Shown here piece after piece: positions 1 through 64,000 of a DNA stretch of 64,000 nucleotides (the first letter of the stretch is position 1; each line of letters begins with the position of its first letter). The notes beneath the pieces were generated by a model. The model worked only from the letters and a program-made list of their open reading frames with translations. It did no database searches and had not been told where the DNA came from. The position numbers and the translations under genes are program-made. The DNA is from Dioscorea cayenensis subsp. rotundata. Lineage: Eukaryota > Streptophyta > Magnoliopsida > Dioscoreales > Dioscoreaceae. The stretch lies in the NCBI RefSeq assembly GCF_009730915.1, contig NC_052475.1:29697016-29761015 (forward strand), read 5' to 3'.

Positions 1-249
1 TTTATATTTAATCGGCCACTGGTTTTAAAGCATAACTGCAGAAATATTAGAAAGGCTTGAAATCAATTCAAAATTACAAAGTCACTCTTCTATAGATGTT
101 TTGGTTGGGAAGAAGAGTAGTTAATGCGTGTGGACCAATCTGATTATTGGAATTTAAAAATGATATGGAATATCCTCAAATATCCGGTAAACCTTCCGTG
201 GAATTCTGGCTGCCTTATGGTATAAAATCTACTCCAAATGTGAACAATC

Positions 250-285
<36 letters not shown>

Positions 286-695
286 TTATATCGTATTAAC
301 AATGCTTTTTTGAGATAGAATTGGATTGGATGGAGTTGGGTTTTGGAAACAATTCTTTTCAAAAAGGCTATTAAACAAATTAAAAAAATTAGAGAGAGAG
401 AGAAGGCCATCAATCTCTTCAATGACTGGAGCTCAGCTTCAACAGGCTCGAAAATACTACATTTGGAGCTGAACCTAATCAGCCGGTCTCAGCTGGGATC
501 ATTATTATATTATATTAAATTATATTACATTACATTATGTTATATTATGTTATGTGTGTATATTATTATTTTGATAATAAACACAAGCGGGTCAAGCTCT
601 GCTAGTTATCAGCACTTGAAATATATATACACATAGGGACAGAGATTTGAGTTAATTGAAAAGATATCAATAAACAGTGAGCAGCTTGAGCGGCT

Positions 696-727
<32 letters not shown>

Positions 728-1194
728 TAACTTTCAAGGATAATATATATCCAATCCTTAAAAGTGAATGTATCAAACCCTCAAATGTTTCAAAAATTTG
801 GGTCACAGGTTTCAACCCTAAACTTACAACTGGTAGTGAAGAAGAAGATGAAATACCAACACTATTATTATAAAAATGATACTTGTAACTTAAAATGTAT
901 CAGCAACAATGACAATGAACACAAATGCCAACATTAACAACAAAAACAAAGTTACCTAGCACACTTTTCCCAAACTTTAGATTAAGCCAATTTATAAAGC
1001 TTAAAAATTAAAAAATAAAATAAAATCCATCTTAGGATCTATTCCCCTTAAATTATAACCACTTACATTATTCTAAGAAAAGAGGAAGTCTCATTAAAGT
1101 TCTTAGATAACAGGCAAAATAACAAATGAAACATAAAATTGAAAACCCTTTACAGCAGTGTGGCCAAACCTAAAAAGCTTTTTTTTTTTATTTT
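1..1194. other. Intergenic, AT-rich, no gene seen
   Basis: Downstream flank of COQ9. It holds (AT)n runs near 254-281 and 700-727 and TTATAT-type low-complexity sequence near 505-560. Short open frames here have no recognisable protein features. The COQ9 3' UTR should occupy the part nearest 1194. Confidence 0.6.
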
Positions 1195-4100
1195 TTATTT
1201 CTGGAACATCCTCTTCATGAACCCTTGCATGGAGTTCCCTAATCCAGCTCCAACAGCCTCAGCTAAGTAGGTGGCCTAAACAATAGAGCAGATCTGTTTT
1301 AAGTAAAACATACATAGTATTCACAGGATGGGGAAGAACATTGACTTTGTTGATAATATTTTACCTCCTGGATGGTCTTCTGAAGATCGAATGCGTCTTT
1401 AATTCGATGTTCCAAGAAGTTCCATGTATCACGAAACCCTGCCAAGGAACAACACTCCACCAGAGATTGAATCAGATGATTGAAGCAGATGTTAAAGAGC
1501 AGAGAATAACTAAAACTGAAAACTCCATATATGTAGTGGTTATTATATTATAGATATAGAGATTTTTAAAGTTGTTGCAAGGTAGAATTCTTTAAGTTTA
1601 TATACATGTATATGTGTAAATGGAATTCGATGACTGGAATTAACAACTGTTTGAATCATTTCTTTGGTTTGCATAGATGTGGGCAAGTCTTATGCACAAA
1701 GAGTATGATGAAAAGAAAAGGACTAAACCATCAAGGAAAGAGCAAACCTGGACTATGATCGGTCAGCATATACACTTCAGATGTTGAATAAATACCTCCA
1801 AGCACTGTTCGCTTGACATACCAATCAACATCTGATCCCTGATCTCTGGCAGCATGCCAAATTTCATCAATCATAACAGCCCTCTGTTTGAAACTTGTTG
1901 GAAGGTTGGCTGGTTGTGCCTTTCAAATGATAAAATTAGCTATTAAAATAAAATAAATACTGAGGTTTAACAAACTAAGGAGAAAACTTGTACTTGAATG
2001 CTTAGTGCTTGGGGCCACTTTGATATATATGGCGCCTGCATTTCCAAGCGGGTTCTTGTGAGTTTGGAAAGACGATCACTGAGGATCAGCTTATCTAACT
2101 CCATATCGGAATCAATTCGATCAATAAGCTTTTGAAGACAGTCATCCATGAAGAACTGGCAATGCAAAAAAAAAAAAAGAGGAAGAAACAGATGGTGTCA
2201 TTTGAACCAAGATTTGAACTCAACAAGATATGAATTTGATCATCATATTCAGGAGAATACAAAGCCTTACCACTCCCCTTGATCATCTAGTATAATTACA
2301 AAATGCCACCATATAGTAGAAAATTTAAACTAAACATGATTACCACAGACATCGTCTTTCATAAACACTCCCCAACAGTGGTCTCAATAATAAAATAATA
2401 TCTTAAAGACAATCTTCAGCATAATTAAGGTGAAATTAGTTTGGTATGTATGTTGCCTGCAAAAGTTTATGAACTAACTAATTGTCCCATATCGATTAAT
2501 TTGGTAAAAATATGAATTTCAATATAAAAGTTTTGGTCTCTCTCATCATCCTACTAGTTTAAGCTTTTAGGTTGAATCAAATCTACATGGTATGTTTGGT
2601 TTGCATCTAATATGGTGTGAAAGCTTGGTTTGTTTGAAACATGACTATAGTTAACATAAACCAGCACATATAAAAAGGCGTATTATAGTCCCCACATTGG
2701 TTAATTTAGTAAATATGAATTTAAATACATAAGCATTGGTATCATCTTATCAGGTTAAGCTTTTAGTTTGAATTGAGTCCAGATAATATATTTGAGTTGC
2801 ATGTGACTGAGTTCAATAAAGAACCTTTGACAATAACTCGGACTGCAGTTCGAACACTTAGAGAGAGGTGTCTTTATCCACCAATTGACATATATAGAAA
2901 GGGTTTTGCAACAATTTAATGTGGATAAAGCATATTTATTAACAAGCCCTATGGTTGTCCAATCCCTTGATATTCATAAAGACCCTTTTTGACCTCAAGA
3001 AGATAACGAAGAATTACTTGATCCTGAAGTACTATATCTTAGTGCAATTGGTATGCATTGATAAATATACATGCTTGAAGTATGCATTGATTTATTGAAC
3101 TAAAATGTTGATTTATTTTAATTATATAACAACTTCTTGGTAGCTAACTTTCTCTGGGAATGCATTGCAAGACATCAGTTACTGACAGAACTTTTTCCTA
3201 AACAAAACTTTTAATAAATTTCTAGAGACAAGCATGAAGAAGATATTCTTATCGGGGGACTGAGGCAAATAGAGGAAAAGAGTTAAAACTCCAGTCACAT
3301 GTTATAGCACCTTATAAAATAAATAAATAAATAAATACATAAACAAATAATAACAACAACACTAAGATAAGTAAAAAAGCAATTAAATTCCGCACATCCT
3401 AAAAAGAAATGGAACAAATCATCTAGCTAACAGAAAAGGTCCAACAAAGACATGCCAAAATCGTTTACTCAAAATAGCAGTGTTGCATGGATGCTTTGAA
3501 GAGGTTTATGGACCTTCAGATTACTTTCATAATATAGAAACATGTTATACTCCTTTTGACTGAGATAGTTTTGTCGTTTTTGTGGACAAGTAACAAACAA
3601 GAGCAATATGGGCAATCACTGACCAGTAATAATGTAGTTCACAACTAATTAGGGTATCAAAAGAAATGGAACAAATCATCTAGCTAACAGAAAAGGTCCA
3701 ACAAAGACATGCCAAAATCGTTTACTCAAAATAGCAGTGTTGCATGGATGCTTTGAAGAGGTTTATGGACCTTCAGATTACTTTCATAATATAGAAACAT
3801 GTTATACTCCTTTTGACTGAGATAGTTTTGTCGTTTTTGTGGACAAGTAACAAACAAGAGCAATATGGGCAATCACTGACCAGTAATAATGTAGTTCACA
3901 ACTAATTAGGGTATCAAAAGAAGATTTTCCACCTCTACAAGTGCTGCCTCTTTGCGGGGGAAAGAGCCAACGATAGAAGGAGAGATGCCCGCATCCTTCG
4001 CCCCCAAAATCATAGCAGTCTCACTCCAACCTAACCTTGGCTGTCCAAAGATATACAAGGTATATAAATTAATAAATTCATTAATTAAAAGGAATTCATA

Positions 4101-5462
4101 ATGAGTGCCAGACAATCCATTCAGTCATAAAGTGATTGATCAAGACAAGTCTCTTATAGAAACAGCTAAGAACCATAACTCAACCTGTACTGTGAAAAAG
4201 CAAAAACAAACCAAGCACCACTAACCAATAATTAAAGCTACAGACTAGAATTGACTTTTTCATTAACTTTAATAAGTGTATTTACTCTATTGGTTAATAG
4301 TAACATAAAAGAAAAAAAAAAACAGTTTTAGGCCTTAAGCATTTGAGGAAATAATTAAAAAGACACTCTTACGTAGAAAATGAATTGATGGGAAAAACCA
4401 AAAGGTCAGTTTACAGACAAGAATGAGTTTGACCTCTTGGCTTGACAAAACAATAAACTCATGCCATAAAAAGAAAGAGCATTATCTTATAAGTCCTCTC
4501 ATTGGGCACCCCTTGCACTAAAAAGAACATATCCAATAAAATCACAAAATGAACCTAGACATAGAGATGAAAGTTCGGTGGTTGGGAAAGGAGAATGGTT
4601 TCAATTGAACATACAGTAAGTACATTAGTGAAGAGGATGCAAAAGAAAAGGTAGTGTTGGATAAGGAAAATTGAAGATGGTAAGTGTTTATAATTGATCT
4701 AAATGGCATGATTGTATAGGTTCAATATGAGTAACAAAAATACATGTTGGTCTAAAGGACTTCCAGGTTGTGATTATGGTTCTTCTTATCGAAACTCAAT
4801 CCACTTAAACAGATCAAATTTTCTCCTCATAGCTACCAATTCTGCAATCTCTCAGCATTTTCTGGCCCGTTGTTATCATACAATTTACATTCAAAACTAA
4901 ATTATTGTAGGCAGTCAAACAAAAAAGGATTATAAAACAACGGTTAAAACAAAATACTTCACAAAAATGGAAGTTTGAATTCCGTCTCCACTAACAATAG
5001 CTCCAACTGGATCATATCAATGTTCAAATCCAAATTTACTACTCTACTATCCCTGAATTTCCAATCATTAAACTTCAAATACCACCTTTGCGCATTCACA
5101 GACGATCAAAATCATCCAAAATTCCACCAAATCTCCAGATTAAATCAATCACAACTTTATCAATTAGACCAGGGGCTTACAACGTGGGAGAGCGCCGCCC
5201 GGAGTACCCGTGCCTGCTCCTCCTGGTAGCTCACTCCTTCCCGCTTCCCAGTACTTCTTCTATGAGCCTCGCCATCGTTTTCCCTCGATCTCGACGTCTC
5301 CGGAGTCGGAAGAGCTGGGGGCTGGTCCTGGTGGGTCGATGGGTTCGAAGCTGGATCAAAGGCAGCGGTAGAGAGCTGGAGCAACGAGAATGGAGAGCCG
5401 ATGCGGCGGCTGGACACGATTCCGGCGAGAAGCCGGCGAGCCGCTGGCGAGGATTTCAGCAT
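1195..5462 (-). CDS. COQ9: Ubiquinone biosynthesis protein COQ9, mitochondrial
   Basis: COQ9 is a lipid-binding, TetR-fold accessory protein of the mitochondrial CoQ synthome that works with the COQ7 hydroxylase. Six exons splice to one 292-residue frame: 5181-5462, 3933-4040, 1994-2155, 1748-1919, 1365-1438 and 1195-1275, all with GT-AG borders. The N-terminus (MLKSSPAARRLLAGIVSSRR) is Arg/Ser-rich with no early acidic residue, as expected of a mitochondrial presequence. Exon 2 holds the conserved SPSIVGSFPRKEAALVE. Exon 3 holds FFMDDCLQKLIDRI and ISKWPQALSIQ. Exon 4 holds IDEIWHAARDQGSDVDWYVK. The C-terminus is a glycine-rich AEAVGAGLG segment ending in FMKRMFQK. Length is close to plant COQ9 (about 300). 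Intron 2 is large (1777 bp) and carries a recent 257-bp tandem duplication. Family assignment comes from remembered motifs, not from a search. Confidence 0.95.
3402..3915. repeat. Perfect 257-bp tandem duplication in COQ9 intron
   Basis: Bases 3402-3658 and 3659-3915 read as the same 257-bp sequence, offset by exactly 257, with no difference found by eye. The second copy ends about 17 bp from the exon 2 donor at 3932. Identity implies a very recent event or an assembly artefact. Confidence 0.9.
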
Positions 5463-5782
5463 CTCAACGAGGTCAAGACGAGGGTGAGAGAAACAGTCCC
5501 TTTTATCAGTTCTTCACTGTTAACGGATCGGATTTAAAAATCCCGGATCGGATCTGGATGCAAATCCGCATCCAATAAGCAATCCTAACTAAAAGACTGC
5601 CAATTTATGTGTGTGTATATATTCTTTTTACTAACTCACTTGAATATAAAGAGGAACTGAGGAAGGGCAAAATTTAGTTGCGGTTACTCGTATCAAGTTT
5701 GAGGAACTTGTGCATTTCTGGACTTATTTATCCTTTATTTTGTCACTTATTGATTTTATTCAAAAAAAAAAAAAAATATGTA

Positions 5783-6037
5783 CTCCATCCGTTCTTTTTT
5801 ATTTGTCATAAACCCATGTTCTTTTTTATTTGTCATTTTTAAACATCAAGAAACATTTATTATTATTTTTTTTCTCAAAGTTACCCTAACATTCTATTCA
5901 ATTCTATTTTTGAAATTTAATATAAGAAATAAATGTGAATATATAAATTAGGGGTAATTTTGGAAAGATAACTATTTTTTTATTGAATTATGTGAAATAA
6001 TCAACTTTCTTGGTGTGATAAAAAGGAACGGATGGAG
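5783..6037. mobile_element. Stowaway-type (Tc1/mariner) MITE
   Basis: The terminal inverted repeats begin CTCCATCCGTTC on the left and end GAACGGATGGAG on the right. They are flanked by TA on both sides (5781-5782 and 6038-6039), the target duplication of Stowaway elements. It is 255 bp with no coding capacity. The CTCC(A/C)TCCGTTC end is the classic plant Stowaway signature. Confidence 0.9.
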
Positions 6038-6917
6038 TATCAAGTTTGCTAAAAATGCATTAAATTTGTTCTCAAACAAGAGAGGTCATTGAAGTGGGTC
6101 GATTTTTTCACATTATTAATGTTCATTTGTTATTGAGTGAGTGAGGGTAGTAGCAATTCTCACATTTCGGTATTTTTTTTATTTGTGAGTTTTACATAAA
6201 CTCACTTTTTTTTTGTTTTAGATTTTTTTTCTAAATGAATTAAAACTACCTAAAGCAATATTAATACTTAATCACTTATGAGAAGTGTTATTTCCACGCA
6301 CTTCTTCATTTTGAATCACTTCAAAATAAATGAATACTTTTCGATTAAGGACTAAAATTTTGCCATCTGAATCTTTCACAGAAAACTCGGCATCATATAG
6401 TAATTTTGTTAATGATTTATGTGAGGAAAAAAATTCGCTTAATTGGGGAGCCATTATATGATATTTGTTCCGAATAAAATTTTGAAAATCAAAACTGAAC
6501 TTCAAACTTTGACAAGATACAATGTATGTTTCAATGAGAGAATTATTTGCATGTCTCATTTAGTTGTATATTTTTTATTTCACAATTGTTTAAATTGTTT
6601 TATTTAAATTCTCCTCTCTCCATCTGAAATTAACTACCAGATATCTCAAAAATAACAAATTTGTATATTGCAAATAATTGTAAAAAATTTAATTCAAAAC
6701 CAGCTCATTATAAATACTTTTCAAATATTTTCCATCCTAATAATGGTCTTATATTCTTTTAATTAAGAAAATATATTCTAAAATCACATATTTATTAGTA
6801 TTTATCAACATTTTAAAAAAGCATGATAAAAAGGGATCCTAGAATCTTTCAATATGCCAGTAAGGAATTTTAGTATAGATTCATTTCTTGAAAATGTTCA
6901 CAATTTTTCTTATATTC

Positions 6918-6919
<2 letters not shown>

Positions 6920-6970
<51 letters not shown>
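6920..6970. repeat. (AT)n microsatellite
   Basis: About 25 uninterrupted AT units between COQ9 and LHCA6. Confidence 0.95.
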
Positions 6971-6973
<3 letters not shown>

Positions 6974-7431
6974 TAACACTAAAGATATATTTTAAATCTA
7001 ACATGATAAGATATTCATATAACATATAAGATAATTTGTTTTGTATAAAAACAAGAGATAATTAATATTAACCAAAACACATGAAAATATCAACTAAGTA
7101 TATGTACTTAAAAAAAAATATTTAAAACAAAAACAATAAACCACATATATTATAAAATAATATTATAATTTTAGATTGACTTAATATTCCAACCAAAATA
7201 CTCCAAATTTTAAATAAAACCTAAAGAAAATAGACTTTCATGTGGTCATCATGGATTCATTGCATATTACAAAGCATATAGGAAAAAATATATATATTCT
7301 TTGAAAATTAATAGTAGGAAAGATTAATGAATCACTCTTCTTTCCAAATTAAGTCATCAACATGGAATCTCTCTTGCATCATCATCTTCATGAGCTCTTT
7401 CCAAGTCATTAGTAACAATCATATTTCACCA

Positions 7432-8273
7432 TCAATGAGATAAGAATGCCTACAAAACAGAAGATATATTATGTTTAATATTTGTTTTATAAATCTATAA
7501 AAGGATTATTTTCTCATAAATATATATATCCACATGATATGTGCTAATTTTCTCTAAGTTTGGTTTTTTCTTTACTTGTATATCTTTGCAAAAAAAAAAA
7601 AAAAGAAGTTATTTATATATTCATATAAAAATAATATTTAATTAAATATCCTTGCAAAGCATTTTTGCATGCTCATTGGCCTTTTAGATAAAAAAAATCA
7701 TTGCAGAATATAATAAGAATACTATTATCACGAGAGAAAAAAAAAAAAGCAATCAATCTATGTTTTTATTAAATTCAAAATTAATTTTTAACTATAAAAT
7801 ATGTATAAAAAATAAAAACAAACTAAAGCATTTTAGGAGAGTTTATAAGTAAATTTGATTTTGATGATATCATAGTAACAATTACCACTTTCACAATGAT
7901 TATGATGTCAATAAATATTTGTTTAACTAAAAGATATAAAAAACTTGTTATTTAAACACAATAGCAATTAGATCAAAAATCTAACAGCCACTGTCTTTTC
8001 ATTGTTTATAAAAAAAAATAATTTCAAATAGAAAGGCAATCATATCAATAACAACCGTTAAATGATAAAATCTAACGGTTGCTCTGAAAATATCCTTAAA
8101 TTTGAAATCTAAAAATATCATTAGATGACAAATTGCATATATATTTATATATATATAGGAAATAAATCATCTACAGACATGCAAACACAGTACCAATTAA
8201 GTTGCTGCTACATGAGACTTTATCATGGGTTAATCGGGATTTCAATTCTACAAACGTACTTAGATGATTGAAG

Positions 8274-8323
<50 letters not shown>

Positions 8324-9713
8324 CCAATTGTCACAAATTAAAAAATAAAAAAAATAAAAAAAAAATAACTAAAAGAGCTATATATTCATACCTGAAAAAT
8401 ATTAGAATGGCCAGGATCAGCCAAATGAGCAGACAAATTCTCCAACGGTCCCTCACCGGTGTACACTGCCTGAAAACAAAAGCCAACAAAAGCAAGCATG
8501 GCCAACCTTCCATTCTTGATCTCTTTGGTTCTCATCTGCATCACCGGCTCCGGCGAGCCCCTCCCCCACATGAACGGATCAAACCACAACCCTCCCGGGT
8601 ACCCCACGTCCGGCTTTGGCTTCTTCACGTTTGGGTACTCTAGCTCAATGTCCACACATCCTGGTTTCACATAATCAGCCCATCTTCTTCCTTCCACCCA
8701 TCCCATTAGTATCATTTGCACCACAAATAGTGTTACAGGGTCTGCAAAGTATGTTTGTGCTCCGGCATTGTACCACGAGAAATTTTCGATTAGCTCCAGT
8801 CTTTCTAAGCATTCGGGGATGAGTATTCCGGCGACCGCGAGCATTGCCCAGCGGCTATGCATTAGCTCCGCTTGAGCAAACCACCGGAGAAGTTCTGGGT
8901 CTGAACCTATCAATATTGACATATTGAAGTAATCATAATCATGTACACACATTTGAACTTCAGTTACCGCTGAAGGAGGAAAATGAAATACCAACTCTTT
9001 TTTAATACGGTCCGTCATGAAACAATTTAATTTGAATAGTTTAGGAATTAATCTAAAATGCATGAATAGTTTTACATAACTCACAATGTACATGAATTTT
9101 GTTTATATATTTAAGATAAAAACAAATAATTGGAAGTGACTTTATCACAATCATTGTCCACAAACAACATTGAATTAGAATTCAAGAGGAGCTCTTCTGA
9201 AAGCCATTGTAGCACATATGTATATATTACCCTGATTTAATTATACACATTTCATTTAATATATTGTGAAGAAGAAGAAGAAGAAGAAGAAGAAGAAGAA
9301 GAAGAAGAGGTGTTGTTCATCATACCTAAACCAAGAGGATCAAAGCCAAAATCTCCAGGAAGACTGCATGAGAATTCAGAAAAAAAGATTGAGATATGTT
9401 TAAAGTAAGAGAGCTTGTCTAGCTTTATGTGTACATAGTATAGTCAATGTGTGGTGATGATAGTATATTATTAGTAATAGTGGTACCTTCCATCAAGCCA
9501 TTCAGGAGGTGAACTTCCAGGGAACCAGAGAGGTCTATCAGGAGGAAGTGGCTCACAAACACTGTAATCCTTTGTTGCATTAGTTACATGACTTGGAAGT
9601 GATCTTGAAGTGGTTGTGAGTTTTGATGCAAATATGGCACAAGTTGTGGATGGTTTTATGAGGGTTCTTGTGGGTTTGTAGATCAGTTGAAATGATGAAA
9701 TGGAAAGAGCCAT
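7432..9713 (-). CDS. LHCA6: Photosystem I chlorophyll a/b-binding protein LHCA6
   Basis: A thylakoid three-helix LHC protein. LHCA6 is known as a minor antenna protein linking the chloroplast NDH complex to photosystem I. Exons: 9487-9713, 9326-9363 (38 bp), 8392-8906 and 7432-7449 (18 bp), giving 265 residues. A Ser/Thr-rich transit peptide (about residues 1-45) precedes [20 protein letters not shown], which I recognise as the LHCA6 mature N-terminus. Helix 1 has [10 protein letters not shown] (E102, R107) and helix 3 has [10 protein letters not shown] (E217), the two chlorophyll-binding ion-pair motifs. Without the last micro-exon the frame would read from NIFQ into an intronic stop. The exon at 7432-7449 adds AFLSH and a stop, matching the remembered AFTSH end of the Arabidopsis protein. 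A (GAA)n run lies in intron 2. Confidence 0.94.
8276..8319. repeat. (AT)n microsatellite in LHCA6 last intron
   Basis: About 22 AT units inside the 942-bp intron that separates LHCA6 exon 3 from its 18-nt exon 4. Confidence 0.9.
9267..9308. repeat. (GAA)n microsatellite in LHCA6 intron 2
   Basis: About 14 GAA units in the intron between LHCA6 exons 2 and 3. On the transcribed strand this is a (TTC)n polypyrimidine tract. Confidence 0.95.
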
Positions 9714-9967
9714 GAGAGACTAATTTTGTGCAAAAGATTGCAATGGAGCTAGATGATGGCAGTCTTTGTCTTTGGGAATTGTAGAACCAGGATGTGGGAG
9801 AGAAGTGAGTTATCTTGATCGAAATAAGACCAATGAGATGCTGACATGTGTGGTTCTTGATACTTCTTCCCTTTTTTTTTAAAAAAAAAATTGTGTTTTG
9901 CAATTGAATTAGTTTCAATTGTTTGTAAATGAGCAATTGGTCTATTAATTAGCATCGATTCTTCTAT
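9714..9967 (-). promoter_or_regulatory. LHCA6 5' UTR and proximal promoter, cut off by a MULE
   Basis: Only 254 bp separate the LHCA6 start codon from the terminal inverted repeat of the Mutator-like element at 9968. Whatever distal promoter the gene had is now displaced by about 5.7 kb or replaced by transposon sequence. No TATA box or light-responsive box could be assigned confidently. Confidence 0.5.
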
Positions 9968-10096
9968 GAGTAATGCTATATAGAACGAAAACATAATACG
10001 AAACCAGCCACACGAATGATGTGGCTGGTGACGTGTTTTTTTTTTTAAATAAAAAAAAATAAAAAGAGAAGAGAGGTCACAGGTTCTCTCTTCTCT
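9968..10096 (+). repeat. Left terminal inverted repeat of the FAR1-type MULE
   Basis: Starts GAGTAATGCTATATAGAACG and runs through a short internal palindrome around CCAGCCACACGAATGATGTG, an A/T run and GAGAAGAGAGGTCAC. It pairs with 15605-15720 on the opposite strand with only a few differences outside the A/T run. Confidence 0.9.
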
Positions 10097-10129
10097 AGGG
10101 CTAAATCGCATCCCTAATTTAGTTCTCTC

Positions 10130-10520
10130 TTTCGTTGAGGTCTCGGCCGCCGCTTCCCTCCATCGCGATCGGCTGCCTCTTTCCTCCACTGCGATCGTCC
10201 GCCTCTTTCCTCCACCGCGATCGTCCGCCTCTTCCTTCCATCGCGACCTGCCGCCTCTTCCTCCCCGAGACCGGGAGCCGCTCCTGGCATTCGCTTCCTC
10301 CCCGTGATCTCTCTTCTCTCTCTCTCGTTTGGCTTTCTCTCTCTCTCTCGCTTGAGTGGGTCGCTCCCGCCCCTGTCCCGTCTCCCCGCCTCCCGGCCCC
10401 CTGCTCGTCCCCCGGCTCCCGGCCCTTGTCCTGGCCGCCTCTTCCCTCCCCCGCTCTCGGCTGCCACTCGCGGCCTTCTCGTCCCTCCCCCGCTCCCAGC
10501 CGCCACCTCTTTCTTGTTTG
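10130..10520. repeat. GC-rich subterminal low-complexity region of the MULE
   Basis: A C-rich block of variants of CTCCCCGCCTCCCGGC and (CT)n, very unlike the surrounding AT-rich DNA. The mirror block lies inside the right TIR (15125-15545) in the opposite orientation. Long open frames on both strands reflect the absence of AT-rich stop codons and do not indicate coding. Confidence 0.75.
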
Positions 10521-10924
10521 GCTTTGAAGAGAATATAGGGCACATGTCAGTGGTACACAAGAAATAGAGAGCGGCGGCCGGTTCGGTGGTGCATGAGAAG
10601 CTAGGGAACGAGATCGCTTCCCCTCTCTCGTGTGGCTGGTTATCTGAATTCTTGGGATAGAAGGCCCGGCTCGCCTTGAAATCAGGTATAGAGGCAATGA
10701 TGATGCCCTAAATTTTTCTCCTGCCCTTGTTTCTCTACAATGATGGCATAGTAGCTTGGATGGCCTAGTAGGCAACCGCTACTGTTAGTGTTGTAAAGAG
10801 AGGGGGAAGGATGGGATAAAATCATGTATGTTGAATCTGAGCCTCTGTTTTGATTTTATTGCTTGGTATATTATAACATTCAACATGAAGCATTTTGTTG
10901 CATGGTCTATTTCTTTCTGTCGAT

Positions 10925-10968
10925 GTGGCTGGTTTCGTGTGATGTTTTCGTTCTATATAGCATTACTC
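10925..10968 (-). repeat. Third, internal copy of the MULE terminal end
   Basis: About 44 bp repeat the right terminal end (GTGGCTGGTTTCGTGTGATG onward, ending GCATTACTC), in the same orientation as the TIR at 15720 and 1 kb inside the left TIR. The following 9 bp match the left-flank 9 bp at 6 of 9 positions. It may be the old right end of a shorter element or a duplication. Confidence 0.8.
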
Positions 10969-11662
10969 TTACTCTTTAGTAATGATGTTCTTGTGGCCAT
11001 GATGATTTGCCCTATAAAAGAGTATATATTGGGTGGCGTGGCAACTTTAGTTGCAGCCCTTGATACATGTTTATCCATGCGAAAGAATAGCGGGCAAGAT
11101 CTGAGCCTTTGATATATTATAGAGCATAGTTCTTTTTAGAAACTCTAACTATTTTTCTTGCAACAATTTTTTTTTCTTATGTGATTTCTTTTAGTGATAG
11201 TTCTCTCTGGGATGATGTATTGACGTATTGAATAGAACAATTTTCAATGTGGAGGATTCTGCACATATGTGTCTAGGTATGTTGTTTATTTCTATGGATC
11301 AGCAAAGTCTTCTTTGCTCACCAGGTATCTTGTTCTATGTATTGAAGCTCCAATTCTTTTAGAATGAGACTGCACATGCTACTGATGGTTTTGACGTCAA
11401 TATTGTTTCATAAGATAAATTTTACCCCTTGTTTGTTTCCATTTTTTTACGCCTGCTAGTTTTTTTGAGGTGGCCATGGTGTATCAATATTTTTTTGTGA
11501 TTTGAAGGAAAGATAAGCTCATTTCTTACTCAACAAATTTAGAATTTCATAAAAATAACATGAGTTGCTTGCTTGTTATGGGATTTTTTTCTATTCTTGT
11601 TAATGTAATTACACTACACTTTTTCCTATTGATCTTTGTGTTGAGCTTTGTCCTATTCATAG

Positions 11663-12607
11663 GAAGCAATCCGCTCTTCATTGGAGGATTACAATAAGCA
11701 GATTGAGCAGCTAAAACAAGAGATGAATGATGCTACACATGGGGCTGACAACATAAGGGGTAATATCAATGCCCTTGCTCAAAGATATACTGTCATTGAG
11801 CTCAATGAAGAATGTGGGGTACTGTATGAATAATACTTAAATCCATTGTATTTTAGTCCAACCTTTTGTCTAGTACCAATATGATTGACCTATATAATTG
11901 TTTTTACTTGGGTCATTAAGGTTGTCTTATATTCCATTTGGTTTCCCAGGTTTGTAGAGTTGCTTGTTTGACATGTTTGTCATTGCATTGTATAATTTTT
12001 CAAACACAAATTGGCATGGATACTGATAAGATGGAATGGTGTGGTTGATCATTGACTAAATTTATGTCTCAAAGTATATATTTGTACTTGCTTTTTTTCG
12101 TTAATTTTCTTATTATTTATGCATATTTCCTTTTTATGTCCGTTTATTATGTTTGATTTTAAGGTTCTTGTGACTTTTTTTGGGGTGTGTGTGTGTAGCT
12201 TAACCATGTTTTGCAGCATGTACATGCTTCCTTCAAAAATTTCGTCATACCTATATTTCTGCTTCATATGCATGTAGGAGCTATTTCTATTAATTATTTT
12301 CCTTCTTTAATTGAAAAACTTTGATGAAGGATATAAACAACCTTCAAGTTGATCTAGCCTGGTTAATTTGAAGTTTTTTTGATATTTTGAATTATGAAAT
12401 AAACAACCTTGAAGTTTTCATATGCTCAATGGCCAGCTTCGGTCCCAGTTGGATGATGCTGTAGCCAGTGAATGCCCATTTTGTGGTGACCTGATGATAA
12501 GAGAGATTTCTCTGCCGTTTGTCCTGCCGGAAGAGAGTGATCAACTGGCCTCATGGGAGATAAAACCCCAAGTGCAGGCTCAGAAAATTTTACCCATGAT
12601 CATGTGA
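11663..12607 (+). pseudogene. Captured fragment of VPS18 (HOPS/CORVET vacuolar sorting subunit)
   Basis: Two exon-like pieces read as plant VPS18. The first, 11663-11818, encodes EAIRSSLEDYNKQIEQLKQE and on to ALAQRYTVIELNEECG, the coiled coil before the RING finger. The second, 12437-12607, encodes LRSQLDDAVASECPFCGDLM then REISLPFVLPEESDQLASWE and a stop, which is the C-terminal end of the family. Acceptor AG precedes each piece, and a GT follows the first, so genomic DNA with introns was copied. The middle of the RING finger is missing, as is the large N-terminal beta-propeller/clathrin-repeat region. It cannot encode a working VPS18. It lies between the MULE ends, opposite in strand to the transposase, which is the hallmark of transduplication. 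Recognition is from memory of the family. Confidence 0.85.
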
Positions 12608-12989
12608 TGATTGTGGCAAAGATTATGTTCTGGTCCTTTCTTGTGTGTGGTGTTCTACTGTATTTAATAATTTAATTTTTTGGTTATGTGCCTTATTACT
12701 CATACCTACTGTTTCTCATTGTAACATTATTCAGTTGTAATTTTTTGGTTGCCTTCCTTCGTTTATGGTTCAAATTTTGGGCCTTCTGAAACTACACTAG
12801 ATATTTTTGTGATGAGCTTTTTGACAAAGGAGTTGCCAAATGAAGTCCAAGAGTCTCATAGTTTGAGAAGGAAATTGTTTTATGATGCCAGTCATTCCTC
12901 TCTATTCTCATGCCGGTACAGGATGGCACAAATTAATCATTCACAATGTTGAGCAAGTTTTGCAAATTTTCGTATTCTGTTATGCCTTA

Positions 12990-13520
12990 GAGAATAATAA
13001 GCAACACACACACATTCAAATTTTCGTATTTTGTTTTGCAGATTTAAACATGGACACCTTCCCTTACTACAAAATCAAACAAAAAAATCAAACAACATTA
13101 CAAAATTGTATTCTGTTGAGCAATAATAAACAACACACACACATTCAAATTTTCGTATTCTGTAGGGTAAAAAATAATAACATTACAAAATCAATCAACA
13201 TGAACACTTTCCCTTACTACAAATTCAAACACAAAAATATCTCCCCATCAAACATAATCAACACAAACTTAGAAGATGAACATAAACATAAATTTGTTTG
13301 TTTTTCCTCCACGAACATGAACACAAATACTAAATCAAAAATTAAATCTTAATAACAAACATAAGCAACACAAATTTAGAACATGAACATGAACACAATT
13401 TTTTTTGTTTCCCTCCACGAACATGAACACAAATGTGAACACAAAAATTAAACCTAGAGTTATATAAGCAACTTGCATCACCATACGATTCCCTGAAAAA
13501 TTAAACCTAGAGTTATACAC
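12990..13520. repeat. Degenerate tandem repeats at the 3' end of the MULE transposase
   Basis: Short units recur. ACACACACATTCAAATTTTC appears near 13005 and 13137. CCTTCCCTTACTAC/CTTTCCCTTACTAC appears near 13055 and 13206. GAACATGAACACAA and ATTAAACCTAGAGTTATA each occur twice between 13310 and 13520. This AT-rich, strand-biased region replaces the expected C-terminal coding part of the transposase. Confidence 0.65.
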
Positions 13521-14720
13521 AAAAATTTTATAGTCCGCCATCATCTTCAAGTATGTGTCTTCAAACTCTTTAGAATCAACTGCTTCATACGTGATATGTT
13601 TCAAAATCTTCTTGATTGCTTTGTATTCATTTAAACCTCCAAGCTTCTCGGGAACCTTCTTCATGATATGCCAAAGGCAAAGGCGATGACGTGAATTTGG
13701 AAAAACTAATCGAACTGCACCTTGAATAGCCATACACTGATCTGTAATAATTGCTTTAGGAGCCTTGCCTGACATACACTCTAGCCAAGTTTTGAAGAGC
13801 CAAACATATGTTTCGGTATCCTCTCTGGACAGTAAGCCACACCCAAACAATACCGTCTGCCCATGATGATTTACACCGACAAATGGAGCAAATGGCATGT
13901 CATACTTATTCGTCAAGTATGTTGTATCAAAGGAAATTACATCACCAAAAGCTTCATAAGCCGCTATAGACCTCGCATCCGCCCAGAATACATTTTTCAG
14001 ACGACCTTCTTCATCCATGTCAATCAAATGGAAAAATTTTGAATTTCTTTGTTGCATGCGAGAAAAATATTTTCCAAGTGCCACGGCATCTCCAACGCCA
14101 AGCCTAAATTGCCTTGCTTTTGCAATATAATTCCTACAATCTTTTTCATTGTATGTTAAATTTTTATAACCCCCACTTTCAACTGCTAGGGAATGAAAAT
14201 TTTTGCTCAGGCTTATTCCTGCTTGGTCGTTTAATTCAAGCCTTCTTTTGACATATGCATCAATTTTTTTATTGCACTTTTGGAAACGAGCTTTGTGTGG
14301 GCTAAGTGCATGATTGTGCTCCAAATTAACACTAGAAATGGTAAACCGTCCATCATTGCCAACAATGACATTAATCTTTGCCGAACAATTTACTTTAGCG
14401 GATAGTCTTGGGTTGAAGGAGTTTTTAGAAGTAGATATTCTTTTGCCACCTCTTGCACATGCTAGCGTGTAATATTTCAATTTTCCATCATCATCTAATC
14501 TCGTGCTTTTTTTGTTGATGCCAAACCCTTCCCGCCGCGCATATTGAACATACAAATTATAAACTTCTTCTTCAGAATCAAGGATCATACCGGCCCCCGG
14601 CACAATATTTTCAACTAAAACCTTTTCTACCGGTTTTTCTTTGCCATATATTTCATAACTTGAACATCCAACTTCTACATTATCTTTTGCTTGCTCACAC
14701 CCAAGTACCACTTCTTCCAT
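13335..14720 (-). pseudogene. FAR1/FHY3-like MULE transposase, C-terminally truncated
   Basis: A 461-codon intronless frame. Residues about 50-150 form the FAR1 DNA-binding domain, with YVQYARREGFGINKKSTR, a Cys-containing strand and the LEHNHAL motif. Residues about 240-345 form the MULE transposase core, with SFDTTYLTNKYDMPFAPFVG (first Asp), then TETYVWLFKTWLE, IITDQCMAI (second Asp) and HRLCLWHIMKK. After MMADYKI the sequence leaves the family and runs into repetitive AT-rich DNA rich in hydrophobic codons. The region bearing the third catalytic residue and the SWIM zinc finger is therefore missing. Full members are about 700-850 residues. Host FAR1/FHY3 factors derive from such transposases, but position between matching TIRs marks this as the transposon gene. 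The DNA-binding half is intact. Confidence 0.85.
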
Positions 14721-15124
14721 GTTCTTGCTTTAGGTATATGTCTAAAAACAAATGGTGGGACAAATATTTAGAAAGCATGAAGCAAAGCAATGGTTTCTAA
14801 TCCTAAATAACTCCAAAAAAATCATACCAAAAAAATCAAGATGATGCTTAAATAACTCCAAAAATAATTCATATACATTGCCAACAAACAAAAAAAATCC
14901 ATTCATAACTATTGTGCAATGGAGTAGATTATTTAGCCACAAGAAACTGTTATAAGTAACACAAACAAAAATAATCCATAATTAATTAAATGCGTTAATT
15001 AAATGTGTATGGATTATTTTATCCCAAGGCTAATAGAATTAAGTATGGATTATTTTTTAAAAAATTTTTTTTAATCTCAATTCTATGGCGGGATTTGAAC
15101 AAATCATGAAATTAAAGTAGGAAA

Positions 15125-15545
15125 TTATGGAAAAGGTAATTACGGTCAGGAGCCGGGGAGGAAGCCGCAGCCGGGACGGGGCCGGGACGGGGCCGGGAAA
15201 TGGCGGCCGGGATGGGGGCCGGGAGTGGCCGGGAGTGGCCGGAAATGGCGGCGGGACGGGGCCGGGAGGGAGGGAAGCGGTGGCAGGGACGGGGCCGGGA
15301 AGCAGGGGAGACTGGCCGCCCGGGAGCGGGGAGACAGACGGGGGTGCAGGGGAGGCAGGGCGGGCCGGGAGCGGGGAGACAGGCAGCGAGCTGGGGCAGA
15401 AAGCGGACGGCGGCTTGGAACGGGGAGGCAGACGGCCGGGAGTGGGGAGACAGGGGTGCCACCGGGAGCGGGGAGACGGATGGCGGCCGGGAGTGGGAGA
15501 AACGGACGGCCTGGGAGTCGGGGAGACCAATATCGGTAGGGAGCA
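15125..15545. repeat. GC-rich subterminal region, right side of the MULE
   Basis: G-rich plus strand built of GCCGGGA(C/G)GGGGCC and GGGGAGACAGACGG variants, the mirror image of 10130-10520. A (GA)n run at about 15556-15595 joins it to the TIR. Confidence 0.75.
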
Positions 15546-15551
15546 TACAAA

Positions 15552-15594
<43 letters not shown>

Positions 15595-15604
15595 AACGAG
15601 AGAG

Positions 15605-15720
15605 AGAGAGAACCCGTGACCTCTCTTCTCTTTTTTTATTTTTATTTTAAAACACGTCACCAGCCACATCATTCGTGTGGCTGGTTTCGTGTTATGTTTT
15701 CGTTCTATATAGCATTACTC
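15605..15720 (-). repeat. Right terminal inverted repeat of the FAR1-type MULE
   Basis: Inverse complement of 9968-10096. It reads GTGACCTCTCTTCTC, an A/T run, ACACGTCACCAGCCACATCA and then ends CTATATAGCATTACTC. Confidence 0.9.
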
Positions 15721-17064
15721 CTATATAAGGGATTTGTATTCTACTCAGTAGACGGATTCCAATCTCGGATTATGTAATGTGAGAATACAAATATATTAAG
15801 GAATTAGCTCCATATCTATGCATGCCATTAATGTGATTTATTCGTATTATATATATATAGTTTTATTTTTCTGACATGAAAATTAGAGTTTTAAAATTTG
15901 GTTGAAGCTGTTTGTTTTGATGTAGCTAATCTCTATTATATCCTTTTCTTTAATTTAAATCATTATATTTTTATATTTAGAAAATAGATAAATTATTAAA
16001 TTGTATTAAAAACAAAGATTGATGCTGGAAGAATTGGAGCCAAGAGAAGGGTCTTTGGTGCAAAAGAATTAGCGTAAGGCAAAACCATTAAAAATAGTTA
16101 GTTCATTTTACAATGATACGAAGGAAAGTGGAGAAGGTAAAACAAAACTTTCTCAAAAAATATGACCGTCTAAAAGAATTATCAGTTCATGATCATTTTG
16201 TTAATTTAAGAATAGTAGAGATTTTTTGATCTAATCTAAAATTTTGGAGAGTTCCAACGGATACTAGAAAAAATGCATAAAAAATCAATTTGATATTTAA
16301 TGGCTATCACAGAATCTCCCAATTTAAATCTCTTTCACTTTTTGATCTTTCCAAAGGTAAATATGTTGACTAAAGTAGATTTTTTATGTAATAATTTTTT
16401 AGTTTCAATTTTGTTTGTTTGAATTTATTTGCTTAAAATAAATTATTAGTTTGGTTGACGTTGGTGAAAGATTATATAAGTTAATTAGTGGCAATCACCC
16501 AAATTTTTCGATCAATTTAATAATTTCTTTATCTAGGTATAAAAAAACTACTTTAAATTGATGTAATTAAATACTTAGACATGATGTTTTAACGGCCAAT
16601 AAGTGAAAATAGTCAATTTCATTTCTAATGATCGAACAAATAATATTTAAAAAAGAAGATAATGAAATATTTTATTTCAAATTTGTTTGATGATCAAGTA
16701 AAGATCATCTATCAAGCAATTTCATATTAGTGTTTACATGATTAACTTTTTAGCAAGGTGTGTGATGCTTCTATTTCACCAATTGCTATCACTCTCATAA
16801 TAAGACTCCCCATACCAACCTTGCTTGAGCACTACTTTTTAGCTAAAAAAACCAACAAAATATGATTTGATTAAAGTAGTAGTGGATTTAATAATATTTA
16901 CATTTTGTAATAATATTTACAACTTTTTCCTTTTTTTTCCTTTTTCTTTTTTACATTTTTAGTGCATGAGATTGATAGGAATGCATGTCACCTATTGCTT
17001 TTTTTTTTTAATGTAATATTTTTTTATTATACATATTGCGCCCTTTTTAATTTACGAAAACTTT

Positions 17065-17065
17065 G

Positions 17066-17112
<47 letters not shown>
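17065..17112. repeat. (TTA)n microsatellite
   Basis: About 16 ATT units about 750 bp upstream of the GH28 start codon. Confidence 0.95.
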
Positions 17113-17113
<1 letters not shown>

Positions 17114-17672
17114 ACTCTTGGAACCTTTTGTCATCACCAATTTATTGTTGCAACATTTAAAAAGAAAAAACTTAAAGTTTATTAATCTTGTCAAAAAAAT
17201 TAAAGTGAGGAGTTGGTGGCAATAAATTAAAAAGCAGACTAGCTCACAATAACAACAATCCCATTTCCAAAAAGTCTAGCAAGAAAAAGTTCCATCATGA
17301 AAATATCACTAAAATTTACTCAAGATATATATATCTAAATAAATCATTTAAAAATGTTACATATAATATTTTCAACTTAAAAATAATCTCTATAATAATT
17401 TATTTTCCTCAATAATTTTTAGACTTTTTTTAAATAAATAAATAAATAAATTACAAACTAGCATAATTGATAACTAATAAACGCCGTAGTAACATCGGGA
17501 CCCAAATTTCAGACGCCAAACTTTGACTTCGACATCTGAACTTCCCTCCCTTCCAAACTACTCCACCGTTTGGTCGGGATCCACTGTTTGGGAGCAAACA
17601 GCATTTGAACTCTAGAATCCATCGAAACCGTTCATTTATCTCATTTTATCAGATAAAATCCCGTAGATATGT

Positions 17673-17682
17673 GACACGTGTC
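17673..17682 (+). promoter_or_regulatory. Palindromic G-box/ABRE core GACACGTGTC
   Basis: A perfect 10-bp palindrome with a CACGTG core, 185-194 bp upstream of the chosen GH28 start codon. G-boxes bind bZIP and bHLH factors; occupancy here is inferred only. The open frame of the GH28 exon extends upstream to 17678, so if translation began there the site would lie at the start codon. Confidence 0.5.
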
Positions 17683-17866
17683 TAAAAGTATTCACACTGT
17701 TCTCAATATAACAGCTTTACCCACCCCACCCCCAACTACTTCATCTCCATTCTCCAAACTCCCGCCTTTTTTAAACAAAACCCTAGTTCCCAGATCTTCA
17801 ATTTCGTCTCCCAATTCACTGATTTCCTTCAAATTAGGGTTTTTTTTATCGGAATTTGGGGCTGAG

Positions 17867-20800
17867 ATGGTGGAGGTTTCGTCCTCCGGCGCTAGATCGC
17901 AGCTTCACCGTCTGTGGGTCGTCTCATCCCACAATGCCTTGTTGATATCGCTATGGATTGTTGGACTCGTGTCTGTGTTCTTGTGGCAGAGGAGATCGCC
18001 TGAAGGTTTTGGGTTTTTCCGCTGGACAGCTTCTCCAACGGTGGTGGAGTGGGCGGAGGTTGATCTGAGGGAGTTTGGTGCTGTGGGTGATGGTGTGACA
18101 GTGAATACGGTGGCGTTTGAGAACGCTGTGATGGAAATCGCTAGGAAAGGTGGTGGGAAACTTACGGTGCCGCGCGGGAAGTGGCTCACGGGGCCGTTCA
18201 ATCTTACTAGCAATATGATCTTCTTCTTAGATGAGGGTGCGGAGATTCTCGCTATTGAGGTGAAGTTTTTGCATATAATTTCTTATGTGTTGAGGAAATT
18301 ACAGACTGAGAACTTCTTTGATTGCTTTCATGTCAATAAATTGAGAATATCTGTCTAATTTTAATGTTTATTTTGAAATTTTATTATGGAATGCTCTTAT
18401 GTGAGGAAATAATTTTAATTTTCATGGGAGAACCTAGCTTTGAATCGGTGGTTTAGGAAGAACTCTGTCTAACTTTTGCCTTAAATTAGTGAAACCAATT
18501 AAGAGAAAAATTGTAGTTTGAAGTTCAAATTACTTCTAAATTAGTGCGCGACTAGATGATATCGGATAGATTTACTTAAAAGACTTTGAGTGATTAGAAT
18601 TTAATTACAAAAAAATTGAAAAAAAAAATAATTATGGGTCAGAAGAATGTGAGGGTGAGAATGAGTTTGAGATTGGAGGAGCAAGAGATCGAATAATTGT
18701 GATAGATACTTTAGTGGTTAAGACCATGGAGACACTAAAACATCTGAAGATCTATAAAGCTTTATTCTTAAGATATCACCCATGCTTTCTTTTACGGATG
18801 AATTTCTCCTTTTGGGTGTTGAAGCATGTTTCGTTATTGTTTGACTTTGTTATTTAATGGTTTTGTGTATCGTGCGCCATTTTGAACAATAATTTATCAA
18901 TATTTTCTTCAAAATTTATTTTGTATGGCAATTGAGGTATTGTAGTTAAGTACCTATTTATCAGGGGAATATTCTGATGCTGTGTTCTTAAATAGGATGA
19001 GACACACTGGCCATTGATGCCTCCCTTACCGTCTTATGGATATGGGAGGGAGCATAGAGGACCACGGTATGGTAGTTTGATTCATGGTCAGAATCTTAAG
19101 AATGTCATCATAACAGGTGGGTTTGTGATGTTTGTCTGCTATAACTCACACATTTCCTTCATCATTTGTTTAACGTTCTATACTCATTACACATAACAGC
19201 TATAAAAAGCAGCAAGATAGTAACTGGTATGATAGAATAAGTAAAAACTAATTACACGTGAAACACATAAAGAAGTAAATACATGGTTCTGTTATGGTTT
19301 TATCCTACCATCAGTTGGATTTCTAGAATTTCTGATGTATACTTTCTCAGAAGGCCTTATTTGTCTATCGCAAGGAATAGTTTATCCAGTGAGTTCATTA
19401 CAGAATTACTGCTGCAGGAAACAATGGTACCATAAACGGACAGGGTAAATCATGGTGGGCGAGATATCGTCAGAAACTCCTTAATTACACAAGAGGACCA
19501 CTCGTACAGCTTTTGTGGTCCAGAGATATTATCATTTCTAACATAACTCTTCGTGATTCTCCTTTCTGGACGCTTCATCCCTATGATTGCAAGAATGTGA
19601 CCATCTCAAACATGACCATATTGGCTCCTGTTCTCGGAGCTCCTAATACTGATGGAATAGATCCTGGTAGGTCCAAGTTTTATTGCATTTTGTGTTGCTG
19701 TGTATGTGTATTTCCTTGTCATTTTATAATATCAAACGATTTAGAGTTCTGGCGCCACATTGGTCATTTTTGTCAGCTGTGGTTGAGCATAATGATATGC
19801 TACTGAACTATTGATCCATATATGCTCCTATGAGCTTCTCACTCCTTAGTAACTGTGCTACATTCTCTCTTTCTGTAAAATCAGCTTACCCACAACTTCA
19901 TAGTTCTTTTACTCAGTTTACATGACTTGTGACCTTCTTTGGCGCCTTTTCTAGAGAAGATCATAAATCATCCTGTGTTGCTTCATGTAGACTGTTTTTT
20001 GCACGCTATTGGATTGGACTATGAAGGTTACAGTTTTCTTTGTTTTTCTTCTCTGATTGTATGTTCTGCATCATACAGATTCCTGTGAGGATATGGTGAT
20101 AGAAAATTGTTTCATATGTGTCGGTGATGATGGAATAGCTATTAAAAGTGGTTGGGATCAATATGGAATTGCTTATGGACGGCCATCTACCAATATTGTT
20201 ATCCGCAATGTTACTCTTCGGTCTGTGGTGAGGTAAGAACTTTCATTGCCATCAATATTGCTTGGATTTCATTTCAATGCCATGCCTTTTAGTACTTGCA
20301 GAACATTTCTTATCTGATCAGTGTTCATAAATCATAATCACATGCATGTTTTAATGATTTTTATCCTGAATGTCAAATGTAATCCAATTGCCTGTTTGAG
20401 TTTCATCTCGCTATATCCCATTTGCCATCATCTAAGATTATTGCTTCATTGAATCTATCTTTTTACGAAGCTTTATCCTTCAGAAGGAGTCCCTTGATTC
20501 ATGTTTTCTATCAGATTGAACAATTTGTTTGTTTACACTGTAAATGTTTCAACATTACAAATACATTCATATGATACAGTGCTGGAGTATCAATAGGAAG
20601 CGAAATGTCAGGTGGTGTATCAAACGTCACATTGGAAAACCTTCATGTTTGGGACTCACGGCGAGCAGTCAGGATTAAGACTGCCCCAGGAAGAGGCGGC
20701 TACGTCCGTGACATCTCCTGCCACAACATGTCCCTCACCAGAGTCCGCATTGGTATTGTCATAAAAACCGATTACAACGAGCACGCTGATACTGCCTTTG

Positions 20801-21105
20801 ACCCAAAAGCTTTTCCTGTTATTGAGAACGTATCATTCATTGGTGTATATGGAGAGGATGTCAGAGTCCCAGTTAGACTCCATGGCAGCGACAAAATCCC
20901 AGTAAAAGGTATCAGCTTCCGTGACATGTCTGTTGGTGTTACCCGTAAAAGACAACACACTTTCCAGTGTTCATTTGTCGAAGGGCGGGTTATCGGCCCC
21001 ATCTCTCCGCCTCCATGTGAAAACCTTGACATCTACGACGAACAAGAGAGGCTAGTGAAGCGATCAATCTCGCAGAACAGCACTGACATTGACTATGACT
21101 TATAA
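17867..21105 (+). CDS. GH28 polygalacturonase-like protein, membrane-anchored
   Basis: Right-handed beta-helix hydrolase family acting on pectin in the cell wall. Exons: 17867-18259, 18996-19116, 19418-19666, 20079-20232 and 20580-21105, giving 480 residues. I chose the start MVEVSSSGARSQ because it puts a single hydrophobic segment (about residues 26-44) near the N-terminus, as in this plant clade. The same frame is open upstream to 17678, so a longer start is not excluded. Residue 71 onward has the family opening VDLREFGAVGDGVTVNT. Active-site elements are NTDGIDP (D250), CVGDDGIAIKSG (D271, D272) and VRIKTAPGRGGYV (R337, K339). The usual GHGxSIGSE is SAGVSIGSE here (306-314), so the active-site His is absent. 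This is known in the membrane-anchored plant subgroup and makes true endo-polygalacturonase activity doubtful. Confidence 0.92.
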
Positions 21106-21434
21106 TGGGCATCCAAGCATTCTTCTTTGGTGTTAATCTGTGAAGAGATTTGACTTGCAAGCAGGAATATATCATCTTGTTCCAATGATGTCTATATTTT
21201 TCTGCTTTTCTTCAGGCTTGTACATACACGAGCACATTCAAGTGTTTATATATCATTGGAGTTTTCCAGGAGCATGTCACGTTTGTTTTCCTCTGAAAAG
21301 CAAGCAAATGTCACTCTATTAGCATCAATGTCTCAGATTCAAACCAGAGAAATGTCAAATTATAAAATGTTTATTATGTTTGTGGAGAAACATCAAAAAT
21401 TGCTCTTCCAGAGATTGGATTTTAGAAAGTGTTG

Positions 21435-21465
<31 letters not shown>

Positions 21466-22200
21466 CCTAATTTTTCTTCTACCAAGTTTGTTTATTATAT
21501 GTATATGTATGTATGTACGTATGTATGTATGTAAATTATTCAAGAATTCTATAGTATGAACCCATTTATATAACTGATTGATGACATCCTTAAACTCAAG
21601 CAATTAATGATAAATTGATCTGAAAACTTAAGGAAACTTAATAAGATTTTATTGTGTTTGAACTTGAGGAATGTTTATTCAATATTGTGTCTCATTGATG
21701 AATTATACATCATTTGTAGTGTGGCAATTGGCGATTGGCAATTGGCATCCCTGCCTTCAAAAAAAAATAAGCAAATGTACAGTCCTTGAGAAACACATGT
21801 GAATTGAATTAAACAAAATCAATGAAAATAGGATGTCAAGTTGACCGTGTAAGGTCCTCCACAAAAGACACAATGTTCAGCATTTTCCGCTTGTAATTTA
21901 GTTTAGTACCATCAACCACATGAAATTTGAGTGCACTTGTAATCTAGTTCATTATTTGTCATCAACCTCAACAACTTTTCAGATCCATCCACTTGTGATA
22001 TATTCCAAATAATCATAATTTTAATGCTGATAGTAACTGTTATTATTAATATTATTATTATTTAATATGCTAATAATTTATTAGATACTTTGGGAAAACA
22101 ATGAAATAAAAACAGATTTAATTATTTTAGTGTAAGATCCTAATTACCTGTTGATCAATTAATGACACATGATAGTCTGATGCATTAAGTTGAAAACATG

Positions 22201-22240
<40 letters not shown>

Positions 22241-22759
22241 GGTTTAACAACCTCACGCATTCTTTATTATTGATTTTTTACATGAAAATCAAATATTTTA
22301 ATAACCTCCATTGTTACAGTTATCAAGAGTTACCATTTTAATTTCTATTGTATTGTGAAGGTGGTAAATGGAAACAATGATTCTAAAAAAATTTCGCCCA
22401 TAATTAGAGGGGAAATTTGCCTCTCCTATTCTCAACACATTTTTATCATTTAAAGCATCCTATGCTTGAGACAACATGTCATGATTCCAGAGAAAAAAAT
22501 CAAGAAAACTTCTTCCAAAAGGCAACCCTCTTCATTCACATTTTACTCCTTTTCTTTTCTGCATTCTTTGAGTTTACTCATACTCAAAATAAGGTTCTTT
22601 TACTTTTCATAAAGTTTCAAACTCATCAATATATATATATCTCCGTTAAAAAAATCAATTTTAATTTCCAACATTGCAGAAAACAATGTACTCACATTTC
22701 AAAATGATTAAGCAATCTTCCTTTTGAGAGATTTAGGGGATGTTGTGATTAATATTATC

Positions 22760-22760
<1 letters not shown>

Positions 22761-22825
<65 letters not shown>
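22761..22825. repeat. (AT)n microsatellite
   Basis: About 32 AT units, the longest dinucleotide run in the window. Confidence 0.95.
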
Positions 22826-22828
<3 letters not shown>

Positions 22829-24043
22829 AAAAAAAATGGATAAATCACTACTTTATTAAAAAAAGAAGGGCATCAATATATATATAATTTTAATCAGAAA
22901 TCTTATCATCTAAATATTATTTATCACTCTATTTTAATGAAAACAGTCATTTCAAAATAAAAGCTATTTCAGTTTTATATTAAATCATGACTAATTAATA
23001 AATACCAAACTCTTAGTCCACGTAAATAATAATATTCTCATTCATAACATTGATTTTTCTTTCATTTGTTCTAAGAAATTATGCACACTAATTACAATAT
23101 ATAAATAGATATATAAATATATAATAAATATAGATAAATCAGGAGTCACGAGTTAGGGACAGATACATGCATGAAATGTAACCACATGTATTTTTCTTCA
23201 ATTAAGATTTAGGCCTTAGTGCAGAAATACTTTTATATATGTGAGGTTGTTTGGATGTGGATTAGTAAAAGTATTTTTGAAAATATCAAATTACTAAAAT
23301 AGATATTTAATGACTTTTATACCGAATATCCGAGGCCAATAAATGAAATAGACGGTGATAATAAAAAAAAAAATATTACATCAAATAAACAAAATTCAAA
23401 AGTCCTTGGTTTGATTTCCCCAACACCAGGGCAGAGGACCAAATTAATGTTTTCAGACTAATGCAGTGGACGTGTAGTCATTTCAAATTGAAACGTGTCC
23501 AATTGCAAGAAAGGATTTCCACTACGTGACACAGCCAATGAACTGGGGGGCCATCTTCGCGTTTCCCACGTCAAACACCCTCATTTAATTAAGTCCCTGA
23601 CCTCACTGTACCAACCGAGAAACGCGTTTCCCAATATAAAGATGGCCGAGCTGGACAGCAGATCTATGAACAAGTCAAGCCCGTTTCCCAATATGGATAA
23701 CATCGTCCCCGAAACGCGAATCCCAAAGCGCAAACATTTTCCACGTTCTTGGTTCAAACACCTTTTTCCATGTCTAACTCCGCTGTCCTTTTATTCTTTT
23801 AATTTTTTATTTTCCCTTTTTCTTAAATTTATTCACTTTTTCAAAACAGTACATCTAAAATATCCATATAATTAATGTTTTTTTTAAATGCATGAAAGTA
23901 TTTAAATTCAAACTAGATTTAAATTTTTTTTTAAAAAAAGAATAAAGCTTTTTTTTCATAAAAACCCAAGGAAACAATAAAATAGTTTATACAGTTGTCG
24001 GCCCATTCAAGTACACTTCAAAAAGAAGTTAAATAAAAAAAAT

Positions 24044-24049
24044 CACGTG
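24044..24049 (+). promoter_or_regulatory. G-box CACGTG in the JAZ promoter
   Basis: CACGTG lies 128-133 bp upstream of the JAZ start codon. JAZ genes are classic MYC2 targets through G-boxes, so this fits the known negative feedback loop. Binding is inferred, not shown. Confidence 0.6.
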
Positions 24050-24176
24050 TTTTAATTTTTGACAGGATGGGACCCACCATTTTTCCCTTCTTTATTAACA
24101 AACACACACACGAAAAGAAAAAAAAAATCAAAACAGAAGAGTTAGCTTAGCGTGGTCCGGCGGTGAGATTACCGGA

Positions 24177-27100
24177 ATGATGAACTCCGCGGGAGGAGAT
24201 GCCTCGCCGGCGCCGGCTTCACCGGCCACGAAGAAACCGGAGAGGCCGCCGTCCACCTTCTCGGTGACCTGCAACCTTCTGAGCCAGTATCTCAAGGAGC
24301 GCAAGACCGCCGGTTTCGGAGATCTAGGCCTTGGGATCGGCGGCTCCGATCGAGGTTATCTTCTTTTCTAGGGATTTCTTCTTTAATTTTCTATGACGAT
24401 TTGGGTGCAATTTGAAACTTTTTAGGGTTTTCATTTTGATTATTTATATATATATTTTTTCAAATAATTTTTCTATTATTTTTATTTTCCATGAGATCTG
24501 GACCGTTAATTTGAATGGAAAGTTTTGATTGCGGTCTAGATTTGCTCTTATGCTTTAAAATTAAATAATTATTTATATATATTATTATTATTATTTCTTT
24601 CAGTTAGAACAACGCCGACGACGATGAGTTTGATGCCGGGGGTGAACATCTCGGGAAACGAGGATGGAGAGGGGGGAAACGAGGGTGGGAAGGGAAACGC
24701 GTTGAGAAACGTGGATCTGGAGTTGTTTCCCCAGCGAACCGGCTTTGCGTCTTCAGAAGAAGCCGCGGGAAAAACCGCCGGGTAAATTTTACGGCCACTT
24801 TTTATTCCAAAAAACCCCGTTTTTTTCTGGTTTTTTTTTCTAAAAAAAAATACACCGAATTCACCGTTTTTGCTGCCATGATTAGCTGAAAAAATTAGTT
24901 CCTCGTTTCATATTAATCTTCATATTTAAAAATATATTTTTTATTATTTTAAAATTCAATAAATATTAATTATATATATATTTTTAAATTTTTTATTTTT
25001 TTAAATATTAATAATAAAAATTAACTTTAGTAAAGATAAAATTATTATAATTTTTAGAAAAACACTAGAAATAGACGTGTCACTTCCATTTCTACTTAAG
25101 AGTGATCCACTCCCCCTCAGCTTATGAAGGTCTCAGATAGGGGTGGCAATAATCTGTCTCGGGACCACGCCGGGCTTTTGTCCTACCCGGAATAAAAAGG
25201 GTTTGGACATAAGGTTTGCAAATCGCGGGTACGGGTCCGGACACTAGCTGGTTGTCCGGATGAAATCCGGGCAGGTCCGGACATGAAATTCGGACAACCT
25301 AGCTTTTAACCCCTAAAACTTTAAAAATCCCACAACCCTAGGGTCCCATTTGTTTTAAAGTTCCATTCTTTTAAAAAAACTTTAAACATATATTGCTTTT
25401 TTTTCTATTAAGACTTAGATTTTTTTCTATAATTTGAGTTGAGTTTTGGATTATTAATGTTTTTTTTGCATTTAATGTGAATTAAATTATTTTTAGTATA
25501 ATTTAATATTTGAGTGAACTTAAAAAAATAACTTATAGAATTCGGACAAATTTGGACATCCGGACAACCCGGGTTTTAAAAATAAACCCGGGTTTAGACA
25601 TACTAAGTTTGTCCGGATTTAAAACCGGCACGGGTCCCGGACACAAGTTTTTCTATTTATATTAGTAGTTGTCCGGACCCGGTTTTGTCCGGACCGAATT
25701 TTTGCCACCCCTAGTCTCAGACATCAGAGAGTGGATCTCGCATTTCTAGCTGTTTTTTTTTGTGTTTGTCATTATTGTTGTTTGTTTTTGGTTGGTTTCA
25801 TCTAGATGACTTATTTCAATTTTTTTTGTTTTATAATTTTTTTTTCATATAAAATTATTAATTATTTTTTAAAAATAAAATTATGATTTATTTATTTTAT
25901 AAAAAAAATAATAATTAAAAAAAATAAAAGAATTTTTAAAAGGTTTGATGACACTGTTGAGCGAAGTTTAATTATAATAATTAATATATATATATATATT
26001 TTTAATCTCCGACATGCCCCCTCCATTTTCTTCCCATGAAAGTTCTTTCCACTTGAGGAATTATGTGGTGATAATTTTCTTCTCCTGTTTATTTTTTTAT
26101 AGTTAAATTTAGGTCCCAGAAATGAATACCCGCTTATCCAATTTATGTCCTTTTTTAAAAAAAAAAAAAATTATTCGGGAACGTCCCTCAAAATATGAAA
26201 ATTTACATAGCGAATGTATTTGCAGGGAAGTTCAGGAAAAATCTCAGTTAACAATATTCTACGGAGGAAAAGTTTTGGTCTTTGATGATTTTTCTGAAGA
26301 TAAGGCCCGGGAGATTGTAAACTTTGCTAGCAGAGCTTGTGAGGCTTTGCTGAAACAGAGCGTTGTTTCTCCGGTGAGCCATGTTGATCATCCAAGTGGC
26401 GCCTCACAGCACAACGCTGCCAGCTTCCCTTCCACCTCCGGGTGTTGTCCGCCGGTTGCCGAGCAACCCTCAAGCCTTGCACAAGCTAGTGGTTCAGGTG
26501 AGCTTCTTTTTTCATTCTTTCCTGCAACTGTGCTGATATGGTTGTTGTGGTTTAATTTTGATATTAGTTTAGGACTCATTTTCTTTATTAAAATTCCCTT
26601 TAAATTTATTTAGATAAGTTTGCTAAAGTTATTGGAAGCAAATAGGTTTTGAGTTTGATTTTTTATATCTTAGAAGTAAAGCCAACGAAATCTTGCTTTA
26701 TTGGCATCAGTTTTTTTTTTTTAAGCATAGTGCTATTGTATTTGTGCACGACTCAATTTATTCATTTTATTAAAAAATTTAATAAAATAATATACAATAT
26801 TCGCTTCTTCAAAAAATCTTCTTTGTAATATATGTATATGTGTGTATTCGTCAACTGTGGACGTTCGTAGGCAAAGAAAAGATAGAAATAGCATAAATTG
26901 TAGTTAAATTATGTACCTTTAAGGAAAGTGAGTAGTTGGGGTTTTTGTTGATGTTTATAAAATTGTTTTGAAAAATATTAGTAGAAATGAAGTTGGACGG
27001 CTGTTATTTGTGGAGTTACTGTTATGATCAAAGTATTTACTTTAAAACCAAAAGTGGATTTATATGTTGTTGGTAATTTGTAATTGTTTTGAGAGATGGA

Positions 27101-27537
27101 TAAATTAGTGAATTTTCCAACTAGTGCAAAGAATAATAAATCATGTTTAACTTCTGTTTAAATGATTTATTTGAATCAAAAGTAGCTAGTTATCATAATC
27201 CAAATTATGAGTACTTGCTGATATATATAGTTACTGTTTGTTTAATCACAGAGATGCCAATTGCAAGGAGAGCATCCCTTCATAGGTTCCTTGAGAAGAG
27301 AAAAGATCGGTAGGTAATCTTTGTATTGAATTTTTTTTTGTTTCTTTAATAATATGATCAATAGGCATTAACATTAATCTTTGCATTGACAATATTAATT
27401 TCTCTAAAAAAAAAAAAAAATTCAGTGTGATTGCAAAGGCTCCATATCAGTTGAATGCTGCTCCGCCACCTCCGGCGGAGGCCACCGGTGCCGCGAAGCC
27501 AGAGGAGAGCTTGCGGTGGCATGGTTTTAAGCCATGA
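24177..27537 (+). CDS. JAZ (TIFY10-type) jasmonate signalling repressor
   Basis: Nuclear repressor that binds MYC2-type factors and is degraded through COI1 when jasmonoyl-isoleucine is present. Exons: 24177-24354, 24604-24781, 26226-26497, 27252-27309 and 27426-27537, giving 265 residues. FSVTCNLLSQYLKE (28-41) matches the N-terminal MYC-binding helix of JAZ1-type proteins. MSLMPG and LELFPQRTGF follow. The ZIM/TIFY motif is LTIFYGGKVLVFDDF (T128 to Y131, then GG), which recruits NINJA/TOPLESS. The Jas motif is PIARRASLHRFLEKRKDR then VIAKAPYQ (212-237), holding the COI1 degron and the nuclear signal. Intron 4 splits the Jas motif after KDR, the conserved Jas intron. If it is retained, the frame meets TAG at once. 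A 576-bp hAT MITE sits in intron 2. Which JAZ number applies is not decidable here. Confidence 0.95.
25138..25713. mobile_element. hAT-type MITE in JAZ intron 2
   Basis: Terminal inverted repeats TAGGGGTGGCAA and TTGCCACCCCTA are flanked by an exact 8-bp target duplication GTCTCAGA (25130-25137 and 25714-25721), diagnostic of hAT transposition. It is 576 bp and non-coding. The interior has repeated GTCCGGAC and CCCGGGTTT motifs that can fold on themselves. Confidence 0.93.
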
Positions 27538-27867
27538 AAGAATGTTGTTGAGAAACACTGGTGTTCTGTATTTGCTGTTCTTGTTTCAGCTGCTGACAAG
27601 AGTTAAATTATTGTGCTTTTTTTTGGTCAGTGATTTCTGATCACAAGTAGATCTCATAGTCATAATTTGGTAACTGAACAGTATATAATATTGAATATGT
27701 ATCACATGTGTCACATTCGTCCTTTTAATATTTATCACGGCCAGGAAATAATTTCACTATATTGAATGTATTGCATTTTTTTTATATTTTTTTACAGGAA
27801 TATATATATATATATATATATATGATGCTTTTGTTTTTGGCCACTTGAACAATTTGGAAAAGGTGTA

Positions 27868-28177
27868 AATATCAAAATGGTCTTTCTATTTTTTGTTTTT
27901 CATTCTTTTAGTTTTTTTCGTATAAAATCTGTCTTTTTGGTCTTTGTATTTACACATTTTTATTATTTAGTTATAAAATCCGTCTTTTTGGTCCTTATAT
28001 TTACACATTTTTATTTTTTTTGGTCCCTCTAATTCATCAATTGGAAGGACCAAAAAGACAGATTTGTCAATTAGAGGGACAAAAAAAACAAAAATATAAG
28101 GACCAAAGAGACGAATTTTATATTACATAGATTAAAAAAACAAAAAAAATAAAATAGAAGGATTATTTTGATATTTT
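27868..28177. mobile_element. Foldback MITE-like element
   Basis: The ends are inverted: AAATATCAAAATGGTCTTTC on the left against the complement of GAAGGATTATTTTGATATTT on the right. Internal arms repeat the theme (TTTTTGGTC, GGTCCCTCTAATT and their complements), so most of the 310 bp folds into a long imperfect hairpin. No clear target duplication was found. The type is common in plant introns and flanks, where it can seed small RNAs. Confidence 0.7.
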
Positions 28178-28347
28178 GATCGATTTTTTATATGTAGAAA
28201 TAAATGCATTCAATGTTCTTTTTTATTTCAAATTTAATTGGAAATTTTAAAAAATAATAATAAAAACCCTGGAAGTACAATGTAACATGTGAAAGGCATG
28301 AGATGCTATGAAGATTAGAGAGTTCCTTCTTGGAATCATAGTATTGA

Positions 28348-28840
28348 AAATGATAGGAAAATTAAATATTTATATAATTTGACCGAATAAATCCCGACCC
28401 ACCCCAACGCTCTTATTCTAAATTCCAACCCCATTTGTTCCTTTCAATTTCTCTGTCGTTTTTTGTTTTTCATCATGTGCAGATGTTTATATATATAATA
28501 GAATAGTTTTAAAACTACATTAAAAAAATATTGTATTTTATTTTTCTTCTTGAAACCATGCATTAAGATGGATAGAAAAATTAAATATTTACATTATTTG
28601 ATGGAATAAAATCTGACCCACATCAACCCTCTTATTTTAAATCCCAATCCAATTTGGTTCTTTCAACATTTATGTCTCTTTTGTTTTTATCAACCCAACC
28701 CTCTTATTCCGAACCACAACCACATTTGTTTTGTTCAACCTTTATATCTTTTTTTGTATTTCATCATCTACGGATGTTTACAGATATAATAGAATAATTT
28801 TAAAATTGTATTAAAAGAAAATATAGTATTTTATTTTCCA
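28348..28840. repeat. Imperfect tandem duplication, about 230-bp unit
   Basis: The motif series GGAAAATTAAATATTTA, then AATAAA(A)TC(C/T)GACCCAC, CTCTTATT, TTTCATCAT, ATGTTTA and TTAAAA appears first at 28355-28530 and again at 28575-28820. Part of the second copy (CCTCTTATT onward) is repeated once more. It is diverged, so old. Confidence 0.6.
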
Positions 28841-29494
28841 GGTAAAGATTGAGTTTTCTATCTTGTAATTTATCATATATATATATATAATTTTAGAATA
28901 AAAGTAGGGGAAGAATAAAAAAAAATTGTTCGATTTGAAAGTTGTATCGTGATATTCTCAAATTATATGTGTACGGGGTTAATTTAAATAAATTTGACAA
29001 AACTTCAATTAAAAATGACGCAGTTAATAGTATGTGTGGCTCAACTATAACAATATAATTTTAATAAAATTAATTTTCGGTTAATTAAATATTCTAAAAT
29101 TTATATTAAACAAAGTTGCATGAATAATTTGAAAGCGGTGATTAAACATTTTAAATTTAATATATATATATATATACATATTATATTTGTGGCTATGGAA
29201 ATCAGACGAACCTTAATTAGTTGAAAATTTTTACAATTTGATTTGTTTTTTTAAATGATGTTAGCTATTTTTAAATAATTTTAAGGTGTATTAGGCATTG
29301 AAAAAGTGGCCTTTTTAGCAAAATTACCATGCAATAATTTTGAATTTGAGTTTTTTCATTATAGTGTATATAATTTTGTTTATAAGATTAGCAGTCCAAT
29401 ATTAAGTATTTACCATACCTTGAACGTTGAGAAATAAAGTGTCAGCTTCTGTTCCATGGTTTTATCCATATTTATCAATATATTTGTATATTAT

Positions 29495-31932
29495 AGCCTT
29501 GTTTGGATTGGCTTATCAAAAAAGTGTGTTTTTTTTTTTTTATGTTTAGTAGAAGTGCTTCTGAAAAAATTGCTTCTCCAGAATAAGTTAAGCACTTTTT
29601 TGTATTTTCTATTTGGATTAGCTTTTATGTAGAATTAAAAGCTGTAAAAATAAGCTAAAAAACAGTTTTTTTTTATAAGCTGGTAATGACTAGCTTTTGA
29701 AAAAAAACTGTTTTCAGTTTTTTTTACAGCTTCTGCTTTTTCAGAAATATTATACCATGTCCTGATTTAGACCTCGGGCCTATTTAGATTTTTATGCTTG
29801 CATTAGGGGTAAAATGGTCATTTAGTAGTAGTGATATTTTGCATGTTTGTATAGTAGCTTTTATGGAAAAAAAAAATTGGGGCAATTTCGTCATTTGGAT
29901 CCATTTTTTATGATTTTTCTATTAGAAGGGCAATTAGGTCATTTCCCATATTATATATATATATATAGAATGAATGAGAGAAACCAACCTGGATCCTTCT
30001 CCTTCTTTATTTCTTCTCTTTGTTTCTTGTTCGGCCGACCATAACTTTAGAAGAAATTTTTTTTTTCCCGGCGAGAATTTCCGGCGAACTCAAATACCAA
30101 AATCCTTCCCCCCTCACTCTTGAATTCGGTAAGCCTTAGATCTAATGTTTTTATTTTGTATTTCTCCCATATTTTCTTGTTTTTAGAAATGCATAAAAAC
30201 TTTGAATTCTCCATGGATTTGGTGATTTATAGGCTTAAATTGAAGCCAATGATTTATGATTCATGTATGAAAATGTTGTTGAAGAAATTTCTTGATTTAG
30301 TGTTGTAAATCGGGAGAAAACCATAGTATAAGGCTAGCTTTCACTGTAGCAACCTCGAAGTTACTGTAGTACCAAAAATTTTGAACCTTTTCTGGTATTT
30401 CTTTGGTCCACATTGAAGTTCTTCTTACCCTGAACTCATTGGAACTAGGTTTACTCCATTCAAAGGTCGTTTGGGGTCCAAAATGACGATGTTTTGCCCT
30501 AAAACCCTAAGGTTTCGTATTAGACATGTATAATTGCATTTTCATGCATCTTCTTTTGGCTATCATTTTTGTGTTCATTAGAATTTGAATTCCCTGCTTG
30601 TATCTAGGTGGCGAAGCGTCCTCCAAGGGGAAGGAGCTCGCCGATCAGTAAGCGCGTCTCGGGACAAGACGACTGGTTCTGTGAGTGGTTAAATTTATAA
30701 TTGCATAGATTTAATAAGAGTACTAAAGTATTTTTTTCATATGTTTTATCACATAAAATTTGATGATAAATTGGTTTCCTTGATATATATTTTGAACACG
30801 AATTTACTTGAAATGGTTAAACCTAGAATGCTTATACCTATTTATTTTGAAAGAAATATGTTTACTTGCATCTCCGTAATTATATGCAAATGAGATATGG
30901 TTTGATGTATATTTCCGTATTTATATGCAAATGGAACATGGTTTTATGTACATTTTCTGGTTTAAACATTGTATGATGGATTCTTTGAATTGGAAATTGG
31001 AAAGAATTATATTGTGGCATTCAGTTTTGATGATGACGGTGGACTTTAGTCCGACACTGCAGTGTCAGGTTCCACGGTCCAGCCTGATGGGAGGCGGCGT
31101 GGTTAACCCTGGTTTACCCTGGTCAAGAGGTGCGCGGAGCCGTTGACAGGGGGTTTTATTATGTGGCCAACACCAAGGAAAGGCAACCCTTTTAAATTTT
31201 TAAAAGTTTTAAAAACTCCTTGGTGGTCCCATAGCTAGTCGCGACCACGATTAGCGTGGGAATTGTTTTAGGCCAGCCTGTATTTTGGAGCTATGTTCAT
31301 TGTGTTTTAAAATGTTATTTGCTTTTGATGAACCTTGTGTTATTTGTTAATATGTTAAATACTTGGAACTGATTTTATACATTATTATTTTTGTGGAATT
31401 ATTATTTGAAATACTTTATCACTCTGTTACATCTATGCTGACACCACACACTGGGTAACATCTGTTACTCATCATTCCCCTTTCTTCTATCTTTTCAGAC
31501 TGCGACGTTGGACAGAGTTGTGTTGTGCAGCAGTAGAGTGATTTGTCTGTTCTCCTTGTTTACGTTTGTTATAGTATGCATGTAAAATTTATGGATCCAC
31601 TAGACTTGACCTTTATATATTGTTTATGTATTTGTATTTTCTGGTTGTATCATGCTACTTGTGTTTAGGGTCCATAGTATCAGGGAACCCTATTGTGATC
31701 TTATTATTATGTTGTCGTCTATCTATGTAATTGTGATAACATGTTTATATTGAGCCTTATGGCGACCTAAAGGTGGGGCCGTTGTGGGACCCATTTCTTG
31801 TCGTCGTGGCGGTTGCCACGTGCCCGGTTAGGTTCGGGGCGTGACAAGAAAAGCCAATACAAACAACATTTTTAGAACCCACCTTATAAAAAAACACTTC
31901 TGGGTTTTCCAAAAGCCAATTCAAACAAGGCC
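29495..31932. mobile_element. TIR element split by a later LTR insertion
   Basis: The left end reads AGCCTTGTTTGGATTGGCTT. The right end reads AAGCCAATTCAAACAAGGCC, its near-perfect complement, with TAT on both flanks (29492-29494, 31933-31935). The element's own sequence is 29495-29747 plus 31852-31932, about 330 bp with poly-T runs and AAGCTTTT-type hairpins, as in plant PIF/Harbinger-like or hAT-like MITEs. The superfamily is left open. The middle is a separate insertion (29748-31846). Confidence 0.7.
29748..31846 (-). mobile_element. Solo LTR-like insertion (LTR retrotransposon fossil)
   Basis: About 2.1 kb inserted into the older TIR element. The direct 5-bp repeat AGAAA flanks it at 29743-29747 and 31847-31851. 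On the minus strand it starts TGTCACGCCCCGAACC, a typical plant LTR opening. No gag, protease, reverse transcriptase or integrase segment was seen, so it reads as a solo LTR, probably of a long-LTR Ty3/Gypsy-type family. It is younger than its host MITE. The other terminus is not a textbook CA, which lowers certainty. Small open frames inside are not genes. Confidence 0.6.
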
Positions 31933-33419
31933 TATATATCGTACAAGTACCATAAAAAAGTTTCAATTTCATATTTTTGGTTTTGGGCTAGAATTAGTTT
32001 TTAGTTTTATCCATATATTTCCACAAAATTATAATTTTAAAATAAACCTTTTTTTAGTATTTTATCATATGTATACTTTTATTTTATTTAATGTTTTTTT
32101 GTATATATATATATATATATTATTTTCATGCAATTTAATTTGAATTTTTAAAAAGATGGTTAAAGATTGAATATGTTGTTTTGCCCTAACTTAAAGATTT
32201 CGTATTTGATTATTATCTATAAATGGGGTGGTTTATGTTATTATGAGCAAGATTTAATAATATTTACTTAAATTTTGCTAATCGATTCATTTTTTTAAAT
32301 AATATACTATAAAACAAATATTTATTAAACCTCACCCAAACTTACTTTTTTTTTTCTTGAACCAAAAGTGAGCTCACCGGACTCAAGCTTCACTCAAATG
32401 GAAATATAAACAATATTAAGATATAATTGTACTCACTTTGGTTCAAAAAAATTGATTGCAAGCTCAAGTTCGATTCAAATTTAAATTTCTAAACTTGAAT
32501 ACAATTTAAATTGATAAAACTGAACTCAAACTCTATTCGAACTTGGTTATAAAAATATTTGTTTATAAAAAATAAATAAATAAACCAAGTTTAAGCTCAG
32601 CTCGTTAAGCCTATAAGCTCGAGCTCGAATTTGAGCTTGAAACAAAATGAGCTCAAGCTCGGGTCCTTAATAAGCTCATTAAACATGTTAGAGTTTTTAT
32701 GAGGATGCAAATCTCTTAACCAACTTGTATATGAGTAGGCTCGTGGGCCTCTAATTGAATAAGCTAGCAACTCTTAACAAGTTGAATATCTCGGCTCAAT
32801 TAACTATTAAAGCTCAAAAATCATCTTTCGGCCTGCTTTATTTACTTTTTCGAACAAAACTCTGAGTAGTTTACTAACGGTTTAGTTCGTTCTCAGCCCT
32901 ATACTTATCTAGACCCCTACATTTATCTAAACTAAACCAATCTTAAATTGCCCAAAATCTAATTAACTGCACCCAAAACATAATGAATTTCTTTTTCAAA
33001 TAAAAAAATGAATAATAATTGGGAAAAAAAAGGTCAGGAGATGGGCAATAAATCTCTTAAAAATAATTCTAATAATTAACAAGGGGCACTAAGTGAAAAA
33101 ATCTCTAAAGTTTTATCCAAAGGAGGATACTCATCAACGCTGAAATCCAGTGAATCACATCATCCACCGTTCATCGTCGTAAATTCTCTCCATCTCGAGG
33201 TATAGATTCCCGCATTTATCGTTTTCTCTATTTCCATTTTTCTATTTCCACTCCCGATCCCCAACCCTTCTTCTTTCTCTCTTCTCCCTCGATTTCGAGG
33301 GTTTTCCATTCTCCTCCTCTCGATTCGTCTCGTTTGCTCGATCCAAGCTTGAGCCTTTGGCTTTGCTTCCGATTTCCGATCCCGATCTCGGTCCGAGGGT
33401 TCCGGAGTTTTGATTCGGA
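31933..33419. other. Intergenic upstream of UBP1
   Basis: AT-rich flank. Around 32590-32690 there is a cluster of GAGCTCGAGC/AAGCTC motifs of the kind found in decayed plant transposons, but I could not define its ends. From about 33130 the sequence turns C/T-rich, with a CTTTCTCTCTTCTCC stretch, consistent with the UBP1 5' UTR. Confidence 0.5.
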
Positions 33420-36400
33420 ATGCAGCAGCAGAGGCTGAAGCAGCAGCAGCAACAGCAGCAGCAGCAAGCGCTGATGCAGCAGGCTTTGCTGCAGCAGCAG
33501 CAGCCTTCGCTTTATCACCATCCCGCTCTGCTCGCCGCCCATCCTCAGGTCCGTTCATCCCTCGATCATGCTGGTTTTGATTGGGTTAGGGTTTTCGAGT
33601 GGTTGGTTGTTTTACTGGGAGGTTTGTAGCTCTGATTTGCTTTTTGTGATTTTGGATCATTTTGTGGTTTGGATTGTTTGAGGGGTTTTATTGAAAGCAT
33701 GGCTGGGTTTTTTGCTGGTGGTTTCGAGTGGATTAGGGTTTTTCGAAAGAATAATGATCGTTCTGTTTAAATAAAGGTTTTTTTGGTTCTCTTTTGATTT
33801 AAAATTTAGGGATTTAGCTGTGCTTTACCAATGAATTTGTGTTCTGGATAATGTTTTGTGCAATTGATTATTTTACTTGCGGTTTGTCTTTTATTTGTCT
33901 GTGTTACAATAAATTTTTATATCCTTGTTTTATGTTATTGACAGGCGTTTTGCACTTTAAGATATTGAGAATTAAGGTTTTTAGTTCTTGATTTTTTATT
34001 GCTTTGTTCTATTTTTGTTTTTTCCATTTCCTATTTAATTTGTGGTTGACGCATCGAGAGGAAGCCCTTTTTTCATTTTTTTTTCTTTGGGCACATATAG
34101 AACTTGTTGTTTTGTGGTGGAGATATGTTCTTTGTGTTCGTTGTTTTGTTGTGAGTGGGAATTTTGAGTGTCGGACAGCTCTTGAGATCTTGCATTTGAT
34201 TTAAGAGTGTTTTTTCCAATAGCTGTCAAGTAGGACTATATGATGAGCCTATACTATTGTTGTAAACCTTTTCTTTTTTTAAAAAAAGGAAGATAACATT
34301 TTTTTTGTTACTCAAGGTTCAATATCTTGTACTGGTTGTTTTTTCTGATGCATTTTAACTTTTTAATTGCTTCATTTTTTTTACTGCTCTCGAAGGATTG
34401 TGGACTCTGGACATTAATTTCTATGCGGGTGTTTTCATTCTATTTTTTGCATGAAATACAGCAATTTTGTTTTTATAGTGAATTTCCGCCACATTTAGGG
34501 GCAGTTTATTAAATTACAGTGTAAATGAAAATACTATATTTCAAATTATATCAATGTTTTTTAGTTTGTTGTAATTGGAAATGTTGTATTTACTTTTTCA
34601 TTGTTTGGTTTGATTTAATGTTTGATGTAAGTTGAGGAGTATAATCATAATGTAAATAGGGTGGTGAGATTATCTCATAGTCTATTATTAACCCTAAGTA
34701 TTTAATATTTTTCGTAAAAATTAATTCAGGCAAAAGCAATTAATTAAGTTAATAAACTATTTATTAAATTTAAAAATATTTTATATTTCTTTAATTTTAT
34801 AATTAAAAAAATATTTTTATAATTAAAATTTTAAATATTAAAGTAAAAAATTTTAAAGATATTTTTATACTTGTATGTTTTTATAATTAAATATGAGATA
34901 GCTTTAGTGATGCCATGGTGGTGGTGCTGTAAAAGTGAGTGCTTACGCGTAAGTTGTTTTAATATGAGATAGCTACTTACATGTAATAATAGTTACATTA
35001 GCGGCTTTTTTTCTTAAATTATTAATTAATTAATTTTTATTTTTATTACTTTGGGACAACTTATGTGTTGATTAAGTTAAGCACTTTTTTACCTATAGTT
35101 TTTTGCCTAGCTAATCTTTGTGTAAATTGAAAAATTTTAAGATTTGTTGTATTCATCTTTCTCACTGAGATCTTGTTGCAATGTGGCTATCCTGGTGTTC
35201 TCGCTTGTTATGTTTAGTCACTATTCAGTTTTAATGAGACTAATAGATCAATAGTGTTGGTCCTTTGCTGTTCTAAGGTGTGGCTTTAATGTATATTTTT
35301 ATGGTGATATGTCTAATTCTACCAATATCAAATGTTTTGTTGAAGTAAAGTAGATTTCTTTTCATTGATAGAAGATTTTTTATTTATTTTATCATGTTGA
35401 ATTGCCTGCAAGTTTGATTTGTGCAATCATCTATTGAATGCCCTTAACTTTAATTTCGGGAAGCTATCGCAAGGCACTAATATTCTTTGCACTGATATTC
35501 TTTTGCAATCTCCTCTCGCGCTTCCATATTTGCAGATAGAGCCAATGCCAAGTGGAAATGTGCCTCCTGGCTTTGATACAACCACATGCCGCAGTGTGTG
35601 AGTATTGAATGGCATTTTATTTACTTTTAGTAATCTTATTTTTTGCTTTATTCTGCAAATATATGTAATTATGTTCTTTACCCTTTTCTTGTTGCATTTA
35701 TTTTCCTTTCCATTCTAAAGTTCATTTTCCTGTTATCTTAAATTTTTCCAGTTGGATAAGGGGTGGTGGTTTATTTCTTTGCCTTCAATTTGTTTAATTG
35801 TGACACTCAACTCTAAACTTATATGTTTTTTTTTTGTTTTACTTTGTTTTTTTATGGGTGAAATGCAGGTATGTTGGAAATGTCCATAATCATGTTACTG
35901 AAGCTCTTCTTCAAGAGGTATTCCAGAGTACTGGTCCGGTTGAAGGCTGCAAGCTGATTAGGAAAGAGAAGGTTTGTTTTTGCTCTCATTGTGTAGTTAT
36001 TCAGGCTTCTTTGTAATTTTGCAGGAAGTTAGTGATTTTCACATAAAATTCAGTAGTCTTATTGCTGGTTAATTAAGTAATATTGTGTTTGAAACTTTAG
36101 GTATTTGTCATGTTTTAAGCAATAATATTTTTTTTATTAATTTTATTATTTGGTAAAATTCTAGGTTTATGATGGCTAAAAATCTATTCAAATAACTACC
36201 TAAGCTTATCATTGCTTTGTCTTATCTTAGAGTTGTCTTTTAAAAATATTTTGCTATATTGTTTTAGCATCATATTTTATTTTATTTTAGTACACTAAGA
36301 TCTAAAAAATTAAAGTTGAATACATAAAAGGGTTTTTTTTAAATATATTAAAATAAATATATAATTACCAATTTACCCAGATCCTCATAAAAAGCCATAT

Positions 36401-39400
36401 TTCCTTAAGACACTCCACAAACATATATAAAATGAATGCCAAACCATAATGGTTAAAATTTTTAGTTAATTACCAACATGGGTTGGTTCAAGTGGTAGAA
36501 ACTTAGGGCTCTCAGTATCTTACTTCTCGTCGGTTAACAAAAAAAAGAAAGAAAGAAAGAGTTAATTAACAAATATACCATAAGTGTTATTGGTAGATAT
36601 GTACGATTTCATTGTAACAGTCATGTTTTCTCTTTTATTAATTTCGAAAATTTTGTTCTCTAAAATAATCAAAATAAATAAATTCTTTAAGTACATAACA
36701 TAAGAATGAAAAAGTTACATTATAAAAAAAAATGAAGCCACAAAAATATTTTCAAAACAAACATGACCTTAAGTTTTCACTTTAAATTATGGCTTTTTAT
36801 TAGATGTAATTGTGTTATGACACAGATAGGGTCATGTTTAAAGTGAAAACTTAAGGTCACTTTAAACTGTGTCATAGTACATACTGGTTAATTTGTGAGC
36901 TGTTTATATTAGATGTAATGGTGTTATGGTAATGCTTGCTTATCCAACATGCAGTTTGCCATTTATATTTATCTGGTATATAAAATACTCAAATTTAATA
37001 ATACAGACATGATGATTGATTAAGAGCATTTTTTGACTTGCATGTTTTGCAGTCATCATATGGTTTTGTAGACTACTATGATCGAAGATTTGCTGCACTT
37101 GCAATTATGACCCTCAACGGAAGGCATTTGTAAGCAAACAGAATAAAGGCTTAGGTTGTTTTCAGTCTGTGTGTAGTTGTTTATCTTGCGCCGTGTGAAT
37201 TGCAGATTTGGCCAACCAATTAAGGTTAATTGGGCATATGCTAGTGGGCAGAGAGAGGACACATCGGGTTAGTTTTTATTTTTGCTGTTATTATGTTCAA
37301 TTGCTCATACCATATCTTCATTGAGTTTAGAATTGATCTGAGTCTTTTGTATTAAGTGGCATTGCCCTGAAGTGTTTGTGATCTTCTGTAGGGCATTACA
37401 ACATCTTTGTTGGTGATCTTAGCCCAGAGGTTACAGATGCCGCATTGTTTGCATGTTTTTCTGCATATCAAACCTGCTCGTAAGTTTCATCTGGAATCTA
37501 TGTTTTTTTAAAGTTTCTGTTACATGTATAAAGTAAATGCTCATCTAGTGTCTACTAATTTGTGTGGAATGCAAATATTTTGGAATATTTTCATCTGGCA
37601 TCAAAATTGTGTTTTCAATCCGTTGTTTGGCCAAAGATTGGAATATATCAAGCTTATTTGTGTTGCAGAGATGCAAGGGTTATGTGGGATCAAAAGACTG
37701 GGCGTTCGAGGGGGTTTGGTTTTGTGTCTTTCAGGAGCCAGCAGGTAGATGGACTGACTGCGAGTTGAGATTGTTCTGTTGATAGTTGTATAATTATTGA
37801 CGTAATCTGTTTTTTGTTTTTTTTTTTTAATGTTAGGATGCACAAAATGCCATAAACGAACAGACTGGTATGTTCCAAACTTGTAATCATGAATTTATTC
37901 TTGCCCACTCCTGTTATGAATTCATCAGCTCGTATATAATTCATTTCTTGGGCGTATAGCTTGGTGATTGGACATTAATAAGTAAACATTTAAAGTTATT
38001 GGAGATTTCTCAGCCTAATACCAGCTTATTGTGTTTGCATCCCGCCTCTGATGTTCATCTCCGTGTTAAATTTAGTTTGGGCTGAGAAAGGCATCCCCTC
38101 TCTGTTTTCAATGTTTTTGGTGATGCAAGTTCCTATATTTATAAGTTTGTACCATGCAGGTAAGTGGCTCTGTAGTAGGCAGATCCGTTGCAATTGGGCA
38201 ACAAAGGGCGCTGGTACTAATGAAGACAAACTAAACTCGGATTCCAAGAGTGTTGTGGAACTAACAAATGGATCATCTGGTAGGTGTGATTTGTTTGTTT
38301 GATTTGTTCATGGAAACTGTGTTCTGGACAGCTGTAGCTGGTTATTTTTTGTTATTAGAATGTCCAAAAGGGATAACAAAAGCCTTATATTTCCTGGTTT
38401 ACTTTTTTTTTTTTTTGCTTGTGTTTCATGAAGGCAGCTCCAATACCAAAAGTTTCTTGTGTTTTAATAAAAAAGATTACTCTCAAAGTTTTGAGGGTTA
38501 GACAATTATGGATTTATTTTGTTTTTGATATCATGTTTCATATATTTATGCTCAATTGGTTGTTGAGTATGAAATACTGGAGATGATGTTGTTAAATGCA
38601 AGTAAGAAATATCGTAATGGTGAGCAAACAACTAACTAAAAGCTTAGAGCAGATAGAGTTATGATTCTATTTACCTTTGAGTTTCAATCTTTTGAAGTTC
38701 TATATGGGTAACACTCAAAATGCCATCTTGTCAAATGATGTATCATTCACATCCCACGCCTCATCCTGCAATTGATAATGTGGCAACTTGACCAAGCTGC
38801 TATCATTTTGCTCAAAATGTATAATCCTTCTTCTGGAAATTTGTTTATTTCTAATGTTCCATCGGTGTTCTTGTTTACCTATTGGCAAGCATATGGTGGT
38901 ATTTTTAATGAAAGGCTTGTGTCAGTTCTTACTGGTTTTTAGGAAGCTTATGTTGCAAATGGCTCAATTTGTTTTGTTATCATGGTTTTGTATATATATA
39001 TTATTATATATATATATTAAGTTCATAATGAACACCTGTATTTACCTAGTTGAGAAATTCCTATGCAGAAGATGGTCAAGAGACTGCAAATGATGATGCC
39101 CCAGAGAATAACCCACAGTACACTACTGTTTATGTGGGCAACCTTGCCCCTGAGGCAAGTGGCTCTCGCTGATTGATATAGTGCTTTTGCAGATTTTGTA
39201 GAACATTGACACAAGTTTTCAATATTCAAATATAGTTACTTGCCAAAACATTGTTTTAACGAGATCTCTGATTAAAACCTTGTGACAGGTTACACAACCT
39301 GATCTTCATCGGTTTTTCCATGCCCTTGATGCTGGTGCAATTGAAGAAGTGCGTTTGCAGCGAGACAAAGGATTTGGTTTTGTGAGGTACAGCACTCATT

Positions 39401-40313
39401 CAGAAGCTGCGCGTGCTATTCAGATGGGAAACGCCCGGATTTTCTGTGGAAAGCCAATCAAGGTATAGAAGTTGGTTTAATTTATTTTAATTTATTTTAT
39501 TTTGTGTTTGTGTGTGTATCATTGTTGTCATAGTGCTGCTTGGGGCTGAAGAAATGAGAGGGAGAGGGAGAGGGAGAGGGAGAGGGAGGGAGATTTAGTA
39601 AAACTGCAATTTCAAAAAATTCAGTTTAATGTTGACTCCATGAGTGGGCATGCACACTCATGGAGGTTATGGAGTACATGCAATTTCAGATTTTGATTAG
39701 TGTATAGATCTATAAGTAAATTTCATAATGTGACATTTAATAAAAAATCAGGAATTGCATTAATATAGACCCCAGCTTGAACCTGAATTGTGCCAAGAGG
39801 TATATGACCTAAACCCAATTTGAATTAATAAAAATCTTAATATCGTTAATATAAAGTTTTAACTTTTGTTAATGAATCAATTGTGTTTACAGTAGAAAAA
39901 CATAGTGCCCAAATTATAGTCTGGGATCTGGGGTTTATGTTAAATCCAATTAAGTCATGGACTGCATGGTAAGGCCTTCACTCTCAACTCTCAAGTACTA
40001 TTTCTATCTACTTTGCTGATCATAAATGTCCAATCATCCCATCCAGTGTTCGTGGGGCAGCAAACCTACTCCAGCAGGTGCCAGCTCCACACCTCTGCCC
40101 CCTCCTGCTGCCCCTTTCCCTGGACTCTCGGCAACTGATCTCCTGGCATATGAGCGATCTCTGGCATTGAGCAGGATGGGTTCTGGTCAGGCATTAATGC
40201 AGGGCCAGCACGGGCTCAAGCAGGCAGCAATGGGCGTTGGCACTGGCGCTAGTGACGCAATGTATGATGCCGGGTTCCAGAATGTGGCCGCGCAGCAGCT
40301 CATGTATTACTAG
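33420..40313 (+). CDS. UBP1: Oligouridylate-binding protein 1 (UBP1, TIA-1-like, three RRMs)
   Basis: Nuclear/stress-granule RNA-binding protein that binds U-rich introns and 3' UTRs, affecting splicing and mRNA stability. Twelve exons give 424 residues: 33420-33548, 35536-35597, 35869-35971, 37053-37129, 37206-37267, 37392-37479, 37669-37744, 37837-37867, 38160-38279, 39069-39154, 39289-39462 and 40047-40313. A Gln-rich N-terminus (1-30) precedes RRM1 (RNP2 VYVGNV at 64; RNP1 SSYGFVDYY). RRM2 follows (NIFVGDLS at 148; RGFGFVSF), then RRM3 ([10 protein letters not shown] near 269; KGFGFVRY). The tail has [28 protein letters not shown] and ends QQLMYY, as in Arabidopsis UBP1. The intron after exon 10 begins GCAAGT rather than GT. 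Every RRM is split by introns, and intron 1 is nearly 2 kb. Its neighbour NRPB9 is convergent. Confidence 0.96.
36764..36859. repeat. Perfect 23-bp inverted repeat in UBP1 intron 3
   Basis: Arms at 36764-36786 and 36837-36859 are exact complements (core CTTAAGTTTTCACTTTAAA) with a 50-nt loop. This would form a stable hairpin in the pre-mRNA. A 20-bp direct repeat (TATTAGATGTAAT(T/G)GTGTTA) flanks the right arm near 36799 and 36910. Confidence 0.85.
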
Positions 40314-41142
40314 AAATCTAGCGATGTCTCGCATATTAGAGTTTGACATACAAGGCTCTTGTTTCTGTTTCTCCATTATACTTTTACAGTTCGGTGTTCT
40401 CATACCCTTTGTCTCCTTTATGGTGGAAGTTGTTGTATTGGTGTCCGAAAGTGAGTAGGGAGTGTTTGGAGAGGTGTTGATTGATATTTTTATTCAGTAA
40501 CTCGTTGTTTGTATTTGTTTTTATTTCCAGAGGTCTCTTTTGTGTCGATCAGTTCCTATAGCGTTTGGTGTATTAAACGGGCAGATTTGTGCTGCATGCC
40601 TTGTAAATTTCATCTCTTTAATGGCACTGGAAAACTTGAATGGGAGTGATGTGTTTTTATTTTACTTTTATTCTGGGCATGGTGTGCTTATGCTGGTTGT
40701 TTTATCAGATGAGCAGTAATAATGTGAATAAGAGACACTGTTCTGTTGCATTTTGATGTAATGTGTATTTTTTATGATGTTTATGTGGGTATTTATATGT
40801 AAATTTCTGTGTTTTAACCTGACAGTTGATGACTAATTTTTCCCTAATTGCATCAAAGGGAACACTAAACTTTTCTTGGATCATATCTAGGCATGATATT
40901 AGCCAAGAGAGAACAAGCAAAACATACGTTTAAAATTCGATTTTGATAATTTTCGTGGTTTCTAACACAAGAGAGTAGCAAATGAACTAGAAGCTCAAAG
41001 TGTTGAACTGCAACTAGCCAAGAGATGGTTCTGAACCACTATAAGACACAGTATGTGGATGATATACTAAGTCAACATTATTCATAGTTTGAAGAACACA
41101 ACAGGAGATGCCAACATGAAGTTTAGACATCATAAAAGCATA
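40314..41142. other. Convergent 3' intergenic region, UBP1/NRPB9
   Basis: 829 bp holding the 3' UTRs of UBP1 (from the left) and NRPB9 (from the right). No other gene or element seen. Confidence 0.7.
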
Positions 41143-43712
41143 TTAATCCCTCCACCGATGACCACAATCCGGATTGCAGCACACGAAGAACAGCGTCATA
41201 CCTTCCTCCCCTCTCGCAGCAGCCTGCAGAATCCAAGTGTTGCATTAATATCAGCTTACATTAGAAGCAAAGAGAATGAACTTTTTGTTTTGTTTTGTTT
41301 TTTTTTTTTTTTTGATAAATGTAGACAAACCACAAGATTGATCCTTTAATTTTTGAGTTGAAAAATTGAAAAAGAAATAAAATACCAACTTTTCTGTTGT
41401 AAGGAGAAAGAGAACAAAAATTTAATTATGTGATCATATTTCACTAGATTTTTTTTTTCCTTTTTTTTTCTGAGAATGGACCAATCCAGTGTAGAGAAAC
41501 AACAGAAACAAGACCAGTCAAATGATGACAAAATCTTAGTAAAACATAGTAGCACCAAATTGCAAGCATGGCCAATCAGCTTCTCAAGCCACAGCTGAAA
41601 GATCGAGACAACCAAAATTAACTCATTATTATTTTATCGGTCTATTTCCTATTAGCATGCTTTCTATTGCAGTTAACTTAGTGAAATCAGAAAGATGATG
41701 AGAAGGTTGCATCTCCATATAATATCGACTCAACCTATTCAAATGCATGCTTGTCATGAAATCGCATTTTATACACATGATATCATGCTTTGGCCATATC
41801 ATTTAATCACTCTTTCATAAATCATTGTGCAAACCATTGACAATGATGAAATAAATATTACGGATCAATTATGTTTCTAGTCTAGTACTGGAAAAACGAT
41901 GTCAAACAAACAAGAAAGTATTAACAGAAAAAGCTAATTTCTTGTTGCCTAAAAGATAAATTAGCTTGAAATTAAAGTTTGCGAAGAAGTATAAGATTAA
42001 CACAATTTGAAGACATAAATATTTATGAAAAAATTAAGACGAAGCAATCTCACCTGAAAGAAGACAACTTCCGGATGATTGCACTTTGTGCATCTGATAG
42101 TCTTGGTACGAGGAAGAGTTGGATCAGCTGCTACATCCTGCAGAACTTGAGTACGCTCACCAACAGAATGCAGAACTTCATTTCTATAGACACAGTTGTC
42201 ATTAGAAATCTCCTGCAATCAGATTGAACTTTTATGACAAAAGCTTCCACCTCTAAAACACTAGGCTATTTTTGGATAAGCAGTTCATTACACTATTTAT
42301 AAGGCAAAGAGCACAAGATGTCATGATTGGTGATAAAAATAGGAATTGAAGTTTTGGTTTGCATATGGTTAAAATTAACAAAGTAGTAGGCAATGAGTCA
42401 GGATCCACCAAATCATCACCCTTGAAAGTTAAAAAAACATAAATGGATATAAAAGAAATGGTTGCCAAAGAAATATGAAGTATCACCACCTTCACAATAG
42501 AAGAGTGGCAATTCATTTCCCTGCCAAGTGAGAGGTTGAAGGTTCAACTCCCTCTCATAATAATGATTGAGAGTTGTGGCTTACGCACATTTATATAAAT
42601 AAAGAAACAAAGAAAGAAAGAAACATGGAGTACTGAAATTCCTAACGTGCAAACCATTGCACAAATCCAATGAACCAGGCACAAATCAGACTTGCTTAGT
42701 GATTCTTCTCAAAACGAAGAGATGTAAGGTGAACTTGGTTTTATTTTAGTCCATGGTAATAGAAAAGAAATCCCAATAAATTCCAGATGAATCAAGCATA
42801 ATCTTAGGCTATTTCTTTACATGAAACTTAAGGTATAGTAAGAGATCAATAATAACACATCAAATACAATAAGATCTATTGTAAGACTATGCTACTTTAT
42901 TAAGGTCATAAAATAATTAACAAATATCATATAAACCTCAAAATTATGAAAATTGGGCCAAAATATGAAACAGAGGACATGACCTAATAATGGAAGAGAA
43001 ACAATAGACCATATATATATCTTAATAAAAAATTATAAATCCACAAACATGCTCTAAAATCTAGTCTTGAATCATGGCTATTAAAAAAACTGATCTCAAG
43101 GCTACTAAAAATCTCAGCAAACCTTTCATCTTACAACCAGGAAAATATATTTTTTTTCTTAAAAAAAAAAAAAAAGTAAAAAAACTTTAGAAAACATTAG
43201 TTACAAGCAGTCAATAATCAATCTGAACTTTGTTTCAATTCCTACAAACAAAGCATTCAGATCAAAGGCCATGTCCATCATTATCTTCCTAAACCTAATT
43301 CACAAGGAATTTCTCCAAACGTTTGCCTCCGATAATCAAAACACAAAAAAGATCAAAATGGAACTTTTAAAGGACATCAAACCCACATGACAAAGCACAA
43401 ATATGCCACAAAACACTAACAAGAAACCCACACAAACAATCAACCAAAAAAAAACCAAGAAAAAAAAAAGGAGAATAATCAAAGAAAGAACAAAGAAAGG
43501 ATTTTGACAAAAAAGACCTGGTGTTCACAGTTGCGGCAAGCAAAAAGTAGGGTTTTCTGCTCCTTATTCTCCTTCGGATACAGTATGTTGTTGCTATCCA
43601 TATCCCATCAACAATAACAAAATTTACCATTAAAAAAACCCCAAAAAATAAGGAAAAAACCAAAATTTAAGCAAGATTAATACCATTCACAGCAGAACTT
43701 CATAGTGCTCAT
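41143..43712 (-). CDS. NRPB9: DNA-directed RNA polymerase II/IV/V subunit 9
   Basis: Small zinc-ribbon subunit of Pol II (shared with Pol IV/V in plants) involved in transcription fidelity and elongation. Exons: 43684-43712, 43518-43593, 42054-42212 and 41143-41223, giving 114 residues, exactly the usual plant length. The N-terminal ribbon uses C7, C10, C29 and C32 ([18 protein letters not shown] to ACRNCEH). C8 is an extra Cys where Arg is usual. The linker has [20 protein letters not shown] then [11 protein letters not shown]. The C-terminal, TFIIS-like ribbon uses C76, C79, C103 or C104 and C108 and ends CGHRWRD. All introns are GT-AG, and exon 1 is only 29 coding bases. The promoter side carries two G-boxes. 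Confidence 0.96.
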
Positions 43713-43837
43713 GGCCTCTCTCTCGTTCTCTCTCTCTCGCACTGAAGTTTGGAGGGTTTTTTGCTTTTGGTGTTTGTTGAAGGGGGAGGAAGGCGGTTTC
43801 AGTGTTTGTTGAGGGGGTTTAAATGCAGTGCTTTATG

Positions 43838-43854
43838 CACGTGCCAAACACGTG
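43838..43854. promoter_or_regulatory. Two G-boxes one helical turn apart upstream of NRPB9
   Basis: CACGTG at 43838-43843 and again at 43849-43854, starting 11 bp apart, 126-142 bp upstream of the NRPB9 start codon. The spacing puts both on the same DNA face, favouring side-by-side dimers of bZIP/bHLH factors. Function is inferred. Confidence 0.55.
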
Positions 43855-44647
43855 AGTTTATGGTTTTTCATTTATTACCCCCTAAAAATATCGAAATTAT
43901 CATTCATCTTCTGGAGTTTATAAAACTATTTGTTTATTTTATTTGTAAATTTTATTTATAAGCCTATGACTTCTAGGATCTAAAGATGCCATGAACCTCT
44001 GATAGTTTATTTAGGATTACAATATAAATATGTTAAGATATTAACTCTTTATTTATGTACTTTTTTTATGATTTGTTTACTTTATCAAATATATATATAT
44101 ATATATATATATGATAATAATTTGCTTGCTTTGCATATATATATATATATATATATATATTGAGAGAGAGAGGGGTTGAGCCATCATTCATTTTAAATCG
44201 AGCGAATGTACTGTGAGATACACAATAATCTTTATGAGTAGAAAAATGAGATACACAATAATTAATAAATAGTAATTTTTATAAATAAAAAATAAAATAA
44301 ACAGTGTGCAACATATTATGAATTTTAGATTGCCAGATTCAAGCCGTTCAAATTCATTTGCACTCTCCAAAAAAATATATAAAAAGCCCAACACTCTTCA
44401 AATTCTCTTTCTATTTCTCTCCACACATTGTACACGAACGTCATCGGATTGGGTTTGCTCGTGTGTGTGTGTATATTAGCACATATATTGCAGGAGTTGT
44501 CTTTGTGCGACAAATTAGAGTTGTCTTTGTGCGACAAAATTACAGTAATAATAATAATAATATCAGACAAAAGTCAAGGATAATGAACTCAAGAACCATA
44601 AAAAAAAACTTGGACTAAGAAAGTGCAAGTCTGAATTTGATTGGAAA

Positions 44648-44740
44648 CAATCCAACAAGAAGTAAACGCTGAATACCAAATTCAACATGAAGTAAATGTT
44701 GAAGGTTAAATCCAACATGAAGGTAAATGTTGAGATGTGA
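44648..44740. repeat. Three-copy 30-bp tandem repeat with internal palindrome
   Basis: Three units of the form TCCAACATGAAGTAAATGTT plus about 10 bp, the middle and last best conserved. Each contains CAACAT and ATGTTG arms that could pair. Confidence 0.7.
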
Positions 44741-45202
44741 AGTGTTTGATATTATTCAAATGCTCAAACAAAGTAAATAGGAGACAGTAAGACATTAATT
44801 GGCCTTATTGGGTTACTCTATGAACTCTGGATCTCATTTACAAATCCACTTCTTCATTGTTTACTTCAATTGTTGTTTCATGTGCTTAAAAAAAGGATAA
44901 GCCTTTGACAGTGCCATTATCTAAAGGCACTCTCCATATTAGAACATCTTGCAGATTGCTGCAACAACAAACAGCATGAAATTGTTTATTATAAGTAAAG
45001 AGCATACCAATCCCTATAACTTTGGAGTACAATATCATCTGGTCCTAGTTACCTGTACCTTCTTCAAAGAAATGTTTATAGGGATATTGAAAGGAGAGAA
45101 AGAAGTACAACGCTTTTACAAACTGACACAGGTGCCAAAGAATTCCTATTTCCTAGCATTCATGCATGCAAGCATGGTTTTCAGGTCTTATTTCTTGAAG
45201 GG

Positions 45203-48200
45203 CTAGGTTACCTTGTAGCTCAGAGAACGTTCATGATGTTGCACCCAATTTGTTTCTTCAGAAGAAGATTCAGCCAATGCACGGAGGTGGTTAAGCTCTG
45301 GTAGAATGACAGAGGCCAAGCTGGGGCGGTCTCTGCGCCTGAGTTCAGCACATTTCAATGCCAGGTCTGCAAACTTCCTAGTTTCTTCCAAAGGCCAATC
45401 TGGAACACTGTGGTCAAGCACCTCCTCAAACTTGCCCCGCTCTATGGCCATCTCGACATTGTGGGCAAGCCCAACAGGGGTTGCAGCTGTGATGAGCTGC
45501 AGAAGAATGATGCCAAGGGCATAGATGTCAGATTTGATACCGAGCATGCCAGTCTTCTGGTACTCAGGGTCAATGTAGCAGAAAGTGCCAGCTGCAGCGG
45601 TCATGTGGTATTGGGTGGCAGAGTCAGAGGCAGTAGTGTGAGGAATGAGGCGGGCAAGGCCAACATCGGCGATCTTGCTGACAAAGTTGTGATCAAGAAG
45701 TATGTTTCCTGGTTTGAGATCACGGTGGACAATGGGTTCAGGCTTCGCTTGGTGGAGGAAATGGAGGCCAGTGGCAATCTCGGAGGCTATCTTGAAGCGC
45801 AAGCGCCATGGGAGTGGAGCGGTGTTAGAGAGGCAGAATAGGCGGTCCTCGAGACTGCCATTCGACATGTATTCATATACCAGACAGCCATACTCAGGGC
45901 AAGCTCCCATTAGGAGCACCATGTTTGGATGCCGAATGGAGCTTAGCACCTCCACCTGATATTAAAAGATCCAGAATCAATCATCAATGTTAGGAGGGTT
46001 TAAATTTTTCTTCTTTTCTTGTGTATGGATTGAGGATCAAGAAGAACTGAAGAATTGACTTCGAAAGAACAGTGATTAGTAAACATTACCTCCCTTTGGA
46101 ACTGTTTCATCCCTTGAGAGACATCAGAGCCAAGAATCTTTATTGCAACAGGAGTGTGATCAAGGTAGGATTTAAAAACAGGCCCGTATCCTCCCTCTCC
46201 AACCTTAAGTTCATCTGAAAAGTTACCAGTTGCCATCCTGATCTCTTCCGCGGTATATCTTCTATACCGAACATCGGAGGAGAAACAATTCAACATTTTT
46301 ATCTCCTCAGGAATCCCACGATGAGGACTTTTATCACTGGGAACACCCTTGTTAGATTCAGTCACTAACTTCCTTTCCTCTGCCAGTCCTTCATGCAATG
46401 CTTGAGGCCTTCGGTTCTCATTTGAATTTGATTTCATAGGCATATTGGCTCTTTCTCCGTTCTTGTAGTTGGACTGCATCAGTAGTTACATTTGTTAAAA
46501 CTGAGTATAAAAACTTGGTACAAAAATTGTTTGAGAAAACACCAACTATGGTAAACAACATATCTTATGTTATTTGATTCAATAATCTTAATACCTAAAA
46601 TAATAATAATAATAATAAAATAAAACTCATCTTGTCAAAGCACTTCATCTCTTAGTAAAAATGCAAATGCAAATCAAATTCACTAACATCTAAGAAAAAT
46701 GTTTAATCGAACATCGGAACACTGAATGACCATACCATCTGCTTAGGCAAAGAAGTTGGGCTTTTATGCTCTTCACTGGAAGCAGAGCCTGAATGGTTAT
46801 TATATCCACTAGAACTAGATCCACTTGACCAATAGGAATTGTCAGATTTATTTGAATCAGGGACCCTCATTTGCTCATCAAGGCGTGATTGTCGATCGAT
46901 ATCTATCCTTGGATATTTAGGTTGGCTTTCAACACTTGTTCTGCTTGGGCTTGGACATGAAGCTACACTCGGATAGAAATGGTCAAGATGCGTCTTGGAA
47001 ACTCTAGCAATGATATTTTCATTACTTTTGTTGTTATACCCAGAATCCTTAACATTCGTAGGCCTTCCTCCAAGCGACCTGATAAAAAGAAAATTCATGT
47101 AATTTAATTAATTCTTCTATTTGAAGAACTAAATCTAATATTTCTCAGGGTAATTTATATATGACATGAAACAATTATTTTCTGGAAAAGGTTATGATCA
47201 CTTTACCTAGCAGCTGGTTCGGAATGGTGTACAGCATCCGGTTCACCTGTAAGACATAAATTAAGACAATGTACCAGGTTGATAAATCTCCAAATAAAAA
47301 ATACAACTAAATCAATGAAAGAACTCATTTATATGCCGAATAATGAAAGTAGACGATGAAAGAGGCATACTTTTGATAGATAAGAATCGATTTTCAACAG
47401 CCTCAAACCCGAGTGCTGCTCTGTTTGGAGGATGGCTATTTGGATGAGTTGTCGGTCGAATAGAAGATATCTTCCCTTTTGATATAACATATATTGAACA
47501 AAAATCTGGAGCAAGTCTAGAAACAGAAAGCGGCACATCTGCTGCTTTAAATGTCCTGTTTGAGGACTATACTCGTTAAATACCATTCAACAGTCATATT
47601 AAAATCACCAAAACTTCCAAGTACCTTGCAAACACATTCCTAGCTGATGCTCCCATTACTAGTTTATCAATACTTTGCTGGCAGAGAAAATCAATAATGG
47701 CCTTTGGTATATCCGTATCTTCTAAAATCACTTCCTTGCTCTGCAACTGGATTCCCAATAAAAAAGCGAAGATAAACATAATGAAACAAGAGAAGAAGAG
47801 AACATTTTAATTGAAAAACAAAGGGAATTTCTTGAAAGAAAATCCACCAATGCATACCCCTCTTCTACTGCAGAAACATTGAAAAGGAAGAAGCAATTCT
47901 TTGGTTCGAGCATCCATCTGTTCATAAAAAGCAGCTGCAATCTCCTTATCCACTTCAGCAATTGGAACTTGGAAACCAGCTGTTTTCCACAAACCAAATA
48001 AACACATCTCATCAACAAGAAGACATTAGTAATAACTATTTAAATCAATCTCAATATCCAAATGAAACCAAATTCTATATGTACATAAGAAAAAAGGTCT
48101 TAACTTTAAGAGAACATGAATAAAAAATGAAAGAAAAACATGGATTTGGGGTCAACCAGGGGTAGGAATGGTTAAGATCTTCTTGCGAACATGGAGGAGG

Positions 48201-48370
48201 ATGAAGATTTGGCCACGCTGAATAACATGATCCGCAGCCCACTTAAGGGCATGCTGGCTATTCTTATCTGCATCAACGGCAACGGCCACAATTTCTTGCC
48301 GATCGCCACCTCCAGCCACATCCCCAATGCCATTTCCAGACCCCTTCCAATGCCCTAATCCCTTTGGCAT
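45203..48370 (-). CDS. USP-domain protein kinase (receptor-like cytoplasmic kinase IX type)
   Basis: Soluble Ser/Thr kinase with an N-terminal universal-stress-protein domain. Eight exons give 720 residues: 48157-48370, 47858-47979, 47625-47746, 47371-47555, 47207-47246, 46736-47078, 46090-46473 and 45203-45955. The USP domain (about 24-170) opens IVAVAVDADKNSQHALKWA and closes with KLVMGASARNVFAR. A Ser-rich linker follows. The kinase domain starts near 425: glycine loop GEGGYGPVF (434 on), Lys454 in VAIKIL, catalytic HRDLKPGN (D549), and DVG at 567-569 in place of DFG, which is usual in this clade. The metal-binding Asp is present, so activity is plausible. The frame stops after SLSYKVT, so the C-terminal U-box of related PUB kinases is absent. 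The substrate is unknown. Confidence 0.93.
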
Positions 48371-48873
48371 CTCAAATCAGCCTCCTTTTACCGCTTCTCT
48401 TCTCCCTTCCCTTTTTGAAAAACCCAAAAAGGGAAAAAAACCACTCCCCTTCCACAAGCCCTAGAAGGAGGGTAAATTGGAGTGCAATGGAAGGGAAGGG
48501 GAATGAGGGGAAAGAGAAGGGGGGAGAAGAAGAAGGGGATGAAAAAGGAGAAAGGGAAGTGGGAGGTCATGATCAGGGAGAGAGCAGTTAGAGTTTGAAT
48601 TGCTGAAATTAGGGTTTCTGGTTTTTTTTTTTTTTCCAACTTGTTCGGGTTGGATATGATCCACCGGGACAAAACCTAAAAACGGTCAATCGATTTCTCG
48701 CGGGACAGCATGGCGGGAAATTTGCTACAATGACGGAAATAGCCTCGAATTTCAACGGCCATAAGTGTTTCGGGTTCCCAGTGATGTTATCACTGTTCAT
48801 TTTGCTCCAAGATTAGTGCGGACGGATGTATGTGATGATGATGGCGATAAAAAGCAATAAAACATTGACATGC

Positions 48874-48909
<36 letters not shown>

Positions 48910-49918
48910 TATTATTATCTCGAGTGATTTTTTTTTTGGTTAGCTTGATGTATTTTCCATCATTCATCAGTTGCAATTTATTTTATTTATATAATATTCA
49001 TGAATAATATGTGAAGGAACGAGTGCTAATCCTCGGAACTTCCACAAAAGATACACATTTTATTGTTCACCTTTTTTTTCTTTTTTCTTTTTGAAATAAT
49101 AGAAATTAAATTTGGACATTTGTTGACTCATTAGAGGACTTTACTTTAACTAAATTAACTTAGTATTAGTTATAAGTCGTTAGGCGAAATTTGTAGAAAC
49201 CATCAAACATATCTCTGAATTTGTATTACAGATTGGGAAGACTTTGAGGAGTCTCATATAAAAACCTAGAATTGGAAAAGATCTGACACTCAATGTAATT
49301 ATTTTATACCATATTTTTTTTTAGCTCATAAATTGAGAACATTAGCTTTTCAAATAATGCATATTGGTTTTCATGCATAAAAGCTAAACACCAGCAACAC
49401 AACATTTCAACTAGTCTTGGACTAAGTTCTATCATCCACTTGATCAAAATCAAGTGAACATGAGCAAATCTAAGCCTGTTCTCAGTGAATTATTGCCCCA
49501 ACAACAGCAACAGAGCTGCTGTTGATGATATCTGTAACCTTACAAACCTAACCCTGTCCTCAGTAATTTAACTATAAAACCTACAAGCACACTCAAATTT
49601 GACGAAGACAGATATGATTAGCTGAATACACAACTGCTGGAATTCAGACCTACCAGTAAAGTACCAATGCTGAACTTCTGAAGACAAAAACCAGAATAAA
49701 AAAGAAAATGTTCTTTTCTCAAAGAACATTCTTAATCAGGAAAGAATAAGAATACAACGGCACACCAAAAATATTAGCAGTATTTAGGTCGCCCATAGTC
49801 TGATTAGGACCCAAGACCCAAACTAAAGGTTCCTCCATAGAGCAGAAGAATGTCGTGGATGTATAGGCACAGGGATGAAGAAACTTTTGAAAGTTATGTT
49901 TAGAAGCTTGCGTGTTTT
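48371..49918. other. Intergenic between kinase 5' end and PP2A-A 3' end
   Basis: Purine-rich 48420-48600 is probably the kinase 5' UTR/promoter. A (TTA)n microsatellite lies at 48873-48918. The rest is AT-rich without recognisable genes, and the PP2A-A 3' UTR occupies the right side. Confidence 0.6.
48873..48918. repeat. (TTA)n microsatellite
   Basis: About 15 ATT units with one interruption. Confidence 0.95.
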
Positions 49919-52900
49919 CTAGCTTGACATCATAACCTGGTCAGATGCCTGCAGTGCCTGTGCAGCAAAATATCTAACATCCACGTCAGCATCTTCACTG
50001 AGCTCAACCAAACATGGCCTAATACTGTTCTCCACCACCTGAAATCACGGATCAGTTCAACGGTAAGGGATAATGAATGTATGATGGATGATTTAGATTG
50101 GCAGAGTTTTTTTTATTTACTACTTACAGAATGGTCAACAATTGGAATGAGAGACTGTAACACCTTTGCAACATTAAATTTAATGTTGGGTACCCTGGCA
50201 AAACAGCACATTCCTCCTCGCTCAATATTGCAACCGAATTGAGGTAATTAAGAAAAAAAGAGAAAGAAAGAAACTGATACAAAAATGTATGCAGAAATTG
50301 GACAAGGCACTCACCTGTCCTTTGAAGCATTGATAACCACTGGCAAAAGCTTTTGGCATGTGATTTCTGAGCCCATGACCGGGGCTAGTAAAGAGATAGC
50401 ATGCAAGATGGTCATGCGATATAAATAGTGTGGATTATTGATCTTCTCCAGCACCTGGTAAAAACAACAAGATGTTATAATTGGCCAAGCGTGACATTGC
50501 TGCTAAATGCCAACAAGCAGAAGACATCCTCAACTACAAGGACCAAATATAAGTCTCTGACACAGCTCACATCCAACACTAGAAGTCATACCAGTTATCA
50601 TACATGAATTTGGTAAGGTACTAGTCAGCATATGATACTTGGAAAGAGTATGAAAAGGTAACTTGTATATAATTTTGGCCTGGTGAGAATAGCATGAAGA
50701 GAGAAGCAAGGTGGGGTGGGGGAATCATCAGTTATACATTAATCAGCAAAGAATACATAATCAATTATGACTGATAAAAAAATATTGAGTAACTAGTTTT
50801 TTACAATACCAAAAATTCTGGTAGCTGCATTGACAACCTTGCTGACTGCACTTAGACTAGGTCAATTTTGTTCTTAGAAGGGCTGATTGAATAAAGACAT
50901 CTGGTATAAGATATATTGATTTCTGGTCAACCCTTAGATTATTGGAAATGTTTAAACTTTCCAATATATTTGACAAATTATGACTAGATGTTTTGAGTTA
51001 GAGTGGAAGGCCATAAATTGAATACTCACATGTTCAGCTAAAAAGTAAATAAGCATCAATCTGCCAAGCACCAAAAGTCGGATAGTACAAATCTCAGAAA
51101 CATAAAATGATAAAGGATAAAAGCAAACCTGCGGAACTATATGCTGCATTGCCCATTCAGGGCCAAATTCTTCTGCGAGACGCTTTAAGTTATTTGCAGC
51201 TGCATCACGAATTGAGAAAACCTGTATGATAATCATCCATTCCATGTTAATTTACTTAAAGGTTAGTTAAGGATATTAATTTGTTGTTCATCTTTATTCA
51301 AGGAAAATCGAAAGGTGACTTCATTTGATAAATTATAAAGTGGCATGTAAACAGAGAGATTGGTTGGTCAAGTAAAAGCATGCTAAGGCATAATTAATCA
51401 TCCACTGTTGCCAAGAAAAACCCAAGAAATTTTTGAGGGGCAATCTAATGCGTAATCAGAAGAAATTTGCAATAGAAACACAGAAGTCAAGGACTAAAAC
51501 AGCCATTTCAACAGAAAAGCAATATGTAAATAATATAAGCTAGGTGTCATGTGCAAATGACTAAACTGCTCACAGGAATTTTAAAATTCAACTCTATATA
51601 ATGCATCTGTTATTATGAGGCTAGAACACCTAAAAGGTCCTTTATATATGTCAGGAATTAATAGAAAACAGCTCAACCTTGACAAGAAATAACAGGCTAG
51701 CATTTAGACAGGAGAGTGCATTACAACATCCCCTAGTCATATTTTATTACTTCAGAGAGGGCTTAGGAATACCTTGTCTTCCAACCACTGCATGCATAGA
51801 GCACCAAGTTTGTCATCGAAAAAGCCCATGCCTAACTGACTAGCCAATAAGGGGATATATTCAATTATGGCCAGTCGGACCCTCCAATGCCTATCCTCTG
51901 CAAGCTCAACAATGGCTGGCAAAAGTGACTGGGAAAGCAAATCAATCCCAATAACCTGCAAGATCACAGAAATCATAGATAGAATTGAAGAAATATTATG
52001 TCATGGTAACTGAAATAGCTTACCACACTGCCATGTAAAACCTGTTTATTCAGCTTAGTCCTGATAAATATTTTCTGAGACTTGCTTGAATTATTATTTG
52101 ACAAATAGAACCTCAAATACCACTGAAGATCTTACATATTCTCCATTAATCAATTGGCAAATAGCAATAGTCAAACAACAAGAAACAAGATTGCAAAAGA
52201 TGCCCACCTGATTTACTTGATCAAGTTTGCTAATAATGTTCAGTCGAACATCTGGAAATTCATCCTTCAGTAATGAGAGAAAAATGGGTAGTAATTGTTC
52301 AATGGTTGCCTCCTATATAAACCAAAAACTTTGTTAGCTTGCTCATGCAAGATAATGAAACACATTTAATTATAATTAATGCTGAATAATAAAACCTAAA
52401 AGGAGAGCACATATTGTTAGATAAAACTTTTAGAAGATTCGGACTTCCATATTTACATAACAATTTTCCAATTACTGCCAGAAAAATGGGTGAATTAAAT
52501 CTGTAGTAACATAAAAACTTCAAAACATGGCCGCTAAATTGTTTGAATGTGAAAATTGCAACAAGAAAGTGCCAACAGCCTCGCATAAAACTCTTATGAC
52601 AATGCGCAAATGTTCATTATTTCCCCCTTTATTTTTGTGGAAAAACATCATGTGCATGCAGCATGCTCATACCTTTCCCAAGACAGGTGCCATACCCATA
52701 ATTACAGAGGCCAAAGCTGAACGCACATGCTGGGAAGAATCTGAAGACAATTCCTGGAAATGACAGTATGATAAGGTCACGTAAAGAGAGAACCTAAAAG
52801 CAGCACAAATATTAACATATCCAAAGAAAAACCAAAGAAAGGCTAAAAATCATACAGCGGTGAAGATGTACCTTCACACAAGGAAGAATGTGCTGGATTG

Positions 52901-55519
52901 CAAGTTGTGGATTCAAGATGCGGCAGAACTTTGTCACCTTGCCAGCAGCAGCTATACGCACTTCAGCCTCATTGTCACGAAGAAGCCGTACATATGCAGG
53001 GACCAGATCCGATCTTAATATAGAATTAGAGTTTCAAAATAAGAATCATTCAAAATCACATCCTAATGGATGTTGGATCAATGATATTTATTGAAGTTTA
53101 AGAACAGAAAACTCCGGTAAAGAACAAGAGATGGATTAACTTAGATCAGCACATACATAAATGCCAGTGAAGGACGTGTAGAAAACAATTATGCAAACAG
53201 CAAACAGGTACGCCTCTCCCAGGTAAAGTTATCTATAAATAGAAAGAAACAAATTACCTAGTAGGCTCTGGGCCAACAGCTTCACAAAGTTCATACAGCT
53301 GATTTGCAACCATATAGCGAACTCGCCAAGATTTATCCTAATCATGAAAAGGAAGTAAATCAAAGAGAGAACACCCTTAAAATCCTCACAAGGACGTAAA
53401 ATAACTCCAAAATTATTAAATTAAGACATTAAAAAAAACAAACACTTTCTTCTAAAAAGCACCATAAATTAGCAATTGGATAAAAACAATTCCTAACTAG
53501 CAATTAGACAGAAACAACACCTGTAACAAATTAATGAGGCTAGCATTAAGTATACCTGGGAGAAATTAACAATAACCGGGAGGATATGGGCTACACAATC
53601 CTGGGGTTCCAGCAATTTTCCAAGAGCTGCACAGCCCTCAACAGCCAACAGCCGGACTGAATCTTGATCTGGCAAATAAAAACACCAACATAATGCACCA
53701 ATATAAATTGGAAGTGGATATGATCATCATGTGACCACAATTAATCTACGAGTACAATTGGTAATTTAATCTACCACAGTGCGAAGTGTACAGCTACAAG
53801 GTCAAGAGAATCATTTGTGAAGCAACTGTTATAATGTCACTTATGCTGCTTCAAACATATTTGATCAACAAGAAATGCTTTCCCCAGTAAATATGATCAG
53901 GACAATGACGGGTTCTTAAGTCAACTCTGGCAAGAAGACAAGCAGAATGAAGATGAAGATGCAGAAAATTGTCATGCTTCATATGCACGAATGTACCAAA
54001 TTTAGATTTCTGGCCATGTTACTCTCAGCTTATGCAATGCACTTGGAAATTCATACAAATAAAATGGTGTAGCATAGTTCAATAAATAATTGAATAGAGT
54101 AGCAATTGCAATAAAGTGAACTGACAAAATAAATATGGTTAACAAGCAAATGATGGTCAAAAGATGCTTAGATGGAAGCATATAAGCAATAATCAAATAT
54201 TACAGACAACCAACTTAGATACAAATTGCAAAAGAAAAACAAATGATCATACGTACATACCATCTTGTGTTAGATCCTCAAATATTGACATGATGTCTGT
54301 TTTCAGATGGCTCTGTTCAACCGTAGCAGCAAATTTACCAAGATTCGATGCTGCAGACCTTCTTACCATAGGCATGTCATCTTGACACAATTGGCCATAG
54401 ATAGACCTTAGATCTGCCTTCAACAGCTCAGGTGCACTTGGATAAGCAATATGAAAGAGCCCACAGGATGAAACACGAGCAGTAAACCACTCACCAGCAG
54501 CCAGTCTCTAGAGACAATAATCAAGAGCGTGAGGTAATACTTTAGTCTTCATGAGACTCAGCAAATTCATAACATGAAAAGACCGAGCAAATGCGTTGAA
54601 AGAATGAAAACCAATAACCGAACCAAAAATTATATAATCTATATCTATATTTGGAGTAATGATCATGCACCCTGTGTCAGATAGGCTGCTGTAAAAATAG
54701 CTCGATTTACTTCCATCTTTTATTTTTTAGATTTTTTTTTTCTTGAAGCGCCCTATGTCATTGTATTTCATATACAACTGAAATTGAAAACCATCAAGTC
54801 TTTCAAGTCAAGTCAAGTGAGGGACTGCATTAAATTACAATTTATATTTAAAACAAGATAAATAGTTTCATCAAACAAATATGAAAACTATTCCGGTGGC
54901 ATGTGGCAATTAAGACCACAAATAGAAGCTACAGACGGGTGAGTGATGAAAATAAGCAATAAGCAGAAATTCATCTCCTATCATATTTTGCATGAATTCA
55001 TTAACAACAAATTGCATGCCTAGCTGCCCATAAGTACCATATTTATAGGGAAGTTATGAACTATACACTAAACATCTAATCAAAAGAGCCTAAATTTTGT
55101 GTATGAAAATAAAAGGAATGTATTACCTTGACTAGAGGTATGAACCACTCTACCAAATCAGCTTCCCTCATTTGTGCCCCAATTCGACATAGTGATTCAA
55201 CAGCCTTGTCTCTAACACAGGTTTCTTCAACTGTGCATAGAGTCTCCAATGGTGGTAGCAAAACATGGGCATATTCAACTCCCCCAACATAAGGAATAAA
55301 AACGCCTAACTCTTCCGCCATGGCAAGAAGCACCTCGTCGTCGTCATCATTGTTTTCACTAAGAAAAGGTATCAATTCTTTTCTAGTCCTTTCCTCACCA
55401 AGTGCTCTGGCAATTGTAGAAAGCCTTCTAATGGAGTTTAACCGCAGCTGAATATCTTCATTTTTCAACTCGTCTATCAATATAGCAATTGGATATAGCG
55501 GCTCATCAATCATAGCCAT
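49919..55519 (-). CDS. PP2AA: Protein phosphatase 2A 65-kDa regulatory (scaffold) subunit A
   Basis: HEAT-repeat scaffold that holds the catalytic C and variable B subunits of PP2A. In plants it affects auxin transport and hormone signalling (RCN1 family). Twelve exons give 587 residues, exactly the family length: 55127-55519, 54261-54507, 53556-53668, 53258-53337, 52872-53013, 52673-52753, 52208-52312, 51773-51955, 51129-51221, 50315-50454, 50128-50194 and 49919-50038, all GT-AG. The N-terminus is [20 protein letters not shown] and the C-terminus [24 protein letters not shown] helices show the expected D-x-x-W/S-x-V-R signatures, such as [42 protein letters not shown] and [14 protein letters not shown]. 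Several exons hold roughly one HEAT unit. A 1037-bp intron lies in the 5' UTR. The assignment within the A1/A2/A3 paralogues is not made. Confidence 0.97.
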
Positions 55520-56715
55520 TGCACTTTACTAATCCGTTGCAGCTGAAAAAAGATGAGAGAGAGAGAGAGATCCCCAATAAGCACAAATAATGTATTCAAG
55601 CACCAAACTAATAAATGATAATCAGAAGAGCATCACCAGTGGAAACCAAGCTTATTCAACAAATAAATAAAAATAAATAAATTCTCATAACAGACCAATG
55701 TCATGGTTAATTCAAAAGAAAAGATGCAAGTCCAGAACATGGCTAGAGAACAGATGCAACATGATTAAACATAAGAGAAGAATATAACAACAATAATCTC
55801 ATTATTTCAGCAGATGACATGCATAATTTAATCTATGAATGATCATAAATGTATGATTGATAAAGAACTGTATCACAAAGTGAGGTGAAAGCCATGCTAA
55901 TATTGGACAAGACATGTTTCAAATAAATAAACAAAAGAACAAACATTGCATCCCTATTCCTATCCCTATCCCTATCCCTATCACAATCATAGCTTGCCAC
56001 AATAAAAGAAAAATATAACCTTGCCCAGTGTATATCTACTTTCTTTTTTCCATGGCTCATATACAATATTCAGGTATTTGCATAATAATGTCCATGTACA
56101 ATATAACTCATCAATTTACGCTCAAAGAACCATTTAAATGATGCCATTCAAAGCCATCAATTGATCAAAATAACTATAAATCTAGATCCCCAACACCCAT
56201 CTTTCTATCAGCAGCATAAGAAATAATTTCAAACAACCGTCACTGCAATCAGACTTCAAAATTATTCCCCAGGCCGAATAACATAAGCACAGAATCAAAA
56301 CCCAACAACTGAACAACCGCCTGAGGGACTAAAAACCAGAAACCAAATTCTGGACGCACAACACCGCATCGATCAATCCAATGTCCAGATTCACAGAAAA
56401 CCAAGATCACAGCATCAATACCTTGAGATCGTGAGTCAAAGCACACTAAACCCTCGAAAACTACTCAAAATAGAAGAAAATTCAAGAAATAAAACAACAA
56501 AGAACCAGATCTGATACAAAACCCTAGATCTGAGAAATGGGGAGATAACAACTCGATCTGATACGAAGAAGAGAAGTACCGCGCCGTGAGATCACCAAGG
56601 ACGGACGGAGGAAGCCCGCAAGGAACGGCGAAGAAGGCGATGGAGCGAGAGAAAAGGACGAGGTCTCGAGAGAACAAGAGCTCGAAATGCGAAGGAGAGA
56701 ACGACGAAGGGGAAC
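55520..56715 (-). other. PP2A-A 5' UTR with a 1037-bp intron
   Basis: The start codon is preceded by 23 UTR bases and then a clear acceptor (CTTTTTTCAG at about 55543-55552). A GTACTT donor (56574-56579) follows a GC-rich leader upstream at 56580-56715. The intron holds a (CCCTAT)n-like hexamer run near 55951-55982. Leader introns are common in plant PP2A-A genes; transcript evidence is lacking here. Confidence 0.65.
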
Positions 56716-57467
56716 CCCGTCAGACTAATGAGTCATAAACTCGGTTTTTTTTAGGAAGACAACTCGGTTCGTCTTCGAACCGGGAAATTTTGTAGGTAAA
56801 CCCTTGCAAAATAGTCTAATTGCATAGAATTGTAACTTTGCATACATATCCTTGCTTAAATTGTACTCAATAGTCTCCTTGATTTTTAATTTTTTTTAAT
56901 AACAAATATTTTGACAGTAAAATTGGGATGAAAGATGAACATAAATGGAATTTTTAAGAAAAAACTATTAACTTTTGATCTTGCAATATATTTATAAATA
57001 CTAACATTTTTGGTGATATATATAGATTAATATAAAGTTTAATTTTTTTTTTTTAAATTGTATATAATTCTCTAAAATATATGTCATTCACAGATAGTAG
57101 AGCTCTCATGAAGAGTTTATTTTTATCAATCAAAGAGAACTGTCAATTGCTATGCGCTCTTATCTTTTAAGAGAGAAGGGAATCAAATCCATATTTTATG
57201 ATAAATAAGAGACCGAAGTGTTTTTTGGGCAAAAATTTTTTGGCATTCTCCTCTGTTATTTTTTAGTTATCAATTTTATTTAATTCACATCGATTAAGAA
57301 AAATTGATTAAAAGTAGTTGGTTACCTATATTTTATAAAATGTAAATTTAGAAAAAAAAAAATTAATGTTGCACAAAATTTCTAATGTGACAAATAAAAA
57401 AAAAACACAGCAGAGCTCTAAAATATGACAAGTAAAAAGAAACTTAAGGAGTATTATTTATTTTTGT
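56716..57467. other. Intergenic, PP2A-A promoter side
   Basis: Mostly AT-rich sequence between the PP2A-A leader and the left end of the large MULE. No gene seen. Confidence 0.55.
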
Positions 57468-58204
57468 GGAAATTGCCAAAAAAACCCTTTAAGTTTGTAA
57501 AATTGCCAAAAACACCCCATTAGTTTTGCAATCCCCAAAATCCCCCTCCTTTTAAACTCTATGTTTTTCAAACCCCCAAACCCCTAGAATCGGATGTGAA
57601 CTGGAGTGAGTTTCAAATTTTTTTGGACTGAAAATGCCCTTGCATGGGGAGTCGTGGTCGCAGCCCATCTCGGCGATTTGAGAGGAAGTGGGCGGTTTTC
57701 CGTAGGGGTAACCCCGAGAGGCTAATTTATTGGAGCCGCTTTAATTGCTTTTTCTCAACTCACGCCTTCGACTTTTCCATTTCGAGTCGCCTCCCAAGTT
57801 GTCTCTACGTCGAAGCCTCCTGAATCAGCATTTCATCGCCTTTTCCCTTTCCACCCAGATCTCGAAGGAGAAGTCCCCCATGCAACTAGTTGGCATTTCA
57901 TCAATTTGAAATCTAAGGTATTGAGTATGGTTTTTATGTTAACCTGCTCGCTACTAAAGAAAGATTTTTTTCGGTTTTGTTTTGTGCTCCCTGCTTTTTG
58001 TTGGAAGATATCGAAAGTCCGCAGGGGATTTCTACTGGGGTTTTGTTAGTCTCTGAGGGAGATTTCTACTCGGGGTTTTGTTTTGTTTTCAGTTTTCGTA
58101 TGTATACACTATCGAATTAGTTTTTTTCGATTGTTATGATTTGTGTAATATTTATAATGTACATTTCCCGCTTTCGCTTTGATATGGTTGCAGCTTTTAC
58201 AAAA

Positions 58205-58380
58205 CGAGGTTGACGCTTAAGAAATGAGATGTTACAGCTTTTAACATTTGTTGTCCCCTGCTTTAAGTATTCTCGCCTCTGCTTTAACAAAATGGGTCTC
58301 TGCTTTAACATTTTTATATCTCTGCTTTAATAACCGAGAGTTTACCGCTTAAAACCTTATATTTCCGCTTAAACTTTTTG
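58205..58380 (+). repeat. 21-nt periodic CTTTAA array 1
   Basis: Cores of GCTTTAA or CGCTTAA start at 58261, 58282, 58303, 58325, 58348 and 58368 (steps 21, 21, 22, 23, 20), with looser copies before. It lies just upstream of the first DUF1985 coding block, in its sense orientation. Confidence 0.85.
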
Positions 58381-59254
58381 TCAATACCGCATGTTGAATG
58401 TGTTGTTATTGTCAGCAGCTTGTGATTATGGCGGTCAACCTAGTTAACGGCCGATGCTATTTGACACCCAGTAGTGGAGACTTTAGTCGAATTGAAAAAA
58501 ATAACACGACCCTCGACATCGGGAGATTATTCGACTGACACCGTCTTGCAGCTGCTCATCGAGCTAGAAGCTATATACCAAGAGAGAGCCCTTCTTGATT
58601 CTCTTTTGCAAAGGTACGATGGTCGCACCAATAAATTCAGGATCGGGAAAGCCTCGCCGAAGCTTTCAGACCTCAAGATGTGGCCCTCGTGCTTGGTCTG
58701 CGTTGCGATGGCGACGCAGCTGGTCTTTCGTAAGAAGAAAACCAGTCGCGTCAAGGGCGGTATCTATCAAAGACTCTACGAGACACGGAGACTCCATCAA
58801 GAGCACTCGTCGCAACTTGTTCGACGGAGGGAGAAGAAGATAATTTCGTCAAACTCCCCGATGGTGTACCTCATGGGGACGATCCCTCTTCCCAAATACA
58901 TCATGCCTCGGTTCGAACTCGGATCGCTGATTACGCCGATGATCTACCGACCCATGGGGCGATCACGCACGGGCGCAGGGCGACGCATCAAGTGGCTTAT
59001 GGAGGATATTCCACAGCACTGCCCGAGTGCAAGATAGATGCGTCGGGAAGAAGACCAACACAGTGGTACATTAAGGGTTGCTCTGGCGCGCTTAACGTCC
59101 GGTTTTACGAGATGACCGGAACGGGGAAGAAAGTCCGCTTCTGCAAGATCCCAAGGATGTTGTGCTACTAATGAAAGTACTTACCCGAAGCAAGCGACGG
59201 TGAGAAACGAGCTTGTCATCGCTCGATGGAAAAAGAGGTAATAAATCATGGACA

Positions 59255-59435
59255 ATGTTTAACATAAGTCTTTAACGCTTTAAACATTTTATTTAGCGCT
59301 TTAACTTTAGTATTTACCGCTTTAACTCTTATTCATACTGGGTTTAAATATTTTGTTCTCCGCTTTAATTATATTCTATAACGCTTTAAATATATAAATA
59401 CCTGCTTTAAATATAGTTTTTTTATAGTTTAAAAT
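59255..59435 (+). repeat. 21-nt periodic CTTTAA array 2
   Basis: TTTAA cores start at 59279, 59300, 59321, 59343, 59364, 59385, 59406 and 59428 (steps 21, 21, 22, 21, 21, 21, 22), most within a CGCTTTAA(A/C) context. Two extra cores precede at 59258 and 59271. Lies between ULP1-gene coding blocks 1 and 2. Confidence 0.92.
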
Positions 59436-60709
59436 GAATGATTTCACTAAATTGTTTCGTTTACATATGTTAGTTTCTCGAAATGGTTCCCTAAGAATGT
59501 CAAGAAGAAATATTTGTTGAGGGCCAACCGACTGGATGGATGCCATCGCTCCCGAACCACTTGCTCGAGGCGTGGATGAGAGGGCGCCTCTATCGCGCTG
59601 CTCGGACGCCGCTCTCCCGCCTCAGCCCCCACCACGCCAAGACGCATTCCTCGACGCCGAGAAGCCCTCCCCTACCCCGCAGATCGCAACAACCCCCTAC
59701 CACGACAACGATAGGGGCCCCCGAGCGTGGCAGTACCGACCATGGCAGCCCTCCGACCGCTGGCAGCCCTCACCGGTGACATTAGGGCGAAGATATCACC
59801 ACGAACTCTTACGCAGTCATGCCGGATATTGACGACCGAGTTTCTCGCTTGTCGCCAGTGTCGAGGTGCCGGAAGGACGTTTCACAAATCGACCGCGCCT
59901 ATCCTCGAAAGAATCAAGCACCCGGACTGAACGAGGCGCTGGAATTTGACGACGAGGACATCATCTGGGAAGGTCATTCCAAGGCGGCCACATTCAAGAG
60001 ACTTGCGAAAAAGAGGAGAACAATATCGCCTCGTCTCCACCGCCGGCCGACGATGAAACAATAGCAACACCATCGGCACTGACGTCGTTGCTGAGAAGGA
60101 CATCGAGATGATGCGGTCGCTGCTGCCGCTGAGAAGGCCGCCGACTCTCTCTCGATGAAATCCTCGACCCGTGGAACCGGCCGCGAGATCGTGCATCAAA
60201 GATGGACACAATCAATGAAGATCAAGAACAAGTTAAGGGTGTGTCCCCAATGATGCCGTTGTCTACGGCCACGGTTGAGAAGATCGTCGAACTGCCGCTG
60301 CCGCGCGGACGCGGCCGACAAGATCGCAGCCCAAGCGAGACACAATTCCACCACAACAAGAACCATGTAAGGATGTGTTCATGGGTCTGATGCTGCCGTC
60401 TGCCGTCTCCAGCATCGAAGCCGACACAATCCCACAACAAGAACAACCATGTAAGGATGTGTCTGCAGCTGATGTCGTCGCCATCGCCCCCGCGATCGAA
60501 GGAAGATGTCGTCAAGACCCCGACCGAGCAACGAGAGAGATGATCAAGGCCAATCAAACATTGGACTGCATCTGCTCGGAAAGCTTTTTATTCAAGAAGA
60601 AGAAATGGGTTGGCTCGAGTCGTTTTAACAAATACGAAAGCAGGAGTTGATGAGGATCTTCCTCAACTCGCTCTATGGGACGAGTAAGTGTAAAGTTTTT
60701 TTATGATAT

Positions 60710-60882
60710 TGTTTAAAGGTTTTATTATAGTGTTTAACAATTACCTAATAGTGTTTAATACCTTTATGTTATCATTTAATTTGTCTACTTAACATTTAAT
60801 TATATATAATATCATGTAACAATTGATAATATCATTTAAATATTTATAATATGGTCTTATTATATCTCATTATCGTTTAACC
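60710..60882 (+). repeat. 21-nt periodic GTTTAA array 3
   Basis: TTTAA cores at 60712, 60733, 60754, 60775, 60795, (variant 60815), 60835 and 60876. Steps are 21, 21, 21, 20, 20, 20 and then twice 20.5. Lies between ULP1-gene blocks 2 and 3, following a GTAAGTG donor-like site at 60684-60690. Confidence 0.9.
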
Positions 60883-61745
60883 TCAAGACTGTCGTGTGGA
60901 AGAACGACGTCGTCAACACCACACGCGACAAATTATACACTGCCGCTGAGGGGAAGGAGATGGTCATCGATGATGTGATGGGACGCTTTCAGTATGCATA
61001 ATACAAAAAGTCGCCGAGCAAAGAGCCATATCCTTACAAGAAGCGCCTCCATCACCGGACCGCTTACGCTGTTTATGCCCAAGCAGGGAAGACGCACATG
61101 ACACGATTATGGCTATGATCGGGGATGTCGTCGCAAGAACTCGCATGAAGTTCAAATTGTCATCCTCCCGATAATCATGAATGACCACTTCCATGTCGTC
61201 GTCCTGGACAATGATAAACAAGAATACAGTGCATTATTCTTCATGTCCGGTACGATAAGGGACGCGTTGGACATGGTAAGTTCTTTAATTATGGCATATT
61301 AATATCCGCTTTGGTATTTAAATCGCTATTCTAATCTCGACTTGCATATCTCGGACAATGGAATCTATTCGACAATTGTGTCGATATGGAGTTCGACGAG
61401 TCGGCGACGGCTAAGTACCCACTGCGCGACGACATAGAAACCCGACGCTAAAAACAAGGAAGCGTCGATTGCGCCGCGTCACGCCATGCGCTTTTATCGA
61501 GCAATTACTGCGGGGTGAGAAGTTACGGCTACCGCAGACAGACGTTCCTTACCTCAGATTATGGTATGTTACCCGCATACTTAAGGAGGGAAGGGCAGTA
61601 GGCGTCCCATGACAAAGGGGGGTCGTCACAAGCGGGTTAAATTTTGTTTTTCAAGAACATGTCCTGTATATCTGAATGTCAATTTTATTTTCGAATGTAA
61701 ATCTGGACAAATTCAATTCATTGTTTTCGTGTTCGAAGAGCATGA

Positions 61746-62240
61746 CTTGTATATGTTAATGTAAATTTTGTTTGTTTTGAATTGTAAAGCAGGTTAAATT
61801 CCATTCAGTTTCATTTCATTGTTTAATTTACGTTCTAATTGTGTACATTTCACTTTCATTGTTTAAATATACTATATATCGTTTAAACATCGCTTTTAAA
61901 TATTTCAAAAATACGTGTACTCTGCTTTAAAAATAACACTTGCCTCTGTTTAACTAAATGCATTCATTGTTTAAATAAATATGGGAAGTTGCCCATCAAT
62001 AACTTGTATATCTCAATGTAAAGTTTGTTTGTTTTCAATTGTAAGGCAGGTTAAATTTCATTCAGTTTCATTTTATTGTTTAATTTACGTTGTAGTTGTG
62101 TACATTTCCGTTTCATTGTTTAAATATACCATATATCGTTTAAACATCAGTTGAAATATTTCAAATTACAGTGTATCCGTTTAAAATAACAATGTCTCTG
62201 TTTAAATACATTCAATTCGTTGTAAAGAGTAAGAGTTTAA
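61746..62240 (+). repeat. Tandem direct repeat, about 257-bp unit, with array 4
   Basis: Two diverged copies: ACTTGTATATGTTAATGTAA at about 61745 and ACTTGTATATCTCAATGTAA at about 62001, each followed by GCAGGTTAAATT, TTTAATTTACGTT and ATATCGTTTAAACATC. TTTAA cores fall at about 20-21-nt steps or multiples (61862, 61882; 62079, 62119, 62139, 62180, 62201). A partial third copy begins near 61660. Lies between the two convergent genes. Confidence 0.8.
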
Positions 62241-62339
62241 ATATGGAAACAACTCCATCAATACACAATGTTTCCACATCGTACTTCGGGCTTATTAACA
62301 ATACCTAGTCGAGCCACGGTTTCATTGCAAGATCGTCGA

Positions 62340-63990
62340 TTGTGACCCGAATCCATGGCGGTAGCTGCAATGTAACTTCGCGGGACATCAAACGCTTGCG
62401 ACTCGATCCTCTTTTCGTCTAGGCCGCCCGTGTCGCCTACTCGTCACGGTGATCGCAAAGCGAAGCTCACGATTTCCCGTCGAAGGCACATCGTACGTCG
62501 GGTATGGGGAATATAGCTTCCTTGTCGCATGAGTTTGTAATTGTCGACGGTGAAGTACCCGCTAATAAATCGATGTACGTTGGTGTGCATGCGTTATTGC
62601 TTTAGCATAGCGTGTTTTCGCGAGGGATACCATAAACTTGCCACCTTCGACATGAACAAGTTACGATGGCGAGATCCACGGAGTTCTTTCGACTGGTCGA
62701 TCACTTCCGTAGCGATCGTCGACCAGACGACCAACACGAAGATTTCGGTCGTCCTCAACAATGATCGCTACCTTGGAATGTATGTCAGGGCAGCAGTAGG
62801 TCTCCCATTTGTTCAGCTTGCTCGCGTGGGTTACATAACATGCGCATCAACTTGAACACAGCAAATAAGGTTAAACAAAAGGCGAGTGATGGTTAAATAA
62901 TTCAGTAAACATGTTTAAACATTATTGTAAATATTTAAAGCGAAAGGATTAATATTTAAAAGTCGAGACAAGTGTAATTAAACAAAGATTGAGAATGTTT
63001 AAAGGGTAACACTAAATGTTAAGTGTAAACCAACATTCGCGAGACCTTATGGAGTCGACCATTTTCGTCACCCTAGGTAAATGGCGAGCTTCCTTGATCC
63101 AAGCATTGAGCGACTCCGCGACGTTTGAATACATCTCACCCCAACGATCGCCTCCGAGCGGATAATTCGACCCGATGTGCCATATCAGGTTTATTAATCA
63201 ACCCGGGTGATGAGCTTCGGGTGATGTGGCTGCGAGTTCATTCAGCGGTATCATCGAAATCTTTAGCCGTGGATGCCCAGCATGATGCGGAAGCATATAG
63301 ACCCGAGCACTCCTCCCTCAATGCCTTCCCAAGTCGGACGTTGGCTTTCGTAAAATTGGCCTCAGAATGTCGAAGGCAGTATGCGTGTGGCGAAGAAGGG
63401 AAGACTCTGCGATTGCGCTCACAAGGCCCTTGGACTCGTCCGACACGAAGGTAATTATCTCATGATAATCTCCATCCTCGTATAAGGCGTCGCCCTAACT
63501 TAGATATGAACCAAGTCCATTGGCGTCGGTCTCGTTGTCGATTATCACAGAAAGCGGCGATGGAAAAAAACCATTGTTTCCATCTTTCCTGTGCGCCCGA
63601 TGAGTGTACCCGATATTTTTCCAAGGAGGTGGGTACCGTCGAGAAAGCATGACTGACTGCAAAGCCCTCTTGAATCCCATGATACACTGCTGAAAAGAAA
63701 AGAATGCACGTTTAAAAGCGATCACCGTCTCTTTCCACGATCGCCATGACTGCCGGGATTTGTCTCGGCCACCTTATCCACATACCAAAGCAAAGCGATC
63801 AGTGGCTGGAGATGTCATGCCAGTCGAGGACCACCCGGGCATGCTCTTTTTCCCAACCAAGCACGCTTGTATGGTATGTGGACACCATGTTCCCATAGCA
63901 TGTCCTTACGAATGTCGATGGCCTTGTCATGAGGGGACGGTCCTCGAGCTTCGAATCACTTTCGTGCGCTAACCCAGTTTTTGGGCGCTT
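62340..63990 (-). pseudogene. MURA-type Mutator transposase of the MULE
   Basis: Read on the minus strand from the right edge. KADYKIRLPYHQAW-like and RVVLD segments (near 63950-63810) precede FFSFQQCIMGFKRAL and the first catalytic Asp in LDGTHLL (63621-63650). RKDGNNGFFP and DNETDAN follow, then the second Asp region with DESKGLVSAI (63420-63450), a CLRHFEANFTKANV-like strand, YSNVAESLNAWIKEA (about 63090-63140) and a SWIM-type zinc-finger remnant CSCRRWQVYGIP (about 62620-62660). The tail ends in a CCHC-like SGHNRRSCNE (about 62300-62350). Frameshifts split it into at least three frames. An intron at about 62860-63030 carries array 5. The N-terminus lies outside the window. Confidence 0.8.
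62868..63022 (-). repeat. 21-nt periodic TTTAA array 5, minus-strand orientation
   Basis: Complementary TTAAA cores start at 62871, 62893, 62915, 62935, 62956, 62978, 62999 and near 63019 (steps 22, 22, 20, 21, 22, 21, 20). On the minus strand the cores read GTTTAAAC, GCTTTAAAT and GTTTAACC. Unlike arrays 1-4 it points leftward, matching the minus-strand MURA intron that holds it. Confidence 0.92.
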
Positions 63991-64000
63991 TCGGATGTGA

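Follow-up and report, generated by a model that had tools for sequence, protein, structure and literature searches.

VANDAL elements encode VANC, a DUF1985 protein with anti-silencing activity, of which one form, VANC6, is described as using another motif (Hosaka 2017, PMC5735166), and such systems have been placed in Arabidopsis and eudicots (PMC10398659; PMC13317346). A review reports that Ulp1-bearing VANC genes (KAONASHI/KIU) act on motifs within the elements that carry them, with KIU described for Arabidopsis and eudicots and Ulp1 elements also for rice (PMC13317346). For plant mobile domain (PMD) proteins captured by Mutator-like elements, the authors speculate on an anti-silencing use (Ikeda 2017, PMC5418596).

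The window analysed here, a 64,000-nucleotide stretch of the Dioscorea cayenensis subsp. rotundata genome, contains most of a Mutator-like element with two convergent genes, DUF1985/Ulp1 on the left (plus strand) and MURA on the right (minus strand), and with dense, short, same-orientation motifs mainly in its noncoding regions, one block (B2) being mixed (Table 1). Like VANDAL21 and VANDAL6 of Arabidopsis, it carries a transposase gene and a DUF1985 gene, and like VANC targets it carries a dense, family-specific motif in one orientation in introns and spacers (PMC5735166); Ulp1 in a VANC-like gene beside MURA recalls the KIU genes of non-TIR Mutator-like elements (PMC13317346). Judged by sequence, this anatomy appears to match VANC targets in most testable features (PMC5735166; PMC10398659), and where the sequence-only reading knew of no named element of this description, the target arrays of VANDAL elements come close (PMC5735166; PMC13317346). 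Unlike Arabidopsis VANC targets, the motifs found here are GTTTAA, TGTGTATA and, weakly, RCTTAA, and the arrays, known from sequence alone, have a common spacing of 20–21 nt (PMC5735166); the words spacing, interval, periodic and helical are absent from the main text of Hosaka 2017 (PMC5735166). We found no report of phased spacing of such arrays in the open-licence literature, the primary eudicot study lying outside that scope. The primary paper on Ulp1-bearing VANC genes is Sasaki 2022.

Table 1. Features of the element in window coordinates.
Feature	Position	Strand	Remarks
Mutator-like element	57466..64000, on to ~66875 past window end	+	9410 bp in total; extent common to sibling copies
Element ends and target duplication			ends GTGGAAATTGCC / GGAAAAATTATT; 9-bp duplication TTTATTTTT
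Array A1	58205..58391	+	probably intron upstream of DUF1985 exon
DUF1985/plant-mobile-domain (VANC-like) exon	58465..59214	+	frame broken in window copy
Intron with array A2	59238..59473	+	GT..AG by eye
Intron with array A3	60684..60887	+	GT..AG by eye
Ulp1 (C48 peptidase) region	60890..61612	+	broken frames; limits judged by eye
Array A4, two related blocks	61641..62261	+	apparently spacer between convergent genes
MURA transposase gene	62300..64000, continues past window	-	limits approximate; domains from sibling copies
Array A5	62860..63035	-	probably MURA gene intron

A similarity search of the genome (584 Mb, 2249 contigs) yielded, from 1444 first-look candidates, 40 scored places with 94–100% identity, own copy included, and the recurrence of the arrays in these places rules out a private minisatellite of one copy, one of the outcomes that the sequence-only reading had named as fatal to it. 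Ten window-family copies, the top of the similarity list, set the limits of the 9.4-kb element; E04 (a second copy), E08 (internal deletion) and E09 (inversion) were omitted from the window-family rows of the motif and step table, the exon tree and the tblastn comparison. The element is of the non-TIR type: an exact 9-bp target site duplication is present in five of the ten copies scanned (E01, E03, E05, E08 and E10) and was not found in the remaining five, and the ends are short and imperfect, alike by eye over only ~12 bases, with no long terminal repeats.

That the element encodes a DUF1985 protein is seen from the open reading frame of a related locus, L016, which aligns to the window by tblastn in two frames (58665–59168, E = 1.6e-33; 58555–59214, E = 2.8e-21); a Pfam scan of ten pieces from the window's reading frames yielded no match at or above the cut-off, DUF1985 included. 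The L016 exon (L016:1378–2124) gives a stronger match to the plant mobile domain (PF10536, 9.5e-14) than to DUF1985 (PF09331, 4.5e-10), which suggests that the two families are related. In scoring on both it resembles the PMD proteins captured by Mutator-like elements, whose PMD is fused to the transposase, unlike here; the part of that paper considered mentions no DNA arrays (Ikeda 2017, PMC5418596). Neither of the two single exons scanned showed DUF287, the second VANC domain. The C48 domain in the DUF1985 gene is borderline in the window family, where one sibling piece (L023:6062–6373) matches PF02902 at E = 4.5e-4 and 20.6 bits, just short of the 20.7 cut-off, and the other three of the four sibling pieces scanned have no C48 match. 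At two related loci of cluster 1 (see below), L011 and L052, C48 stands above the cut-off, 2.1–2.6 kb downstream of DUF1985 on the same strand, and at least 20 such pairs were counted by eye among the matches listed. Sibling copies carry MULE and DBD_Tnp_Mut domains (PF10551, 1.9e-20; PF03108, 7.3e-23), which mark a MURA-type transposase, and the initial identification of a ULP1/MURA Mutator-like element holds, C48 being borderline in one sibling. A 78-nt tandem repeat of 2.2 copies in the presumed coding part of a single locus (L015:3180–3348) is reminiscent of the repeated peptides in VANC variable regions.

The arrays themselves, claimed at first sight to have a period of about 21 nt, are real. 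Between 57900 and 63100, 42 plus-strand TTTAA sites form 4, 14 and 4 pairs at lags 20, 21 and 22, with more pairs at lags 40–44 and 60–64, and the 231 plus-strand sites in the rest of the window form 1, 1 and 1, with no peak. Dinucleotide shuffles matched the sense pair count at lags 20–22 in 0 of 2000 trials for A1, A2, A3 and A5 and in 3 of 2000 for each of A4a and A4b; on the antisense strand the matching shuffles per 2000 numbered 24 (A1), 5 (A2), 2000 (A3), 86 (A4a), 0 (A4b) and 1 (A5), signals that probably arise because TTTAAA is palindromic. The steps first read in the second array (21, 21, 22, 21, 21, 21, 22) were reproduced exactly, and for the fifth array the first six of seven were recovered, the seventh not being among them. 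A2 and A3 lie in introns whose GT..AG limits were read by eye; A4 appears to be intergenic and not intronic. This spacer array (61641–62261) is built from a pair of related ~230-bp blocks in direct duplication, an arrangement also present in sibling copies.

Orientation was counted per block in 6 to 10 window-family copies, with lag pairs taken at 19–23. Plus-strand sites and lag pairs numbered 67 and 51 in A1 (9 copies), 95 and 73 in A2 (10 copies), 41 and 17 in A3 (10 copies) and 66 and 27 in A4 (6 copies), versus 8, 9, 9 and 9 minus-strand sites, respectively, with no lag pair; A5 (8 copies) is reversed, with 41 minus-strand sites and 20 lag pairs versus 14 plus-strand sites and none. Beyond the window, B1, B3 and B4 have 11, 9 and 10 lag pairs on the minus strand versus 1, 0 and 0 on the plus strand, and B2 is mixed, with 17 and 21 on the two strands; B2–B4 sit right of MURA. 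Lag pairs are thus present in nine of the ten places examined in the element, the small intron A3b having none in window-family copies. Apart from B2, the arrays are oriented like the gene in their own half of the element, so that the proposed link to gene strand stands for A1–A4 (plus) and A5, B1, B3 and B4 (minus) and fails for B2.

We then compared relatives of the left gene. A PF09331 search of the genome gave 150 scored hits from 455 candidates, of which 29 loci were read (the 12 best by score and 17 picked down the list), falling into four clusters. Cluster 1 (10 loci) carries GTTTAA, with a significant array in nine of its loci, in both introns in six; in L019, L043 and L056 only one of the two introns passes, L053 has no significant array, and for L011 and L015 the top 6-mer of the upstream intron comes from elsewhere in the unit. 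Cluster 2 (6 loci) carries TGTGTATA, significant in all members except L048 (5 of 6) and in the downstream intron only, and in cluster 3 (2 loci) one of four introns passed, with the 6-mer ATTTAG, RCTTAA being a weak motif picked by eye afterwards. The remaining 11 loci, cluster 0 (L009, L013, L014, L017, L044–L046, L049–L051 and L055), show no significant array in either homologous intron by the 6-mer test, so DUF1985 does not imply arrays; either this cluster no longer has the system or it recognises sites of a different kind. A DNA tree built from 36 DUF1985 exons recovers clusters 0, 2 and 3 and the window family as single groups, each with starred support, and places the window family within cluster 1.

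Across these families the motif changes and the spacing stays near 20–21 nt. GTTTAA in cluster 1 occurs 113 times in sense and 21 in antisense, with 70 steps of 19–23 (mean 20.37) and none below 19; TGTGTA in cluster 2 occurs 46 times and once, with 26 such steps (mean 20.85); and RCTTAA in cluster 3 occurs 13 and 4 times, with 5 (mean 20.60). No cluster has sense steps of 19–23 for another cluster's motif; cluster 1 has four TGTGTA gaps of 38–45, and cluster 3 one antisense RCTTAA step. Sense arrays spaced near 20–21 nt and flanking DUF1985 exons therefore recur in independent families, firmly for GTTTAA and TGTGTATA and weakly for RCTTAA, and the suggested period of about two helical turns is borne out by mean steps of 20.4, 20.9 and 20.6 nt in clusters 1, 2 and 3.

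The exact step of 21 appears to be a slight overestimate, probably from assembly errors, the period lying near 20–21: homologous introns of relatives step mostly by 20 (50 of 70 steps within 19–23). On inspection of intron A2 in 13 copies, a given unit switches from copy to copy between GCTTTAA, GCTTAA and GTTTAA at CG spots, and the AT spacer varies little; mean variability is 0.063 in CG-motif columns versus 0.044 elsewhere, a weak test, since elsewhere includes a scrambled exon end. This toggling makes assembly error likelier than GCTTTAA as a derived motif of the window family, an idea that we dropped; mostly by inspection, the GCTTTAA form is probably in part such an error, adding ~1 nt per unit, and consensus errors at probably methylated CG sites would lie behind it. 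The left-gene frames (58465–61612) are broken in the window copy and nine siblings, with differences clustering at CG-rich spots where aligned. The breaks look like long-read consensus error in methylated DNA and not independent decay alone, and CG-site errors may explain part of them.

Given the match to published VANC targets, we read the arrays as sites of the element's own VANC-like protein, and consider it likely that they are clustered binding sites for an anti-silencing product of the left gene (DUF1985/PMD plus Ulp1, VANC/KIU-like). The DUF1985 protein would bind the phased motifs of its own element; sites about every two helical turns would set neighbouring molecules on one face of the DNA and allow cooperative binding, dense same-orientation arrays would give specificity beyond that of single short motifs, and the bound protein would keep the element free of silencing. 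We think it unlikely that the arrays are instead degenerate minisatellites, functionless products of slippage in AT-rich noncoding DNA that were carried by transposition and took their spacing from the first duplication. Tandem repeats do expand easily, and the arrays of homologous introns may descend from a single ancestor, but the short core keeps phase where the rest of the unit is poorly conserved, two firm cores and one weak one have nearly the same phase, and the lag pairs, found in nearly every place examined (nine of ten), lie mostly on the nearby gene's strand. Binding by the MURA transposase or a host factor, where two-turn phasing would help to assemble the transpososome or to bend the DNA, seems more improbable still: arrays occur throughout the element, right end region included, and such phasing suits a DNA-bound assembly, yet most lag pairs lie in left-gene introns, whereas transposases usually act at element ends. 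An RNA-level role as repeated branch-point-like or splicing-enhancer sites, the former raised in the sequence-only reading from the likeness of TTAAC/TTAAT to branch points, would be in keeping with sense orientation in introns but is very improbable, and branch-point arrays are rejected, because A4 appears to lie outside introns in the spacer between genes, another family uses TGTGTATA, and the 6-mer test finds no significant array at 11 related loci in the homologous introns. Phasing by 21-nt small RNAs was ruled out by steps that drift between 19 and 23.

The GTTTAA spacing is specific genome-wide, with 16,076 overlapping triplets at lag 19–22 versus 33 in a reversed-pattern control, and 9, 11 and 37 at lags 9–12, 24–27 and 29–32 (controls 29, 26 and 52). 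For TGTGTATA the triplets at lag 19–22 number 116 versus 12, a count inflated by some plain TGTATATG-type simple repeats. If the arrays are indeed sites of DUF1985 proteins, a bolder version, which we hold to be possible though doubtful, is a phased anti-silencing code in which DUF1985/PMD–Ulp1 proteins bind cooperatively on one face, the two-turn step is fixed, and a change of the word alone lets one family escape another. Were it true, those 16,076 phased triplets in one genome would mark a very large transposon-encoded chromatin-targeting system. The main reading would extend sequence-specific anti-silencing of the VANC/KIU type, in very many copies, to one more plant genome; it would also suggest a spacing rule, two helical turns, not found in the key paper's main text, and provide pairs of protein and motif within a single genome from which to learn the way DUF1985 proteins read DNA.

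Two further GTTTAA runs, at C1:25732–26740 and C1:1109467–1110651, have a fresher unit near GTTTAAGAAATGAGTTTTCT and form a further array subtype.
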